From Pseudomonas tensinigenes (lineage in GTDB: Bacteria; Pseudomonadota; Gammaproteobacteria; Pseudomonadales; Pseudomonadaceae), in the NCBI RefSeq assembly GCF_014268445.2, contig NZ_CP077089.1:186001-250000 (forward strand): a DNA stretch of 64,000 nucleotides, given 5' to 3'. How positions within the stretch are numbered: position 1 is the stretch's first letter; every line of letters begins with the position of its first letter. A program made the position numbers and the translations under genes. Shown piece by piece: positions 1-64,000 of the stretch. The notes beneath the pieces were generated by a model. It searched no databases, was not told the origin of the DNA, and saw only the letters and a program-made list of their open reading frames with translations.

Positions 1-276
1 CTGGCCGTCGAGACGAATCACGGCTATCAATGGACGGCCATCGGCTTTCAATAATTGCGCATCGATACGCGCGCGGCTCCAACCGGCATTGGGAAAGGCT
101 TGCAGTGCGAGGACGCGTAACGTCGAGAAATCCTGGCGACTGTCATGCAGCGCCGCCTCGTGGGCCGGCGTCCATTGGCGTTGCCAGATGTAGAGTTGTT
201 GGTCGAGGGGTGGCGCGTCTTGCTGCTTGCAACCCACAAGCAAGATGCCCAAGAACAGACCCACAATAAATCGCAT
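1..276 (-). CDS. DUF3142-type lipoprotein, partial (C-terminus outside window)
   Basis: The reading frame runs off the left edge without a stop; 92 codons are visible. ATG at 274-276 follows GGAAGG. The product starts MRFIVGLFLGILLVGCKQQ, a short lipoprotein signal peptide with an LVGC lipobox, so it is probably anchored to a membrane through Cys16. The mature start (QQLYIWQRQWTP) resembles Pseudomonas proteins annotated DUF3142, whose function I do not know. It lies downstream of the CPA-modification operon on the same strand, separated by a REPIN, so co-transcription is uncertain. The family call is from memory of its N-terminus only. Confidence 0.6.
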   Translation of the reverse strand, partial: MRFIVGLFLGILLVGCKQQDAPPLDQQLYIWQRQWTPAHEAALHDSRQDFSTLRVLALQAFPNAGWSRARIDAQLLKADGRPLIAVIRLDGQ

Positions 277-321
277 ACCTTCCAGCCCCCTGACACCACA
301 AGGCTGCAAGGGTACACAAAA

Positions 322-422
322 CCCCTGTAGGAGCTGTCGAGTAAAACGAGGCTGCGATCTTTTGACCTTGTTTTTCAGGATCAAGATCAAAAGATCGCAG
401 CGTGCCGCAGCTCCTACAGGGG
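322..422. repeat. REPIN: two REP units in inverted orientation (gtaggagctg family)
   Basis: The left unit reads CCCCTGTAGGAGCTG followed by CTGCGATCTTTTGA; the right unit is its inverse, TCAAAAGATCGCAG then CAGCTCCTACAGGGG. The two arms enclose about 25 bases. This matches Pseudomonas REP doublets, non-autonomous elements moved by RAYT transposases; no RAYT gene is in the window. The right arm slightly overlaps the last codons of the adjacent methyltransferase gene. Confidence 0.85.
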
Positions 423-1253
423 TGCGGCAGGTTTGCGGGCGATGATGACTTGGCTCTTCGCAACCACCGCGTCCAGCGCCTGTTTGATCTGTGCACCGCG
501 CGGCGAGTCCAGCACGGCTTGCCAGGTGTCGGCCCAGTGATTGAGCAGCGGATGATCCGGGTTGCTGAAATCGACCTTGGCTTCCCAGAACAGCAGCATC
601 CACATCGACCAGTAAAAACCGTACTGGCTGTGGCTGATTATCTCCAGCCCGGCCTCGCTGACCAGCGCCTTGAACTGCTCTTCGCTGATGATGCGAATGT
701 GATTGGGCTTCTGGAAATACTCGGCCGCAGCGATGTCTTTCTGCAGGTCTTCGGAGCTTGGGTGCGGCACGCTCAGCAAGTACAAGGCACCCGGTTTGCC
801 GACACGCACCAGTTCGGCGAGGAACTGCGCCGGATCATCGACGTGCTCGATGACTTCGGTGGAGACCACGCGCGTTGCGGTGCCGTCGGCGATCGGCAAC
901 GGATTGCAATCGGTGACGTGGCATTCGATGTCCCGTGCCGGCGTATCGCTCAGGCGCTGACGAGTCGCTTCGACCTTGGCGCCGTCGATGTCGGCGATGA
1001 TGATCTTCGCCCCGCGCATGCCGCAAAAATGCACGTTGCCGCCATCACCGCAGCCGACATCAAGCAGGGTGTCATCGGCAGACACCACAAAGCCTTTGAA
1101 CAGCTCGTTGGTTTCCTGGTTGAACCAGCCGCTGAGCTTGGCATCGTACAGGCCGAGCATGTACGGATCGACGTTGCTGGCGACCGGTTCCACTGCCTGC
1201 GTGGGCGCCGGTGCTGGCGTCGCCGCCGTGAGTTTCTTCAGTAGGCTCAGCAT
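414..1253 (-). CDS. SAM-dependent methyltransferase, last gene of CPA-modification operon
   Basis: A class I methyltransferase of 279 aa. Motif I LLDVGCGDG is at residues 63-71, an acidic ribose-binding strand (IIIADID) near 85-90, and STEVIEHVDD near 131-140. The N-terminal 25 residues are Ala/Pro rich. It is paralogous to the methyltransferase at 2398-3273: both have a GWF..(E)L.KGF block before motif I and end in KSQVIIARKPA. Its start overlaps the end of the acyltransferase gene by 7 bases, so the two are translationally coupled. In P. aeruginosa the corresponding place (PA5455-PA5459, a five-gene set reported to affect common polysaccharide antigen) also holds methyltransferases. O-methylation of terminal rhamnose is the likely role; the exact position methylated is not visible. 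Confidence 0.75.
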   Translation of the reverse strand: MLSLLKKLTAATPAPAPTQAVEPVASNVDPYMLGLYDAKLSGWFNQETNELFKGFVVSADDTLLDVGCGDGGNVHFCGMRGAKIIIADIDGAKVEATRQRLSDTPARDIECHVTDCNPLPIADGTATRVVSTEVIEHVDDPAQFLAELVRVGKPGALYLLSVPHPSSEDLQKDIAAAEYFQKPNHIRIISEEQFKALVSEAGLEIISHSQYGFYWSMWMLLFWEAKVDFSNPDHPLLNHWADTWQAVLDSPRGAQIKQALDAVVAKSQVIIARKPAAPL

Positions 1254-2401
1254 GAGGTGGCTCCGGAGGATGGGACGGTGGATCGGGACGTACCGAGGCG
1301 TCGCACGAGCGCGGCACCACGGTCGCGCATGGGCATTTCGACCAAGCGGTAATTGAGTTCGCTGAGCAACACGATCAGGCCGAAAGCGATCAGCAGCGTC
1401 AGCACCGGGTGGCCGGCAGGACTGGACAGACCGGCGCTCTGCAGGCGAAAGATCAGCTCACGCACCAATTGATAAGCGGGTATGTGAATCAGGTAGATGC
1501 CGTAGGACCGGCTGCCGACCCACCCCAGCAGCCGCTGCATCGCGCCAGCGGGCATCAGGTAATTGCAGTTATACGATGCGATCCACACCAGTATTGCGCT
1601 CAGTACAGCGATTGAACCGATGCGGTACCAGGCAAACGTGAAGCGATCGGTGGCCATGAAACTCAACAGCGCGCCGATCAGCATCAACGCCGAAATCCCG
1701 ACCCATGGCCGATCGAGAAAATTCGGCCGCCAACGCTGATAACTCGGCTGCGCACTCCACATCGCCAGCAACACACCGAGGGCCAGCGCATCCGTACGCA
1801 CCACCATCAGCAACGGCGTGCGCAGGGTGAAAATCTGCACCGCGACCAGCGCCAGCAATGCCCAGACCAGATGTTTGCGAAAGAGCAGAATCAGCAGCGG
1901 GAACAGCAGATAGAACTGCTCCTCCAGTGCCAGGCTCCAGTAGACGAAACTGCTGCCGTACTCGTAGCGAAAGAAGCTGTCGGCAAAACGGAAGTTGGCG
2001 TACTGCAACACCCCGGCCAGCGTCGCTTGCAGGTTGGCCGACAACGTACCGAACGCCCCCGAACGATTGAGAAACACGCACGCCAGCAACATCAGCGCCA
2101 GCCATAGCCAGGCCGACGGCAATAACCGGAAAACCCGGCGAAGCCAGAAATTGCGCGTCTGCTGCCAGTATTCCTGGCGGGTTGTACAGCCTTGCAGCGC
2201 CGGGATCAGGCTTCGGGCAATGACAAACCCGGAGATGGCGAAAAACAGATCGACGCCCCACCACGGCTGCGCCCAGGCATGGATCTTTTCCAGCGACGGC
2301 ACGACATCGGTGAACAGGCTCCCCTGCAAGTGATGGAACAGCACGCCCAGTACGGCAACTGCGCGCAGCACTTCAATGTCCATGATCCGTTTGCCGCTCA
2401 T
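1247..2401 (-). CDS. Acyltransferase 3 family membrane protein (OafA/YrhL type)
   Basis: This 384-aa polytopic protein has about ten hydrophobic segments and starts MSGKRIMDIEVLRAVAVLGV followed by FHH (His23-His24), the family's N-terminal Arg/His signature. FAISGFVIARSL and EEQFYLLFPLL are further hallmarks of acyltransferase 3 proteins. These enzymes move acetyl or other acyl groups onto surface sugars from the cytoplasmic side of the inner membrane. It lies between two paralogous methyltransferases, overlapping both (4 and 7 bases). O-acylation of CPA or another LPS sugar is therefore inferred from context; the substrate is unknown. Confidence 0.8.
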   Translation of the reverse strand: MSGKRIMDIEVLRAVAVLGVLFHHLQGSLFTDVVPSLEKIHAWAQPWWGVDLFFAISGFVIARSLIPALQGCTTRQEYWQQTRNFWLRRVFRLLPSAWLWLALMLLACVFLNRSGAFGTLSANLQATLAGVLQYANFRFADSFFRYEYGSSFVYWSLALEEQFYLLFPLLILLFRKHLVWALLALVAVQIFTLRTPLLMVVRTDALALGVLLAMWSAQPSYQRWRPNFLDRPWVGISALMLIGALLSFMATDRFTFAWYRIGSIAVLSAILVWIASYNCNYLMPAGAMQRLLGWVGSRSYGIYLIHIPAYQLVRELIFRLQSAGLSSPAGHPVLTLLIAFGLIVLLSELNYRLVEMPMRDRGAALVRRLGTSRSTVPSSGATSC

Positions 2402-3273
2402 GGTACCTCCCCCACAACCGCTGGCTTGCGGGCGATGATCACCTGGCTCTTGGGCATGAAGCGGTCAAGCGTCTGCTTGATCGCCAGCCCGCCCGGCTGA
2501 GCGAGCAGGTCCTGCCAGGTCTTGGCCCAGCTCTCCATCAATGGCATGAAGGGCTCCTGAATCCGGTCACGTACCGCACCGCCCGGGTCACGCCCGGCAG
2601 CCCGTTCGCCGGCCCAGAAAAAGATCATGCCCATCACCCAGAAGAATCCGCTGGCCTGACGATGTTCGATCACCAGACCGGCATCTTCTACCAGCGCAGC
2701 GAAGCGCTCCGGGGTGAAAATCTGCACATGATTGGGAGACTGATAGTAACTGTCCGGGGCGATGCCTTTTTGCAGGTGTTCGCCCGTCGGTGCCGGCACG
2801 CTGAACAGATACTGCGCACCCGGGCGCCCCATGCGCACCAGTTCGGCCATGAACGGTTGGGGCTGATCGATGTGCTCCAGCACTTCCATGCACACCACTT
2901 TACTGGCGCAGCCGTCAGCCAGTGGCAGCGGCAGGCTATTGCTGACCAGCCCCAGACTGGCTTTGCCGCTTTGCGCTTCGACTTGCCGTGCGAGCTCGCG
3001 CACCTTGGCGTGTTCGCTGTCGGTAAAAATCACCGAAGCGCCCTGACGCACAGCAAACAGTGTCGCCACGCCTTCGCCGCAACCGACATCCAGCAACGTA
3101 TCGTCAGCGGTGATCGCAAAACCCTTGAGCAACTCGCCGCTGTCATTCAAGAACCAACCGTCGAGCACGGCGTCATGTAAACCGACGTCGCGAGGCGACA
3201 CCTTGGCCAACGGTGCCGGCAGCGGTTGCGCGGCACGCGCCGGACGCCATCGTGCGAGCAGACGACGGATCAT
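2398..3273 (-). CDS. SAM-dependent methyltransferase, paralog of the gene at 414-1253
   Basis: A class I methyltransferase of 291 aa with motif I LLDVGCGEG (about 60-68), TDSEHAK after strand 2 and CMEVLEHIDQP as the motif IV/post region. It has the same architecture and C-terminal KSQVIIARKPA as the operon's other methyltransferase, so the two arose by duplication around the acyltransferase. Start and stop overlap the neighbouring genes by 4 bases each. The likely substrate is the CPA chain or its terminus. Two methyltransferases may act at two positions or on two sugars; sequence alone cannot say. Confidence 0.75.
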   Translation of the reverse strand: MIRRLLARWRPARAAQPLPAPLAKVSPRDVGLHDAVLDGWFLNDSGELLKGFAITADDTLLDVGCGEGVATLFAVRQGASVIFTDSEHAKVRELARQVEAQSGKASLGLVSNSLPLPLADGCASKVVCMEVLEHIDQPQPFMAELVRMGRPGAQYLFSVPAPTGEHLQKGIAPDSYYQSPNHVQIFTPERFAALVEDAGLVIEHRQASGFFWVMGMIFFWAGERAAGRDPGGAVRDRIQEPFMPLMESWAKTWQDLLAQPGGLAIKQTLDRFMPKSQVIIARKPAVVGEVP

Positions 3274-4574
3274 GCGAGCGTGACTTGCGCAGGCAACGTT
3301 CCGCGGGCTTGCAGTGGCTGCGCAAAAAAATCGCGCAATCTCTGCTCGGTGCTGGCCTGGCTGCAGAATCGCTGCAGACTGCGAATCGCCTCGGCGGACA
3401 TCGCGGCGTAACGCTGCTCATCGGTTTTTGCCACGTCATAGCTGGCGCGATACGCCAGACACAGCGAATCCCAGTCGGTGATGTAACGCATCGTGCGATA
3501 GGCCGCACGCGGGTCATGAGGCCAGGCGGTGAGCTCTTCGGTGAAGTCGACGATAAATGCATTATCGCTGCTCACATAATCGGCCATTGCGGTGTTCAAC
3601 GGCGCAATCGCCGGTTTGCCGCAAGACATGAACTCCATCAGCGGCAGGCACTGTCCTTCACCGTAAGAACTGTTGACCACGTAGCTGGTGGCCTGCACCA
3701 GGGCTTCGTAATCGGCATCCGCCAGATAGCCATGGATCAGCACGATCCGGCACTGGAACGACTGGTTCTTGTACAAGTGATGCAGCATGTCGCTCAGCGC
3801 ATCGGCGATGTCATGGTGGGTCAGCTTGAGCACCAGGGTCACATCGCTGATGTCGCGAAACGTGGTGCAGAACGCGCTGACCATATCCTGCCAATTCTTG
3901 CGGCCGTCGTAAGGATTGAACACCGAGGTGTAGACCACGCCCTCCAGTTGCAATTGGCAATCCTGCGGCGGTCCTGCGAAGGACATCGGCGTGCCTTCGC
4001 GCAATCGTGGTGGGCCATACGGCCGCAAGTCCGTGCGACGACTGTCGATCAGCAATCCACGCAGGTTCAGCGTCACAAGGTCAACTACCGGACGCTTGGC
4101 CAATTGCTCGCCGCGAGCGGCAAAGCGATCCCACACCGGAGCCGGGATCGCGCAGATCGGATAGTCCGCCCCCATCACGTCGCGCACCGCGTTCACCGTG
4201 AATGTCGAATGCGTAATCGCCCGGCCACACGCCTGCAACACCACACGCCAATCGTGACGGGATTCGCCCTGCCAGCTTTCAGTCGGGATGGTGCTGAATT
4301 CCCAGGCGAACACCGGGATGGTCGGGCATGCGTAATGGATGGGCGTGCGATGCGGCGGCGAGAACGACAGGAAGACGCAATCCTCGCCCCGGCTCAAGCA
4401 GTCGAAATACAAGCGATCAACCAGCTCGTCAGGGTGGCTGACTTCGATGACCTGACCGAGTCGCTCCAGCACCGGGCGGAATTCCTTGAGCACGAAGTAA
4501 TAGCTGTACTCGGGGCGTCCGAGGTTCTGCTGGATGTTGCTCTTGTTGGTTTCCGAATGAATGATGATCAGCAT
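3270..4574 (-). CDS. GT-B glycosyltransferase (CPA-associated)
   Basis: This 434-aa protein has a GT4-like C-terminal half: VFNPYDGRKNW at about 218-228 (acceptor or phosphate loop region) and an EX7E motif from Glu306 to Glu314 (GEGQCLPLMEF), which in retaining GT-B enzymes contacts the nucleotide sugar. It has no signal peptide and is presumably cytoplasmic. It is paralogous to the next gene upstream (4568-6184), sharing the opening LGR.EYSYYFVLK..RPVLE block. Its ATG region overlaps the upstream gene's stop by 7 bases. Probable role: adding rhamnose or a capping sugar to CPA. Donor and linkage are unknown. Confidence 0.7.
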   Translation of the reverse strand: MLIIIHSETNKSNIQQNLGRPEYSYYFVLKEFRPVLERLGQVIEVSHPDELVDRLYFDCLSRGEDCVFLSFSPPHRTPIHYACPTIPVFAWEFSTIPTESWQGESRHDWRVVLQACGRAITHSTFTVNAVRDVMGADYPICAIPAPVWDRFAARGEQLAKRPVVDLVTLNLRGLLIDSRRTDLRPYGPPRLREGTPMSFAGPPQDCQLQLEGVVYTSVFNPYDGRKNWQDMVSAFCTTFRDISDVTLVLKLTHHDIADALSDMLHHLYKNQSFQCRIVLIHGYLADADYEALVQATSYVVNSSYGEGQCLPLMEFMSCGKPAIAPLNTAMADYVSSDNAFIVDFTEELTAWPHDPRAAYRTMRYITDWDSLCLAYRASYDVAKTDEQRYAAMSAEAIRSLQRFCSQASTEQRLRDFFAQPLQARGTLPAQVTLA

Positions 4575-6184
4575 GAGGCCGCTCCGGTCTCGACCGCCAG
4601 CGAGGTGATCGCGCGATTGGCCTCCAGGCCGAAAAACGCCGCCACTCGCTGCTGCAGCGGCGCGAATCCACAGTACTCACGCATGCGTTCATTGGCGGCA
4701 ATGGCCATCGCCTGGTAAGCCTGCGGGTGGTTTTTGGCCATGGCGTAGCTGTCCTCATAGGCGGCTTTCAACGAGCCCCAGTCAGGGCGATGGCGCAGGG
4801 TGCGGTAGAGGATCCGCACATCTTCCGGCCAGATGGTCGGCTCGCGACTGGACTTGACGATGAAGCCGACACGTTCGTCGATGTAATCGCGCATTGCCGT
4901 GTGATCCGGCGCGATCACCGGCCGAGCGCACGACATGAACTCCATCAGCGGCAGGCACAAACCTTCGCAGCGTGACGCGTTGACGTAGAAACTGGCGGCG
5001 CCATACAGCCGGGCAAACTCCTCGTCCTCCAGGTAGCCATGCAGGACCACGACACGACAGGCAAAGGGCGATAGCTGCGAGAGCAACGTAATGAGATGAA
5101 CGTAGTAGCTCGACAGGTCGTTCTGGGTGATTTTCAGCACCAGTGTCGCGTCTTCGACATCACGCATGGCCCAACAGAACGCAGTGATCAGGTGGTGCCA
5201 GTTCTTGCGCCCGTCCTCGGGGTTGAACACGCTGACGTATACCACGCCACTGACGTCGATCCGGGGGTTTTCACGGGTGTCCGGTAACAACGCTTGCGGA
5301 TGCTCAATCAACTCCGGCACCTCACTCTCGGCTGCAGCCGATGGCACTGGCTCGGACAACTCGGGGCGGTTCTCGCGGCTGGCAGCCGGCAGCAAATCAC
5401 TGACGGCTTCGCGATACCACAGCCGCAGGTTGTGCTTGAGCAAAAACAGCGTTCGATGCTGCGAAGGCGTCGCGACGGCTTTGTAGCCTTCGTACAAATA
5501 ATGCTTGGTGATGAACGCACGCCGACGCAAGGTCAGTGGCGGTGGCGATTCTGGCGTCGGCTCCGGTACTTCCTCGACAGGGCTCGGCGTCAGCGCTTCC
5601 TGTTCATTGAGTATCGGTGCGATCAAGCCATCAGCCGACAGTCCCAGCGCGCGGCTGTCTATGATGCAGCCCTTGATCTGCAACGTGGTGCCGGGGTTTA
5701 CCGGGACACTCGGGTAGTCTCGACGTACCTGAGCGAAGCGTTCCCACAGCGGTGTGGGCAATACCAGTACGGGGAAATCTTCACCCAGGCTGCGACGTAT
5801 CGCCTGCGCCGTGTGGGTCGACAACGTAATCACCCGGCCATGGCGCGCCAGTGTCTGGCGCCAGTCCTGGCGCACATCGTTGTCAGCGCATTCGGAGGGG
5901 ATCGAGTCATATTCCCAGGCAATCACACACACCATCGGGCATTGCAGGCCGATCGGGGTTTTATGTGGCGGCGCAAACGAAAGGAACAGACATTCCTGAC
6001 CGTCCTGAAGCAACTGCAGATACAGCGGGTCAACTTCAGCGACCGACGCCACAACATGCACTCGGCCGAGGCTTTCCAGCACCGGGCGATACGCCTTGAG
6101 CACAAAGTAATAGCTGTATTCGGCACGCCCGAGGCTCTGGCTGATGGAGCGCTCGTTGACGTCCGAGTAAAGAATGAAATTCAT
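4568..6184 (-). CDS. GT-B glycosyltransferase with about 100-residue internal insertion
   Basis: First gene of the minus-strand operon, 538 aa. Residues 1-185 and 310-538 align by eye with the 434-aa neighbour, including the YSYYFVLK block, VFNPEDGRKNW near 320-330 and EX7E at Glu407-Glu415 (CEGLCLPLMEF). Between them is an insertion at about 190-300 that begins with a Pro/Glu-rich stretch (about 202-217) and continues with a basic segment (RRRAFITKHY). The insertion looks like a linker plus a small helical part and is absent from the paralog. A GGGA sequence precedes the ATG. The role is probably in CPA elongation, termination or side-group addition. Confidence 0.7.
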   Translation of the reverse strand: MNFILYSDVNERSISQSLGRAEYSYYFVLKAYRPVLESLGRVHVVASVAEVDPLYLQLLQDGQECLFLSFAPPHKTPIGLQCPMVCVIAWEYDSIPSECADNDVRQDWRQTLARHGRVITLSTHTAQAIRRSLGEDFPVLVLPTPLWERFAQVRRDYPSVPVNPGTTLQIKGCIIDSRALGLSADGLIAPILNEQEALTPSPVEEVPEPTPESPPPLTLRRRAFITKHYLYEGYKAVATPSQHRTLFLLKHNLRLWYREAVSDLLPAASRENRPELSEPVPSAAAESEVPELIEHPQALLPDTRENPRIDVSGVVYVSVFNPEDGRKNWHHLITAFCWAMRDVEDATLVLKITQNDLSSYYVHLITLLSQLSPFACRVVVLHGYLEDEEFARLYGAASFYVNASRCEGLCLPLMEFMSCARPVIAPDHTAMRDYIDERVGFIVKSSREPTIWPEDVRILYRTLRHRPDWGSLKAAYEDSYAMAKNHPQAYQAMAIAANERMREYCGFAPLQQRVAAFFGLEANRAITSLAVETGAASC

Positions 6185-6611
6185 GGCATCCCACGATGAA
6201 GCAGCCGTCCCGGCAACCTCATGCTATGACGACCGGGCGTTGGATCAAGTCGGCATCGCCGCTGCTTGTCCATCATCCTCAGGCACGTCTTCGTTCTTGT
6301 TTTAGTGGTTGGTTTCACCCTGTTGCGCTACACCCACGGCGGACCTGGGGGAATGGCGACGAGGGCCATTCTAAACACATCCTTCAAGGATCCGGGAACC
6401 GCCCGACGAGAATAAATCGGACTACGCTGACGAGAACTGACCGGTCACGGTTTGGCCTGTTGAAATTGCTGCGCAATTGGCACAGATTGGTAACAAACAA
6501 CTACAACAACTGACTTCGCCCGTCTTTCAACCGGTTTTTCCTTCGGTCTGACAGACCTCTCCTTAAAGCCTGTGAGAAAGTGGCGCAAGTTCAAGACCAA
6601 GGGGTCGCTGT
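6185..6611. promoter_or_regulatory. Divergent intergenic region between the two CPA operons
   Basis: 427 bases separate the minus-strand modification operon from the plus-strand rmd operon, so both promoters should be here. I found no strong sigma70 pair. TTGATC with 16-base spacing to TAGCAT can be read on the minus strand near 6220-6250, and TTGAAA near 6459 on the plus strand has no convincing -10. No palindrome, RfaH-type element or RNA structure is evident. A 105-codon plus-strand frame (6196-6513) has no recognisable product. Confidence 0.5.
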
Positions 6612-8494
<1,883 letters not shown>

Positions 8495-8497
8495 GCC

Positions 8498-9940
8498 ATG
8501 CTGATCCCCGTGATTCTGTCCGGCGGTGCCGGCACCCGTTTATGGCCGGTGTCCCGCGAGGGCCATCCCAAGCCGTTCATGACCCTGCCCGACGGCCAGT
8601 CGCTGCTGGGCAAGACCTATCAGCGTGCTGCCGCGTTGCTGGACGGCTGGGGCGATATCGTCACGGTGACCAACCGCGAGTACTACTTCCAGAGCAAGGA
8701 TCACTATTGCGCCGCCCATGTCTCGCGTCATCGCGGGCACTTCCTGCTCGAGCCGACCGGCCGCAACACTGCTCCGGCCATCGCTGCTGCCGCGTTGTCG
8801 TTGCAAGCATTGCATGGTGATGACGCGATCATGGTGGTGATGCCCGCCGACCATTTGATCGTCAACCAGGACGCGCTGAAAACCGCCGTCGAGCACGCGG
8901 TCAATCTGGCCAAAGACGGTTATCTGGTGACCTTCGGTGTGACGCCGACCGCCCCGGAAACCGGCTTCGGCTACATCGAGACCGGCGCCCCGCTGGATGC
9001 CAGAGGCGCTGCGAAAGTGCAGCGTTTCGTCGAGAAACCCGACCTGCAAACCGCCACGCATTATCTGGAAAGCGGCAACTTCCTGTGGAACTCAGGGATG
9101 TTCTGCTTCACCACCGCAAGTGTGCTGGCCGAGTTGCAACTGCATGCGCCGCAGTTGCTGGAACAGACCCGCGCCTGCATGGCGGCAAGCGCCCCGCTGG
9201 AAACTGTCGGCTGCCTGCAACAGGAACTGTCGCCAGCGCTGTTCGCCGAGATCACCGACATCTCCATCGACTACGCGTTGATGGAGCGCTCGGAAAAAGT
9301 CGTCGTGGTACCCGCAGGTTTCGACTGGAGCGATATCGGTTCCTGGGGCGCCGTCGCGGCTCTGGTACCGGCCGATGCCGATAACAATCGTGCCAGCGGC
9401 GAAGCGATTTTCATCGACAGCCACAATAACTTCGTCCAAAGCGAAGGTCGGCTGGTAGCTGCCGTCGGCGTCGACAACCTGATCATCATCGACACCGCCG
9501 ACGCCGTACTGGTCGCTCACGCTGATCGCGCGCAGGACGTACGACGGGTGGCCAAGCAACTCAAGGACAAATCCCACGAAGCCTACCGCCTGCACCGTAC
9601 CGTGAGTCGGCCATGGGGCACCTACACCGTGCTTGAGGAAGGCCCGCGCTTCAAGATCAAGCGCATCGTGGTCAAACCCGGCGGCAAGCTCTCTCTGCAA
9701 ATGCACCATCACCGCAACGAACACTGGGTGGTGGTCGAAGGCATGGCCAAGGTCACCAACAACGGTACCGGCACCCATCTGGTGGCGAAAAACGAATCGA
9801 CGTTCATCGCTGCCGGTCACCGCCATCGCCTGGAAAACCCCGGCGTGATCGATCTGGTGATCATCGAAGTACAAAGCGGCGAATACCTGGGAGAGGACGA
9901 CATCGTTCGCTTCGAAGACCAATATGGCAGGACGGTTTGA
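8498..9940 (+). CDS. wbpW: Bifunctional mannose-1-phosphate guanylyltransferase / mannose-6-phosphate isomerase
   Basis: 480 aa. The N-terminal nucleotidyltransferase domain has GGAGTRLWP at about 8-16 followed by HPKPF. The C-terminal type II phosphomannose isomerase cupin contains SRPWGTYTVLEEG and QMHHHRNEHW. Together they make GDP-mannose from fructose-6-phosphate, with a phosphomannomutase encoded elsewhere. It belongs to the AlgA/PslB/WbpW family; assignment to WbpW rests on its place between gmd and wzm. Its stop codon is directly followed by the wzm ATG. Confidence 0.92.
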   Translation: MLIPVILSGGAGTRLWPVSREGHPKPFMTLPDGQSLLGKTYQRAAALLDGWGDIVTVTNREYYFQSKDHYCAAHVSRHRGHFLLEPTGRNTAPAIAAAALSLQALHGDDAIMVVMPADHLIVNQDALKTAVEHAVNLAKDGYLVTFGVTPTAPETGFGYIETGAPLDARGAAKVQRFVEKPDLQTATHYLESGNFLWNSGMFCFTTASVLAELQLHAPQLLEQTRACMAASAPLETVGCLQQELSPALFAEITDISIDYALMERSEKVVVVPAGFDWSDIGSWGAVAALVPADADNNRASGEAIFIDSHNNFVQSEGRLVAAVGVDNLIIIDTADAVLVAHADRAQDVRRVAKQLKDKSHEAYRLHRTVSRPWGTYTVLEEGPRFKIKRIVVKPGGKLSLQMHHHRNEHWVVVEGMAKVTNNGTGTHLVAKNESTFIAAGHRHRLENPGVIDLVIIEVQSGEYLGEDDIVRFEDQYGRTV

Positions 9941-10738
9941 ATGCTGCTTTCCCTGTACCGCTCAATGCGCAGTTATCGCGGATTCATCCTCGGTAGCGTC
10001 AAGCGGGAGTTTCAATCACGTTATCGCAACTCGTTGTTCGGTGCGCTGTGGACGGTACTCAACCCGTTGTCGATGATCGTTGTGTACACGGTGATCTTTT
10101 CCCAGATCATGCGCGCCCGTCTGCCGGGTGTTGATGACGGCCTGGCCTATAGCGTCTACCTGTGTGCAGGCTTGCTGACCTGGGGACTGTTCGCCGAAAT
10201 CACCTCGCGCAGCCAGAGCATGTTTCTGGAAAACGCCAACCTGCTGAAGAAAATCAGCTTCCCGCGCATTTGCCTGCCGGTGATAACCCTGCTCAACGCC
10301 GGGATCAACTTTGCGATCATTCTGGCGCTGTTTTTCGGCTTTCTGCTGATCAGCGGGCGCCTGCCCGGCATGGCGTTGCTGGCGTTGATCCCGCTGCTGA
10401 TCCTGCAGATGATCTTTGCCGCCGGGCTGGGCATGTTGCTCGGCATTCTCAATGTGTTCTTTCGCGATGTCGGGCAGATGTTCGGCATCTGCTTGCAGTT
10501 CTGGTTCTGGCTGACGCCCATCGTTTACCCGCTGTCGATCCTGCCGTCAGGCATCCAGCACGTCATCAGCCTGAACCCGATGACGGCGCTGATGACCAGC
10601 TATCAGAACGTGTTCCTCTACAACCAATGGCCGCAGTGGTCGTCACTGACACCGCTGCTGATCATGGGCGTGCTGCTCTGCGCCATGGCGCTGCGTCTGT
10701 TCCGTCAGCGTGTCGGTGAAATGGTGGACGAACTCTGA
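9941..10738 (+). CDS. wzm: ABC-2 type polysaccharide export permease
   Basis: This 265-aa inner-membrane protein has about six hydrophobic segments and an N-terminal amphipathic part (SVKREFQSRYRNS) typical of Wzm/KpsM permeases. With Wzt it flips the finished, lipid-linked D-rhamnan across the inner membrane before ligation to lipid A-core. Its last base is shared with the first base of wzt (TGATG), so the two subunits are translationally coupled. Confidence 0.92.
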   Translation: MLLSLYRSMRSYRGFILGSVKREFQSRYRNSLFGALWTVLNPLSMIVVYTVIFSQIMRARLPGVDDGLAYSVYLCAGLLTWGLFAEITSRSQSMFLENANLLKKISFPRICLPVITLLNAGINFAIILALFFGFLLISGRLPGMALLALIPLLILQMIFAAGLGMLLGILNVFFRDVGQMFGICLQFWFWLTPIVYPLSILPSGIQHVISLNPMTALMTSYQNVFLYNQWPQWSSLTPLLIMGVLLCAMALRLFRQRVGEMVDEL

Positions 10739-12003
10739 TGGGACACATACGCGTCACTGGCCTGGCCAAAGCCTATAAACAGTACCCGAATCGCTGGAGT
10801 CGCCTGCTGGAATGGCTGGTGCCGTTCTCCCCGAACCGCCACCACCTGCACTGGGTCTTGCAAGACGTCGATTTCGAGATCAGCCCCGGTGAAGCCGTTG
10901 GCATCGTCGGCGTCAACGGCGCGGGCAAAAGCACCCTGCTGAAGATGATCACCGGCACCACCCAACCGACCTGTGGACAGATCCATCTGCAAGGCCGCGT
11001 GGCCGCGTTGCTGGAATTGGGCATGGGTTTTCACCCGGACTTTACCGGTCGGCAGAACGCTGTCATGGCCGGTCAGCTGCTGGGCATGCAGGTCGAAGAG
11101 ATCGAAGCGTTGATGCCGCAAATCGAAAGTTTTGCCGAAATCGGCGAAGCCATCGATCAACCGGTGCGCACCTATTCCAGCGGCATGCAGATGCGCCTGG
11201 CATTCAGCGTCGCGACTGCGCGGCGTCCGGATATCCTGATCGTCGACGAAGCGCTGTCAGTGGGCGATGCGTATTTCCAGCATAAAAGTTTCGAGCGTAT
11301 CCGCAGCTTCCGCAAAGCCGGCACTACCCTGCTGATCGTGTCCCATGACCGCTCGGCCATTCAATCGATCTGCGACACCGCGATTCTCCTGGAGAACGGC
11401 CGTCTGGCCATGCGTGGCAAGCCCGAAGAGGTCATGGACTACTACAACGCCATGCTCGCTCAGCGCGAAGGCCAGACCGTGCGCCAGGAGATGCTCGCCA
11501 ATGGCCAGGTACAGACCATTTCCGGCACCGGTGAAGCCGCGATTCTCAGCGTGCGCCTGCTCGACGCGCAGGGCCGCAGCCTTGAAGTTGCGGAGGTCGG
11601 TCAGCCTGTGGTGCTGGAAGTGCAGACCGAAATTCGTGAAGACATCGAGCGGCTGATTCTCGGCTTCATGATCAAGGATCGTCTGGGCCAGGCCATTTAT
11701 GGCATCAACACCCATCGCCTCGACAAAGCGATTACCGAGCTGAGTGCCGGCGAACGCGTGACCTTTCGTTTCGCTTTCGACATGCGTCTGGGCAAGGGTA
11801 ACTACTCGGTGGCGTTGAGCCTGTCACGTCTGGACTCGCACCTGGATCGCAACTTCGAGTGGCGCGACTATGGTTTGATCTTCCACGTGATCAACAATCG
11901 CCAGGAAGACTTTGTCGGCTGCTCATGGCTGCAGGCCCGGACCGAAATCAGCCGCTCCAGTGAAATCCTTGTAGAAGCGCCTGATACGGAGATCTTGCGA
12001 TGA
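10738..12003 (+). CDS. wzt: ABC transporter ATP-binding subunit with C-terminal carbohydrate-binding domain
   Basis: 421 aa. The nucleotide-binding domain has Walker A GVNGAGKST at residues 58-66, signature YSSGMQ near 146-151 and Walker B ILIVDE at 166-171 followed by the D-loop. Residues from about 265 form an extra beta-rich domain as in Wzt proteins that recognise a capped polymer end before export. That matters here because the divergent operon encodes methyltransferases that could create such a cap. The stop overlaps the next gene by 4 bases. Confidence 0.92.
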   Translation: MGHIRVTGLAKAYKQYPNRWSRLLEWLVPFSPNRHHLHWVLQDVDFEISPGEAVGIVGVNGAGKSTLLKMITGTTQPTCGQIHLQGRVAALLELGMGFHPDFTGRQNAVMAGQLLGMQVEEIEALMPQIESFAEIGEAIDQPVRTYSSGMQMRLAFSVATARRPDILIVDEALSVGDAYFQHKSFERIRSFRKAGTTLLIVSHDRSAIQSICDTAILLENGRLAMRGKPEEVMDYYNAMLAQREGQTVRQEMLANGQVQTISGTGEAAILSVRLLDAQGRSLEVAEVGQPVVLEVQTEIREDIERLILGFMIKDRLGQAIYGINTHRLDKAITELSAGERVTFRFAFDMRLGKGNYSVALSLSRLDSHLDRNFEWRDYGLIFHVINNRQEDFVGCSWLQARTEISRSSEILVEAPDTEILR

Positions 12004-13376
12004 CACGATTGTTGGTGGAGTGCACCTACGTATTCGAACATCCCTCCGCCAACTCGGGCATTCAACGTGTTGTACGCAACGTCATTCAGCAGTTGCCGGC
12101 GGCCGATGAAACCGTCGAATGCATCCCGGTGGTGATGATCAATGGCGGTTTGTACGAAGTTAAAAGTCTGGCGCCGCTGAAGTCCACGAAGCTCGACCTG
12201 ATGGGCCTGCGGGTGAAACTGGAACAGTGGGCCAACGCCTTCTGGCTACGTCACCGGGCCGTGGAACGGCGCTGGCCGTTCAACCGGTCGCATTTCACCC
12301 GTCGGGTGCTATACGTCGGCTGCCGGCTCACGGCATTCGCTTGTTTGAGCTTGCCCATGCGCCTGCTTGAACGAGTCCTCAAGGGCCAACATATTCCCGA
12401 GCGCTGCGTACCGCTGGCCCACCGGGCAGGCGATCAATTGGTGCTGCTCGATTCATCCTGGCACGCCAACTTTTTCCCCCTCGCCGAGCAACTCAAGCGT
12501 GAGGGTGTGGGCATCATTTCAGTGATTTACGACCTGATCCCCCTGACCCACCCGCAGTTTTGCGATGCCGGGCTGGTTAAAGTGTTCAACGACTGGTTCG
12601 ACTGGATCGCGCGCACAGCCGACGGCTATGTCGCGATCTCGACCACTATCCGCGATCAGGTGCGCGAGGAAATGCTGCGCCGGATCGGCGCGCAACAGGT
12701 CGGGCAGCGCTGGTTCGATTACTTCCACCTCGGCTCCGAGCTGGACTTGAGCGAGGCCGATGCCAAGGTCGACCGTGGCCTGCTGGACATGTTCCAGACC
12801 GCTGACCCGGTGTTTCTCATGGTCAGCACCATCGAGCCGCGCAAAAACCATGCGTACCTGCTCGAGGCGTTTGAGCTCGCCTGGGCAACAGGATCGAAAG
12901 CGCGGTTATGTATCGTCGGCAAGATTGGCTGGAAGTGCGACGCACTGATCGAACGAATCCGCCAGCATCCCGAGCTGAACCGACGTTTGTTCATGTACAA
13001 CTCGCTCTCTGACAAAAGTCTCGAACACGCCTACTCCCACGCCACGGCGCTGGTGTTTCCGTCCCATGTCGAAGGTTTCGGCTTGCCACTGGTGGAAGCC
13101 ATGCAACGCAAGTTACCGGCAATGGCCAGCGATATTCCGGTGTTCCGCGAGATCGGCGGCGACTACATGGCGTATTTCGACCTGGCGAATCCACAGAGTC
13201 TGAGCGATCTGGTGACCGGCATGGAGCGCTCCGGCGAGTTTCCGGCAGCGCTGGGCCTCGAACAATGGCGCTGGCTGAGCTGGCGCGAAGCGAGCGCCCA
13301 ATTGGTCGAGCGTATTGAGCGCAACTTGCATGCATCGTTGCCTGCCCCTGAGAGCCAGCATGCGCATTGCTCTTAA
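12000..13376 (+). CDS. wbpX: D-rhamnosyltransferase, WbpX type
   Basis: A 458-aa GT-B glycosyltransferase. The C-terminal domain has STIEPRKNH near 278 and EGFGLPLVE (EX7E) near 360. A hydrophobic stretch near 103-120 lies in the N-terminal half. By operon position and length it corresponds to WbpX, which extends the D-rhamnan; which linkage it makes is known only for the P. aeruginosa enzyme. It overlaps wzt by 4 bases and the next gene by 17 bases. Confidence 0.82.
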   Translation: MTRLLVECTYVFEHPSANSGIQRVVRNVIQQLPAADETVECIPVVMINGGLYEVKSLAPLKSTKLDLMGLRVKLEQWANAFWLRHRAVERRWPFNRSHFTRRVLYVGCRLTAFACLSLPMRLLERVLKGQHIPERCVPLAHRAGDQLVLLDSSWHANFFPLAEQLKREGVGIISVIYDLIPLTHPQFCDAGLVKVFNDWFDWIARTADGYVAISTTIRDQVREEMLRRIGAQQVGQRWFDYFHLGSELDLSEADAKVDRGLLDMFQTADPVFLMVSTIEPRKNHAYLLEAFELAWATGSKARLCIVGKIGWKCDALIERIRQHPELNRRLFMYNSLSDKSLEHAYSHATALVFPSHVEGFGLPLVEAMQRKLPAMASDIPVFREIGGDYMAYFDLANPQSLSDLVTGMERSGEFPAALGLEQWRWLSWREASAQLVERIERNLHASLPAPESQHAHCS

Positions 13377-14490
13377 CGCGCGCATTCTCCAGGCACCGCG
13401 TACCGGCATCGGCCATTACGTTGCCGAACTGGTCAACGCCTTGCGCAGCGAGCCGGAGGTTGACGTGACGTTGTTCCATGGCTGGGGCTGGAGCTCGGCA
13501 CTGCCGGAAGCGGCCATGCCCGGTTACTCGCGTCTGACACCGCTGCTGCGGCAGATTCCCGGGGCCTATCAGGCGCGTCGCTGGCTGGAGCAGAAACGCT
13601 TCGATCAGGGCCGCGCGCAAGGCATCGACCTCTATCACGAACCGAGCCTGTGGCCACTGGCCTTCGACGGCCCGACCGTGATCACCCTGCATGACCTGAC
13701 GCACCTGCATTTCCCTGAGACCCAGCCCCCGGCGCGGCTCAAGGAAATCGAGCGTCGATTGGCTGTCGGGGTGCAACAGGCGCAGGTGATTCTCACCGAC
13801 TCGCAAGCGATTGCCGACGAAGCTCAAGCGTATTTCGGCCTGCCTGCCGAGCGTTTTGTGGTGGCACCACTGGGGGTCGCCGCGCGCTTTCATCCGCGTG
13901 AGGCGAGCGCCATTGACGCGGTGCTCAAGGCGCACGCGGTCGAGGCGCGGGAGTATTTTCTCTGCGTGGGCACGCTGGAGCCGCGCAAGAATCTTGGCCT
14001 GGCCCTGCGCGCCCATGCCCTGCTGCCGGAGGCGGTACGTCAGCGCTTTCCATTGCTGATCGTCGGCATGGCCGGATGGGAGCGCGAGCAATTCAGTGAA
14101 CCTTTGCGTCAGGCGCTGGCCAGCGGGCATGTGTGCCTGCTCGGTTATCTGCCCGACGAACAAGTGGCGCAGCTGTTGGCTGGCGCTCGGGCGCTGATTT
14201 TTCCATCGTTGTATGAGGGTTTTGGTCTGCCGGTACTGGAGGCCATGGCCAGCGGCACACCGGTGCTGCTCACGCGATCTTCAGCGATGCCGGAAGTCGC
14301 CGGTGCAGCGGGCAACTATATTGAAGCTGACGATGCAGAAGGCCTGCGTGATGCGCTGAGCCGACTGATCGACGATCAAGCGCATTGGCAGGCATGCCAA
14401 GAAGCCGGGTTGCAGCAGTCACGGCTTTTTTCCTGGGAGCGTTGTGCACAGGCCACCGCCGGTGCCTACCGTCAGGCCATGGGAGGTTGA
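13360..14490 (+). CDS. wbpY: D-rhamnosyltransferase, WbpY type
   Basis: 376 aa, starting at ATG 13360 (MRIALNARILQ), which has GAGAG upstream; the frame is open earlier, but a start there would add a non-conserved leader inside wbpX. GT4 features: GTLEPRKNL near 216 and EGFGLPVLE (EX7E) near 285. It overlaps the wbpX stop by 17 bases and directly abuts the following gene. By position it is the WbpY-type rhamnosyltransferase acting on the growing undecaprenyl-linked A-band chain at the cytoplasmic membrane face. Confidence 0.82.
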   Translation: MRIALNARILQAPRTGIGHYVAELVNALRSEPEVDVTLFHGWGWSSALPEAAMPGYSRLTPLLRQIPGAYQARRWLEQKRFDQGRAQGIDLYHEPSLWPLAFDGPTVITLHDLTHLHFPETQPPARLKEIERRLAVGVQQAQVILTDSQAIADEAQAYFGLPAERFVVAPLGVAARFHPREASAIDAVLKAHAVEAREYFLCVGTLEPRKNLGLALRAHALLPEAVRQRFPLLIVGMAGWEREQFSEPLRQALASGHVCLLGYLPDEQVAQLLAGARALIFPSLYEGFGLPVLEAMASGTPVLLTRSSAMPEVAGAAGNYIEADDAEGLRDALSRLIDDQAHWQACQEAGLQQSRLFSWERCAQATAGAYRQAMGG

Positions 14491-15621
14491 ATGCGAGTTC
14501 TTCATTTTTTCAAGACGTACCTGCCTGACTCGGTCGGCGGCATTGAGCAAGTGATCTTCCAGCTGTGCGAGAGCGGCGCCCAGCACGGTATCGACGGCCA
14601 GGTGCTGACGCTCAGTGCTGACCCGACACCGGCCGTGGTGAAATTGGGCCAGCACGAAGTGCACCGCGCCAAACTCGACATCCAGTTCGCCTCCACCGGT
14701 TTTTCCTGGAGCGTGTTCAAACAGTTTCGCGAACTGGCGGCCGAGGCGGACGTGGTCAACTACCACTTCCCGTGGCCGTTCATGGACCTGGTGCATTTCG
14801 CCAGTGCGATGAATAAACCGAGCGTGGTGACCTACCACTCGGACATCATTCGCCAGAAGCACCTGCTCAAACTTTACCGGCCACTGATGAACCGCTTCCT
14901 CGCCAGCGCCGACCGCATTGTTGCCGCTTCGCCGAACTACCTGCACACCAGCGATGTGCTGCAGCAGTTTCAGGACAAGACCCGAGTGATTCCCTACGGT
15001 TTGAACAAGGCCGGTTATCCACAGCCCGATCCCGAACGAATGAATCGCTGGCGCCAGCAGGTTGGGGATAAGTTTTTTCTGTTTGTCGGCGTGATGCGTT
15101 ACTACAAAGGCCTGCACATTTTGCTGGAGGCCCTGAAAGATGTGGATTATCCCGTGGTCATTGTCGGCGCCGGGCCGCTGGAACTGGAGCTGCACGCTCA
15201 AGCGCAAGCGCTGGGCCTGCGCAATATTCATTTCCTCGGACGCCTAGGTGATGAGGACAAAGTCGCGCTGCTGCAACTGAGCTACGCGATTGTGTTCCCG
15301 TCGCACCTGCGCTCGGAAGCGTTCGGCATTTCTTTGCTGGAAGGCGCTATGTACGGCAAACCGATGATCTCCAGCGAAATCGGCACTGGCACCAGTTACA
15401 TCAATATTCACAACGAAACCGGACTGGTGGTGCCCCCCAGTAATCCACTGGCATTTCGCGAGGCGATGCGCACACTTTGGGAAGATCCGGTGCGGGCTGC
15501 TGCGATGGGCGTAAAAGCTGAAGCACGTTATCGGCAGTTGTTCACCGCCGACGACATGGGCCGCAAGTGGACAGAGCTGTATCAGGAATTGCTGGAAGAG
15601 AAATCGCTGTCCTACGCCTGA
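14491..15621 (+). CDS. wbpZ: Glycosyltransferase, WbpZ type (first rhamnose addition)
   Basis: 376-aa GT4 enzyme. It starts MRVLHFFKTYLPDSVGGIEQ with the N-terminal GGIE loop typical of GT4 enzymes, followed by VGVMRYYKGL near 203 and an SEAFGISLLE (EX7E) block near 273. In P. aeruginosa WbpZ adds the first D-rhamnose to the lipid-linked GlcNAc primer. It is the last gene of the operon, and its ATG follows the preceding TGA without a gap. A REPIN 25 bases downstream may act as the 3' end. Confidence 0.83.
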   Translation: MRVLHFFKTYLPDSVGGIEQVIFQLCESGAQHGIDGQVLTLSADPTPAVVKLGQHEVHRAKLDIQFASTGFSWSVFKQFRELAAEADVVNYHFPWPFMDLVHFASAMNKPSVVTYHSDIIRQKHLLKLYRPLMNRFLASADRIVAASPNYLHTSDVLQQFQDKTRVIPYGLNKAGYPQPDPERMNRWRQQVGDKFFLFVGVMRYYKGLHILLEALKDVDYPVVIVGAGPLELELHAQAQALGLRNIHFLGRLGDEDKVALLQLSYAIVFPSHLRSEAFGISLLEGAMYGKPMISSEIGTGTSYINIHNETGLVVPPSNPLAFREAMRTLWEDPVRAAAMGVKAEARYRQLFTADDMGRKWTELYQELLEEKSLSYA

Positions 15622-15645
15622 ACCCTATTTTGGAACGCATACCCA

Positions 15646-15736
15646 CTGTGGGAGCGAGCCTGCTCGCGAAAGCGGTCTGTCAGCAACAATGATGTTGACT
15701 GATCCGACACATTCGCGAGCAGGCTCGCTCCCACAG
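15646..15736. repeat. REPIN (tgtgggagcgagcctgctcgcgaa family)
   Basis: The left arm CTGTGGGAGCGAGCC-TGCTCGCGAA and the right arm TTCGCGAGCA-GGCTCGCTCCCACAG are perfect inverse complements of 25 bases, separated by about 41 bases. Each arm contains its own small hairpin (GCGAGC/GCTCGC). The element sits between two converging genes, wbpZ and the oxidoreductase, and could stop transcription from both sides. It belongs to a different REP family from the elements at 322-422 and 23235-23263. Confidence 0.9.
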
Positions 15737-15758
15737 GATATTTGTGGTGGATTCGGAA

Positions 15759-17789
15759 TTACAGATCCAGCACTAAAGGCTGCGTGCTTTGCGCCGGGAC
15801 CGCACAGCAAATCAGCACATGTCCCGCTTCCGGAATATCCGCCGGTACCTGTGGATAATTCACCGCACCACTGACCAGCCGGGTCTTGCACGTACCGCAC
15901 GAGCCACCGCGGCAACTGAACTCCGGGCGTAACCCCCGACTTTCTGCCAGCTCCAGCAAACTGCCGCCATCGGGCTGCCAGCGCGCCTCTTTTGCCGAGC
16001 GCTCGAACACCACCGGCACCGAAGTGGTCGCTGCGGGCGGTTGCTCGATCACGATCGCATCCGGATCGGCCTGACGTTTCAGGGTCGACGGGCCAAAGGT
16101 TTCCGCATGAATCTGCGCGTCACGTACATCCAGCTCGCGCAGGGTGTCGTACAACCCTTGGGTAAAACCACCGGGGCCGCAAAGCACAAAGTCGAGCTGG
16201 TCGAAATCTTCGGCATCCAGCAGGTTTCTCAGCACAGTGCCGTCGATGCGCCCACGCACATCAAAATCTTCGCCCTCTTGCAGATCGGCTTCCGGCTGAC
16301 TGAGCAAGCGCAGGACTCGCACAGAGTCGCCTGCGGTTTCCAGCAAACGATCCAGCTCCTGGCGAAACGGCTGGTCCGCCAGACTGCGCGAACTCTGCAA
16401 CAACAGCGTCGGACGAATCCCCCGCGTGCGTAAGCCTTGGTAGACCACCTCGCGCAGCATCGACAGCAACGGCGTGATGCCCACACCGGCGGCCAGCAGC
16501 ACCAACGGTCGCTGCTCCAGCGGTGTCACGGTGAAATGCCCCTGCGGCGCCCGCGCCTCAAGCACATCGCCAACGCGGATCTGCTCATGCAGGTGCGACG
16601 AAATCAGCCCTTCGCGCTTGACGCTGATCCGGTAGAAACCATCCGATGGCGCACTCGAAAGGCTGTAGGTGCGGATATGCACCTCGCCATCAATGGTGAA
16701 ACGCAGCGGCAAATGCTGGCCCGCGAGAAACACCGGCAAACCGGCGCCATCGGTTGGCTCCAGATAGATTGAACGGATGCTGCGGCTTTCCGCCTCGATC
16801 TTCGCCACGCGCAACGGCCGCCATTGATTGCCCAGCGCCTGCGCCTGCAAACGCGCATCGGCTTCGGCCCAGTTACCGGTCAACAGGCTGGTCGGCGACA
16901 TGCCGTCGAAGCGCCAGCGCAACGCCAGTGCGGCCGGGCGCCGAACCATTGTCTCTACTTCAAATGTCCACAACCGCTCCGCGCCTTGAAAGGCCTCGAT
17001 CTGCGGGTCATCGAGAAGGATCTCGGTACGCCCGCTGAGTTGCAGCAGATCGCCTGTGGAAAAGTCGATGAACAGCAGGCCAGCCTTGGGGTTCAGCAAC
17101 AAATTACCGAGGGTGTTGAAGTGCAGATTGCCGGCGAAATCGGGGATAGTCAGACGATTGCCCTCCACCCGTACGAAACCGGCCTGGCCACCCCGGTGGG
17201 AAACATCCACCGCGCGATCGCCCTCGACATCCACATAACTGGCGACGAAGAACGTATCGGCGCCGGTGATCAGCGCAATGGCCGCAACATCAAGGCCGTT
17301 CAGATGCTCAGCCGGGCGGGTCTGCGGATCCGTCAGGGGTACCCGCTGAAACTGGCGCAACTGAATGTACTGCGGGCAATTACCGAAGGCCTGATCCACG
17401 TTCACGTCAAAACCATCAGCGCTCAGATTACCGACATGGCCGTTGAGGCGATTGCGCCGGCGGGTGTGCAATTCGATACCGAGCAAACCGATCGGTTCGC
17501 CGTTACGCAGTTGCGCCGGGTCATCGGCAGCAGGCTGGCTGGCGAAATGCAGATGCTCAGGATCGGGCGAATGGGCAAACCCCGGCGCGCCTTCGAGCAC
17601 ACTGGCCCACGGGCGCCCATCTGCATCGACTGCGCCGTACAGCATGAAGGGCAGTTGCTGATAGAACTCACGGTGCTGATCCGGCATCCAGGTGCGAATC
17701 ACCTTGCGCCCGAAGGCTTCCATGCGTTCGGCAACGCCGACATAGGCCTGTAACTGTTGCTCGCCAGCGTGCCACGGTGAACGTTCCAT
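15759..17789 (-). CDS. PNPOx-like / ferredoxin reductase / 2Fe-2S fusion oxidoreductase
   Basis: 676 aa with three parts. Residues about 40-330 look like a pyridoxamine-5'-phosphate-oxidase-type split barrel. About 335-560 is a ferredoxin-NADP reductase module with RTYSLSSAP (FAD) and GVGITPLLSMLR (NAD(P)). The last 85 residues are a plant-type 2Fe-2S ferredoxin, CRGGSCGTC with a final CC. It probably transfers electrons from NAD(P)H via FAD to the cluster; the substrate is unknown. ATG at 17789 has GAGAGG five bases upstream; a GTG one codon earlier is also possible. It is followed downstream by a convergent REPIN and preceded by a GST gene on the same strand. Confidence 0.75.
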   Translation of the reverse strand: MERSPWHAGEQQLQAYVGVAERMEAFGRKVIRTWMPDQHREFYQQLPFMLYGAVDADGRPWASVLEGAPGFAHSPDPEHLHFASQPAADDPAQLRNGEPIGLLGIELHTRRRNRLNGHVGNLSADGFDVNVDQAFGNCPQYIQLRQFQRVPLTDPQTRPAEHLNGLDVAAIALITGADTFFVASYVDVEGDRAVDVSHRGGQAGFVRVEGNRLTIPDFAGNLHFNTLGNLLLNPKAGLLFIDFSTGDLLQLSGRTEILLDDPQIEAFQGAERLWTFEVETMVRRPAALALRWRFDGMSPTSLLTGNWAEADARLQAQALGNQWRPLRVAKIEAESRSIRSIYLEPTDGAGLPVFLAGQHLPLRFTIDGEVHIRTYSLSSAPSDGFYRISVKREGLISSHLHEQIRVGDVLEARAPQGHFTVTPLEQRPLVLLAAGVGITPLLSMLREVVYQGLRTRGIRPTLLLQSSRSLADQPFRQELDRLLETAGDSVRVLRLLSQPEADLQEGEDFDVRGRIDGTVLRNLLDAEDFDQLDFVLCGPGGFTQGLYDTLRELDVRDAQIHAETFGPSTLKRQADPDAIVIEQPPAATTSVPVVFERSAKEARWQPDGGSLLELAESRGLRPEFSCRGGSCGTCKTRLVSGAVNYPQVPADIPEAGHVLICCAVPAQSTQPLVLDL

Positions 17790-17834
17790 CACGACCTCTC
17801 CCCTGCACCGTCGGCACAGTGTGGATTGCGAAAA

Positions 17835-18461
17835 TCAGGCGGTGGTTTGCAGACCGGCGACGGTGCGCGGCATGCCGACGAAACCAGGCAAGGCTTCAAC
17901 CCGGGCCAACCAGGCGCGAACGTTGCCGTAGTCATCCAGCGACACATTGCCTTCCGGTGCGTGGGCGATGTAACTGTAGGCCGAAACGTCGGCAATAGTC
18001 GGTTCGGCGCCGGCCAGATACGGCGTTTTGCCCAACTCGATGTCCATCACCTTGAGCAGGTTGTGCGCACGGGTAATCGCTTCTTCTGCATTCAGTTGGG
18101 CACCAAACACCGTGACCAATCGCGCAGCGGCGGGGCCGAAAGCAATCGGTCCGGCGGCAGCCGACAACCAGCGCTGCACACGTGCCGCACCGACCGGATC
18201 GGTTGGCAGCCAACGACCGTGGCCGTATTTCTGCGCGAGATAAACCAGAATTGCGTTGGAGTCGGCCAGCACCACGCCGTCGTCATCGATGGCCGGTACC
18301 TGGCCGAAACTGTTGATCGCCAGATACGCCGGCTGCTTGTGCTCACCGTTGGCCAGATCGACGAAGATCAACTCGGTCGGCAGTTGCAGCAGGGACAACA
18401 TCAGCTCGACACGGTGGGCGTGGCCGGAACGTGGAAAGTTGTAGAGTTTGATCGCTTGCAT
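17835..18461 (-). CDS. Glutathione S-transferase family protein
   Basis: 208 aa. The N-terminal thioredoxin fold contains [12 protein letters not shown] near 8-19 (active-site Ser region), FGQVPAI with the cis-proline, and ADSNAIL, the gamma-glutamyl contact motif. The rest is an all-helical C-terminal domain with the N-capping-like pattern [10 protein letters not shown]. It is a cytosolic conjugating or peroxide-handling enzyme; the substrate is not predictable. The gene lies between the LysR regulator and the fusion oxidoreductase on one strand, about 45 bases ahead of the latter, so the two may be co-transcribed. Confidence 0.85.
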
Positions 18462-18566
18462 GGTCGACTCCGCTGAACAGTGGCGCCGCTGCGGGGATGA
18501 GAGCGCCGATGCAGGCCATCTTCCACTTATCGCGAAAAGAACAGAATCACCAGCAACTGCAATCGA

Positions 18567-19493
18567 TTATTTCACTGAGTGAAATAACGCAGCATTTTTC
18601 AAGGCCGGATGTTCGCGCAAAGCCTCTGCCGTGAAATCGACAAAACTGCGGATCCGCGCTGGCGCCTTGCGCCCGCCCTGATACACGACGTGGATCGGCA
18701 GCGGTGGCAGTTCAAATTCGGCGAGGACGATTTCCAGTGTGCCGGCGGCAACCTGACTCGCCACTTGATAGGACAACACCCGGGTCAAACCCAAGCCCGT
18801 GCAAGCTGCTGTAATCGCAGCCTGATTGGCGGTCACGATCAGACGCGGCTCAGGACGCACGCTGAGCGGCTCGCCCGCGTCGAGAAACGGCCAACTGCGT
18901 TGCTGGCCAATCGCTGAAGTCGCCACCACTGGCGCGCCCGCCAATGCGTGGGGATGAGCCGGCCGGCCATATTTGGCAAAGTAGTCCGGCGAGCCGCAAA
19001 TAACCCGACGCACCTCACCCACGCGAACAGCATGCTGACTGCTGTCCGGTAGATCACCAATGCGCACCGCGACATCGATGCCCTCCTCAACCATGTTGAC
19101 GATACGATCAACCAGTACCGCATTGATCGTGACATCCGGGTACTGCGCCAGATAACGCGCCATCACCGGCGTCACAAACAAATCACCGAACAACACCGGC
19201 GCCGTCACCGTCAGTTGCCCACGCGGCTCGGCATGACTGCCCGCCGCCGAATCCTCTGCCTCCTGCACCTCGGCGAGAATCCGCCGACAGTCTTCCAGAT
19301 AACGCTGCCCCGCTTCGCTCAAATGCACACTGCGCGTAGTACGAATCAGCAACTGCGTGCCGATGCGCAACTCCAGCGCCGCCACCGCCCGCGTCACGCT
19401 CGCCGCAGAGACACCCAGACGCCGCGCGGCGGCGGAGAAACCTTGCTCTTGGGCGACAGTGGTGAAGATGTGCATTTCCTGGAAGCGATCCAT
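18567..19493 (-). CDS. LysR family transcriptional regulator
   Basis: 308 aa from ATG 19493 (MDRFQEMHIFTTVAQEQGF); GAGG lies eight bases upstream. An in-frame TTG six codons earlier is less likely. The N-terminal winged HTH (FSAAARRLGVSAASVTRAVAALE) is of the LTTR type close to the PecT/DmlR-like group, followed by a periplasmic-binding-like effector domain. Target and ligand are not known. It is oriented in line with the GST gene, not divergent from it, which is unusual for an LTTR and its target; the gap to GST is 105 bases. Confidence 0.85.
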   Translation of the reverse strand: MDRFQEMHIFTTVAQEQGFSAAARRLGVSAASVTRAVAALELRIGTQLLIRTTRSVHLSEAGQRYLEDCRRILAEVQEAEDSAAGSHAEPRGQLTVTAPVLFGDLFVTPVMARYLAQYPDVTINAVLVDRIVNMVEEGIDVAVRIGDLPDSSQHAVRVGEVRRVICGSPDYFAKYGRPAHPHALAGAPVVATSAIGQQRSWPFLDAGEPLSVRPEPRLIVTANQAAITAACTGLGLTRVLSYQVASQVAAGTLEIVLAEFELPPLPIHVVYQGGRKAPARIRSFVDFTAEALREHPALKNAALFHSVK

Positions 19494-19564
19494 GGAAGAG
19501 ACCTCGATCAAAAAGGAAATGCCGTTCTTCCATTTATGGAATTAGTTCTGGCCTTACCAATTAT

Positions 19565-20320
19565 TCAACGCGCAGGGATATCAGGAGATCGACGAATGAT
19601 ATGACTGATTACAGTGCCCAGAATCTCGATGTCCAGCGGATCCAGAGCAATTGGGCCTTGGGGCATCGCAGGGTCAAGAGGCATCAAGACAGCCTCACTC
19701 TGACCGGGCTCCTTGGCTAAACGCCGCAGCCCAGGCGCATTTTCCTCGCCACGATACCGGTAGATCACATCACTTCCACTATCAATATCTTCGACCGCCG
19801 TGAGTGCTGCGTCGAAAATCAACACAGATCCGCCAGGGTACTGGGTGAGGTATGGCAACGCGCCGGGAAAAACGGTTGCCCTGTGCTGATCAAAAAAAGT
19901 CTTGATCACAGGAACGAAGGCATGAATGTCTGCACTTTTCGGTCCGTACTTACCCTCTGCATTGAAGATTGGCATTCCAACCGATCCCGACGAAAGTGTT
20001 TTCCAGTCCTCAATGAACACTAGCGATACGTCAACCTTCAAACCTTGATCGCGAACATGACGCCGTCGCTCAGCAAAAAACTTGTGGTCATCTACCGTGT
20101 TTCCCGTTGCGAGCCAAGTTGCATCTACTTCCAGGCTCGCTGCAAGGCGCCGGATGGTCTCTGCCCGTGGGAAGCTATGGCCGTTTTCATATTGTGAAAT
20201 GGTTCGCTTATCTATACCAACCAATGCGCCCAAATCCTGTTGAGTAAGGCCTTTTTCTCCACGCTTACCGATCAGACGACTGGCAAAGTCCGCATTCGGT
20301 CCATCAATCAATATCGCCAC
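19565..20320 (-). CDS. XRE family repressor with S24-like C-terminal domain lacking catalytic residues
   Basis: 251 aa. The HTH is near residues 22-60 (LTQQDLGALVGIDKRTISQYENG). The C-terminal half ends in the S24-type pattern ILGTVISHIIRR. The usual Ser-Met dyad segment (GDSM) is not found, and the Lys of the VKRL block reads LRRL, so self-cleavage as in LexA/CI looks unlikely. GTG start at 20318-20320 with GGAG upstream. Its own promoter region has a 22-base palindrome (separate entry), suggesting autorepression. No prophage genes flank it: it is an orphan between a LysR gene and the glmS attTn7 site, and reads as more AT-rich than its neighbours. Probably acquired. Confidence 0.7.
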   Translation of the reverse strand: MAILIDGPNADFASRLIGKRGEKGLTQQDLGALVGIDKRTISQYENGHSFPRAETIRRLAASLEVDATWLATGNTVDDHKFFAERRRHVRDQGLKVDVSLVFIEDWKTLSSGSVGMPIFNAEGKYGPKSADIHAFVPVIKTFFDQHRATVFPGALPYLTQYPGGSVLIFDAALTAVEDIDSGSDVIYRYRGEENAPGLRRLAKEPGQSEAVLMPLDPAMPQGPIALDPLDIEILGTVISHIIRRSPDIPAR

Positions 20321-20359
20321 ATCATCTCCAAATCATCACGAAAATCACCATTCATCAGC

Positions 20360-20388
20360 AATCTATGATTTATAGGACGATAAATCAA
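20360..20388 (-). promoter_or_regulatory. Promoter with overlapping palindromic operator of the XRE/S24-like gene
   Basis: On the minus strand TTGATT (20383-20388) and TAGATT (20360-20365) are 17 bases apart. The region from -35 through the spacer is a palindrome, TGATTTAT-AGGACG-ATAAATCA (20366-20387), with perfect 8-base arms. It lies about 45 bases upstream of the GTG start. A bound dimer would block RNA polymerase, the standard design for phage-type repressors. Confidence 0.55.
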
Positions 20389-20461
20389 GCAGATAAAACC
20401 GTTAAAAGATCACATACATCCTAAAGCTCACAAAAACCGACTGCATTAAATTGTTCTTCGC

Positions 20462-20494
20462 AAAAAAAATCGCAGCCGAAGCTGCGATTTTTTT
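20462..20494 (-). terminator. Rho-independent terminator of glmS (bidirectional)
   Basis: AAAAATCGCAGC (20465-20476), loop CGAA, GCTGCGATTTTT (20481-20492): a 12-base stem flanked by A and T tracts, starting 25 bases beyond the glmS stop. A/T tracts on both sides mean it could also stop transcripts from the other direction. Confidence 0.85.
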
Positions 20495-20555
20495 GTGCGT
20501 AGGTCAGCTGTGGATAACTTATTCCACCGTCACCGACTTCGCCAGGTTACGCGGC
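20490..20555 (-). other. Predicted Tn7 attachment site (attTn7) at 3' end of glmS
   Basis: Tn7-like elements recognise the conserved last ~36 bases of glmS and insert about 25 bases beyond its stop, which here falls near 20494 at the edge of the terminator. The GlmS C-terminus ([12 protein letters not shown]) is the conserved form, so the site should be functional. No Tn7 genes or terminal repeats are seen next to it. Confidence 0.6.
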
Positions 20556-22351
20556 TGATCGACGTCCGTGCCCTTGAGCACCGCAACGTAGTACGACAGC
20601 AACTGCAGCGGAACCGTGTAGAGGATTGGCGAGAGAATGTCGTGGATATGCGGCATCTGCACCACGTGGGTGCCTTCGCCGTTGGTCATCCCGGCTTTTT
20701 CGTCGGCGAACACGATCAGTTCGCCGCCACGGGCGCGGACTTCCTGCAGGTTGGATTTGAGCTTTTCCAGCAGTTCGTTGTTCGGCGCCACGGTGACCAC
20801 GGGCATGTCGTTATCCACAAGTGCCAACGGGCCGTGTTTCAGTTCGCCAGCCGGGTAGGCTTCGGCGTGGATATAGGAGATTTCCTTGAGTTTCAGGGCA
20901 CCTTCCATCGCCACCGGGAATTGCGCGCCACGACCGAGGAACAGGGTGTGGTTCTTCTCGGCGAACAGCTCGGCGATTTTTTCCACGGTGCTGTCCATGG
21001 CCAGTGCTTCGCCGAGACGGGTTGGCAGGCGACGCAGTTCTTCGACCAGACGGGCTTCAACGCCGTCGGCCAAGGTACCGCGCACCTGGCCGAGCGACAG
21101 CGTCAGCAGCAATAGGCCGACCAATTGCGTGGTGAAGGCTTTGGTGGAGGCCACACCAATTTCGCGGCCGGCCTGAGTCAGCAGGGTCAGATCGGACTCG
21201 CGCACCAGCGAGCTGATGCCGACGTTGCAGATCGCCAGGCTGGCCAAGAAGCCCAGCTCTTTGGCGTTGCGCAGGGCCGCCAGGGTGTCGGCGGTTTCGC
21301 CGGACTGCGAGATAGTCACGAACAGGGTGTCCGGCTGCACCACTACTTTGCGGTAGCGGAATTCGCTGGCGACTTCGACTTGGCAAGGAATGCCGGCTAA
21401 TTCTTCAAGCCAGTAACGCGCAACCATCCCGGCGTGATAACTGGTGCCGCATGCGACGATTTGTACATTGCGGACTTTGGCGAACAACTCGGCCGCTTGT
21501 GGGCCGAATGCTTGCACCAGCACCTGATCATTGCTCAAGCGACCTTCAAGGGTGCGCTGTACAACGGTTGGTTGCTCGTGGATTTCCTTGAGCATGTAGT
21601 GGCGGAACTCACCTTTGTCGGCGGCTTCGGCGCCATCGCTGTACTGCACGGTCTGGCGCTCGACGGCATTGCCGTTGACGTCCCAGATCTGCACGTTATC
21701 GCGGCGAATTTCGGCGATATCGCCTTCTTCCAGATACATGAAGCGGTCGGTGACCTGACGCAGCGCCAACTGGTCGGAAGCAAGGAAGTTCTCACCCAGG
21801 CCCAGACCGATCACCAACGGGCTACCACTGCGCGCGGCGACCAGACGATCCGGTTGTTTGGCATTGATCACGGCCAGGCCGTAAGCACCGTGCAGTTCCT
21901 TCACCGTTGCTTTAAGCGCAACGCTCAGGTCTGGCTGATCCTTGAGCTTGTGATTGAGCAGGTGGGCGATGACTTCGGTGTCGGTGTCCGACGTAAACAC
22001 GTAGCCCAGCGCTTTCAGTTGTTCACGCAGGGCTTCGTGGTTTTCGATGATGCCGTTGTGCACCACGGCGATGTCGCCGGAGAAATGTGGGTGGGCGTTG
22101 CGTTCGCACGGCGCGCCGTGAGTCGCCCAACGGGTGTGGGCAATGCCGAGACGGCCGACCAACGGGTGTTCGGCCAGCGCCGCTTCAAGTTCGCTGACCT
22201 TGCCCGGGCGACGCATGCGCTCGAGGGTTTCGTCGTTGGTGAAGACCGCGACACCGGCGCTGTCGTAGCCGCGGTATTCAAGGCGCTTGAGGCCTTCGAG
22301 CAGGATGGCGGTGATATTACGTTCAGCAACTGCGCCGACAATTCCACACAT
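20519..22351 (-). CDS. glmS: Glutamine-fructose-6-phosphate aminotransferase (isomerizing)
   Basis: 610 aa. The start is set at ATG 22351 so the mature enzyme begins MCGIVGAV with the N-terminal nucleophile Cys; the open frame extends 10 codons further, which would bury it. Two SIS sugar-binding domains fill the C-terminal half ([13 protein letters not shown] near 345) and the end is KSVTVE. It makes glucosamine-6-phosphate for peptidoglycan and LPS. It begins 2 bases after the glmR stop, so both are on one transcript. The leader has no glmS ribozyme-like room. Confidence 0.97.
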
Positions 22352-22353
22352 GC

Positions 22354-23130
22354 TTATTTCTCCTGACTGACAGCCGCGCAAATCAAGTTGATACCGCGGG
22401 CCTGTATCTGATCACGCGCCTCGCTAGGCAGGCGATCATCGGTAATGAGGGTATGGACGCTGCTCCACGGCAGTTCCAGATTGGGAATCTTGCGACCGAT
22501 CTTGTCGGCCTCGACCATGACGATGACTTCCCGCGCCACTTCAGCCATGACCCGGCTCAGTCCCAGCAATTCATTGAAAGTCGTCGTGCCGCGCACCAGA
22601 TCAATACCGTCGGCGCCAATGAACAACTGATCGAAGTCGTAAGAGCGTAGTACTTGCTCGGCGACCTGGCCCTGAAAGGATTCCGAATGCGGATCCCAGG
22701 TGCCGCCGGTCATCAACAGCACCGGTTCGTGCTCGAGTTCGCTCAGGGCGTTGGCGACGTGCAGGGAGTTGGTCATCACCACCAAACCCGGCTGCTGGCC
22801 AAGTTCGGGGATCATCGCGGCGGTGGTGCTGCCGCTGTCGATGATGATGCGCGCGTGTTCGCGGATGCGTTTCACCGCTGCACGGGCGATGGCCTGTTTG
22901 TACTTGGAAACGCTCTGCGCCGTTTCCGCGACCAGTTCCTGCGGCATGGTGATCGCCCCGCCGTAGCGGCGCAGCAACAGACCGTGGCTTTCCAGTGCGG
23001 CGAGATCCTTGCGAATCGTAACTTCGGAGGTTTCGAAGCGCTTGGCCAGTTCATCCACACTGACTTCGCCCTGCTCGTTGAGCAAGGCGAGGATGTTGTG
23101 GCGACGTTGCGGCGTGTTGCGTTTCGACAT
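22354..23130 (-). CDS. glmR: DeoR family transcriptional regulator of amino-sugar genes
   Basis: 258 aa. The N-terminal DeoR HTH ([21 protein letters not shown] at about 19-39) is followed by a sugar-phosphate-binding DeoRC domain with [10 protein letters not shown] near 97 and FIGADGIDL near 170. In P. aeruginosa the equivalent gene next to glmS (PA5550) is called glmR. It likely senses a hexosamine phosphate and adjusts glmS expression; because it is in the same operon as glmS, it may regulate itself. Confidence 0.88.
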
Positions 23131-23234
23131 GGCGGCTTAAGTTTCGTTTCGAAAGATAACGTAAGCAATCAAAACCTATCGGCTCTAAATCGTCAAGCGG
23201 TCACCCAAAAAAAATCGCAACCCCAACAGTCTCC

Positions 23235-23263
23235 GTAGGAGCTGCCGAAGGCTGCGATCTTTT
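23235..23263. repeat. Single REP unit (gtaggagctg family)
   Basis: GTAGGAGCTGCCGAAGGCTG followed by CGATCTTTT, the same unit as the arms at 322-422, here unpaired. It is in the gap between glmU and glmR, 28 bases beyond the glmU stop, so it may form the 3' stem of the glmU transcript. Confidence 0.75.
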
Positions 23264-23290
23264 GATCTTCAAAAAGCCGCTGTGGATAAC

Positions 23291-24658
23291 TCAGCTCTTT
23301 TTGATCTTCTCCGGCCGTTTCCAACCGTCGATATTTCTCTGCCGCGCTCGGCCCACGGCCAACTGCGCGTTGTCCACATTCTGCGTGATGGTCGACCCGG
23401 CCGCCGTGGTCGCACCGGCAGAAATATCCACAGGCGCGACCAACGAATTATTGGAGCCGATGAAAACGTCTGCACCCAACACGGTTTTCCACTTGTTGGC
23501 GCCGTCGTAGTTGCAGGTAATGGTGCCCGCGCCGATGTTGGTGCGCGCTCCGATCTCGGCATCGCCCAGATATGTCAGGTGTCCGGCCTTGGCGCCTTCG
23601 CCCATGTGGGCGTTTTTCAATTCAACAAAGTTACCCACATGTGCGCGCGCTTCGAGCACGGTGCCTGGACGCAGACGCGCGAACGGGCCGGCATCACTGC
23701 CCTCGCCCAGAACGGCACCTTCAATGTGCGAGTTGGCTTTGATCACCACGCCTTTGCGCAGGGTGCTGTCCTTGATCACACAATTCGGGCCGATGACTAC
23801 GTCGTCTTCGATGACCACATTGCCTTCGAGGATCACGTTGATGTCGATCAGCACGTCACGACCCACGGTCACTTCGCCACGCACATCGAAACGTGCCGGA
23901 TCCCGCAAGGTAACGCCTTGCGCCATCAACCGCCGACCGGCGCGCAACTGGTAATGGCGCTCCAGCTCTGACAATTGCTTGCGATCGTTGGCGCCCTGCA
24001 CTTCCATTGGATCATGCGGTTGTTCTGTGGCGACAACCAGGCCATCGCTGACCGCCATTTCGATCACATCGGTCAGGTAGTACTCGCCTTGGGCATTGTT
24101 GTTCGACAGACGACTCATCCAGTCCGCCAGACGATTGGCCGGTACCGCGAGAATGCCTGTGTTGCCTTCAGTTATGGCGCGCTGGGCTTCGCTGGCATCT
24201 TTGTGCTCAACGATGGCAGCGACCTTGCCGTCGGCATCGCGCACGATGCGGCCGTAACCGGTCGGGTCATCCAGCTCGACGGTGAGCAAGCCCATTTGCC
24301 CGGTCACAACATGCTTGAGCAGCCGTTGCAGGGTTTCGACTTCAATCAGCGGCACGTCACCGTAGAGGATCAGCACGGTGTCGGCAGTAATGAACGGCAC
24401 CGCTTGAGCAGTGGCGTGGCCGGTGCCGAGTTGTTTGTCCTGCAGGACGAAATTCAGATCATCAGCAGCCAGACGTTCGCGCACCACATCCGCGCCATGG
24501 CCGATGACCACATGGATGCGCTGTGGATCAAGTTGCCGGGCGCTGTGGATAACATGACCCAGCATGGAGTTGCCGGCAATCGGATGCAGCACTTTCGGCA
24601 GCGCCGAACGCATACGGGTGCCTTGACCGGCCGCGAGGATAACGATTTCAAGAGACAT
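23291..24658 (-). CDS. glmU: Bifunctional GlcN-1-P acetyltransferase / UDP-GlcNAc pyrophosphorylase
   Basis: 455 aa. The N-terminal uridylyltransferase has [19 protein letters not shown] at about 7-25 and LYGDVPL near 102. The C-terminal left-handed beta-helix starts near 250 with hexapeptide repeats ([17 protein letters not shown]). It makes UDP-GlcNAc for peptidoglycan, LPS and the CPA primer. It is separated from glmR by 160 bases and from the atp operon terminator by about 60, so it has its own transcription unit. Length is typical. Confidence 0.96.
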
Positions 24659-24716
24659 GACTGGCTACCAATCCTGGGTGGTCAGCAACTGCGACCGGGT
24701 TTCGGAAATTCGGAAA

Positions 24717-24748
24717 AGAAAAAAGGGTAGCCGAGGCTACCCTTTTTT
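24717..24748 (-). terminator. Terminator of the atp operon
   Basis: GGGTAGC (24725-24731), loop CGAG, GCTACCC (24736-24742), flanked by A-rich and T-rich tracts (CTTTTTT). It starts about 30 bases after the atpC stop and could act in either direction. Confidence 0.85.
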
Positions 24749-24776
24749 ATCAATCGCACAACAAGCGGCTGACGGA

Positions 24777-25202
24777 TTAACCGCCAAACTTCTTGCGGAT
24801 CTGCTGGACGGTGCGCAGCTGAGCTGCAGCCTCGGCCAGACGTGCGGACGCAGCTCCGTAGTCGAAATCTGCGCTCTTCTCGTGCAGAGCAGCTTCGGCA
24901 GCCTTGAGAGCTGCCTGGGCTTGAGCTTCATCCAGGTCGGCGGCGCGTTGCACGGTATCGGCAAGCACCTTGACCATGTTCGGCTGAACCTCGAGGAAAC
25001 CACCGGAGATGTAGAACACCTCGGCTTCCCCGCCTTGCTTGATCAGGCGGATCGGACCTGGCTTCAGATTAGTGATCAGCGGCGCGTGACCCAGAGCGAT
25101 ACCAAGATCACCCAGTGCACCGTGCGCAATCACCATCTCGACCAGGCCGGAAAAGATTTCCCCTTCCGCGCTGACGATATCGCAATGGACTGTCATAGCC
25201 AT
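24777..25202 (-). CDS. atpC: ATP synthase F1 subunit epsilon
   Basis: 141 aa. The N-terminal beta-sandwich ([15 protein letters not shown]) carries the [13 protein letters not shown] motif at about 31-44, and a C-terminal helical hairpin follows. It is part of the central stalk, couples rotation and inhibits ATP hydrolysis. It is the last gene of atpIBEFHAGDC, 45 bases after atpD with a hairpin in between. Length and motifs are standard. Confidence 0.96.
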
Positions 25203-25224
25203 CTGATTGCCTCAACCTAAATGA

Positions 25225-25242
25225 GCGCCCGTTGCCGGGCGC
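25225..25242 (-). other. Intercistronic hairpin between atpD and atpC
   Basis: GCGCCCG (25225-25231), loop TTGC, CGGGCGC (25236-25242), a perfect 7-base G/C stem without a T tract. It lies between the atpD stop and the atpC ATG and is more likely an mRNA processing or stability element than a terminator. Confidence 0.55.
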
Positions 25243-25247
25243 CGGGA

Positions 25248-26654
<1,407 letters not shown>

Positions 26655-27515
26655 TTAAACCGCGGCAGCGCCGCCGACGATTTCCGAGATCTCTTGGGTG
26701 ATCGCAGCCTGACGCGCCTTGTTGTAGATCAGCTGCAAATCGCTGATCAAATCACCGGCGTTGTCGGTAGCGTTCTTCATCGCGATCATCCGCGCAGCTT
26801 GTTCAGCCGCGTTGTTCTCGACCACCGCCTGGTAGACCTGCGACTCAACGTAGCGGACCATCAAGCCGTCAAGCAGCTCTTTGGCATCCGGTTCGTAGAG
26901 GTAGTCCCAGTGGTGCTTGAGATCCTGATCCGGGGTGGCCACCAGTGGAATCAACTGCTCCACGGTAGGCTGCTGCGTCATGGTGTTGATGAACTTGTTG
27001 GACACCACGGACAGGCGGTCAATACGGCCATCCAGGTAGGCATCCAGCATCACCTTGACGCTGCCGATCAGATCATTGATCGACGGCTCTTCACCCAGGT
27101 GGCTGATAGCTGCAACGACGTTACCGCCGAAGTTGCGGAAAAAGGCCGCACCCTTGCTACCAACGACACACAGATCAATCTCGACGCCGTTTTCGCGGTT
27201 TACCGCCATGTCCTTGACCAGGGCCTTGAACAGGTTGGTATTCAAGCCGCCGCACAAACCACGGTCACTGCTCACCACAACATAACCGACACGCTTGATG
27301 GCGCGCTCGATCATGAACGGGTGGCGGTATTCCGGGTTGGCGTTGGCCAGATGCCCAATAACCTGGCGGATACGCTCCGCATAAGGACGGCTAGCAGCCA
27401 TGCGCATTTGTGCCTTGCGCATTTTGCTGACCGCCACTTTTTCCATGGCGCTGGTAATCTTTTGCGTGCTTTTGATGCTCGCAATCTTACTGCGAATCTC
27501 TTTTGCGCCTGCCAT
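26655..27515 (-). CDS. atpG: ATP synthase F1 subunit gamma
   Basis: 286 aa. N-terminal [20 protein letters not shown] and a C-terminal helix ending [14 protein letters not shown] form the rotating coiled-coil shaft; [10 protein letters not shown] near 80-89 is the family signature. It sits between atpA and atpD with a strong intercistronic hairpin on the atpA side. Confidence 0.97.
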
Positions 27516-27536
27516 GTAACACCTATCAGGTTAGCA

Positions 27537-27560
27537 AGCGGGAGCCTCGCGGCTCCCGCT
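27537..27560 (-). other. Intercistronic hairpin between atpA and atpG
   Basis: AGCGGGAGCC (27537-27546), loop TCGC, GGCTCCCGCT (27551-27560): a perfect 10-base stem with a stable tetraloop and no T tract. It starts just after the atpA stop. It may protect the upstream mRNA or lower downstream expression, fitting the 3:1 alpha to gamma ratio; this is inference. Confidence 0.6.
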
Positions 27561-27565
27561 GCGGC

Positions 27566-29110
27566 TTACCAGGTTTGGGTGGCCTTGAACTTCTCGATAC
27601 CGGCTTTCATGCCAGCGTCGATTTCGTCATTGAAGTCACCTTTAACGTTGATCTTGGCCATCAAATCGGCGTGATCGCGGTTGAAGAAAGCAATCAGCGC
27701 TTGTTCGAAGCTGCCGATCTTGGCGATTTCAATGTCAGTCAGGAACCCACGCTCAGCGGCATACAGCGACAGCGCCATGTCAGCGATCGACATTGGTGCG
27801 TATTGCTTCTGCTTCATCAGCTCGGTAACGCGCTGACCATGCTCAAGTTGCTTACGGGTCGCTTCGTCCAGGTCAGAAGCGAACTGGGCGAATGCCGCCA
27901 GTTCACGGTACTGAGCCAGAGCGGTACGGATACCACCGGAGAGCTTCTTGATGATCTTGGTCTGAGCGGCACCACCCACACGGGATACCGAAACACCGGC
28001 GTTCACTGCAGGACGGATGCCCGAGTTGAACATGGCCGATTCCAGGAAGATCTGACCGTCGGTGATGGAAATCACGTTGGTCGGAACGAACGCGGAAACG
28101 TCGCCAGCCTGGGTTTCGATGATCGGCAGTGCGGTCAGGGAACCGGTTTTGCCGGTCACTGCGCCGTTGGTGAACTTCTCTACGTATTCTTCCGAAACGC
28201 GGGATGCGCGCTCCAGCAGACGGGAGTGGAGATAGAACACGTCGCCTGGGTAAGCTTCACGGCCTGGTGGACGGCGCAGCAGCAGGGAAATCTGGCGGTA
28301 AGCCACTGCTTGCTTGGACAGATCGTCATAAACGATCAGCGCGTCTTCACCGCGGTCGCGGAAGAATTCACCCATGGTGCAACCGGAGTACGGTGCCAAG
28401 AATTGCAGCGCAGGAGATTCCGAAGCACTGGCAGCCACGATGATCGTGTTGGCCAGGGCGCCGTTTTCTTCCAGCTTGCGAACCACGTTGGCGATGGTCG
28501 ATTGCTTCTGACCAATAGCTACGTAGACGCAGAAAATGCCGCTGTCTTTCTGGTTGATGATCGCGTCGATCGCCAGAGCGGTTTTACCGATCTGACGGTC
28601 ACCGATGATCAGCTCACGCTGGCCACGGCCGACAGGGATCATGGCATCGACAGCCTTGTAGCCAGTCTGTACAGGCTGGTCTACCGACTTACGCCAGATC
28701 ACGCCCGGAGCAACTTTCTCGACCGCGTCGGTCTCGGTGTTGCCCAGTGGACCTTTGCCGTCAACAGGGTTACCCAGTGCGTCGACTACGCGACCCAGCA
28801 GTTCCTTACCAACAGGAACTTCGAGGATGCGGCCGGTGCACTTGGCGCTCATGCCTTCAGCCAGAGACTGGTAAGCGCCCAGTACAACGGCACCTACGGA
28901 GTCTTGCTCCAGGTTGAGGGCCATACCGTAGACGCCGCCCGGAAACTCGATCATCTCGCCGTACATAACGTCGGCCAGACCGTGAATCCGCACGATGCCG
29001 TCAGATACGCTGACGACAGTGCCTTCGTTACGGGCTTGGGAGGTCACATCGAGCTTGTCGATGCGGCCCTTGATAATTTCACTTATTTCGGAAGGATTGA
29101 GTTGCTGCAT
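27566..29110 (-). CDS. atpA: ATP synthase F1 subunit alpha
   Basis: 514 aa. Non-catalytic nucleotide-binding subunit with Walker A GDRQIGKT near 169-176 and the family signature [14 protein letters not shown] near 363-376. The N-terminal [14 protein letters not shown] is usual. It follows atpH by 21 bases. Forms the hexamer with AtpD and is linked to the peripheral stalk by AtpH. Confidence 0.98.
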
Positions 29111-29131
29111 TGCTCTGCTGCCCCTTCAAAC

Positions 29132-29668
29132 TCAAGATTTCAATGCTTCGGCAAGTTTCGCGATTTTGCCGCGAATCGAGCCATCGATAACCAGGTCGCC
29201 GGCGCGGATAACAACACCACCTATAAGGGCAGCATCCTCCGCAACTTGCAGGCGCACTTCCCGGTTGAGTCGTGCACTGAGAACCTTGGCGAGTTTGTCT
29301 TGCTGTTCTTGGTTCAATGCAAAAGCACTGGTCACTTCAACGTCTACCGACTTCTCTTGTTCGGCCTTGTACAGGTCGAAAAGAGCGGCAATCTCCGGCA
29401 GAAGCGGGAGACGGTCGTTTTCGGCAACGACATTGATGAAGTTCTGTGCCTTGGCATCAAACTTGTCGCCGCACACGTCAATAAACGTGGCGGCCTTTTC
29501 TGCGCTCGTCAGTCGCGGGGCCTTGAGCACGCGCTGCATGGTGTCGTCTTGCGACACCGCTGCAGCCAGGCCGAGCATGGCTGACCAATTGGCCAGTTGC
29601 TGGTGGGCCTGAGCGTGCTCGAAGGCCGCCTTAGCGTAAGGTCGGGCCAACGTGGTCAGTTCTGCCAT
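29132..29668 (-). CDS. atpH: ATP synthase F1 subunit delta
   Basis: 178 aa. [19 protein letters not shown] is the typical OSCP/delta N-terminus, and the C-terminal part ([21 protein letters not shown]) carries the family signature. It joins the peripheral stalk (AtpF) to the top of the alpha3-beta3 head. It lies between atpF and atpA with short gaps. Confidence 0.96.
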
Positions 29669-29680
29669 GATCGCCCTCGC

Positions 29681-30151
29681 TTAGATTTCAGCAGCCAGTT
29701 GGTTAACCAGCTCTGCGTGCGCGTTTTGATCGATTGTGGCACCCAGGATCTTCTCGGCGCCGCCGACAGCCAGCAAACCCACTTGGGCGCGCAGCTTGTC
29801 TTTGACACTGTTCAGTTCCTGTTCGATCTCGGCTTGAGCCTGAACCTTCACACGGTCAGCATCGACACGGGCCTTTTCAACGGCCTCTTCGACAATCTGG
29901 TTACCGCGTTTCTTGGCTTGCTCGATGATTTCAGCTGCCTGAGCTTTCGCTTCGCGCAGTTGCTGACCCGCTTTTTCTTGGGCCAACTCCAGGTCGCGAG
30001 CTGCACGGCTGGCAGCGTCCAGACCATCAGCGATCTTCTTTTGACGTTCGTGCAGAGCAGCGATGACCGGAGGCCATACATACTTCATGCAGAACAGTAC
30101 AAAAATCAGGAACGCAACGGACTGGCCAATCAGGGTCGCATTAATGTTCAC
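29681..30151 (-). CDS. atpF: ATP synthase Fo subunit b
   Basis: 156 aa. One N-terminal membrane helix ([20 protein letters not shown]) is followed by a long charged coiled coil (about 30-140) that forms the peripheral stalk dimer. It is 59 bases downstream of atpE. Length is typical of gammaproteobacterial AtpF. Confidence 0.96.
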
Positions 30152-30210
30152 GCCAACACCTCGCAGTTACGTTGTCCATCACATCAAATTACTCGGAAGA
30201 ATCCGGGTAA

Positions 30211-30483
<273 letters not shown>

Positions 30484-30555
30484 TTACGTCGTATGGTTTA
30501 GGTTTTTTAGATTAAAGCGGTAAAACAAATCGTTTCAGGTGCCCTGTGAAGAGCC

Positions 30556-30577
30556 CCTTCCCGTTTGACCGGGAAGG
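30556..30577 (-). other. Intercistronic hairpin between atpB and atpE
   Basis: CCTTCCCG (30556-30563), loop TTTGAC, CGGGAAGG (30570-30577), a perfect 8-base stem in the 133-base atpB-atpE gap. There is no T tract after it in the direction of transcription. It is a candidate site for RNA processing that separates atpB from the abundantly translated atpE. Confidence 0.55.
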
Positions 30578-30601
30578 ACATCAGACTAGTCGAGACTGGC
30601 C

Positions 30602-31895
<1,294 letters not shown>

Positions 31896-31969
31896 CACGT
31901 TTGCTCTCCAATGGTCGGCTGCCAGAATTCAATAACTTGGCATAATTTGTGCCGACAAAATGCGCGCAG

Positions 31970-31998
31970 AGTATAGGGGCGGTTCTGCCCCTATTCAA
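31970..31998 (-). promoter_or_regulatory. Sigma70 promoter of the atp operon with inverted repeat in its spacer
   Basis: On the minus strand TTGAAT (31993-31998), exactly 17 bases, then TATACT (31970-31975). The spacer plus its edges forms an inverted repeat, ATAGGGGC-AGAACC-GCCCCTAT (31973-31994), with 8-base perfect arms. The same hairpin could be read as a parB terminator, but there is no T tract after it. The position, between parB and atpI, fits the operon promoter. Confidence 0.65.
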
Positions 31999-32043
31999 CT
32001 GTCAGGTAGTGATTTCCGACTGCGCGCTACATGAGGAAATGTT

Positions 32044-32916
32044 TCAGCGGATGTGTGCGAGCACACCTTGAAGCTCATCGAGCGAGTTATAACCGATCAC
32101 CAACTGCCCCTTTCCCTTCTTGCCGTGGCGAATCTGCACCGCAGAGCCTAGGCGCTCGGCCAGACGCTGTTCGAGACGGGCGATATCCGGGTCGGGTTTG
32201 GTCGCTTCCACAGGCTCCGGTTTGCCACTCAACCACTGGCGAACCAGTGCCTCAGTTTGGCGCACGGTGAGACCGCGTGCGACAACATGTCGCGCCCCTT
32301 CAACCTGTTGATTGTCCGGCAGACCGAGCAAAGCACGGGCATGACCCATTTCCAGGTCGCCGTGAGACAACATGGTCTTGATGACTTCCGGCAGTGCAAT
32401 AAGCCGCAACAGGTTAGCCACAGTGACGCGGGACTTACCCACAGCCTCGGCAACTTGCTGCTGAGTCAGTTGGAATTCCTGCTGCAAACGCTGCAGGGCC
32501 ACCGCTTCTTCGATCGGATTGAGGTCTTCGCGCTGGATGTTCTCGATCAGCGCAATGGCGATTGCGGTTTCATCCGGCACATCGCGGACCATCGCCGGGA
32601 TGGTTTCCTGCCCGGCTTGCTGGCTCGCGCGCCAGCGACGTTCACCGGCGATGATCTCGAAGCGGCCACCGCCAATTGGGCGCACCACGATCGGCTGCAT
32701 CACGCCTTGCGCCTTGATCGACGCTGCCAGTTCTTCCAGCGCCTGCGGATCCATGTCGCGGCGCGGCTGGTATTTGCCGCGCTGCAGCAGATCCAACGGC
32801 AAGTGCTGCAGCTCGCGGGTGTCAGCTTGCGCCGCTTGTTCTTCCAGCGCGCTGACGGTCGGACCACTCAGCAGTGCATCCAGTCCACGTCCGAGACCTC
32901 GTTTCTTGACGGCCAT
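32044..32916 (-). CDS. parB: Chromosome partitioning protein ParB (CTPase, parS-binding)
   Basis: 290 aa. The N-terminal ParB domain has the CTP-binding GERRWRA motif near 92-98 and ENIQREDLNPIEEA near 125-138. The central HTH (QQVAEAVGKSRVTVANLLRL) reads parS, and the C-terminal dimer domain closes the protein. It loads at parS and slides along DNA; a perfect parS is in recF 16 kb away. It starts 9 bases after parA. Confidence 0.96.
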   Translation of the reverse strand: MAVKKRGLGRGLDALLSGPTVSALEEQAAQADTRELQHLPLDLLQRGKYQPRRDMDPQALEELAASIKAQGVMQPIVVRPIGGGRFEIIAGERRWRASQQAGQETIPAMVRDVPDETAIAIALIENIQREDLNPIEEAVALQRLQQEFQLTQQQVAEAVGKSRVTVANLLRLIALPEVIKTMLSHGDLEMGHARALLGLPDNQQVEGARHVVARGLTVRQTEALVRQWLSGKPEPVEATKPDPDIARLEQRLAERLGSAVQIRHGKKGKGQLVIGYNSLDELQGVLAHIR

Positions 32917-32925
32917 GGGGATTCC

Positions 32926-33723
32926 TTAAGTTGCCTGAGCGGCGGCAATGCGTGAGTTTTTGCGCTGACGACGAACCATCTCGCCGGCCAGGGCCAGATA
33001 AGCCAAGGCGCCGCGCGATTGCTTGTCGTAGGCCAGCGCCGGCATGCCGTAGCTCGGCGCTTCGGCCAGACGGATATTGCGCGGGATCACCGTGTCGTAG
33101 AGTTGCTCGCCGAAGTGTTCCTTGAGCTGCGCCGAAACGTCATTCATCAAGCTCAGGCGCGGGTCGTACATGGTCCGCAGCAAACCTTCGACTTTCAGGT
33201 TCGGATTGAGCAGTTCGGCGATGCGCTTGATGTTATCCACAAGGTCGCTGAGACCTTCGAGCGCAAAGTACTCGCACTGCATGGGGATAATTACCCCGTC
33301 AGCAGCGACCAGTGCGTTCAGCGTGAGCATCGACAGCGACGGCGGGCAGTCGATCAAAATGTAATCGTAGTTTTCACGGATCGGCGCCAGCGCGCTGCGC
33401 AGACGACTTTCCTTCATCTGCATTTCCAGCAGTACCACTTCAGCCGCCGTCAGATCGCGGTTGGCCGGCAGCAGTTGATAACCGCCATGCTCGGAATAGT
33501 GCATGGCCTGGGCCAGATCGCATTCGCCGATCAGCAGGTCGTAGACCGAGTTTTCCAGGCCGTGTTTATCCACACCGCTACCCATGGTGGCGTTGCCCTG
33601 TGGATCGAGATCGATCAACAGCACCCGCCGCTTGGTCGCGACCAGGGATGCTGCGAGGTTGATGCAGGTGGTGGTCTTGCCCACACCACCCTTTTGGTTC
33701 GCTATCGCGAATACCTTAGCCAT
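32926..33723 (-). CDS. parA: Chromosome partitioning ATPase ParA (Soj)
   Basis: 265 aa from ATG 33723 (MAKVFAIANQKGGVGKTT). The deviant Walker A KGGVGKTT is near 11-18, with DLDPQGNATMGSG near 40 and IDCPPSL near 122. An upstream in-frame start would add six residues that are not part of the family. It drives separation of origin regions with ParB and lies between rsmG and parB, the usual order. Confidence 0.96.
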   Translation of the reverse strand: MAKVFAIANQKGGVGKTTTCINLAASLVATKRRVLLIDLDPQGNATMGSGVDKHGLENSVYDLLIGECDLAQAMHYSEHGGYQLLPANRDLTAAEVVLLEMQMKESRLRSALAPIRENYDYILIDCPPSLSMLTLNALVAADGVIIPMQCEYFALEGLSDLVDNIKRIAELLNPNLKVEGLLRTMYDPRLSLMNDVSAQLKEHFGEQLYDTVIPRNIRLAEAPSYGMPALAYDKQSRGALAYLALAGEMVRRQRKNSRIAAAQAT

Positions 33724-33741
33724 TCTTGCTTGTGTTCCCAA

Positions 33742-34386
33742 TCATGCCGTGCGGCGCAGTATCAGCAGATGGCGTTGGCCTTGGCAACCGGGTACGGCCA
33801 GGGCGTGTTCGCTATCGAGTTTGAAGTCTGCCGGCAATGCTACCAGCTCATCGGCCGGATGAACGCCCTTCATTGCCAGCCAGCGTGTATCGGCATCGCC
33901 GAGATGGCGAGTCCAGTTGGTGAAGTTCTCCATGCTGCTGAACGCCCGGGAAATGATCCCGTTGAACGGCTCTGCAGGCTGGAAAGCTTCGACACGACTG
34001 TGGATAACTTGCAGGTTATCCAGTTTGAGTTCGAGTTTGACTTGAGTCAGGAAGCGGGTTTTCTTGCCATTGCTGTCCAGACAGGTCACTTGCGAGTCCG
34101 GATACAGGATCGCCAACGGGATCCCCGGCATGCCGCCGCCGCTGCCGACGTCGAGCCAACGACCGTTTTCGATGAACGACATCACGCTGAGACTATCGAG
34201 CAAGTGCCGCGAAACCATTTCGTCCGGATCACGCACCGCGGTCAGGTTGTAGGCCTGGTTCCATTTGATCAACAGGGCCAGATAACCCAACAGCAACTCG
34301 TGCTGGGTTTCAGTGAGATTGACACCGAGCTCGCGGGCTCCTGTGGATAACTCTTCGGCGTGTTGCGAAGTGACCTTAGAACTCAA
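33742..34386 (-). CDS. rsmG: 16S rRNA (guanine527-N7)-methyltransferase
   Basis: 214 aa. SAM-binding motif [16 protein letters not shown] near 77-92 and the preceding [11 protein letters not shown] region match RsmG/GidB. It methylates G527 of 16S rRNA; its loss gives low-level streptomycin resistance in other bacteria. It overlaps mnmG by 4 bases (ATGA) and forms one transcript with it and the par genes. Confidence 0.95.
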
Positions 34387-36284
34387 GCGCTTTGCTCCAA
34401 CTGACGGCCCGCGCCGCGTTTTTTCAAATGAATCATCAACAGCGAAATCGCTGCCGGGGTCACACCCGGGATCCGCGAAGCCTGGCCCAACGTCTCTGGT
34501 CGAGTCGCGCCGAGCTTGCTCTGGATCTCCTTGGAGAGACCGGAAATGTTGGTGTAATCGATATCCACAGGCAATTTGGTGTCTTCACTGGCGCGCAGAC
34601 GGGCGATTTCGTCCTGTTGACGGTCGATGTAACCGGCGTATTTGGTCTTGATTTCAACCTGCTCGGCGACCTGTGGATCTTCGGCGCCGTTGCCGGTCAC
34701 TTCGACCAGACCAGCGTAGTCGATTTCCGGACGACTCAAGAGGTTGAGCAAGTTGTATTCGTGGGTCAGCGGCGTGCCGAATTTCTCGGCAATCGCATCG
34801 CCCTGCTGCGTGTTCGGGCGAACCCAGGTGCTTTTCAGGCGCTGCTCTTCGAGTTCAATGCTTTCGCGTTTCTTGCAGAAGGCCGCCCAACGCGCGTCAT
34901 CGACCAGACCGAGCTCGCGACCTTTTTCGGTCAGACGCAGGTCGGCGTTGTCCTCGCGCAGGATCAGGCGGTACTCGGCACGGGAAGTGAACATGCGGTA
35001 CGGCTCTTGGGTACCGAGGGTGATCAGGTCGTCGACCAATACACCGATGTACGCTTCATCGCGACGCGGGCACCAGGCTTCTTTGCCCTTGGCGCGCAGT
35101 GCGGCGTTGGCGCCAGCGAGCAAACCTTGAGCGCCGGCTTCTTCGTAACCGGTGGTGCCGTTGATTTGCCCGGCGAAGAACAGACCGCCGATGACTTTGG
35201 TTTCGAGGCTGTACTTCAGATCGCGCGGATCGAAGTAGTCGTACTCGATCGCATAACCCGGACGCACGATGTGTGCGTTTTCCATGCCGCGAATCGATTG
35301 CACGATCTGCAATTGCACGTCGAACGGCAAGCTTGTGGATATCCCGTTCGGATACAGCTCATGGGTGGTCAAACCTTCCGGTTCGATAAACACCTGATGG
35401 CTTTCCTTGTCGGCAAAGCGGTGAATCTTGTCTTCGATCGACGGGCAATAGCGCGGGCCGATGCCTTCGATTTCACCGGCAGCGGAATACATCGGCGAAC
35501 GATCGAGGTTCGCGGCAATGATTTCGTGGGTGCGGGCGTTGGTGTGAGTAATCCAGCAACTGACCTGGCGTGGATGCTGTTCCTTGTTGCCCATGAACGA
35601 CATCACCGGGATCGGCGTATCGCCTGGTTGCTCGGTCATCACCGAGAAATCCACAGACTTGCCGTCGATACGCGGTGGTGTGCCGGTTTTCAGGCGACCG
35701 ACACGCAGTGGCAGTTCACGCAAACGGTGAGCCAGGGCGATCGACGGCGGATCACCGGCGCGGCCACCGGAAAAATTCTGCAAACCGATGTGGATAAGTC
35801 CACCAAGGAAGGTACCGGTGGTCAACACCACGGAATCGGCGAAGAAGCGCAGACCCATTTGCGTGACAACACCACGGACCTGTTCCTGCTCGACGATCAG
35901 GTCATCAGCCGCTTGTTGAAATATCCACAGGTTCGGTTGGTTTTCGAGGATTTCGCGGACAGCGGCTTTGTACAGAATCCGGTCGGCTTGCGCACGAGTC
36001 GCCCGTACGGCTGGGCCTTTGCGGCTGTTCAACACACGAAACTGGATGCCACCCAAATCGGTAGCCGTGGCCATCGCGCCGCCGAGGGCATCGATTTCCT
36101 TGACCAGATGGCTTTTGCCAATGCCACCGATGGCCGGGTTGCAACTCATGGCACCGAGGGTTTCCACGTTATGCGTCAGCAACAGGGTTTTTGCCCCCAT
36201 ACGTGCTGAGGCCAGTGCTGCCTCGGTACCGGCATGACCGCCGCCGATGACGATCACTTCAAAACGGGAAGGGAAATCCACCAC
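34383..36284 (-). CDS. mnmG: tRNA uridine-34 carboxymethylaminomethyl modification enzyme, FAD subunit
   Basis: 633 aa. FAD-binding [14 protein letters not shown] at about 11-24, [14 protein letters not shown] near 44-57 (active Cys region), GGRAGDPPS near 170 and RPGYAIEYD near 345. With MnmE it modifies the wobble uridine of several tRNAs. It is first in the mnmG-rsmG-parA-parB transcript, with the DnaA-box region directly upstream, so its transcription runs away from that region. Confidence 0.97.
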
Positions 36285-36853
36285 GCACCTCGTGCCTGCT
36301 TAAGTAGGTAATTCAGGAATAGTTTGAGATCAGGTTTCTGGACCTGGTCGACAAGTATAGGGACTTCGCCCTTCCTAAAGAACCCTTTGCACAAAATTTA
36401 ACCAGCTGTGGAGAACTCGAGGTTAAAAGAATAAAAAAGAGAGAAATTTATAAAACCTTTGTTTTTATGTTTATTCTTACTGAGCACGCTTTCTGTGGAT
36501 AGATTGCTACAGGCCTTTATATTCAATATGTACAGAGTTTCAAAACCCTGTGCTCATGTGCCAGTGAGGCCCTTGGATAACCGGTGTAAGCCTGTGGATG
36601 AAAGGGGTGGTTATCCACAGAGTGGGTTATATCCAGTTTTCAGGCCCTGTTATCAACTGCCCTTAGTGGCAGTTATTCACAGGGCTTAATCCACAGAAAA
36701 TCGACCAAATGGCTTTTTCCGGGCGCAAAAAAAACCGCCATCGAAAGATCGGTGACGACCAGGAAGCCGATGGAGGGATGTGAAAGGGCTATTGTGAGAG
36801 AACGTAACAGAGGCTAATAATAGCCATTATCATTAACTCGTCAGTTTCTCCCC
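36285..36853. other. mnmG-side origin-like region with DnaA boxes
   Basis: 569 bases without a gene. An AT-rich block (about 36420-36480) is followed by DnaA-box-like sequences: TGTGGATAG 36494, TGTGGATGA 36593, TTATCCACA 36611 (perfect), TTATTCACA 36673 and TAATCCACA 36687. TGTACAGAG, TGGATAACC and TGCCCTTAG occur in the same order as in the dnaA-side oriC. Pseudomonas chromosomes are known to carry two autonomously replicating segments, one near gidA (mnmG), and this looks like that one. A TATACT -10 element for mnmG can be read at 36354-36359 on the minus strand, with a poor -35. Confidence 0.65.
36792..36835 (+). promoter_or_regulatory. Iron-regulated promoter with Fur box upstream of the fecI-type gene
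   Basis: TTGTGA (36792-36797), 18 bases, AATAAT (36816-36821). Overlapping the -10 is TAATAATAGCCATTATCATT (36815-36834), a close match to the Fur consensus GATAATGATTATCATTATC. Under iron-replete conditions Fur would shut off the sigma factor gene 20 bases downstream. The gene's ATG has no purine-rich ribosome binding site. Confidence 0.6.
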
Positions 36854-37360
36854 ATGTCCCCACCCGCCCACCACGCTGCGATCGAGCAAATCTACGAGCA
36901 ACACCATTCGTGGCTATATGGATGGCTCAAGGGCAAATTGCATAACGCCTGCGATGCTGCGGATGTCGCGCATGACACCTTCGTGCGGATCCTCGCGGCA
37001 CGGAATGCCGCGCAGATTCGCGAACCGCGGGATTATCTGGCGACCATTGCACGCGGCCTCGTCATTGATCGCTATAGAAGACAGGCCATCGAAGTCGCCT
37101 ACTTGCAGACCTTGGCTGCTCGACCGGAAGCCACCGCCATCAGCGAAGAAGACAAGGCACTGATCATCGAAACCCTGATCGCTGTGGATAAAGCCTTGGC
37201 CGGTCTGGGCGCGCGAACCCGGCAGATCTTTATGCTCTCGCAGATCGACGGCCTGACTTATCAACAGATCGCTGTGCAGTTGAAGGTTTCCCTGACCACA
37301 GTAAAGAAGCACATGATCCGCGCTTTGACGGAATGTGCCCTGATCATGGCGCAGCGCTGA
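36854..37360 (+). CDS. FecI-type ECF sigma factor
   Basis: 168 aa. Sigma region 2 (ADVAHDTFVRILA near 36-48) and region 4 HTH (LTYQQIAVQLKVSLTTVKKH near 134-153). It would direct RNA polymerase to the receptor gene downstream when the cognate siderophore is bound. A Fur box lies at its promoter. The start ATG follows TTTCTCCCC, with no Shine-Dalgarno sequence. Its stop overlaps the fecR start (TGATG). The cassette lies between mnmG and mnmE, where P. aeruginosa has only a small gene. Confidence 0.88.
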   Translation: MSPPAHHAAIEQIYEQHHSWLYGWLKGKLHNACDAADVAHDTFVRILAARNAAQIREPRDYLATIARGLVIDRYRRQAIEVAYLQTLAARPEATAISEEDKALIIETLIAVDKALAGLGARTRQIFMLSQIDGLTYQQIAVQLKVSLTTVKKHMIRALTECALIMAQR

Positions 37361-38307
37361 TGGCCATCGCCCCCAACCGCAAAGTGTTCGAAGCCGCTGC
37401 CGCTTGGTACGTGCAGTTTCAGGCAGATCCGCCGACGCTCGCCGAACAAAAAGCCTGGCAGCTGTGGATAGATAGCGATCCAGCGCACTTGGCGGCGTGG
37501 AACCAGATGGAACAATTGCAGCGTCATTTCGGCACTCTGCCGCAGGATTTGAAACGTCGCGCGCTGAATACCGGCCAGCAACGGCGTCAGGTACTGAAGC
37601 TGTTGCTGCTCGCGACCGGGACAGGGTTCCTCGGTTGGAACGCTCAGCAACATACATCCCTGGGGAATGTCTGGGCCGACTACAAAACCGGCGTTGGCCA
37701 GCGTCGTAGCCTTTCATTGGCGGATGGCAGCCAGATCCAGCTCAACACCGATACCGCCATCGATGTGTCTTTCGACGCCGCACAGCGCCTGATTCGCCTG
37801 CGCTCGGGTGAGATTCTCATTGAAACCGGCAAGCTTGGCGATCAGCGGCCGTTTTTTGTCGAGACCCACGACGGCCGGATTCAAGCGTTGGGTACGCGTT
37901 TTTCGGTGCATCAGCTGTCGGGCTCGACGCGGGTCGGCGTGCTGGAAGATCGGGTCAGCGTGCAACCCGCTGATCCATCAACGGCCGCGATGATCTTGAA
38001 GGCAGGCGAAGGTGCTGACTTCGATAGTCGGCATATCGGACGCCTTCTTCCATTTGAATCCTCAGCAGTGGCGTGGACCAACGGCCAGTTGATTGTGCTC
38101 GATGCACGGTTGGGTGAGGTGATCGACGAGTTGGGGCGTTATCGCAGCGGTGTTCTGCACTGCGACAGCCGCGCCCGGGATCTGCGGGTATCCGGCACCT
38201 TTCGGCTCGATTCCACTGATGCCGTGCTGGCCAACCTTCAGGCCTCGTTACCGATCAACGTCCGCTACTTCACCCGTTACTGGGTCTCGATCAGCCACAA
38301 CGTCTGA
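37360..38307 (+). CDS. FecR-type anti-sigma / signal transfer protein
   Basis: 315 aa from ATG 37360, overlapping the sigma factor stop; the open frame extends 9 codons upstream into it. The N-terminal DUF4880-type segment (AAAAWYVQFQADPPT..W..WI.SDPAHLAAW) binds the sigma factor in the cytoplasm. One membrane segment is near 78-95, then a periplasmic FecR domain (DGSQIQLNTDTAIDV near 125-140) and a C-terminal STN-like tail that contacts the receptor. Length is typical. Confidence 0.88.
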   Translation: MAIAPNRKVFEAAAAWYVQFQADPPTLAEQKAWQLWIDSDPAHLAAWNQMEQLQRHFGTLPQDLKRRALNTGQQRRQVLKLLLLATGTGFLGWNAQQHTSLGNVWADYKTGVGQRRSLSLADGSQIQLNTDTAIDVSFDAAQRLIRLRSGEILIETGKLGDQRPFFVETHDGRIQALGTRFSVHQLSGSTRVGVLEDRVSVQPADPSTAAMILKAGEGADFDSRHIGRLLPFESSAVAWTNGQLIVLDARLGEVIDELGRYRSGVLHCDSRARDLRVSGTFRLDSTDAVLANLQASLPINVRYFTRYWVSISHNV

Positions 38308-38322
38308 TCGAAAATCACCTGG

Positions 38323-38351
38323 GGAAAAATAAATCGAAAACAGGGTTATCT
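38323..38351 (+). promoter_or_regulatory. Possible ECF-sigma promoter of the TonB receptor gene
   Basis: GGAAAA (38323-38328) with 17 bases to TTATCT (38346-38351). FecI-group promoters often carry a GGAAAT-like -35. It lies in the 119-base gap before the receptor gene, where a separate inducible promoter is expected. This is pattern matching only. Confidence 0.3.
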
Positions 38352-38426
38352 TTTTTTGCCCTGACCCGGCCCTACAGGTAATCGCGATAAACGCGGCTCT
38401 TCGCCACCTTCAGGGCTTATCCACAC

Positions 38427-40862
38427 ATGCGTCTTCCCACGTTCCGTCAGCGTTTTTCTCACCACTGCATTGCCTACAGCCTACTGATGACCAGCGCCGC
38501 GCCTTGCCTGGTAATGACCAACAACGCCTTCGCGGCGACGGCCGCCCAGCGTTACACCATTGCTGCCGGCCCGCTTGATAATGCTTTGAGCCAATTCGCC
38601 TCCGCAGCAAACGTGATTCTGTCGTTTTCGCCGCAACAGACCAGCCGTTTACGCAGTGCGGGACTGAACGGCAATTTCACCGTCGACCAGGGATTCGCTC
38701 AACTGCTGCAAGGCTCGGGGTTGCAAGCCGTACCGCAGGCGCCGGGCAGTTACATTCTGCAGGCGTTGCCCAATGGTGACGCGCTGGAACTGGCCCCGAC
38801 CAACATCAACGGGCAATTGGCCAATCCGATGAATCTGGATTACGCCGCCGACGTTGGCTACAAGGCGCAGAACAGCCGGATCGGTACGAAAACCAGCACG
38901 GCGTTGTCGGAAACGCCGCGCTCGGTGTCAGTCGTAACCGCGCAACGCATGAAAGATCAGAAATCTCAGACGCTCACCGAGGTGCTTGGCTACGTGCCGG
39001 GGATCTTTGCTCCTCCGTTTGCCGCCGGCGACAGTCTGGCCGGCGATCTGTTTTTCATTCGCGGTTTCAACGCCACCGATTACGGCTACGGCCTGCTGCG
39101 CGATGGACTCCGTGTGCAAGGCAACCGTTATGACACCAGTACCGAACCTTATGGACTTGAGCGGGTGGAAATTTTCCGTGGCCCGTCCTCATTGCTGTAT
39201 GGGGAAAACGCCCCCGGCGGCCTGGTCAATCTGGTCAGCAAACGGCCAACCGCTGCACCGCAAGGCGAAGTGCAACTCGGCTATGGCTCGAACAACCGAC
39301 GGCAAATCGGTGTTGATGTGTCGGGGCCACTCAACGACAGCGGCAACATTCTCGGGCGTGTAGTGATGCTCGGCCGCAAGTCCGACACCCAGACCGATCA
39401 CGTCCCGGATGACCGCCTCTACATCGCCCCTTCGCTGACCCTGAATTTTGACGATTTCAACACCTTGACCCTGCTGGCCAACTACCAGAAGGATCACACC
39501 AATATGGAACTTGGCCTACCGGCCGCCGGCACCTTGCTGACAAACCCCAATGGCAAGTTATCCAAAGGCACCATGCTCGGCGACCCGGACTGGAACACCT
39601 TCGAACGGGAAACCTGGAGCAGCGGTTACGAGTTCAGCCACTCCTTCAACGACGACTGGCAGTTCCGGCAGAACTCGCGCTACATGCAGTCGCGCATCAC
39701 CCGCCACGAAACCTGGCCAGGCAACCTCAACAATGCGGGCTTCGGCACGCGCCTGAACATGACCGCCTACGATCGCTTCAACAAATCGATGGTGTACTCG
39801 CTGGATAACCAACTGGAAGGCAAATTCCAGCTCGGTAGGCTGGAAAACACCGTGCTGTTCGGCGCCAGCTACGATCGCACTTCGTTCAATCAGGACTGGA
39901 ATGCCGGCATCGTCGGGCCGATCGATATCTACAACCCGGTTTACCTGCGCGATCCCACCACCCCGATCGCGGTGCAAAACACGCTGCTCGAGCAACAGAT
40001 GAAAGGTGTTTATGCACAGATCCAAAGCAAATATGACAACTGGTTGTTCTTGCTCGGTGGGCGCCAGGACTGGGTCGACAGTGATTTTCGCGACAAGGTG
40101 GCCAAGGGCAGCAACATCAGTTCCGAGGACAAGAAATTCACCTATCAGGGCGGGGTGATGTACCAGTTCGACAACGGCATGACGCCGTATGTCAGCTATT
40201 CCACCTCATTCGTGCCGGTGCAGCAGATTTCCAATGCCGGCACGCCACTCGACCCGATCACCAGCAGCCAATATGAAGTGGGCCTGAAGTACGAACCGAT
40301 TGGCTGGGACACCGCGTTCACCGCTTCGGTGTATGACCTGCGCAAAAAGGACGACACCTACTTCGACTCGACCACGTCGACCTATCGCCAGGTCGGCGAA
40401 AGCCGTTCCAAAGGCGTGGAACTGGAACTCAACAGCAATCTGACCCAGAACCTCAACGTGACTGCGGCTTATACCTACACCGATGCGCGGATTACCAAGG
40501 ATGCCGCGACGTCATTGGTCAAAGGCCATCAAATGACCGGGGTACCACGTAATCAGGCTTCGGTCTGGACGAAATACCGATTCCTCGATGGCGACTTGAA
40601 AGGTCTGTACGTCGGCGGTGGTGTGCGTTACTTCGATAGTGCCTTCGCTTACACCTCGTCTACTCTGTACGGGAAGCTGGATGCCGGCGATGTCACGTTG
40701 GTGGATGCGGCCATCGGTTATCAGATCGACACGCACTGGAGCGTCGACCTGAACGCGAAAAACTTGTTCGACGAGGAGTATGTGTCGGGATGCAACGATG
40801 CCGGCCGCTGCTACTGGGGTGAAGACCGCACCTTGCTCGGTACGGTTTCTTACAACTGGTAA
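38427..40862 (+). CDS. TonB-dependent ferric siderophore receptor with N-terminal signalling domain
   Basis: 811 aa. Signal peptide (cleavage near AFAA, residue 36), then an STN signalling domain (about 42-110; RYTIAAGPLDNALSQFA), plug (about 150-260; ETPRSVSVVTAQRM) and a 22-strand barrel ending in an aromatic Trp. The C-terminal CNDAGRCYWGEDRTLLGTVS is close to ferrichrome/hydroxamate receptors (FhuA/FiuA type), so a hydroxamate xenosiderophore is the best guess. It is the regulated target of the FecI/FecR pair. A TTATCCACA box ends one base before its ATG. Confidence 0.85.
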   Translation: MRLPTFRQRFSHHCIAYSLLMTSAAPCLVMTNNAFAATAAQRYTIAAGPLDNALSQFASAANVILSFSPQQTSRLRSAGLNGNFTVDQGFAQLLQGSGLQAVPQAPGSYILQALPNGDALELAPTNINGQLANPMNLDYAADVGYKAQNSRIGTKTSTALSETPRSVSVVTAQRMKDQKSQTLTEVLGYVPGIFAPPFAAGDSLAGDLFFIRGFNATDYGYGLLRDGLRVQGNRYDTSTEPYGLERVEIFRGPSSLLYGENAPGGLVNLVSKRPTAAPQGEVQLGYGSNNRRQIGVDVSGPLNDSGNILGRVVMLGRKSDTQTDHVPDDRLYIAPSLTLNFDDFNTLTLLANYQKDHTNMELGLPAAGTLLTNPNGKLSKGTMLGDPDWNTFERETWSSGYEFSHSFNDDWQFRQNSRYMQSRITRHETWPGNLNNAGFGTRLNMTAYDRFNKSMVYSLDNQLEGKFQLGRLENTVLFGASYDRTSFNQDWNAGIVGPIDIYNPVYLRDPTTPIAVQNTLLEQQMKGVYAQIQSKYDNWLFLLGGRQDWVDSDFRDKVAKGSNISSEDKKFTYQGGVMYQFDNGMTPYVSYSTSFVPVQQISNAGTPLDPITSSQYEVGLKYEPIGWDTAFTASVYDLRKKDDTYFDSTTSTYRQVGESRSKGVELELNSNLTQNLNVTAAYTYTDARITKDAATSLVKGHQMTGVPRNQASVWTKYRFLDGDLKGLYVGGGVRYFDSAFAYTSSTLYGKLDAGDVTLVDAAIGYQIDTHWSVDLNAKNLFDEEYVSGCNDAGRCYWGEDRTLLGTVSYNW

Positions 40863-40866
40863 AACG

Positions 40867-40905
40867 AAAAAGGGGCTGTGGATAAATTCTCACAGCCCCC
40901 TTTTT
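40867..40905. terminator. Bidirectional terminator between receptor gene and mnmE
   Basis: AAAAAGGGGCTGTG (40867-40880), loop GATAAATTCT, then CACAGCCCCCTTTTT (40891-40905), with one extra C. It serves the two converging genes. The perfect TGTGGATAA (40877-40885) spans stem and loop. Confidence 0.85.
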
Positions 40906-40906
40906 G

Positions 40907-42277
40907 TTATTTGCCGATGCAGAAGCTGGAAAAGATTCTTCCCAGCAGATCATCAGAGCTGAAAGCCCCGGTGATTTCACCAAGAGAATGCTGGGCCTGA
41001 CGCAAATCTTCGGCGAGCAATTCACCGGCACCCGCCAATGTCAGCTGCGCACGGCCGTGTTCCAGCGCGGCACTGGCATGGCGCAGAGCCTCGAGATGGC
41101 GGCGACGTGCGCTGAAGCTGCTTTCCGACGTTTGCTCGTAACCCATGCAAGCCTTGAGATGGTCACGCAGCAAGTCCAGCCCTTCACCGGCCGACTTGGC
41201 GCTAAGGCTGATCGTCACATGTCCGTCTTCACTGGTTTCCAGGGCAATTGCTTCGCCGGTCAGATCCGCTTTGTTGCGAATCAGGGTGACTTTCGCCGGA
41301 TCCGGACGGGTTTCGAGGAATTCCGGCCACAACGCAAACGGGTCCAGCGCCTCCGGGGCGGTCGCATCGACCACCAACAACACCCGATCGGCTTCACCAA
41401 TTGCCTTCAATGCCCGTTCGACACCGATCTTTTCCACATGATCGTCGGTATCACGCAAACCTGCGGTATCGACAACGTGCAACGGCATGCCGTCGATGTG
41501 GATATGTTCACGCAGAATATCGCGAGTGGTGCCGGCAATCTCCGTCACGATCGCCGCTTCGCGACCGGCCAGCGCATTCAACAGACTGGACTTGCCGGCA
41601 TTCGGACGGCCGGCAATCACCACGGTCATGCCATCGCGCAACAACGCACCCTGCCCGGCTTCACGCAGTACTGTGGATAACTCATCGCGCACTTTGTCGA
41701 GCATGCTCAACACATGGCCATCGGCGAGGAAGTCGATTTCTTCTTCCGGAAAGTCGATGGCGGCTTCGACGTAGATGCGCAGACCGATCAGTTGTTCGGT
41801 CAAGTTATGCACACGCTGGGAAAAAGCGCCTTGCAAAGAACGCAGAGCATTGCGTGCAGCCTGTGCCGAACTGGCTTCGATCAAATCGGCAATCGCCTCG
41901 GCCTGGGCCAGGTCGAGTTTGTCATTGAGGAAGGCTCGTTCACTGAATTCACCGGGACGGGCCAAACGACAACCCAACTCCAGGCAACGCTTGAGCAGCA
42001 TGTCCAGCACGATCGGGCCGCCATGTCCCTGCAATTCCAGCACGTCTTCGCCGGTAAACGAGTTCGGTCCCGGGAAATACAGCGCCAGACCTTCATCGAG
42101 CACTTGCTGGTCGTCACTGAAAAACGGCCCGTAATGGGCGTAACGCGGTTTCAGTTCGCGGCCGCTGATAGCTTTGGCTGCAACGCTGGCCAGCGGTCCG
42201 GAAATACGGACGATGCCCACACCGCCGCGACCTTGAGCGGTGGCGACGGCGGCGATGGTTTCACGAGGTGTGCTCAT
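40907..42277 (-). CDS. mnmE: tRNA modification GTPase MnmE
   Basis: 456 aa from ATG 42277 ([19 protein letters not shown]); an in-frame TTG six codons earlier is less likely. The N-terminal folate-binding domain is followed by the G domain: GRPNAGKSS near 224, GTTRD near 248, DTAGLRD near 270 and NKAD near 334. The C-terminal FCIGK supplies the catalytic Cys. Partner of MnmG in wobble-uridine modification. It is the last gene of the rpmH-rnpA-yidD-yidC cluster direction, but with a terminator before it. Confidence 0.97.
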
Positions 42278-42310
42278 AAACCGGAATCCAGACAAAAGTG
42301 GCAGATAGCA

Positions 42311-42333
42311 AAACGCCCCACGAGGGGGCGTTC
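42311..42333 (-). terminator. Terminator or attenuator between yidC and mnmE
   Basis: AACGCCCC (42312-42319), loop ACGAG, GGGGCGTT (42325-42332). On the minus strand the stem is followed by TTTT. It lies 27 bases after the yidC stop, so mnmE may need its own promoter or read-through. Confidence 0.65.
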
Positions 42334-42358
42334 TGAGTGGTGTTATCCACAGTGCAAG

Positions 42359-44041
42359 TTACGCCTCGGCTTTTTTCGTCGCCGCTTCGATCTTACGCGT
42401 GATGTACCACTGTTGTGCAATCGACAGGCAGTTGTTCACAACCCAGTACAGCACCAGACCTGCCGGGAACCACAGGAAGAAGAAGGTGAAGATGATTGGC
42501 ATCATTTTCATGACCTTCGCCTGCATCGGATCCGGAGGAGTCGGGTTCAGCTGCTGCTGGATGAACATGGTTGCGCCCATGATGATCGGCAGAATGAAGA
42601 ACGGATCCTTGATCGACAGGTCAGTGATCCACAGCATGAACGGCGCCTGGCGCATTTCCACGCTTTCCAGCAGAACCCAGTACAGCGACAGGAAAACCGG
42701 CATCTGCACGAGGATTGGCAAGCAGCCGCCCAGCGGATTGATCTTCTCTTTCTTGTACAGCTCCATCATGGCTTGCGACATTTTTTGCCGGTCATCGCCA
42801 TGTTGCTCTTTCAGAGCAGCCAGTTTCGGCGCAACGGCACGCATGCGCGCCATCGATTTGTAGCTGGCAGCCGACAGAGGGAAGAAAATACCCTTGATCA
42901 GCATGGTCAGGAAAATGATCGACCAGCCCCAGTTACCGACAATGGCGTGGATGTGTTGCAGCAGCCAGAAGATTGGCTGGGCAATGAACCACAGAATGCC
43001 GTAGTCGACGGTCAGTTCCAGACCTGGGGACAACTCTTTCAGCACAGCCTGGCTTTTCGGGCCGGCGTACAGCACAGCGCTGGTTTCAACTTTGGCACCC
43101 GGAGCAGCGGTCAGTGTTGGACCGGTGTAACCGATGATGTAGTTGCCTTTGCTGTCTTTACGGGTCTGGACGATGTTGTTTTCGCCCTTCGCAGGAATCC
43201 ACGCAGTCACGAAGTAGTGTTGCAGCCAGGCTACCCAACCACCGGTGACGGTTTCTTTCAGTTGCGCCTTGTCCATGTCCTTCATGGACACTTTTTTGTA
43301 CGGCTCCGAACTTGTCCACAGGGCGGCGCCCAGGTAAGTCGCGGTGCCAGTAGCGGTTGTGGACGAAGGATCAGCGCTAGCATCGCGCTTCAACTGCGCG
43401 AACATCGCGCCATTCCAGGGCTGAGCGCTCTGGTTATCCACAATGTAGGAAACGGCTACGTCATACAGGCCGCGTTTCAGAGTGAAACGCTTGATGTAAT
43501 TGACGCCGTCCTTGCTGAACTTCAGGTCGACGACCAGTTGGTCCTGACCGTCAGCCAGTTGATAAGTCTTCTTCTCCGAGGAGTAGACCGGACGACCGGC
43601 CGGATTTGCATCCGGACCATTGGTGCCGATCAGACCGCTTTGTGCCAGATAAACACGTTCGCCGCCGTTATCGAACAGCTGGAACGGAACATCAGGACGA
43701 TCCTGACGACGTGGATACAAAGGCAAGGTCAGTTGAGCAACATCGCCACCTTGTGGATCGATCGCGAGATCGAGCACGTCGGTTTTGATCTGGATCAGAT
43801 CCTTGCTGGCGGCTACCGGTGTTTCGGCAGGTGCGCTGGTATCGCTAGCGGCGCGCGGAATATCGTCACTGGCGGCAGCATTATTGCCAGTGGCGGTGTC
43901 CGGCAAACCGGATGTAGTCGTACTGGAAGCAACATTCTGAGTCGGCAGGGCAGCCTGGCCATAGTCCTGGTTCCATTTAAGAACCATAACGTAGGACACG
44001 ATTGCCAGGGCGACGATCAGGATCGTGCGTTTGATATCCAT
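42359..44041 (-). CDS. yidC: Membrane protein insertase YidC
   Basis: 560 aa. N-terminal membrane helix (TILIVALAIVSYVMVLKW), a large periplasmic beta domain (about 60-340), then the five-helix insertase core from about 350, with the hydrophilic-groove Arg region and KINPLGGCLPILVQMP near 450. It inserts membrane proteins alone or with SecYEG; Fo subunit c is a classic client. It is 2 bases after yidD. Confidence 0.97.
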   Translation of the reverse strand: MDIKRTILIVALAIVSYVMVLKWNQDYGQAALPTQNVASSTTTSGLPDTATGNNAAASDDIPRAASDTSAPAETPVAASKDLIQIKTDVLDLAIDPQGGDVAQLTLPLYPRRQDRPDVPFQLFDNGGERVYLAQSGLIGTNGPDANPAGRPVYSSEKKTYQLADGQDQLVVDLKFSKDGVNYIKRFTLKRGLYDVAVSYIVDNQSAQPWNGAMFAQLKRDASADPSSTTATGTATYLGAALWTSSEPYKKVSMKDMDKAQLKETVTGGWVAWLQHYFVTAWIPAKGENNIVQTRKDSKGNYIIGYTGPTLTAAPGAKVETSAVLYAGPKSQAVLKELSPGLELTVDYGILWFIAQPIFWLLQHIHAIVGNWGWSIIFLTMLIKGIFFPLSAASYKSMARMRAVAPKLAALKEQHGDDRQKMSQAMMELYKKEKINPLGGCLPILVQMPVFLSLYWVLLESVEMRQAPFMLWITDLSIKDPFFILPIIMGATMFIQQQLNPTPPDPMQAKVMKMMPIIFTFFFLWFPAGLVLYWVVNNCLSIAQQWYITRKIEAATKKAEA

Positions 44042-44043
44042 GA

Positions 44044-44289
44044 TTACTCGGCCATCGAAGAAGAACGGGAGGTAGGGATAGGTGGAACCGGGTCATAACC
44101 ACCGGGATTCCACGGATGACAGCGACCTAAACGACGAAAGGTCAGCCAGCCACCGCGCAGAAGGCCATGATTTTCAATGGCTTCATACGCGTAGCAGGAA
44201 CAACTGGGGTAGAAACGACAGTGGCTGGCCATCAAAGGACTAATGGCATAGCGATAAAACTGGATCGGAACGAGGGCCAGTTTACGCAT
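44044..44289 (-). CDS. yidD: Membrane protein insertion efficiency factor
   Basis: 81 aa. Contains the conserved [15 protein letters not shown] block (about 24-38) and [17 protein letters not shown], the YidD/DUF37 signature with its cysteines. Small, peripheral at the inner membrane, helps YidC-dependent insertion. Overlaps rnpA by 8 bases. Confidence 0.95.
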
Positions 44290-44683
44290 CGGTACTGTCT
44301 ACCCCTACAGTTTCGGTTTTGACTTCCGGAACCGGCTTGCTGCGTGCCAGGCGTTTCCAGAGCTTGCCGAAATGCTGAATCAATTCGGGGTTTTCTACAT
44401 CGCCCAGACCTTTGCGCGCGACTATAACGATATCCCAGCCGACCAGTGAATCCTGGTGCAGACGGAATGATTCGCGCATCAAACGCTTGAGGCGATTGCG
44501 CTCAACGGAGAGCTTTACGCTCTTTTTCCCGATAACCAGCCCGAGACGGGGGTGATCGAGATCGTTGTTGCGTGCAAGGAGCAGGAGATTTTTCCCCGGA
44601 ACCTTGCCGGTAGGGGAGTCAAAGACTGCCTTGAAATGCCGGGGGGTAAGCAGACGCTTTTCCCGACTGAAGTCCTGACTCAC
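44282..44683 (-). CDS. rnpA: Ribonuclease P protein component
   Basis: 133 aa from GTG 44683 ([12 protein letters not shown]). The frame is open a further 32 codons, but those overlap rpmH and are not family-like. GGAG directly abuts this GTG, so the exact start is uncertain. The RNR signature region ([22 protein letters not shown]) is at about 57-78. With the rnpB RNA, not in this window, it matures tRNA 5' ends. Confidence 0.9.
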
Positions 44684-44699
44684 CTCCAGTACCGGATTA

Positions 44700-44834
44700 T
44701 CAAACTGCCAGACGCGCACGACCTTTGGCGCGACGACGCGACAGGACTGCGCGGCCGTTCTTGGTAGCCATGCGAGCACGGAAACCGTGGGTACGAGCGC
44801 GTTTGATAGTGCTTGGTTGGAAAGTACGTTTCAT
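44700..44834 (-). CDS. rpmH: 50S ribosomal protein L34
   Basis: 44 aa ([20 protein letters not shown]...ending ARLAV), exactly the expected L34. ATG at 44832-44834. First gene of the rpmH-rnpA-yidD-yidC transcript with a strong sigma70 promoter about 60 bases upstream. Standard neighbour of dnaA/oriC. Confidence 0.97.
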
Positions 44835-44895
44835 TGTCGTGTTACCTGGTTCGTCCACAACGGGCCGGAATGGCCCCCGTTTTAAGAGACCGGGG

Positions 44896-44924
44896 ATTCT
44901 AGAGAAAGCAAGCCTTCAGGTCAA
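44896..44924 (-). promoter_or_regulatory. Sigma70 promoter of rpmH-rnpA
   Basis: On the minus strand TTGACC (44919-44924), 17 bases, TAGAAT (44896-44901): five of six matches in each box. Position about 60 bases before the rpmH ATG. Confidence 0.8.
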
Positions 44925-44939
44925 TTTCCAACCAACGTT

Positions 44940-45345
44940 TCCTTATAAATAGATCTCGAGGTGTTCTTTGCCTGATCACCTGCTCGCCATACATAAAAAT
45001 AAAGAAGGGAATTATTTAAAGCTTTTCTGTAAAGCTTATAAAAGCTAGGCAAGCCTTCTTCTGTGGATAAGTGACACCGGCCCATGTTTTACCTGATGTA
45101 CAGAGAATGACAACTACAGTGGAAAACCGTGTTCAGCCTGTGCTGCGCCATCGGATAACCTGTGCGTGGAATGGGCTGTTATCCACAGGTAGGTTATCCA
45201 CCGAGTTCAACCCCTACTTGTCCAGTGCCCTTAGAGGCGGTTATCCACAGAGCTTATTCACACACCGTTGGTCGCCTTTTTCTGATTTAACGCATTGATA
45301 AATCATGCTCACCCGGCAACCTGCATGTGGATAAGTGGACGGCTC
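44940..45345. other. oriC: Chromosomal replication origin oriC (dnaA side)
   Basis: The 567-base gap between rpmH and dnaA (44835-45401) carries an AT-rich block at about 44990-45055, a likely unwinding element, and DnaA boxes: TGTGGATAA 45062, TTATCCACA 45179, TTATCCACC 45194, TTATCCACA 45241, TTATTCACA 45254 and TGTGGATAA 45326. Four are perfect 9-mers. Location next to dnaA and box number are as in other Pseudomonas. DnaA binding would open the AT-rich block for DnaB loading. Confidence 0.92.
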
Positions 45346-45356
45346 GCCGCTACAAT
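45328..45356 (+). promoter_or_regulatory. dnaA promoter overlapping a DnaA box
   Basis: TGGATA (45328-45333), 17 bases, TACAAT (45351-45356). The -35 lies inside the perfect DnaA box at 45326-45334, so DnaA bound there would compete with RNA polymerase. DnaA autorepression is established for E. coli and other species; the overlap is what the sequence shows here. Confidence 0.6.
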
Positions 45357-45401
45357 GGCCGCTTGTTTTTGCCTCACCGGCTTTCAACTTAGGGGATATC
45401 C

Positions 45402-46931
45402 GTGTCAGTGGAACTTTGGCAGCAGTGCGTGGAGCTTTTGCGCGAGGAGCTGCCTGCCCAACAATTCAACACCTGGATCCGTCCACTACAGGTCGAAGCC
45501 GAAGGCGACGAGTTGCGCGTCTACGCACCGAACCGTTTTGTGCTGGACTGGGTCAACGAAAAGTATCTGGGCCGCGTCCTTGAACTGCTGGATGAGCACG
45601 GCAACGGCATGGCGCCTGCGCTTTCCTTATTGATAGGCAGCAAACGCAGTTCCGCTCCGCGTGCCGCACCGAACGCGCCGCTTGCAGCCGCGCAGGTTTC
45701 CCAGCAGGCCCAGGCAAATGCCACGCCTGTGAGTACGCCGGCACCCACCCAGACGTCAGCCCCGGCAGCCAAGCGTTCAACGCAGAAAAGCCCTGAAGTC
45801 AGCGATGAACCGTCTCGTGACAGTTTCGACCCGATGTCCGGCGCTGCTTCGCAACAGGCCCCGGTCCGTGCCGAACAGCGGACTGTGCAGGTCGAAGGTG
45901 CGCTCAAGCACACCAGTTACCTGAATCGCACCTTTACCTTTGAAAACTTCGTCGAAGGTAAATCCAACCAGCTCGCCCGCGCGGCGGCCTGGCAAGTGGC
46001 GGACAACCCCAAGCACGGCTACAACCCACTGTTCCTTTATGGTGGTGTCGGCCTGGGTAAAACCCACTTGATGCACGCGGTGGGTAACCACCTATTAAAG
46101 AAGAACCCGAATGCCAAGGTCGTGTACCTGCATTCCGAGCGTTTCGTCGCCGACATGGTCAAGGCGCTGCAACTGAACGCGATCAACGAGTTCAAGCGTT
46201 TCTACCGTTCGGTGGATGCCTTGCTGATCGACGACATTCAGTTCTTTGCTCGCAAGGAGCGCTCGCAGGAAGAGTTTTTCCACACCTTCAACGCCCTGCT
46301 TGAAGGTGGCCAGCAGGTCATTCTCACCAGTGACCGCTACCCGAAAGAAATCGAAGGCCTGGAAGAGCGCCTCAAATCCCGCTTCGGCTGGGGCCTGACG
46401 GTTGCCGTCGAGCCGCCGGAACTGGAAACCCGCGTCGCGATCTTGATGAAGAAGGCCGACCAGGCCAAAGTCGAGTTGCCGCACGACGCTGCGTTCTTCA
46501 TTGCCCAGCGTATTCGCTCCAACGTCCGAGAGCTGGAAGGCGCGCTGAAACGCGTGATTGCCCACTCGCACTTCATGGGCCGCGACATCACTATCGAGCT
46601 GATTCGCGAATCCCTGAAAGACCTGTTGGCGCTGCAAGACAAACTGGTCTCTGTGGATAACATTCAGCGCACCGTCGCCGAGTACTACAAGATCAAGATC
46701 TCGGACTTGTTGTCCAAGCGCCGTTCGCGCTCGGTAGCGCGTCCGCGTCAGGTGGCCATGGCGTTGTCCAAGGAACTGACCAACCATAGCCTGCCGGAAA
46801 TCGGCGACGTGTTTGGCGGCCGTGACCACACCACCGTGTTGCACGCCTGCCGCAAGATCAACGAACTTAAGGAATCCGACGCGGACATCCGCGAGGACTA
46901 CAAGAACCTGCTGCGTACACTGACCACTTGA
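45402..46931 (+). CDS. dnaA: Chromosomal replication initiator DnaA
   Basis: 509 aa with GTG start (45402) after AGGGGAT. Domain I at 1-85, a long Ala/Pro/Gln-rich linker (about 85-175), AAA+ domain with [13 protein letters not shown] near 210-222 and the IDDIQF Walker B region, and domain IV with [12 protein letters not shown] near 474-485 that reads DnaA boxes. First gene of dnaA-dnaN-recF-gyrB. A perfect DnaA box lies inside it at 46652. Confidence 0.98.
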
Positions 46932-46970
46932 TGAACACCAGCGCAGCTTATTAAGGCAAGGGACTAGACC

Positions 46971-48074
46971 ATGCATTTCACCATTCAACGCGAAGCCCTG
47001 TTGAAACCCCTGCAACTGGTCGCAGGCGTCGTCGAGCGTCGACAGACCTTGCCGGTACTGTCCAACGTGCTGTTGGTAGTCGAAGGCCAGCAACTGTCGC
47101 TGACCGGTACCGACCTGGAGGTCGAGCTGGTCGGTCGTGTGCAACTTGAGGAGCCGGCGGAAACAGGTTCCATCACCGTGCCTGCGCGCAAGCTGATGGA
47201 TATCTGCAAAAGCCTGCCTAACGATGCGCTGATCGACATCAAGGTCGACGAGCAGAAGCTGGTGGTAAAAGCCGGCCGTAGCCGTTTCACCCTGTCGACC
47301 TTGCCGGCCAACGATTTCCCTACCGTTGAAGAAGGCCCGGGTTCGCTGACCTGCAGCCTGGAGCAAAGCAAACTGCGTCGTCTGATCGAACGCACGAGCT
47401 TCGCCATGGCTCAGCAGGACGTGCGTTACTACCTCAACGGCATGCTGCTGGAAGTGTCCGAAGGCATCATCCGCGCCGTGGCCACCGACGGTCACCGTCT
47501 GGCCATGTGCTCGATGAAAGCCGATATCGGCCAGCCTGATCGCCATCAGGTGATCGTGCCGCGCAAAGGTATCCTTGAACTGGCACGTCTGCTCACCGAG
47601 CCGGACGGCAATGTCAGCATTGTGCTGGGTCAACATCACATCCGCGCTACCACCGGCGAATTCACCTTCACCTCGAAACTGGTCGACGGTAAATTCCCGG
47701 ACTACGAGCGTGTGCTGCCGAAGGGCGGCGACAAGTTGGTACTGGGCGATCGCCAGGCGCTGCGTGAAGCGTTCAGCCGTACCGCGATTCTGTCCAACGA
47801 GAAGTACCGTGGTATCCGTCTGCAACTGGCCAGCGGTCAGTTGAAGATCCAGGCCAACAACCCGGAGCAGGAAGAAGCGGAAGAAGAAGTGGGCGTTGAA
47901 TACAACGGCGGCTCCCTGGAAATCGGCTTCAATGTGAGCTATTTGCTCGACGTGCTGGGCGTGATGACCACCGAGCAGGTTCGCCTGATCCTGTCCGACT
48001 CCAACAGCAGTGCGCTGGTGCAAGAGTCCGACAACGACGATTCGGCTTACGTTGTCATGCCGATGCGTCTGTAA
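46971..48074 (+). CDS. dnaN: DNA polymerase III sliding clamp (beta subunit)
   Basis: 367 aa, three repeated clamp domains (MHFTIQREALLKPLQLVAGV at the start; ending SAYVVMPMRL). Normal length and C-terminal MRL. It is 39 bases after dnaA. Confidence 0.97.
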   Translation: MHFTIQREALLKPLQLVAGVVERRQTLPVLSNVLLVVEGQQLSLTGTDLEVELVGRVQLEEPAETGSITVPARKLMDICKSLPNDALIDIKVDEQKLVVKAGRSRFTLSTLPANDFPTVEEGPGSLTCSLEQSKLRRLIERTSFAMAQQDVRYYLNGMLLEVSEGIIRAVATDGHRLAMCSMKADIGQPDRHQVIVPRKGILELARLLTEPDGNVSIVLGQHHIRATTGEFTFTSKLVDGKFPDYERVLPKGGDKLVLGDRQALREAFSRTAILSNEKYRGIRLQLASGQLKIQANNPEQEEAEEEVGVEYNGGSLEIGFNVSYLLDVLGVMTTEQVRLILSDSNSSALVQESDNDDSAYVVMPMRL

Positions 48075-48088
48075 TCAGCTGACCCTGG

Positions 48089-51615
<3,527 letters not shown>

Positions 51616-51637
51616 GTTGCCGACTCCGCACAGGAAA

Positions 51638-51663
51638 GGCCCGCGCAAGCGGGCTTTTTTTTG
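51638..51663 (+). terminator. Terminator of the dnaA-gyrB operon
   Basis: GCCCGC (51639-51644), loop GCAA, GCGGGC (51649-51654) followed by eight T. It is 23 bases after the gyrB stop. Confidence 0.9.
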
Positions 51664-51761
51664 CGTTCAATTTCGTCTTGAAGCGCGATACGATGCGGCT
51701 CTTTCGTCGCAGACAGGCGGCGGCCAGATTGTAGAAAAACGACTAAAAAAAGAGCAATCAA

Positions 51762-53885
51762 TTGACTCATCAATGCGTAAGGAAGGATTCCGTCACACGT
51801 CTATCGGTCAATGTGCTGCCCTTGCTGTTGGGGATTCTGGCCTTTTTTATCGTCATCGGTCCAAGGGCGCTAAACCCGCAAAACATTGCGTGGTTGGGCA
51901 GCGGTGATCCGGCAACGCACTACCTTGGCTGGGTGTTTTTCAGGCATTCGCCCTGGTCGTTGCCGCTGGGGCTCAATCCTTCGTATGGATTGGAGCTGAG
52001 CAGCGCGATCATCTACTCGGATTCGAACCCGCTGCTGGCGTTGATCTTCAAACCCTTTGCCGCATGGCTTCCCGAGCCTTTCCAGTACTTTGGCCTGTGG
52101 CTGTTGTTGTGTTTTGTGTTGCAGGGCTGGTTTGCCTGGAAGCTGATGGGCCTGGCCACCGCCAACATTGCGCTGCGTTTGCTGGGGGCGGCACTGTTTC
52201 TGTTCAACCCGGCGCTGATCTCGCGGATGGCAGAGCATTTATCCCTCGCCGGGCACTTCCTGATCCTGGCTGCCCTGTATCTGGCCCTGCGCCCTCATGT
52301 CGAGCGGCGTTGTACGGCCTGGGGCACGTTGCTGGCGGTCGCGGCCTTGGTACACGCATATCTGTTGGCAATGGTTGGCTTGATCTGGCTCGCCGACTTG
52401 CTGGCCCGATCATTGAGGCGGCAGTTGCTGCTGAAGAAGTCGTTTGTCGAGCTGGTTGGCCTGCTGTTGCTGACCGGGGTGTGTTGCTGGCAAGCAGGCT
52501 ATTTCACCGTTGAAGGTGAGGGACTGGCTTCATTCGGATTCGGATTGTTTCGCGCCAATGTGCTGACGTTTTTCGACCCCGCTGGATGGTCTCGCGTCCT
52601 CGGCGATATACCTGGCGTACCTGGGGATTCGGCGGGCATGGCTTTCCCGGGGCTGGGGGTGATGTTTCTGCTCGTTTGCGCGCTGTGGTTCATTTGCTCC
52701 GGCGAAGGCCAGATCGTTGCAACGATGCGCAAACGCTGGTTATTGCTGCTGGCACTGTTTGGACTGATGCTTTTTGCGTTCTCCAACAGGATCGGCGTCG
52801 GACCGCTCGAGTTCGTCTACTGGTTGCCTGACCCCGTCATTTCCATGGCCGGTATTTTCCGCGCTTCGGGGCGGATGATCTGGCCGGTCATGTACGCGGC
52901 GATCTTTGCGGTGGTGTTCCTGATCGCGCGTAACGCGGCGCCACGGACTGCGCTGTTGCTGCTGGTGACAGCCCTTTTGGTACAGGTCTTCGACACCCGT
53001 GCCGGTTGGGCAGGCATACGCCGGCAGCAGATGGTCACACCTGCTGCGACCTGGAAAACCCCGATGGTCAATCCGTTCTGGCAAAGCGCGGCAGCGCATT
53101 ATCAGAAAGTCCGCTACGTGATTCCGCAGAACCTGACGACTCATTGGATGACCCTCTCCGATTACGCGGGCCGGAATCATCTCGCCACCGATGCGGTGTA
53201 CCTGGGCCGAGTGAGTGCGCAAGCGCAGGAGGATCTGCAGCGTACTGCCGCCAGAACCATCGACTCCGGCAAGTATGAGCGCGATACCCTCTACGTGCTT
53301 GAGCAGCGGTCAGCGCTGCAAGCGGCGCTCAACGTGGATGACGACAGCGATATGCTGGCCAGGATTGACGGCTTCCATGTGCTGGCACCGGGCTGGAAGC
53401 GCTGCACTGACTGTCTGCCACTCATGGGCGGTGCCCCCCGGGATTTGATCCCTTCATTCGACGCCGGCGAAAAGCTGCAGTTTGTGGAGGGCAGTCGGGG
53501 CACGGCTGCACTTGGAAAAGGCTGGTGGTTTGCCGAGGCGTGGGGCACCGGATCGGTCGGGCCGGATGCCGAGATCATCCTGCGCCCCAAGGCTGGCGTG
53601 AGTTCACTGACGCTTGAAACCAACGCGTTCCTGTCTGAGAAAACGCCGCGCCAAACGGTGGATATCAGCATCAATAACGTGCCGGTAATCTCTGCCAGCC
53701 TGACCAACGCCACCAGCAACACAATCAATATCAACCTGCCTGCCGAGGTGCAGGCCCTCGTTGCGCAACAAGGCGTGCTGCGTATCCAGCTGCATTTTCC
53801 GCTGGCAGTCAGTCCGCATGATCTCGGCTGGGGAGAAGACATCCGCAAACTGGCGATTGGATTGCTGGGATTGACCTTTCATTGA
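51762..53885 (+). CDS. Polytopic membrane protein, DUF6311-like
   Basis: 707 aa. About 11-12 hydrophobic segments in residues 14-420, then a soluble, beta-rich C-terminal domain (about 440-707) that probably faces the periplasm. The N-terminal loop WLGSGDPATHYLGWVFFRHSPWS resembles GT-C-fold enzymes in having acidic residues in the first periplasmic loop; I recall this type as DUF6311. Function is unknown; lipid-linked sugar transfer is possible. TTG start at 51762 has only a weak upstream purine run. It is not part of the standard gyrB-plsC neighbourhood, so it is an accessory gene. Confidence 0.6.
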   Translation: MTHQCVRKDSVTRLSVNVLPLLLGILAFFIVIGPRALNPQNIAWLGSGDPATHYLGWVFFRHSPWSLPLGLNPSYGLELSSAIIYSDSNPLLALIFKPFAAWLPEPFQYFGLWLLLCFVLQGWFAWKLMGLATANIALRLLGAALFLFNPALISRMAEHLSLAGHFLILAALYLALRPHVERRCTAWGTLLAVAALVHAYLLAMVGLIWLADLLARSLRRQLLLKKSFVELVGLLLLTGVCCWQAGYFTVEGEGLASFGFGLFRANVLTFFDPAGWSRVLGDIPGVPGDSAGMAFPGLGVMFLLVCALWFICSGEGQIVATMRKRWLLLLALFGLMLFAFSNRIGVGPLEFVYWLPDPVISMAGIFRASGRMIWPVMYAAIFAVVFLIARNAAPRTALLLLVTALLVQVFDTRAGWAGIRRQQMVTPAATWKTPMVNPFWQSAAAHYQKVRYVIPQNLTTHWMTLSDYAGRNHLATDAVYLGRVSAQAQEDLQRTAARTIDSGKYERDTLYVLEQRSALQAALNVDDDSDMLARIDGFHVLAPGWKRCTDCLPLMGGAPRDLIPSFDAGEKLQFVEGSRGTAALGKGWWFAEAWGTGSVGPDAEIILRPKAGVSSLTLETNAFLSEKTPRQTVDISINNVPVISASLTNATSNTININLPAEVQALVAQQGVLRIQLHFPLAVSPHDLGWGEDIRKLAIGLLGLTFH

Positions 53886-53932
53886 TCACTGGTGCCCGCC
53901 AGGGCCAACGCAATGCCGTTGGCCTGCCCTCT

Positions 53933-54652
53933 TCACTCGCTCGTTGCCGTGACACTCTCCAGCCGATATCCATACCCGTAAATGGTCAGCAGTTGCCAGC
54001 CCCGCTCTGCCGTCAGCCCAAGTTTGTTGCGCAGGCGGTAGATGTGCGTATCCAGCGGTCGCGAAGAGACCGCCTCTTCATGGGGCCAGAACCGCTCATA
54101 TAGATATTCACGCGACAACGGCCGCCCCAGATTGCTGAACAGGCAGCGAGCGAGGCGGTATTCGCGTTCGGTCATGACGATGGGTTTAAGGTCGCGGGTG
54201 ACGGTCAGTTCGGCGTCATCGAAGATCAGGTCATTGAAACTCAACACTTCGGCGGCGGCACTACGTGGCTGGCTGTGCCGGCGCAGCACGGCGGCGACTC
54301 GGGCTTTCAGCTCATTGGGGCGGAACGGTTTGCTGACGTAATCGTCGGCACCGGCATTGAGGGCCTGGACGATATCGCTTTCGCCGTCGCGGCTGGTCAG
54401 CATGATCGCGGCGGGCGGCGACTCCATGTGTTCGCGGGTCCAGCGCAGTAGCGCCAAGCCGGTCAGGTCGGGCAGTTGCCAGTCGAGGATCAGCAGGTCG
54501 AAAGTGTCCCGGCGCAGCTGGCGCAACAGGTCCTCTCCCCGTTCAAAGCTGTGCAGTGACCATGGCTGGTCCCCTGCAGCAGCCATTTGCTGCAGGGTTT
54601 GCTCGACCCGGCGCAGTTCGGCGGGTTCATCGTCCAGTATCGCAACGCGCAT
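53933..54652 (-). CDS. OmpR-family response regulator
   Basis: 239 aa. Receiver domain with MRVAILDDEP (acidic pocket), phospho-acceptor Asp near 56 in LLILDWQLPD, Thr/Ser in MLTSRDG and Lys in VSKPF. A winged-helix DNA-binding domain follows (MTEREYRLARCLFSNLGRPLSRE and DTHIYRLRNKLGL). It is divergent from the histidine kinase gene 170 bases away, its likely partner. Targets unknown. Confidence 0.9.
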   Translation of the reverse strand: MRVAILDDEPAELRRVEQTLQQMAAAGDQPWSLHSFERGEDLLRQLRRDTFDLLILDWQLPDLTGLALLRWTREHMESPPAAIMLTSRDGESDIVQALNAGADDYVSKPFRPNELKARVAAVLRRHSQPRSAAAEVLSFNDLIFDDAELTVTRDLKPIVMTEREYRLARCLFSNLGRPLSREYLYERFWPHEEAVSSRPLDTHIYRLRNKLGLTAERGWQLLTIYGYGYRLESVTATSE

Positions 54653-54822
54653 ACGCGTGGGTTCCTTGTTGCTTGGGCAGTGGCCGGCAACCTCAACGGG
54701 CTGGCCTGTGCATTGAAAAAGTAAGCCGTCCGCCGTCGATCAACGTCCGCTATGATTCTTCGGATCTACGTCTTCAGACCTGTGACCCATGAAACCATTC
54801 ACTGCCCCCTGCCCTGTTTGCC

Positions 54823-56355
54823 ATGAATAACCCGCGTCGGCGTGAAAGTCGCGAGCCGAGTCAGGTCCAGCGCCTGTTTCGACGGCTGGTGCGTGAGTGG
54901 TTGTGGATAAGTCTAGTTCTGTTGCCGCTGACTGCGCTGTCGTCGTATCGCGCCCAGACCAATCTGCACGACGTCGTGCCGGGCTGGAGCGCGTTGCTCT
55001 CGGTGGGGCTGGTGGCGTGCGTCCTCGGTTTGCTGCTATGGCGGCCGCGCTGGGCGATCTGGGTGACTCTGGGCGGGGTGGCGTGCGTGTTGCTGAGCAG
55101 CGCGGGTCTGGCGGAGATCCGGCACTGGTGGTCACCGACCCCGGCGGCGCTCGGCATATTGTTCGGCTATTTGATCTGGAACTGGCGACGCCTGAGCGTG
55201 GTGCTGACTTATTTTGGCTGGGAACTGGCGCGTCTCGATAGCGAGCCGAAAGTTTTCCCCGAACGCCGCCGCACGCAATTCACCGGCGCCGATCGCCTGC
55301 AGGGGCAAATCATGGCGCTTGAACAGGCCATGAGCCGTACTCGTGATACTCGGCGTTTCATTGCTGATGGACTGGAATACTTGCCCGTCGCCACGCTGAT
55401 CAGCGATCCAAAAGGGCAGATCCTGCTCGGTAATCGCAAAGCTCGTCAGCTCTTCGACAACAATCTGGTAGGTGACGACGTTCTCGATCAACTGGCTCGA
55501 CTCGGTTACCCGGAGTTGTCCACAGAGCAACGCCCGCCACTGTCGCTCATGCCGCTGCTGGAGTTTCGCGATTACAAGGAACGCAGCTTGCGGCTAGAGC
55601 GTGCGGCTTTACTACCGGTGGATGGAGATACGCCAATCGGATGGCTGCTCAGCCTTACGGACCTTAGTGCCGAACGTGCCGCCGAGGAACAACGCAGTGT
55701 GTTGCTGCGTTTTCTGTCCCACGACCTGCGCGCACCGCATTCGGCGATTCTTGCGCTGCTGGACGTTCATCGCCATCAGGCCGGGGCGGATTCACCGTTG
55801 TTCGAGCAGATCGAACGGCAGGTACGCCGCGCACTCGATCTGACCGATGGATTTGTTTTGCTGGCGCGGGCCGAATCCGAGACTTACCAATTTCAGCCGA
55901 CGCTGTTCGCGATGCTGGTGCTCGACGTCATGGACCAAGCATTGCCGATTGCCCAGCAAAAACGCATCGAACTGTTGCATGACATGGATGAGCGATGCCA
56001 AGAGCGCCTGATCAACGCTGACCAAGGCTTGCTGACCCGTGCCCTGTTCAACTTGCTGGAAAACGCGATCAAGTACAGCCCGGCCTACACTACGATAAAG
56101 CTGAACGTGCGCTGCGACGAAGAATGGTTGCAGTGTGAGCTGATCGACCAAGGCAAAGGCATCGCTGCCGAAGAATTACCCGATCTGTTCAGCCAGTATC
56201 GACGTTTTTCTTCTGCAGAAGGCATTGATGGCGTAGGCCTGGGTCTGTCGATGGTCAAAGCGGTGGTCGATCATCATGGCGGCGTAATCGAGTGCCACAG
56301 CGTGGTCGATCAAGGCACTACATTCCTCCTCGAAATTCCACTGATCCCGGAGTGA
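54823..56355 (+). CDS. Membrane sensor histidine kinase lacking an obvious sensory domain
   Basis: 510 aa. An arginine-rich start, then about four closely spaced membrane helices (about 27-45, 54-75, 78-93 and 102-118) and a short coiled part, then a PAS-like region (about 180-285), HisKA with SHDLRAPHSAIL near 295 and HATPase with NLLENAIKY, DQGKGIA and GVGLGLSMVK. The flanks resemble Pseudomonas CHASE2-type kinases, but the roughly 250-residue periplasmic CHASE2 domain expected after the first helix is missing (finding). No clear ribosome binding site precedes the ATG. It is paired with the divergent regulator. Confidence 0.82.
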   Translation: MNNPRRRESREPSQVQRLFRRLVREWLWISLVLLPLTALSSYRAQTNLHDVVPGWSALLSVGLVACVLGLLLWRPRWAIWVTLGGVACVLLSSAGLAEIRHWWSPTPAALGILFGYLIWNWRRLSVVLTYFGWELARLDSEPKVFPERRRTQFTGADRLQGQIMALEQAMSRTRDTRRFIADGLEYLPVATLISDPKGQILLGNRKARQLFDNNLVGDDVLDQLARLGYPELSTEQRPPLSLMPLLEFRDYKERSLRLERAALLPVDGDTPIGWLLSLTDLSAERAAEEQRSVLLRFLSHDLRAPHSAILALLDVHRHQAGADSPLFEQIERQVRRALDLTDGFVLLARAESETYQFQPTLFAMLVLDVMDQALPIAQQKRIELLHDMDERCQERLINADQGLLTRALFNLLENAIKYSPAYTTIKLNVRCDEEWLQCELIDQGKGIAAEELPDLFSQYRRFSSAEGIDGVGLGLSMVKAVVDHHGGVIECHSVVDQGTTFLLEIPLIPE

Positions 56356-56367
56356 GCAGGCACAAAA

Positions 56368-56395
56368 AAACCGGCTATAACAGCCGGTCCTTTTA
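56368..56395 (+). terminator. Terminator of the histidine kinase gene
   Basis: ACCGGCT (56370-56376), loop ATAAC, AGCCGGT (56382-56388), then CCTTTT. It starts 13 bases after the kinase stop. A smaller stem CACC/GGTG follows near 56416-56430. Confidence 0.8.
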
Positions 56396-56523
56396 CTTCC
56401 GAAAAAAACTTATGCACCTTTTACGGTGTTTTATGAGCTTGAGAAATATGTAAGTAAATCAATAACTTAATTTCAATATTCAAGCGTTTTCAACAAAACC
56501 GTACACAGGTTATCCACAAAATC

Positions 56524-57303
56524 TCAGACAGCGATCTGATCACTTGCGGCCGGTGCCTGCGGGGCCGGTGGCAGTGAGCCCATTTCGCGCTGGGTCTTCT
56601 CGTTCCAGGCTTGTACCCGGTCGTTCAACTCAGCGACGGCGCGAGGGCCAGTGCCTTCGGCATACATCGGCTCACCGATGACCACGGTGATCACTCCGGA
56701 CTTTTTGCCCCAGCCGATTTTCGGCCAGAACTTGCCGGCATTGTGTGCAATCGGCAGCACCGGAAGCGCCGCATTCACCGCCAACGCGCTACCACTGCGG
56801 GAGAACTTGCCGACAGTGCCGTAAGGAACGCGTGTACCTTCGGGGAAGATCAGCACCCAAACGTTGTCCTTCAGCAGCTCATCACCCTTCGCCGCGACTT
56901 GTTTCAAAGCAGCTTTCGGGTTGTCCCGGTCAATCGCGATCGGCCGCAACATGGCCATGGCCCAGCCGAAGAACGGCACGTAAAGCAATTCGCGCTTGAG
57001 CACTTGGCTCAGCGGCGAGAAATAAGCGGAGAGAAAAAACGTCTCCCAGGTGCTCTGGTGGTTCGACTGAATCACGCAAGGCCGGTCAGGCACGTTTTGC
57101 GCGCCTTTGATTTCGTAACGGATACCAAGAAACACCTTGGTCAACCACAAGGCGCAGCGACACCAGTACACGTTGATAAAACGATAACGCGCCTTGAATG
57201 GCAAAAACGGCGCGATAAAAAAACTCAAGCTGCACCACAGCAGGGAAGTGGTGCCCAGCAGCAGGTAAAAGAGAAAAATCCTGATGGCCCGCAGTATCGA
57301 CAT
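56524..57303 (-). CDS. plsC: 1-acyl-sn-glycerol-3-phosphate acyltransferase (PlsC/LptA/HdtS type)
   Basis: 259 aa. N-terminal membrane helix, then NHQSTWE near 78-84, where the second catalytic acid of the HX4D motif is Glu, and FPEGTRVPYG near 155-164 for phosphate binding. It makes phosphatidic acid from lysophosphatidic acid at the inner membrane. By position it matches P. aeruginosa PA0005, and P. fluorescens HdtS is a related protein once linked to acyl-homoserine lactone synthesis. It overlaps nothing and is 83 bases beyond gmhB. Confidence 0.88.
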   Translation of the reverse strand: MSILRAIRIFLFYLLLGTTSLLWCSLSFFIAPFLPFKARYRFINVYWCRCALWLTKVFLGIRYEIKGAQNVPDRPCVIQSNHQSTWETFFLSAYFSPLSQVLKRELLYVPFFGWAMAMLRPIAIDRDNPKAALKQVAAKGDELLKDNVWVLIFPEGTRVPYGTVGKFSRSGSALAVNAALPVLPIAHNAGKFWPKIGWGKKSGVITVVIGEPMYAEGTGPRAVAELNDRVQAWNEKTQREMGSLPPAPQAPAASDQIAV

Positions 57304-57386
57304 AGTGACGTTTACCGTTACGGGGCAATGCCCGAGTGTTCAAGCGCACTCCCGATCAATCCCTGGTCAGGAACTTCAGAAGTACT

Positions 57387-57920
57387 CTAGTTGTGGATAA
57401 GTTCTGCGGCAATCGCCGCCAGATCGTCAAAAATCAGAGTGCCAACCGGCAGGGTTTTGCCCTGAGTCTTTGCGCCTTTTCCGGTCTTTACCAAAACTGG
57501 CTGTGAATCGACGGCTTTGGCGGCCTCCAGGTCACCAAGGCTGTCGCCGACGAACCAGACATTGTTCAGTTCGACGTCGTAATGCGCGGCGATGGTTTTC
57601 AACATCCCCGGTTTCGGCTTGCGGCAATCGCAGCCTTCGTCCGGGCCATGCGGGCAATACACGATCAGCCCGACTTCACCGCCCTGCTCCGCTACCAGTT
57701 CGCGCAAGCGCGCGTGCATGGCATCGAGGGTAGCGAGGTCGTAATAGCCGCGAGCAATGCCCGACTGGTTGGTGGCCACCGCCACCGTCCAGCCGGCCTT
57801 GCTCAACTGCGCAATCGCTTCGATCGAGCCGGGCAATGGAATCCACTCCGCCACTGACTTGATGTAAGCGTCGGAGTCGTAATTGATCACTCCGTCCCGA
57901 TCGAGAATCAGCAGTTTCAA
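57387..57920 (-). CDS. gmhB: D-glycero-beta-D-manno-heptose 1,7-bisphosphate 7-phosphatase
   Basis: 177 aa from TTG 57920 (KLLILDRDGVINYDS) with GAGGGA six bases upstream; the frame is open for another 36 codons inside glyS. HAD motif I is DRDG, and the zinc-site pattern CPHGPDEGCDC is typical of GmhB. Step in ADP-heptose synthesis for the LPS inner core. It begins 10 bases after the glyS stop. Confidence 0.92.
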   Translation of the reverse strand: MKLLILDRDGVINYDSDAYIKSVAEWIPLPGSIEAIAQLSKAGWTVAVATNQSGIARGYYDLATLDAMHARLRELVAEQGGEVGLIVYCPHGPDEGCDCRKPKPGMLKTIAAHYDVELNNVWFVGDSLGDLEAAKAVDSQPVLVKTGKGAKTQGKTLPVGTLIFDDLAAIAAELIHN

Positions 57921-57930
57921 CAGCAATCCC

Positions 57931-59985
57931 TCAACCCAGCAGCGAAATGTCGGCAACACCGAGGAACAGGCCACGCAGACGCGCCAGCAGCGCGTAGCGG
58001 TTGGCCCGCACATTGGCGTCGTCGGCATTGACCATTACCGCGTCGAAGAACGCATCCACCGGCTCACGCAATGCCGCCAGGCGTGCCAGCGATTCGTTGT
58101 ACTGACGCGCCGCAGCCATTGGCTGTACCGCCTGATCCGCTTGCTGGATCGCCGAGTACAACGAGAACTCGTTGGCGTTGTCGAAATACTTGGCTTGGAC
58201 TTCGGTCGGCACCGCGCCTTCGAGTTTGCTCAACAGGTTCGATACACGCTTGTTCACCGCCGCCAGCGCTGCCGCTTCCGGCAGTTTGCGGAAGGCCTGC
58301 ACCGCTTGCACACGCTGGTCGAAATCCAGCGCCGAACCCGGCTTCAGGGCACGGACCGACAGGTAAGTCGCCACTTCAACGCCTTCGTCTTCGTAACGCG
58401 CACGCAGACGGTCGAAGATGAATTCCAGAACGGCTTCGTTGAGACCGGCTGCCTTGACCTTGGCACCGAACGCATTCACCGCGAATGCGACGGCGTCGTT
58501 CAGGTCCAGATCGAGTTTTTTCTCGATCAGGATACGCAGCACACCCAGCGCCGCACGGCGCAGGGCATACGGGTCTTTGCTGCCGGTTGGCAGCATGCCG
58601 ATACCGAAGATGCCGACCAGGGTGTCGAGCTTGTCAGCGATCGCGACGGCTGCACCGGTCAGCGTGGCCGGCAGTTCTGCACCGGCACCGCGTGGCATGT
58701 ACTGCTCGTTGAGCGCCAGCGCGACGTCTTCCGGCTCGCCGTCATTGAGTGCGTAGTAGTAACCGGCGACACCTTGCATCTCCGGGAACTCGCCGACCAT
58801 TTCGGTGGCCAGGTCGCACTTCGACAGCAGACCGGCGCGGGCAGCCCACGAGGCGTTGCCGCCAATGCGTGCGGCGATGTACGCAGCCAGTTTCGATACG
58901 CGCTCGGCCTTGTCGTAGACGCTGCCGAGTTTTTCCTGGAATACCACGTTCTTCAGGCGATCATTGAAAGCTTCGAGTTTCTGCTTCTTGTCCTGCTTGA
59001 AGAAGAACTCGGCGTCGGTCAGACGTGGGCGAACCACTTTCTCGTTACCGGCGATGATCTGCTGCGGATCTTTGCTTTCGATGTTGGCCACAGTGATGAA
59101 ACGTGGCAGCAACTTGCCGTCGGCATCCAGCAGGCAGAAGTACTTTTGGTTGTCCTGCATGGTGGTGATCAGCGCTTCTTGCGGTACGTCGAGGAAGCGT
59201 TCCTCGAACGAGCACACCAGCGGCACCGGCCATTCAACCAGCGCGGTGACTTCGTCGAGCAGTGCCGGCGGAACGATGGCCGTGCCTTCCTGACGGGTGG
59301 CCAGTTCTTCGGTGCGCTTGCTGATGATTTCGCGACGCTCGTTGGCGTCGGCCAATACATAAGCGGCACGCAGGTCGGCGAGGTAGCTCGACGGCGAACC
59401 GATGCGCACGCTTTCCGGGTGATGGAAGCGGTGACCACGGGAGTCACGGCCAGCCTTCTGCGCGAGGATGGTGCAGTCGATGACCTGGTCACCGAGCAGC
59501 ATCACCAGCCATTGGGTCGGACGCACGAACTCTTCCTTGCGCGCACCCCAACGCATGCGTTTCGGGATTGGCAGGTCGTTCAGTGAATCTTCGACGATGG
59601 TCGGCAGCAGGCTCGCTGTCGGCTTGCCGGCGATGCTTTGGCTGTAACGCAGTTTCGGGCCGCTCTGATCGATTTCGCTCAGATCAACGCCGCACTTCTT
59701 GGCGAAACCCAGTGCTGCCTGAGTCGGATTGCCGTCAGCGTCGAACGCCGCCTGACGTGGCGGGCCATCGAGGTTGATGCTGCGATCCGGTTGCTGGGTA
59801 GCCAGCGCAGTGATCAGCACAGCCAGACGACGCGGTGCGGCGTAGACGGTTTTGGTTTCGTAGCTCAGGCCAGCGGCTTGCAGGCCCTTGTCGATACCGG
59901 CGAGGAACGCTTCAGCCAAGGTGTTCAGGGCTTTCGGTGGCAGTTCTTCGGTGCCCAGTTCAACCAGAAAATCTTGCGCACTCAT
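57931..59985 (-). CDS. glyS: Glycyl-tRNA synthetase beta subunit
   Basis: 684 aa, starting [20 protein letters not shown], the family's N-terminus, with the HD-like core (HHPESVRI near 160) and C-terminal anticodon-binding helices. Works as alpha2-beta2 with GlyQ. Overlaps glyQ by 4 bases (ATGA). Confidence 0.97.
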
Positions 59986-60935
59986 TGTGCTGCCTCCAGC
60001 TTGGCCAGTACTTCGTCACGCAGGTCCGGGGTCGCCATCGGGAAGCCCAGCTTGGCGCGAGCCAGCAGGTAGGCTTGCGCAACGGAACGCGCCAGGGTGC
60101 GTACGCGCAGAATGTATTGCTGACGCGCGGTCACCGAGATCGCCCGGCGCGCATCCAGCAGGTTGAAGGTGTGCGAAGCCTTCAACACCATTTCGTAGCT
60201 CGGCAACGGCAGCGGCTGGTCGAGTTCGATCAGGCGCTTGGCTTCGCTTTCATAGAAGTCGAACAGTTCGAACAGTTTGTCGACGTTGGCGTGTTCGAAG
60301 TTGTAAGTGGACTGCTCCACTTCGTTCTGGTGGAACACGTCGCCGTAGGTGACTTTGCCCATCGGGCCGTCAGCCCAGACCAGGTCGTAGACCGAATCCA
60401 CGCCTTGCAGGTACATGGCCAGACGCTCGAGACCGTAAGTGATCTCGCCGGTCACCGGGTAGCACTCGATGCCGCCAGCCTGCTGGAAGTAAGTGAACTG
60501 GGTCACTTCCATGCCGTTCAGCCAGACTTCCCAGCCCAGACCCCAGGCGCCGAGGGTCGGCGATTCCCAGTTGTCTTCGACGAAGCGAATGTCGTGAACC
60601 AGCGGGTCGAGGCCGACATGCTTGAGCGAGCCCAGGTACAGTTCCTGGAAGTTGTCCGGGTTCGGCTTCAGGACGACCTGAAACTGATAGTAGTGCTGCA
60701 GACGGTTAGGGTTTTCGCCGTAACGGCCGTCAGTCGGACGGCGGCTTGGCTGCACGTAGGCGGCGTTCCAGGTTTCCGGGCCGATGGCGCGGAGGAAGGT
60801 CGCGGTGTGGAAAGTGCCGGCGCCTACTTCCATATCGTAGGGCTGAAGTACCACGCAACCTTGCTCGGCCCAGTATTGCTGGAGCGCGAGGATCAAGTCT
60901 TGGAAGGTACGCACGGCTGGCGTAGGCTGGCTCAC
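59982..60935 (-). CDS. glyQ: Glycyl-tRNA synthetase alpha subunit
   Basis: 317 aa from GTG 60935 ([20 protein letters not shown]), with AGGTG about seven bases upstream. The open frame extends 44 codons upstream into the divergent tag gene's leader, which is not conserved. Catalytic class II core: [17 protein letters not shown] near 77-93 and [17 protein letters not shown]. Ends KLEAAQ. Confidence 0.96.
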
Positions 60936-61016
60936 GAAATTCACCTGTTTCTTGGGCTGCGATTTAAAGAGCGGGAGTATACCCGATTCATTGCTGCGCA
61001 CGCCCCCTGGAGCCTT

Positions 61017-61574
61017 ATGCCACGCTGCTTTTGGTGTACCGAAGATCCGCTGTACATGGCTTATCACGACCAGGAGTGGGGCACGCCGCTACGCGATGCG
61101 CAGGGTTTGTTCGAGTTGCTTTTGCTCGAAGGGTTCCAGGCCGGGCTGTCGTGGATCACCGTGCTGCGCAAACGCGAGCGTTATCGCGAGGTGTTGTTCG
61201 GCTTCGATGTGCAGCGGGTGGCGCAGATGAGCGACGCCGAAATCGACGAATTGATGCTCGATCCGGGGATCATCCGCAATCGCCTCAAACTCAACGCCGC
61301 CCGTCGTAATGCCCAGGCCTGGCTGGCGCTGGAGGACCCGGTGGCGTTCCTCTGGTCGTTCGTTGGCGATCAACCGATCATCAATCATTTCAAGGATCGC
61401 AGCGAAGTCCCGGCGATCACCCCCGAAGCGCTGGCGATGAGCAAAGGCCTGAAAAAGGCCGGGTTCACGTTCGTCGGCCCGACCATTTGCTACGCGCTGA
61501 TGCAGGCCTCGGGCATGGTCATGGATCACACCCAGGATTGCGACCGCTACGCGCAGCTCGTCAACGGCGGTTAG
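61017..61574 (+). CDS. tag: DNA-3-methyladenine glycosylase I
   Basis: 185 aa from ATG 61017 with GGAG upstream. Zinc-site residues are Cys4 (RCFWC) and His17 (AYHDQEWG), and the C-terminal DHTQDC supplies His and Cys. Removes 3-methyladenine from alkylated DNA. Divergent from glyQ with only about 80 bases between starts. The larger open frame reaching back over glyQ is a shadow. Confidence 0.95.
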
Positions 61575-61614
61575 AATGGCCGCCTCGCGCACCGCACAAG
61601 ATCAGGAGTGACCT

Positions 61615-62502
61615 GTGGAAAAGTTTAAAGGCGCCTTGCTGGTAGGCGCTCTGCGGCTGTTTGCCCTGCTGCCATGGCGGGCCGTGCAGGCCGTGGGTTC
61701 GGCGATCGGCTGGATCATGTGGAAAACCCCCAACCGCTCCCGCGACGTGGTGCGGATCAACCTCGCCAAATGTTTTCCACAGATGGATCCGGCCGAACGT
61801 GAACGTCTGGTCGGGCAGAGTCTGAAGGATATTGGCAAGTCGCTGACCGAAAGCGCCTGCGCGTGGATCTGGCCGGCGCAGCGTTCGATCGATCTGGTGC
61901 GCGAAGTCGAGGGTCTCGATGTGCTGAAAGATGCCTTGGCCTCGGGCAAAGGCGTGGTCGGCATCACCAGCCACTTGGGCAACTGGGAAGTGCTCAACCA
62001 CTTCTATTGCAGCCAGTGCAAACCGATCATTTTCTATCGTCCGCCAAAGCTCAAGGCTGTGGACGAATTGCTGCGCAAACAGCGCGTGCAACTGGGCAAC
62101 AAAGTCGCGGCGTCCACCAAGGAAGGCATCCTCAGTGTCATCAAGGAAGTGCGCAAGGGTGGTGCAGTGGGCATTCCCGCTGACCCGGAACCGGCCGAAT
62201 CCGCCGGGATCTTCGTGCCGTTCTTCGCCACTCAAGCGCTGACCAGCAAATTCGTACCGAACATGCTAGCCGGTGGCAAAGCCGTAGGCGTGTTCCTCCA
62301 CGCGCTGCGCCTGCCCGACGGTTCTGGCTACAAAGTCATCCTCGAAGCCGCGCCGGAAGCCATGTACAGCACCGATACCGCCGAATCCTGCGCAGCGATG
62401 AGCAAAGTCGTCGAGCGTTATGTCGCGGCGTATCCGAGCCAGTACATGTGGAGCATGAAGCGCTTCAAAAAGCGTCCGCCGGGCGAAGAGCGCTGGTATT
62501 GA
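61615..62502 (+). CDS. lpxL: Lipid A biosynthesis acyltransferase (LpxL/HtrB family)
   Basis: 295 aa, GTG start at 61615 with AGGAG upstream. N-terminal membrane helix (GALLVGALRLFALLPW) and the HX4E catalytic motif in SHLGNWE near 118-124. Adds a secondary acyl chain to Kdo2-lipid A (or precursor) at the inner membrane. Matches P. aeruginosa PA0011, a 2-OH-lauroyl transferase type; acyl specificity cannot be read here. Confidence 0.9.
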   Translation: MEKFKGALLVGALRLFALLPWRAVQAVGSAIGWIMWKTPNRSRDVVRINLAKCFPQMDPAERERLVGQSLKDIGKSLTESACAWIWPAQRSIDLVREVEGLDVLKDALASGKGVVGITSHLGNWEVLNHFYCSQCKPIIFYRPPKLKAVDELLRKQRVQLGNKVAASTKEGILSVIKEVRKGGAVGIPADPEPAESAGIFVPFFATQALTSKFVPNMLAGGKAVGVFLHALRLPDGSGYKVILEAAPEAMYSTDTAESCAAMSKVVERYVAAYPSQYMWSMKRFKKRPPGEERWY

Positions 62503-62518
62503 GCTGATTGGCATGATC

Positions 62519-62550
62519 TGTGGATAACCTCACTGGCGAGGTTATCCACA
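62519..62550. promoter_or_regulatory. Inverted repeat made of two perfect DnaA boxes
   Basis: TGTGGATAACCTC (62519-62531), six bases ACTGGC, GAGGTTATCCACA (62538-62550). The arms are perfect 13-base inverse complements, each carrying a full 9-base DnaA box, directly between lpxL and the PilZ gene. No T tract follows, so it is a poor terminator on the plus strand. Confidence 0.7.
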
Positions 62551-62575
62551 ACCGTTCATCAAAGGGCGCAACAAG

Positions 62576-62815
62576 ATGTCCGAACAACGCAAATCCTTCC
62601 GCATCAAGATCACCCACGACAGCTTTGGCGAGTGCCTCGGACAGACGCGCAACCTGTCGCCTACCGGGGTGTTTGTGCAGCATCCGGTTTTGGCTTCTTT
62701 GCCCAAAGGCGCGGTGGTTTACGGCCAGGTGCAGGATTTACCCACAGGCGCGCCACGGGTGCGCATGGAAGTGGTGACAGTGGATGCCGAAGGCATCGGT
62801 CTTCGTTACCTTTGA
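62576..62815 (+). CDS. Small PilZ-domain protein (c-di-GMP binding)
   Basis: 79 aa. RKSFR (residues 5-9, RXXXR) and NLSPTG (about 27-32, D/NXSXXG) are the two PilZ motifs for c-di-GMP. A single, minimal domain, so it likely signals by binding a partner. AAAGGG is upstream of the ATG at a slightly long spacing. Matches P. aeruginosa PA0012 by place. Partner unknown. Confidence 0.88.
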   Translation: MSEQRKSFRIKITHDSFGECLGQTRNLSPTGVFVQHPVLASLPKGAVVYGQVQDLPTGAPRVRMEVVTVDAEGIGLRYL

Positions 62816-62816
62816 T

Positions 62817-63131
62817 TCACTGCGCCTGACGATCCAGTTTCTTCAGAAACACCGTCATTTCCTTCTCGGCCTGCTTGTCGCCATGGGCGCGGGCCGCTTC
62901 CAGACCTTGTTCCCATGCCTGACGCGCGGCGGCGTGATTGCCCAGCGCCAGATGCGCCTTGCCCAATAGTTTCCATGCCGCCGAATACTTCGGATCAAAA
63001 CCGACACAGCGCTGGAAATGCTCGGCAGCCTTGGCGTTTTCGCCCAGATCCAGATAACCCTTGCCCAGGCCGAAGCGCAGCAGAGAGTTATCCACACCCT
63101 TGGCGAGCATTTTTTCCAGGGATTCGAGCAT
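62817..63131 (-). CDS. Small TPR-repeat protein
   Basis: 104 aa. Two to three TPR helices: GKGYLDLGENAKAAEHFQRC (about 23-42), LGKAHLALGNHAAARQAWEQ (about 56-75) and a final helix. No signal peptide, so cytoplasmic. Convergent with the PilZ gene, the two stops being one base apart. Probably a protein-interaction module; function unknown. Confidence 0.85.
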   Translation of the reverse strand: MLESLEKMLAKGVDNSLLRFGLGKGYLDLGENAKAAEHFQRCVGFDPKYSAAWKLLGKAHLALGNHAAARQAWEQGLEAARAHGDKQAEKEMTVFLKKLDRQAQ

Positions 63132-63180
63132 CGGTGGAGTCCTTTCTTGGGTGTCAGGTGTTGATGGGGTTTATTGCGAC

Positions 63181-63240
63181 CGCCTTCGCGAGCAGGGGAA
63201 ACGCATTCCAAATGTGGGAGCGAGCCTGCTCGCGAAGGCG
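63181..63240. repeat. REP element with long inverted repeat (tgtgggagcgagcctgctcgcgaa family)
   Basis: CGCCTTCGCGAGCAGG (63181-63196) and CCTGCTCGCGAAGGCG (63225-63240) are perfect inverse complements. The unit at 63213-63240 is the same REP as in 15646-15736, but its left partner lacks the GTGGGAGC part, so it is a decayed REPIN. Lies between the trkA stop and the TPR gene start. Confidence 0.8.
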
Positions 63241-63261
63241 CCAGTGCCGTCAGCGCAAACC

Positions 63262-64000
63262 TCAGAAGAAGCTCAACCCCACATGAAACAGCTTCTCCAC
63301 ATCGCGAATATGCTTTTTATCCACAAGGAACAGAATCACATGGTCACCCGCCTCGATCACCGTGTCATCGTGGGCAATGATCACTTGTTCATTGCGGATC
63401 ACCGCACCAATCGTGGTGCCCGGCGGCAGGCCGATCTTCTCGATCGGTTTGCCGATGACCTTGCTCGACTTCGCATCACCGTGGGCAATCGCCTCGATGG
63501 CTTCCGCCGCACCGCGACGCAATGAATGCACGCTGACGATATCGCCACGGCGCACGTGGGCCAGCAGCGTGCCGATGGTCGCCAGTTGCGGGCTGATGGC
63601 GATGTCGATGTCGCCGCCCTGGATCAGATCAACGTAGGCCGGGTTGTTGATGATCGTCATGACCTTCTTCGCCCCCAACCGTTTGGCCAGCAACGACGAC
63701 ATGATGTTGGCTTCGTCATCGTTGGTCAGCGCGAGGAAGATGTCGGCGTCGGCGATGTTCTCTTCCAGCAGCAAATCACGGTCCGACGCGCTGCCCTGCA
63801 AGACCACGGTGCTGTCGAGGGTGTCGGAGAGATAACGGCAGCGCGCCGGACTCATCTCGATGATCTTCACCTGATAGCGGCTTTCGATGGCTTCCGCCAG
63901 ACGCTCGCCGATCTGCCCGCCGCCAGCAATGACGATGCGTTTGTAGGTTTCATCGAGACGGCGCATTTCGCTCATCACCGCGCGAATATTCTCACGGGCA
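63262..64000 (-). CDS. trkA: Trk potassium uptake regulatory protein TrkA, partial (N-terminus outside window)
   Basis: 246 codons of the C-terminal half are visible; the frame runs off the right edge. Second NAD-binding RCK domain: [18 protein letters not shown], then IEMS and GSASDRDLL, followed by the second TrkA-C domain ([15 protein letters not shown]). It gates the TrkH channel with NAD(H). The last gene in the window and the expected neighbour in Pseudomonas. Confidence 0.95.

What the first reader, a model, noticed from the sequence alone, without database searches (positions are those of the whole stretch)
36420..45345. Two paralogous origin-like regions flanking mnmG and dnaA
Seen: both regions have an AT-rich block then DnaA boxes. 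Anchors appear in the same order in both: TGTACAGAG (36530 / 45098), GGATAACC (36574 / 45152), TTATCCACAG with a second half-box nearby (36611 / 45179), and TGCCCTTAG-GGC-GTTAT-CACAG-GCTTA (36658-36687 / 45227-45256). The mnmG-side copy has decayed boxes (TGTGGATAG, TGTGGATGA, TAATCCACA). Known: Pseudomonas chromosomes carry two autonomously replicating segments. Inference: they arose by duplication, and the mnmG copy is now weak.
Basis: partly seen in the sequence, partly recalled or inferred. Interest (0 to 1): 0.7.

Follow-up and report, generated by a model that had tools for sequence, protein, structure and literature searches.

The report
Twin replication origins at mnmG and dnaA
This Pseudomonas-type chromosome carries two related origin-like modules about 8.6 kb apart, one beside dnaA and one beside mnmG where E. 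coli keeps its origin, and comparison with relatives suggests that the supposedly decayed mnmG module is a conserved element and perhaps a working kind of origin rather than a relic.

Summary
36427-36695 (mnmG side, "M") and 44995-45264 (dnaA side, "D") align end to end well beyond their DnaA boxes and share box spacings (best kept: 117 and 179 bp from the first box). Duplication is supported; decay is not. M is in all 41 genus genomes read, is about as conserved as D, and its "bad" first box is the commonest state. M sits at the address and in the orientation of E. coli oriC. Outside Pseudomonadaceae, of 55 genomes of the order with both sides readable, an mnmG-type module is at mnmG only in 37, at dnaA only in 12, at both in 3, at neither in 3; this cross-family match depends on the boxes, and dnaA sides without it often still bear boxes. 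Pseudomonadaceae mostly keep both. One unnamed genus of the family (6 of 6 genomes) lost D, and in the one genome tested GC skew turns near mnmG, not at dnaA 35 kb away. Best reading: M is a conserved subordinate origin at an old alternative address. Two self-replicating segments in P. aeruginosa are already in print; paralogy, spacing and single-copy relatives are what is added. Whether M fires in Pseudomonas is untested.

The parts
34383..36284 (-). mnmG (gidA); its start codon faces the M element
   Evidence: Pfam GIDA 571 bits
36427..36695 (+). M element: mnmG-side origin-like module
   Evidence: alignment to D 145 vs shuffle max 46; M side hit by the D profile in 41 of 41 genus genomes
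36427..36482 (.). AT-rich block of M (candidate unwinding element), 79% AT on average in 37 genomes
   Evidence: mean pairwise identity 0.743 in 37 genomes, against 0.269 in the sequence beyond M
36494..36502 (.). M first box (offset 0), TGTGGATAG; 9th base G in 70 of 116 genomes
36593..36601 (.). M box at offset +99, TGTGGATGA
   Evidence: box (2 mismatches or fewer) at this offset in 102 of 117 genomes
36611..36619 (.). M box at offset +117, perfect TTATCCACA
   Evidence: 112 of 117 genomes
36673..36681 (.). M box at offset +179, TTATTCACA
   Evidence: 112 of 117 genomes
36687..36695 (.). M box at offset +193, TAATCCACA
   Evidence: 42 of 117 genomes
36854..40859 (+). ECF sigma factor, FecR and TonB-dependent receptor genes, between M and mnmE
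   Evidence: Pfam; mnmG-mnmE gap 387 to 8876 bp among 39 other genus genomes
40907..42277 (-). mnmE
   Evidence: Pfam MnmE_helical, TrmE_N
42359..44041 (-). yidC
   Evidence: Pfam YidC_periplas, 60KD_IMP
44995..45264 (+). D element: dnaA-side origin module, homologous to M
   Evidence: D side hit by the M profile in 37 of 37 genus genomes
44995..45052 (.). AT-rich block of D; TAG lies 13 bases before the first box
   Evidence: TAG at spacer 13 in 52 of 110 D against 18 of 116 M
45062..45070 (.). D first box (offset 0), perfect TGTGGATAA
45179..45187 (.). D box at offset +117, perfect
   Evidence: 104 of 116 genomes
45194..45202 (.). D box at offset +132, TTATCCACC
   Evidence: 89 of 116 genomes
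45241..45249 (.). D box at offset +179, perfect
   Evidence: 102 of 116 genomes
45254..45262 (.). D box at offset +192, TTATTCACA
   Evidence: 70 of 116 genomes
45326..45334 (.). dnaA-proximal perfect box outside the shared spacing; a single box near dnaA remains where D is lost
45402..46931 (+). dnaA
   Evidence: Pfam Bac_DnaA 254 bits

Best explanation
M and D are two copies of one DnaA-dependent origin module: an AT-rich unwinding block, a box beside it, and a box array at fixed spacing. D is probably the main oriC. M occupies an old alternative origin address (upstream of mnmG, the place of E. coli oriC, same orientation) and is kept by selection as a subordinate origin: DnaA would load on the same spacing and could open the AT-rich block, but less readily (first box ends in G rather than A in most genomes, fewer consensus boxes, the TAG element 13 bases before the box mostly absent), so M is usually copied passively by a fork from D 8.6 kb away. 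Where D is lost, M-type modules appear to serve alone. Shown by sequence: homology within Pseudomonas, shared spacing, conservation, distribution, loss of D in one genus, and the skew turning point near mnmG in one genome of it. Inferred: DnaA binding, unwinding, firing, hierarchy and direction of duplication.
For: Homology beyond boxes: the profile of one side scores the other at 105-108 bits on average, against 5 (highest 33.8) with boxes kept and the rest locally shuffled; 37 of 37 genomes above all 20 of their own nulls, both ways. Family-wide: of 80 named loci, 69 of 69 readable M sides are hit by the D profile and 73 of 73 readable Pseudomonadaceae D sides by the M profile. Same spacing to the base at +117 and +179 in over 100 of 116-117 genomes on both sides. 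Conservation of M including its AT block. Address: E. coli oriC begins about 110 bp upstream of mnmG and matches a profile made from mnmG-side regions of other Pseudomonadales at 22.5 bits (own null maximum 6.2), while E. coli rpmH-dnaA does not. Single-copy relatives: genus g132, D lost and M kept in 6 of 6; genus g127, M lost in 3 of 3, D kept in the 2 whose D could be read. In G189 of g132 the third-position skew minimum is at 417 kb (bootstrap 5-95%: 408.5-428.3 kb), M at about 415.7 kb; 0 of 1000 bootstraps lie nearer dnaA at 381 kb. 14 of its 73 perfect DnaA boxes crowd 404.9-418.4 kb, one is at dnaA.
Against: No replication, DnaA-binding or unwinding data for this organism. The skew test is one genome, 120 kb, with mechanically called ORFs; plain skew has its minimum near 405 kb and a turn at 405.5 kb fits the third-position data slightly better than one at M (1.2 against 2.9 log units below the best place, 417.7 kb; dnaA 31), so the turn is placed only to about 10 kb. 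Skew shows past use. g132 M differs from Pseudomonas M. A review says only one P. aeruginosa origin is essential and the other may once have been functional but no longer used (PMC4403523). Cross-family matches need the boxes: with boxes masked at 1 mismatch, 4 of 41 genus M and 4 of 37 genus D stay above 10 bits; at 2 mismatches none.
Confidence: 0.55

Rival explanations
1. M is a decayed relic of an origin duplication with no present role.
For: M has fewer consensus boxes than D in the window; the second P. aeruginosa origin is reported non-essential (PMC4403523). One genus of the family lost M altogether (g127, 3 of 3).
Against: Present in 59 of 59 genus genomes, own included; AT block 0.743 against D 0.687, first box 0.774 against 0.708, central boxes 0.754 against 0.681, right box 0.796 against 0.842, while sequence beyond M is at 0.269 and beside D at 0.289 (left) and 0.44 (right); +117 and +179 boxes at the exact base in 112 of 117 M.
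Confidence: 0.1
2. M is now a DnaA-binding control site (initiator sink, DnaA reactivation site, or mnmG promoter control) and no longer opens.
For: M and D lie in a wide field of perfect DnaA boxes: 152 in the genome, reversed control 18; 30 in this window. M lies upstream of the mnmG start.
Against: A sink would not need the AT-rich block, which is among the most conserved parts of M; an M-type module appears to be the origin in g132.
Confidence: 0.2
3. M and D are two halves of one split origin that work together through DNA looping, as in H. pylori or B. subtilis.
For: Both are kept across most of the family. M and D of one genome are more alike than M and D of different genomes (103.6 against 90.6, sd 1.5, 0 of 2000 permutations; shuffled controls give an excess of 1.0 and 1.3). 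In E. coli rnhA mutants after UV an origin zone bordering dnaA depends on DnaA and, for full induction, on oriC (PMC12000880, passages).
Against: Distance from mnmG start to dnaA start varies from 4.9 to 12.7 kb in the fetched family genomes; each side has an AT block and an array; single-copy genera exist. Parallel changes only modestly exceed crossed ones: nearest pairs 193 to 155 (p 0.047), GC-neutral 75 to 57 (p 0.14); random pairs 512 to 359 (p 2e-7), GC-neutral 207 to 161 (p 0.019).
Confidence: 0.1
4. M and D are not copies; both converged because the same DnaA needs the same layout.
For: Cross-family similarity is lost when boxes are masked.
Against: Within Pseudomonas, non-box sequence carries most of the score; E. 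coli DnaA works on a different inner box spacing (0/106/141/180, from box places).
Confidence: 0.05

Closest known systems
Pseudomonas oriC (rpmH-dnaA) and the second autonomously replicating segment of P. aeruginosa (Yee and Smith 1990; Smith 1991; Jiang 2006; known here only through passages and citations in PMC4403523, PMC3642087 and PMC4285127)
   Same: D is at the published oriC place beside dnaA (PMC3642087, passage). P. aeruginosa PA7 has the same pair: its M side scores 115 bits with the genus M profile and 94 with the D profile.
   Different: The original papers could not be read, so whether their second segment is M is not verified. Paralogy, shared spacing and distribution were not in the passages seen.
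E. coli oriC (mnmG-mioC)
   Same: Same address as M and same orientation (that its 13-mers face mnmG is recalled); first-to-last box span 180 bp against 179.
   Different: Inner box spacing differs; E. coli rpmH-dnaA has one box at 1 mismatch or fewer and no profile match. A review describes the E. coli origin as translocated away from dnaA (PMC5295017, passage).
Bipartite origins (H. pylori, B. subtilis)
   Same: Two DnaA-box clusters near dnaA.
   Different: Per PMC4285127 (passages) only one half carries the unwinding region and the spacer is usually dnaA; here both have an AT-rich block and other genes lie between.
BUS / DnaA-trio origin core (PMC8287927, passages)
   Same: D has TAG 13 bases before the first box in 52 of 110 genomes; 13 is the commonest published spacer.
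   Different: M has it in 18 of 116; runs of three or more NAN triplets are rare in both (8 of 116 M, 2 of 110 D).

Membership tests
DnaA-dependent chromosomal origin module (oriC type) | cluster of DnaA boxes | tested here: met
   6 boxes (1 mismatch or fewer) within 300 bp at each side; shuffled windows 1-2
DnaA-dependent chromosomal origin module (oriC type) | AT-rich block beside the box array | tested here: met
   79% AT (M) and 71% AT (D), conserved; unwinding itself not testable
DnaA-dependent chromosomal origin module (oriC type) | replication starts there | not testable with these tools
   indirect only: skew turns near mnmG in one relative that lacks D; M and D are too close to separate in this genome
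E. coli-type oriC (mnmG address) | position and orientation upstream of mnmG | tested here: met
E. coli-type oriC (mnmG address) | E. coli box spacing | tested here: not met
   0/106/141/180 in E. coli against 0/99/117/179; overall span nearly equal
BUS (box, spacer, DnaA-trios) | three or more NAN triplets at spacer 8-16 | tested here: not met
   8 of 116 M and 2 of 110 D have a run of three or more
bipartite origin | only one half bears the unwinding region | tested here: inconclusive
   both sides have a conserved AT-rich block; whether both unwind is unknown
bipartite origin | both halves needed for opening | not testable with these tools
   single-copy genera argue against need in the wider family
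second ARS of P. aeruginosa | same sequence as the published segment | not tested
   original papers not held

The most novel reading that the evidence does not exclude
The mnmG and dnaA intergenic regions are two exchangeable addresses for one origin module. Lineages of Pseudomonadales move their chromosome origin between them through a twin-origin stage, which Pseudomonadaceae and halomonads have kept as a stable, partly co-evolving pair; E. coli is then not a bacterium with an oddly translocated origin but one that sits at the mnmG address. Both copies in Pseudomonas can fire. (Lowered from 0.4 in my draft, because one search showed that the cross-family match is lost when boxes are masked and that most dnaA sides scored as lacking the module still bear DnaA boxes.)
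Probability: 0.35. Interest if true: 0.8.

Novelty: new variant of a known kind. Interest (0 to 1): 0.6.

Why it matters
Bacteria are taught as one chromosome, one origin, and how an essential origin can change place in evolution is open. A conserved pair of homologous origin modules, with relatives that keep only one or only the other, gives a natural series for testing origin switching, initiator competition and why a second origin is kept. It also warns origin-finding tools: a published Pseudomonas genus motif, TTCTGTGGATAGA (PMC7174414, passage), matches the mnmG-side first box of this window, not the dnaA-side one.

Tried and rejected
Superseded by my own check: the first order-wide profiles were made from about 460 bp upstream of mnmG, which in compact genomes runs into the end of mnmE; some mnmG-side scores were mnmE coding sequence. 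Counts from them were dropped and redone with regions cut at mnmE: both/M only/D only/neither became 3/37/12/3 instead of 6/39/8/2.

Limits: the profile comes from mnmG-side regions chosen for having two or more boxes, so 'absent at dnaA' means no match to this module, not no boxes; 30 of the 37 mnmG-only genomes still have two or more boxes near dnaA, and 4 of the 12 dnaA-only ones have two or more near mnmG. A reverse profile made from dnaA sides also held rpmH and dnaA leader sequence and was not redone. 61 of 269 regions have a boxes-kept null above 10 bits (highest 28.7), so each region had to beat its own 10 nulls; eleven positives are weak (12-20 bits), among them L172 D, L366 M, L184 D (13.0 against null 10.7), L192 D and L317 D.

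GC skew within the window cannot separate places 8.6 kb apart. A rank test for co-evolution over 93 genomes was not decisive; permutation tests replaced it. The tree of M and D largely separates genus M from genus D but is poorly resolved deeper (28 of 74 inner branches open) and does not root the duplication. L172 looked like an independent duplication; part of that match is AT-rich low complexity, so it is left open. The odd box TGTGGGTAA is in both copies of L136 and G214 (genus g119), but not shared in G205, G239 or L312, and it occurs in 11 of 120 M and 2 of 120 D overall: at most suggestive of conversion. Genus g117 is inconclusive (205 bp of D readable); G184 of g127 has 7 bp of D; G197 (g125) has no M match once mnmE is cut.

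Literature searches: (10 of 10). No listed title or passage seen treats the paralogy or its distribution, but I read passages of few papers, most subscription journals are not held, and the key papers (Yee and Smith 1990, Jiang 2006) could not be read, so novelty of each part is uncertain. Ogasawara and Yoshikawa 1992 is recalled as discussing DnaA-box clusters near both genes; not read.
Full report
WHAT WAS CLAIMED. Two paralogous origin-like regions flank mnmG and dnaA; they arose by duplication; the mnmG copy is decayed and weak.

IS IT THERE. Yes. The anchors are in place within one base. 36427-36695 (M) and 44995-45264 (D) align end to end (145 against at most 46 in 2000 shuffles). Because AT-rich DNA and DnaA boxes could by themselves give an alignment, I kept the boxes and shuffled everything else only within 20-bp windows: 0 of 3000 reached the score (max 95), and with profiles over 37 genus genomes the cross-match falls from 105-108 bits to 5 on average (highest null 33.8). 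The similarity is therefore not just boxes plus local composition. BLAST with D over the own genome (6.62 Mb, one contig) finds only D and M.

ANATOMY. Both modules read in the same direction: AT-rich block, first box, then an array. Measured from the first box and allowing 2 mismatches: M (117 genomes) has boxes at +99 in 102, +117 in 112, +133 in 63, +179 in 112, +193 in 42; D (116 of 117 with a first box) has +99 in 35, +117 in 104, +132 in 89, +179 in 102, +192 in 70. The median over all offsets is 0. M-specific: +78 (79) and +156 (90). D-specific: +55/56 (33 and 27). D also has a box just upstream of dnaA (45326) outside this spacing.

NOT DECAYED. M was found in 59 of 59 genus genomes by DNA search, own genome included. 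I fetched stretches from 40 of the 58 other genus genomes and added the window; 37 of these 41 had both sides, and in all 37 M against D exceeded 60 shuffles. The D profile hits 41 of 41 M; the M profile hits 37 of 37 D. Among 80 named loci (75 taken as Pseudomonadaceae by title, one of them titled only gamma proteobacterium), all 69 with a readable M and 73 with a readable D cross-match, including P. putida, P. syringae, P. fluorescens, Stutzerimonas, Halopseudomonas and Atopomonas; eleven loci lacked mnmG in the stretch. P. aeruginosa PA7 and A. vinelandii M sides were fetched separately and match. In the same 37 genomes M is about as conserved as D: AT block 0.743 and 0.687, first box 0.774 and 0.708, central boxes 0.754 and 0.681, right box 0.796 and 0.842, the stretches between boxes 0.61-0.62 and 0.59-0.62; sequence beyond M 0.269, left of D 0.289, right of D 0.44. 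The 'decayed' TGTGGATAG is the commonest M state (G 70, A 42 of 116 placed of 127), while D has A in 101 of 110 placed of 123; TAG at spacer 13 is in 18 of 116 M and 52 of 110 D. So M is a conserved variant with a probably weaker first box and opening element.

ADDRESS. E. coli oriC lies about 110 bp upstream of mnmG with its AT-rich side towards mnmG (recalled), the same place and direction as M. I built a profile from mnmG-side regions of 41 genomes of 28 other families of the order, cut at mnmE, and scored every genome with its own family left out and with a boxes-kept null. Without any Pseudomonadaceae seed it finds M in 41 of 41 and D in 37 of 37 genus genomes, M in 18 of 20 and D in 14 of 18 of the wider family set. 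E. coli oriC gets 22.5 bits (null maximum 6.2), E. coli rpmH-dnaA -2.3. Outside Pseudomonadaceae I fetched 58 of the 73 order genomes returned; of the 55 with both sides readable, 37 have the module at mnmG only, 12 at dnaA only, 3 at both and 3 at neither (Fisher p 4e-7; one genome per family, 37 families: 22/10/2/3, p 4e-5). Five halomonads have it at both (one D weak, 14.1 bits; their family code could not be matched, so their being left out of the profile is not guaranteed). Cautions: families are not fully independent; the threshold of 10 bits is mine; the profile is built from mnmG sides, and 30 of the 37 mnmG-only genomes still have two or more boxes near dnaA; and the match needs the boxes: masked at 1 mismatch, 4 of 41 genus M and 4 of 37 genus D stay above 10 bits, at 2 mismatches none. 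So across families what is shared is mainly a box layout with its immediate context; within Pseudomonas it is the whole sequence. Whether the ancestor had one copy or two with later losses is not settled.

NATURAL DELETIONS. Inside Pseudomonadaceae, genus g132 (6 of 6 genomes) and the one genome of g121 keep M but have lost D: rpmH is no longer within 1.5 kb of dnaA, which keeps one box. Genus g127 lost M in 3 of 3 and keeps D in the 2 genomes whose D could be read. In G189 (g132) the third-position skew minimum falls at 417 kb beside M (bootstrap 5-95%: 408.5-428.3 kb); dnaA at 381 kb is 31 log units worse than the best place, 405.5 kb is 1.2 and M itself 2.9 worse. Plain skew turns near 405 kb. 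14 of its 73 perfect DnaA boxes lie at 404.9-418.4 kb, a single one at dnaA. This is the strongest hint that an M-type module can be the only origin, but it is one genome and one kind of evidence.

CO-EVOLUTION. M and D of the same genome are more alike than expected from other pairings (103.6 against 90.6, sd 1.5; controls for local composition give an excess of 1.0-1.3). Parallel changes outnumber crossed ones (193:155 in nearest pairs, 512:359 in random pairs), less clearly when only GC-neutral changes are used (75:57, p 0.14; 207:161, p 0.019). Gene conversion or shared selection by the cell's own DnaA could explain it.

MECHANISM. Most likely D is the main oriC and M a subordinate origin that DnaA can assemble on; because D is 8.6 kb away, M is normally copied by a fork from D. 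That M binds DnaA, opens and fires in this organism is inference. A secondary source reports that two P. aeruginosa origins replicate autonomously, with only one essential (PMC4403523, passages). An E. coli study reports the mirror case, an origin zone bordering dnaA that depends on DnaA and, for full induction, on oriC in rnhA mutants after UV (PMC12000880, passages).

VERDICT. Real, conserved and informative; twin origins in Pseudomonas are known in outline, the decay reading is not supported, and the address-switching history is the new, testable part.

Noticed in passing
window 15015-63317 (30 sites); genome-wide: Perfect DnaA boxes are strongly enriched: 152 in the genome (reversed-sequence control 18), 30 in this 64-kb window (shuffle mean 0.14), some inside genes (parA, gidB, mnmG). 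The tool listed 100 of 152 places; only 12 of those lie between 1.6 and 5.5 Mb of the 6.62-Mb chromosome. This looks like a chromosome-scale box field centred on the origin.
   Followed up: partly
window 36854-40859: ECF sigma factor, FecR and TonB-dependent receptor genes sit between the mnmG-side module and mnmE; the mnmG-mnmE gap ranges from 387 to 8876 bp in 39 other genus genomes, so the place beside M looks like an insertion hotspot.
   Followed up: partly
window 49140-49155: Exact parS consensus (recalled) TGTTCCACGTGGAACA, about 4 kb from D and 12 kb from M; parB and parA genes at 32047-33741.
   Followed up: no
G189:C1:341285-342815 and G230:C1:2844037-2844810: In the genus that lost D, a second tight cluster of perfect DnaA boxes (7 in 1.5 kb; 4 in 0.8 kb) lies about 73-82 kb from M, possibly a DnaA sink or control site.
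   Followed up: no
L136, L391 and L408 (G214): In two genomes of genus g119 both origin copies bear the unusual first box TGTGGGTAA, as if one copy had overwritten the other; two other genomes of that genus and L312 do not share it.
   Followed up: partly
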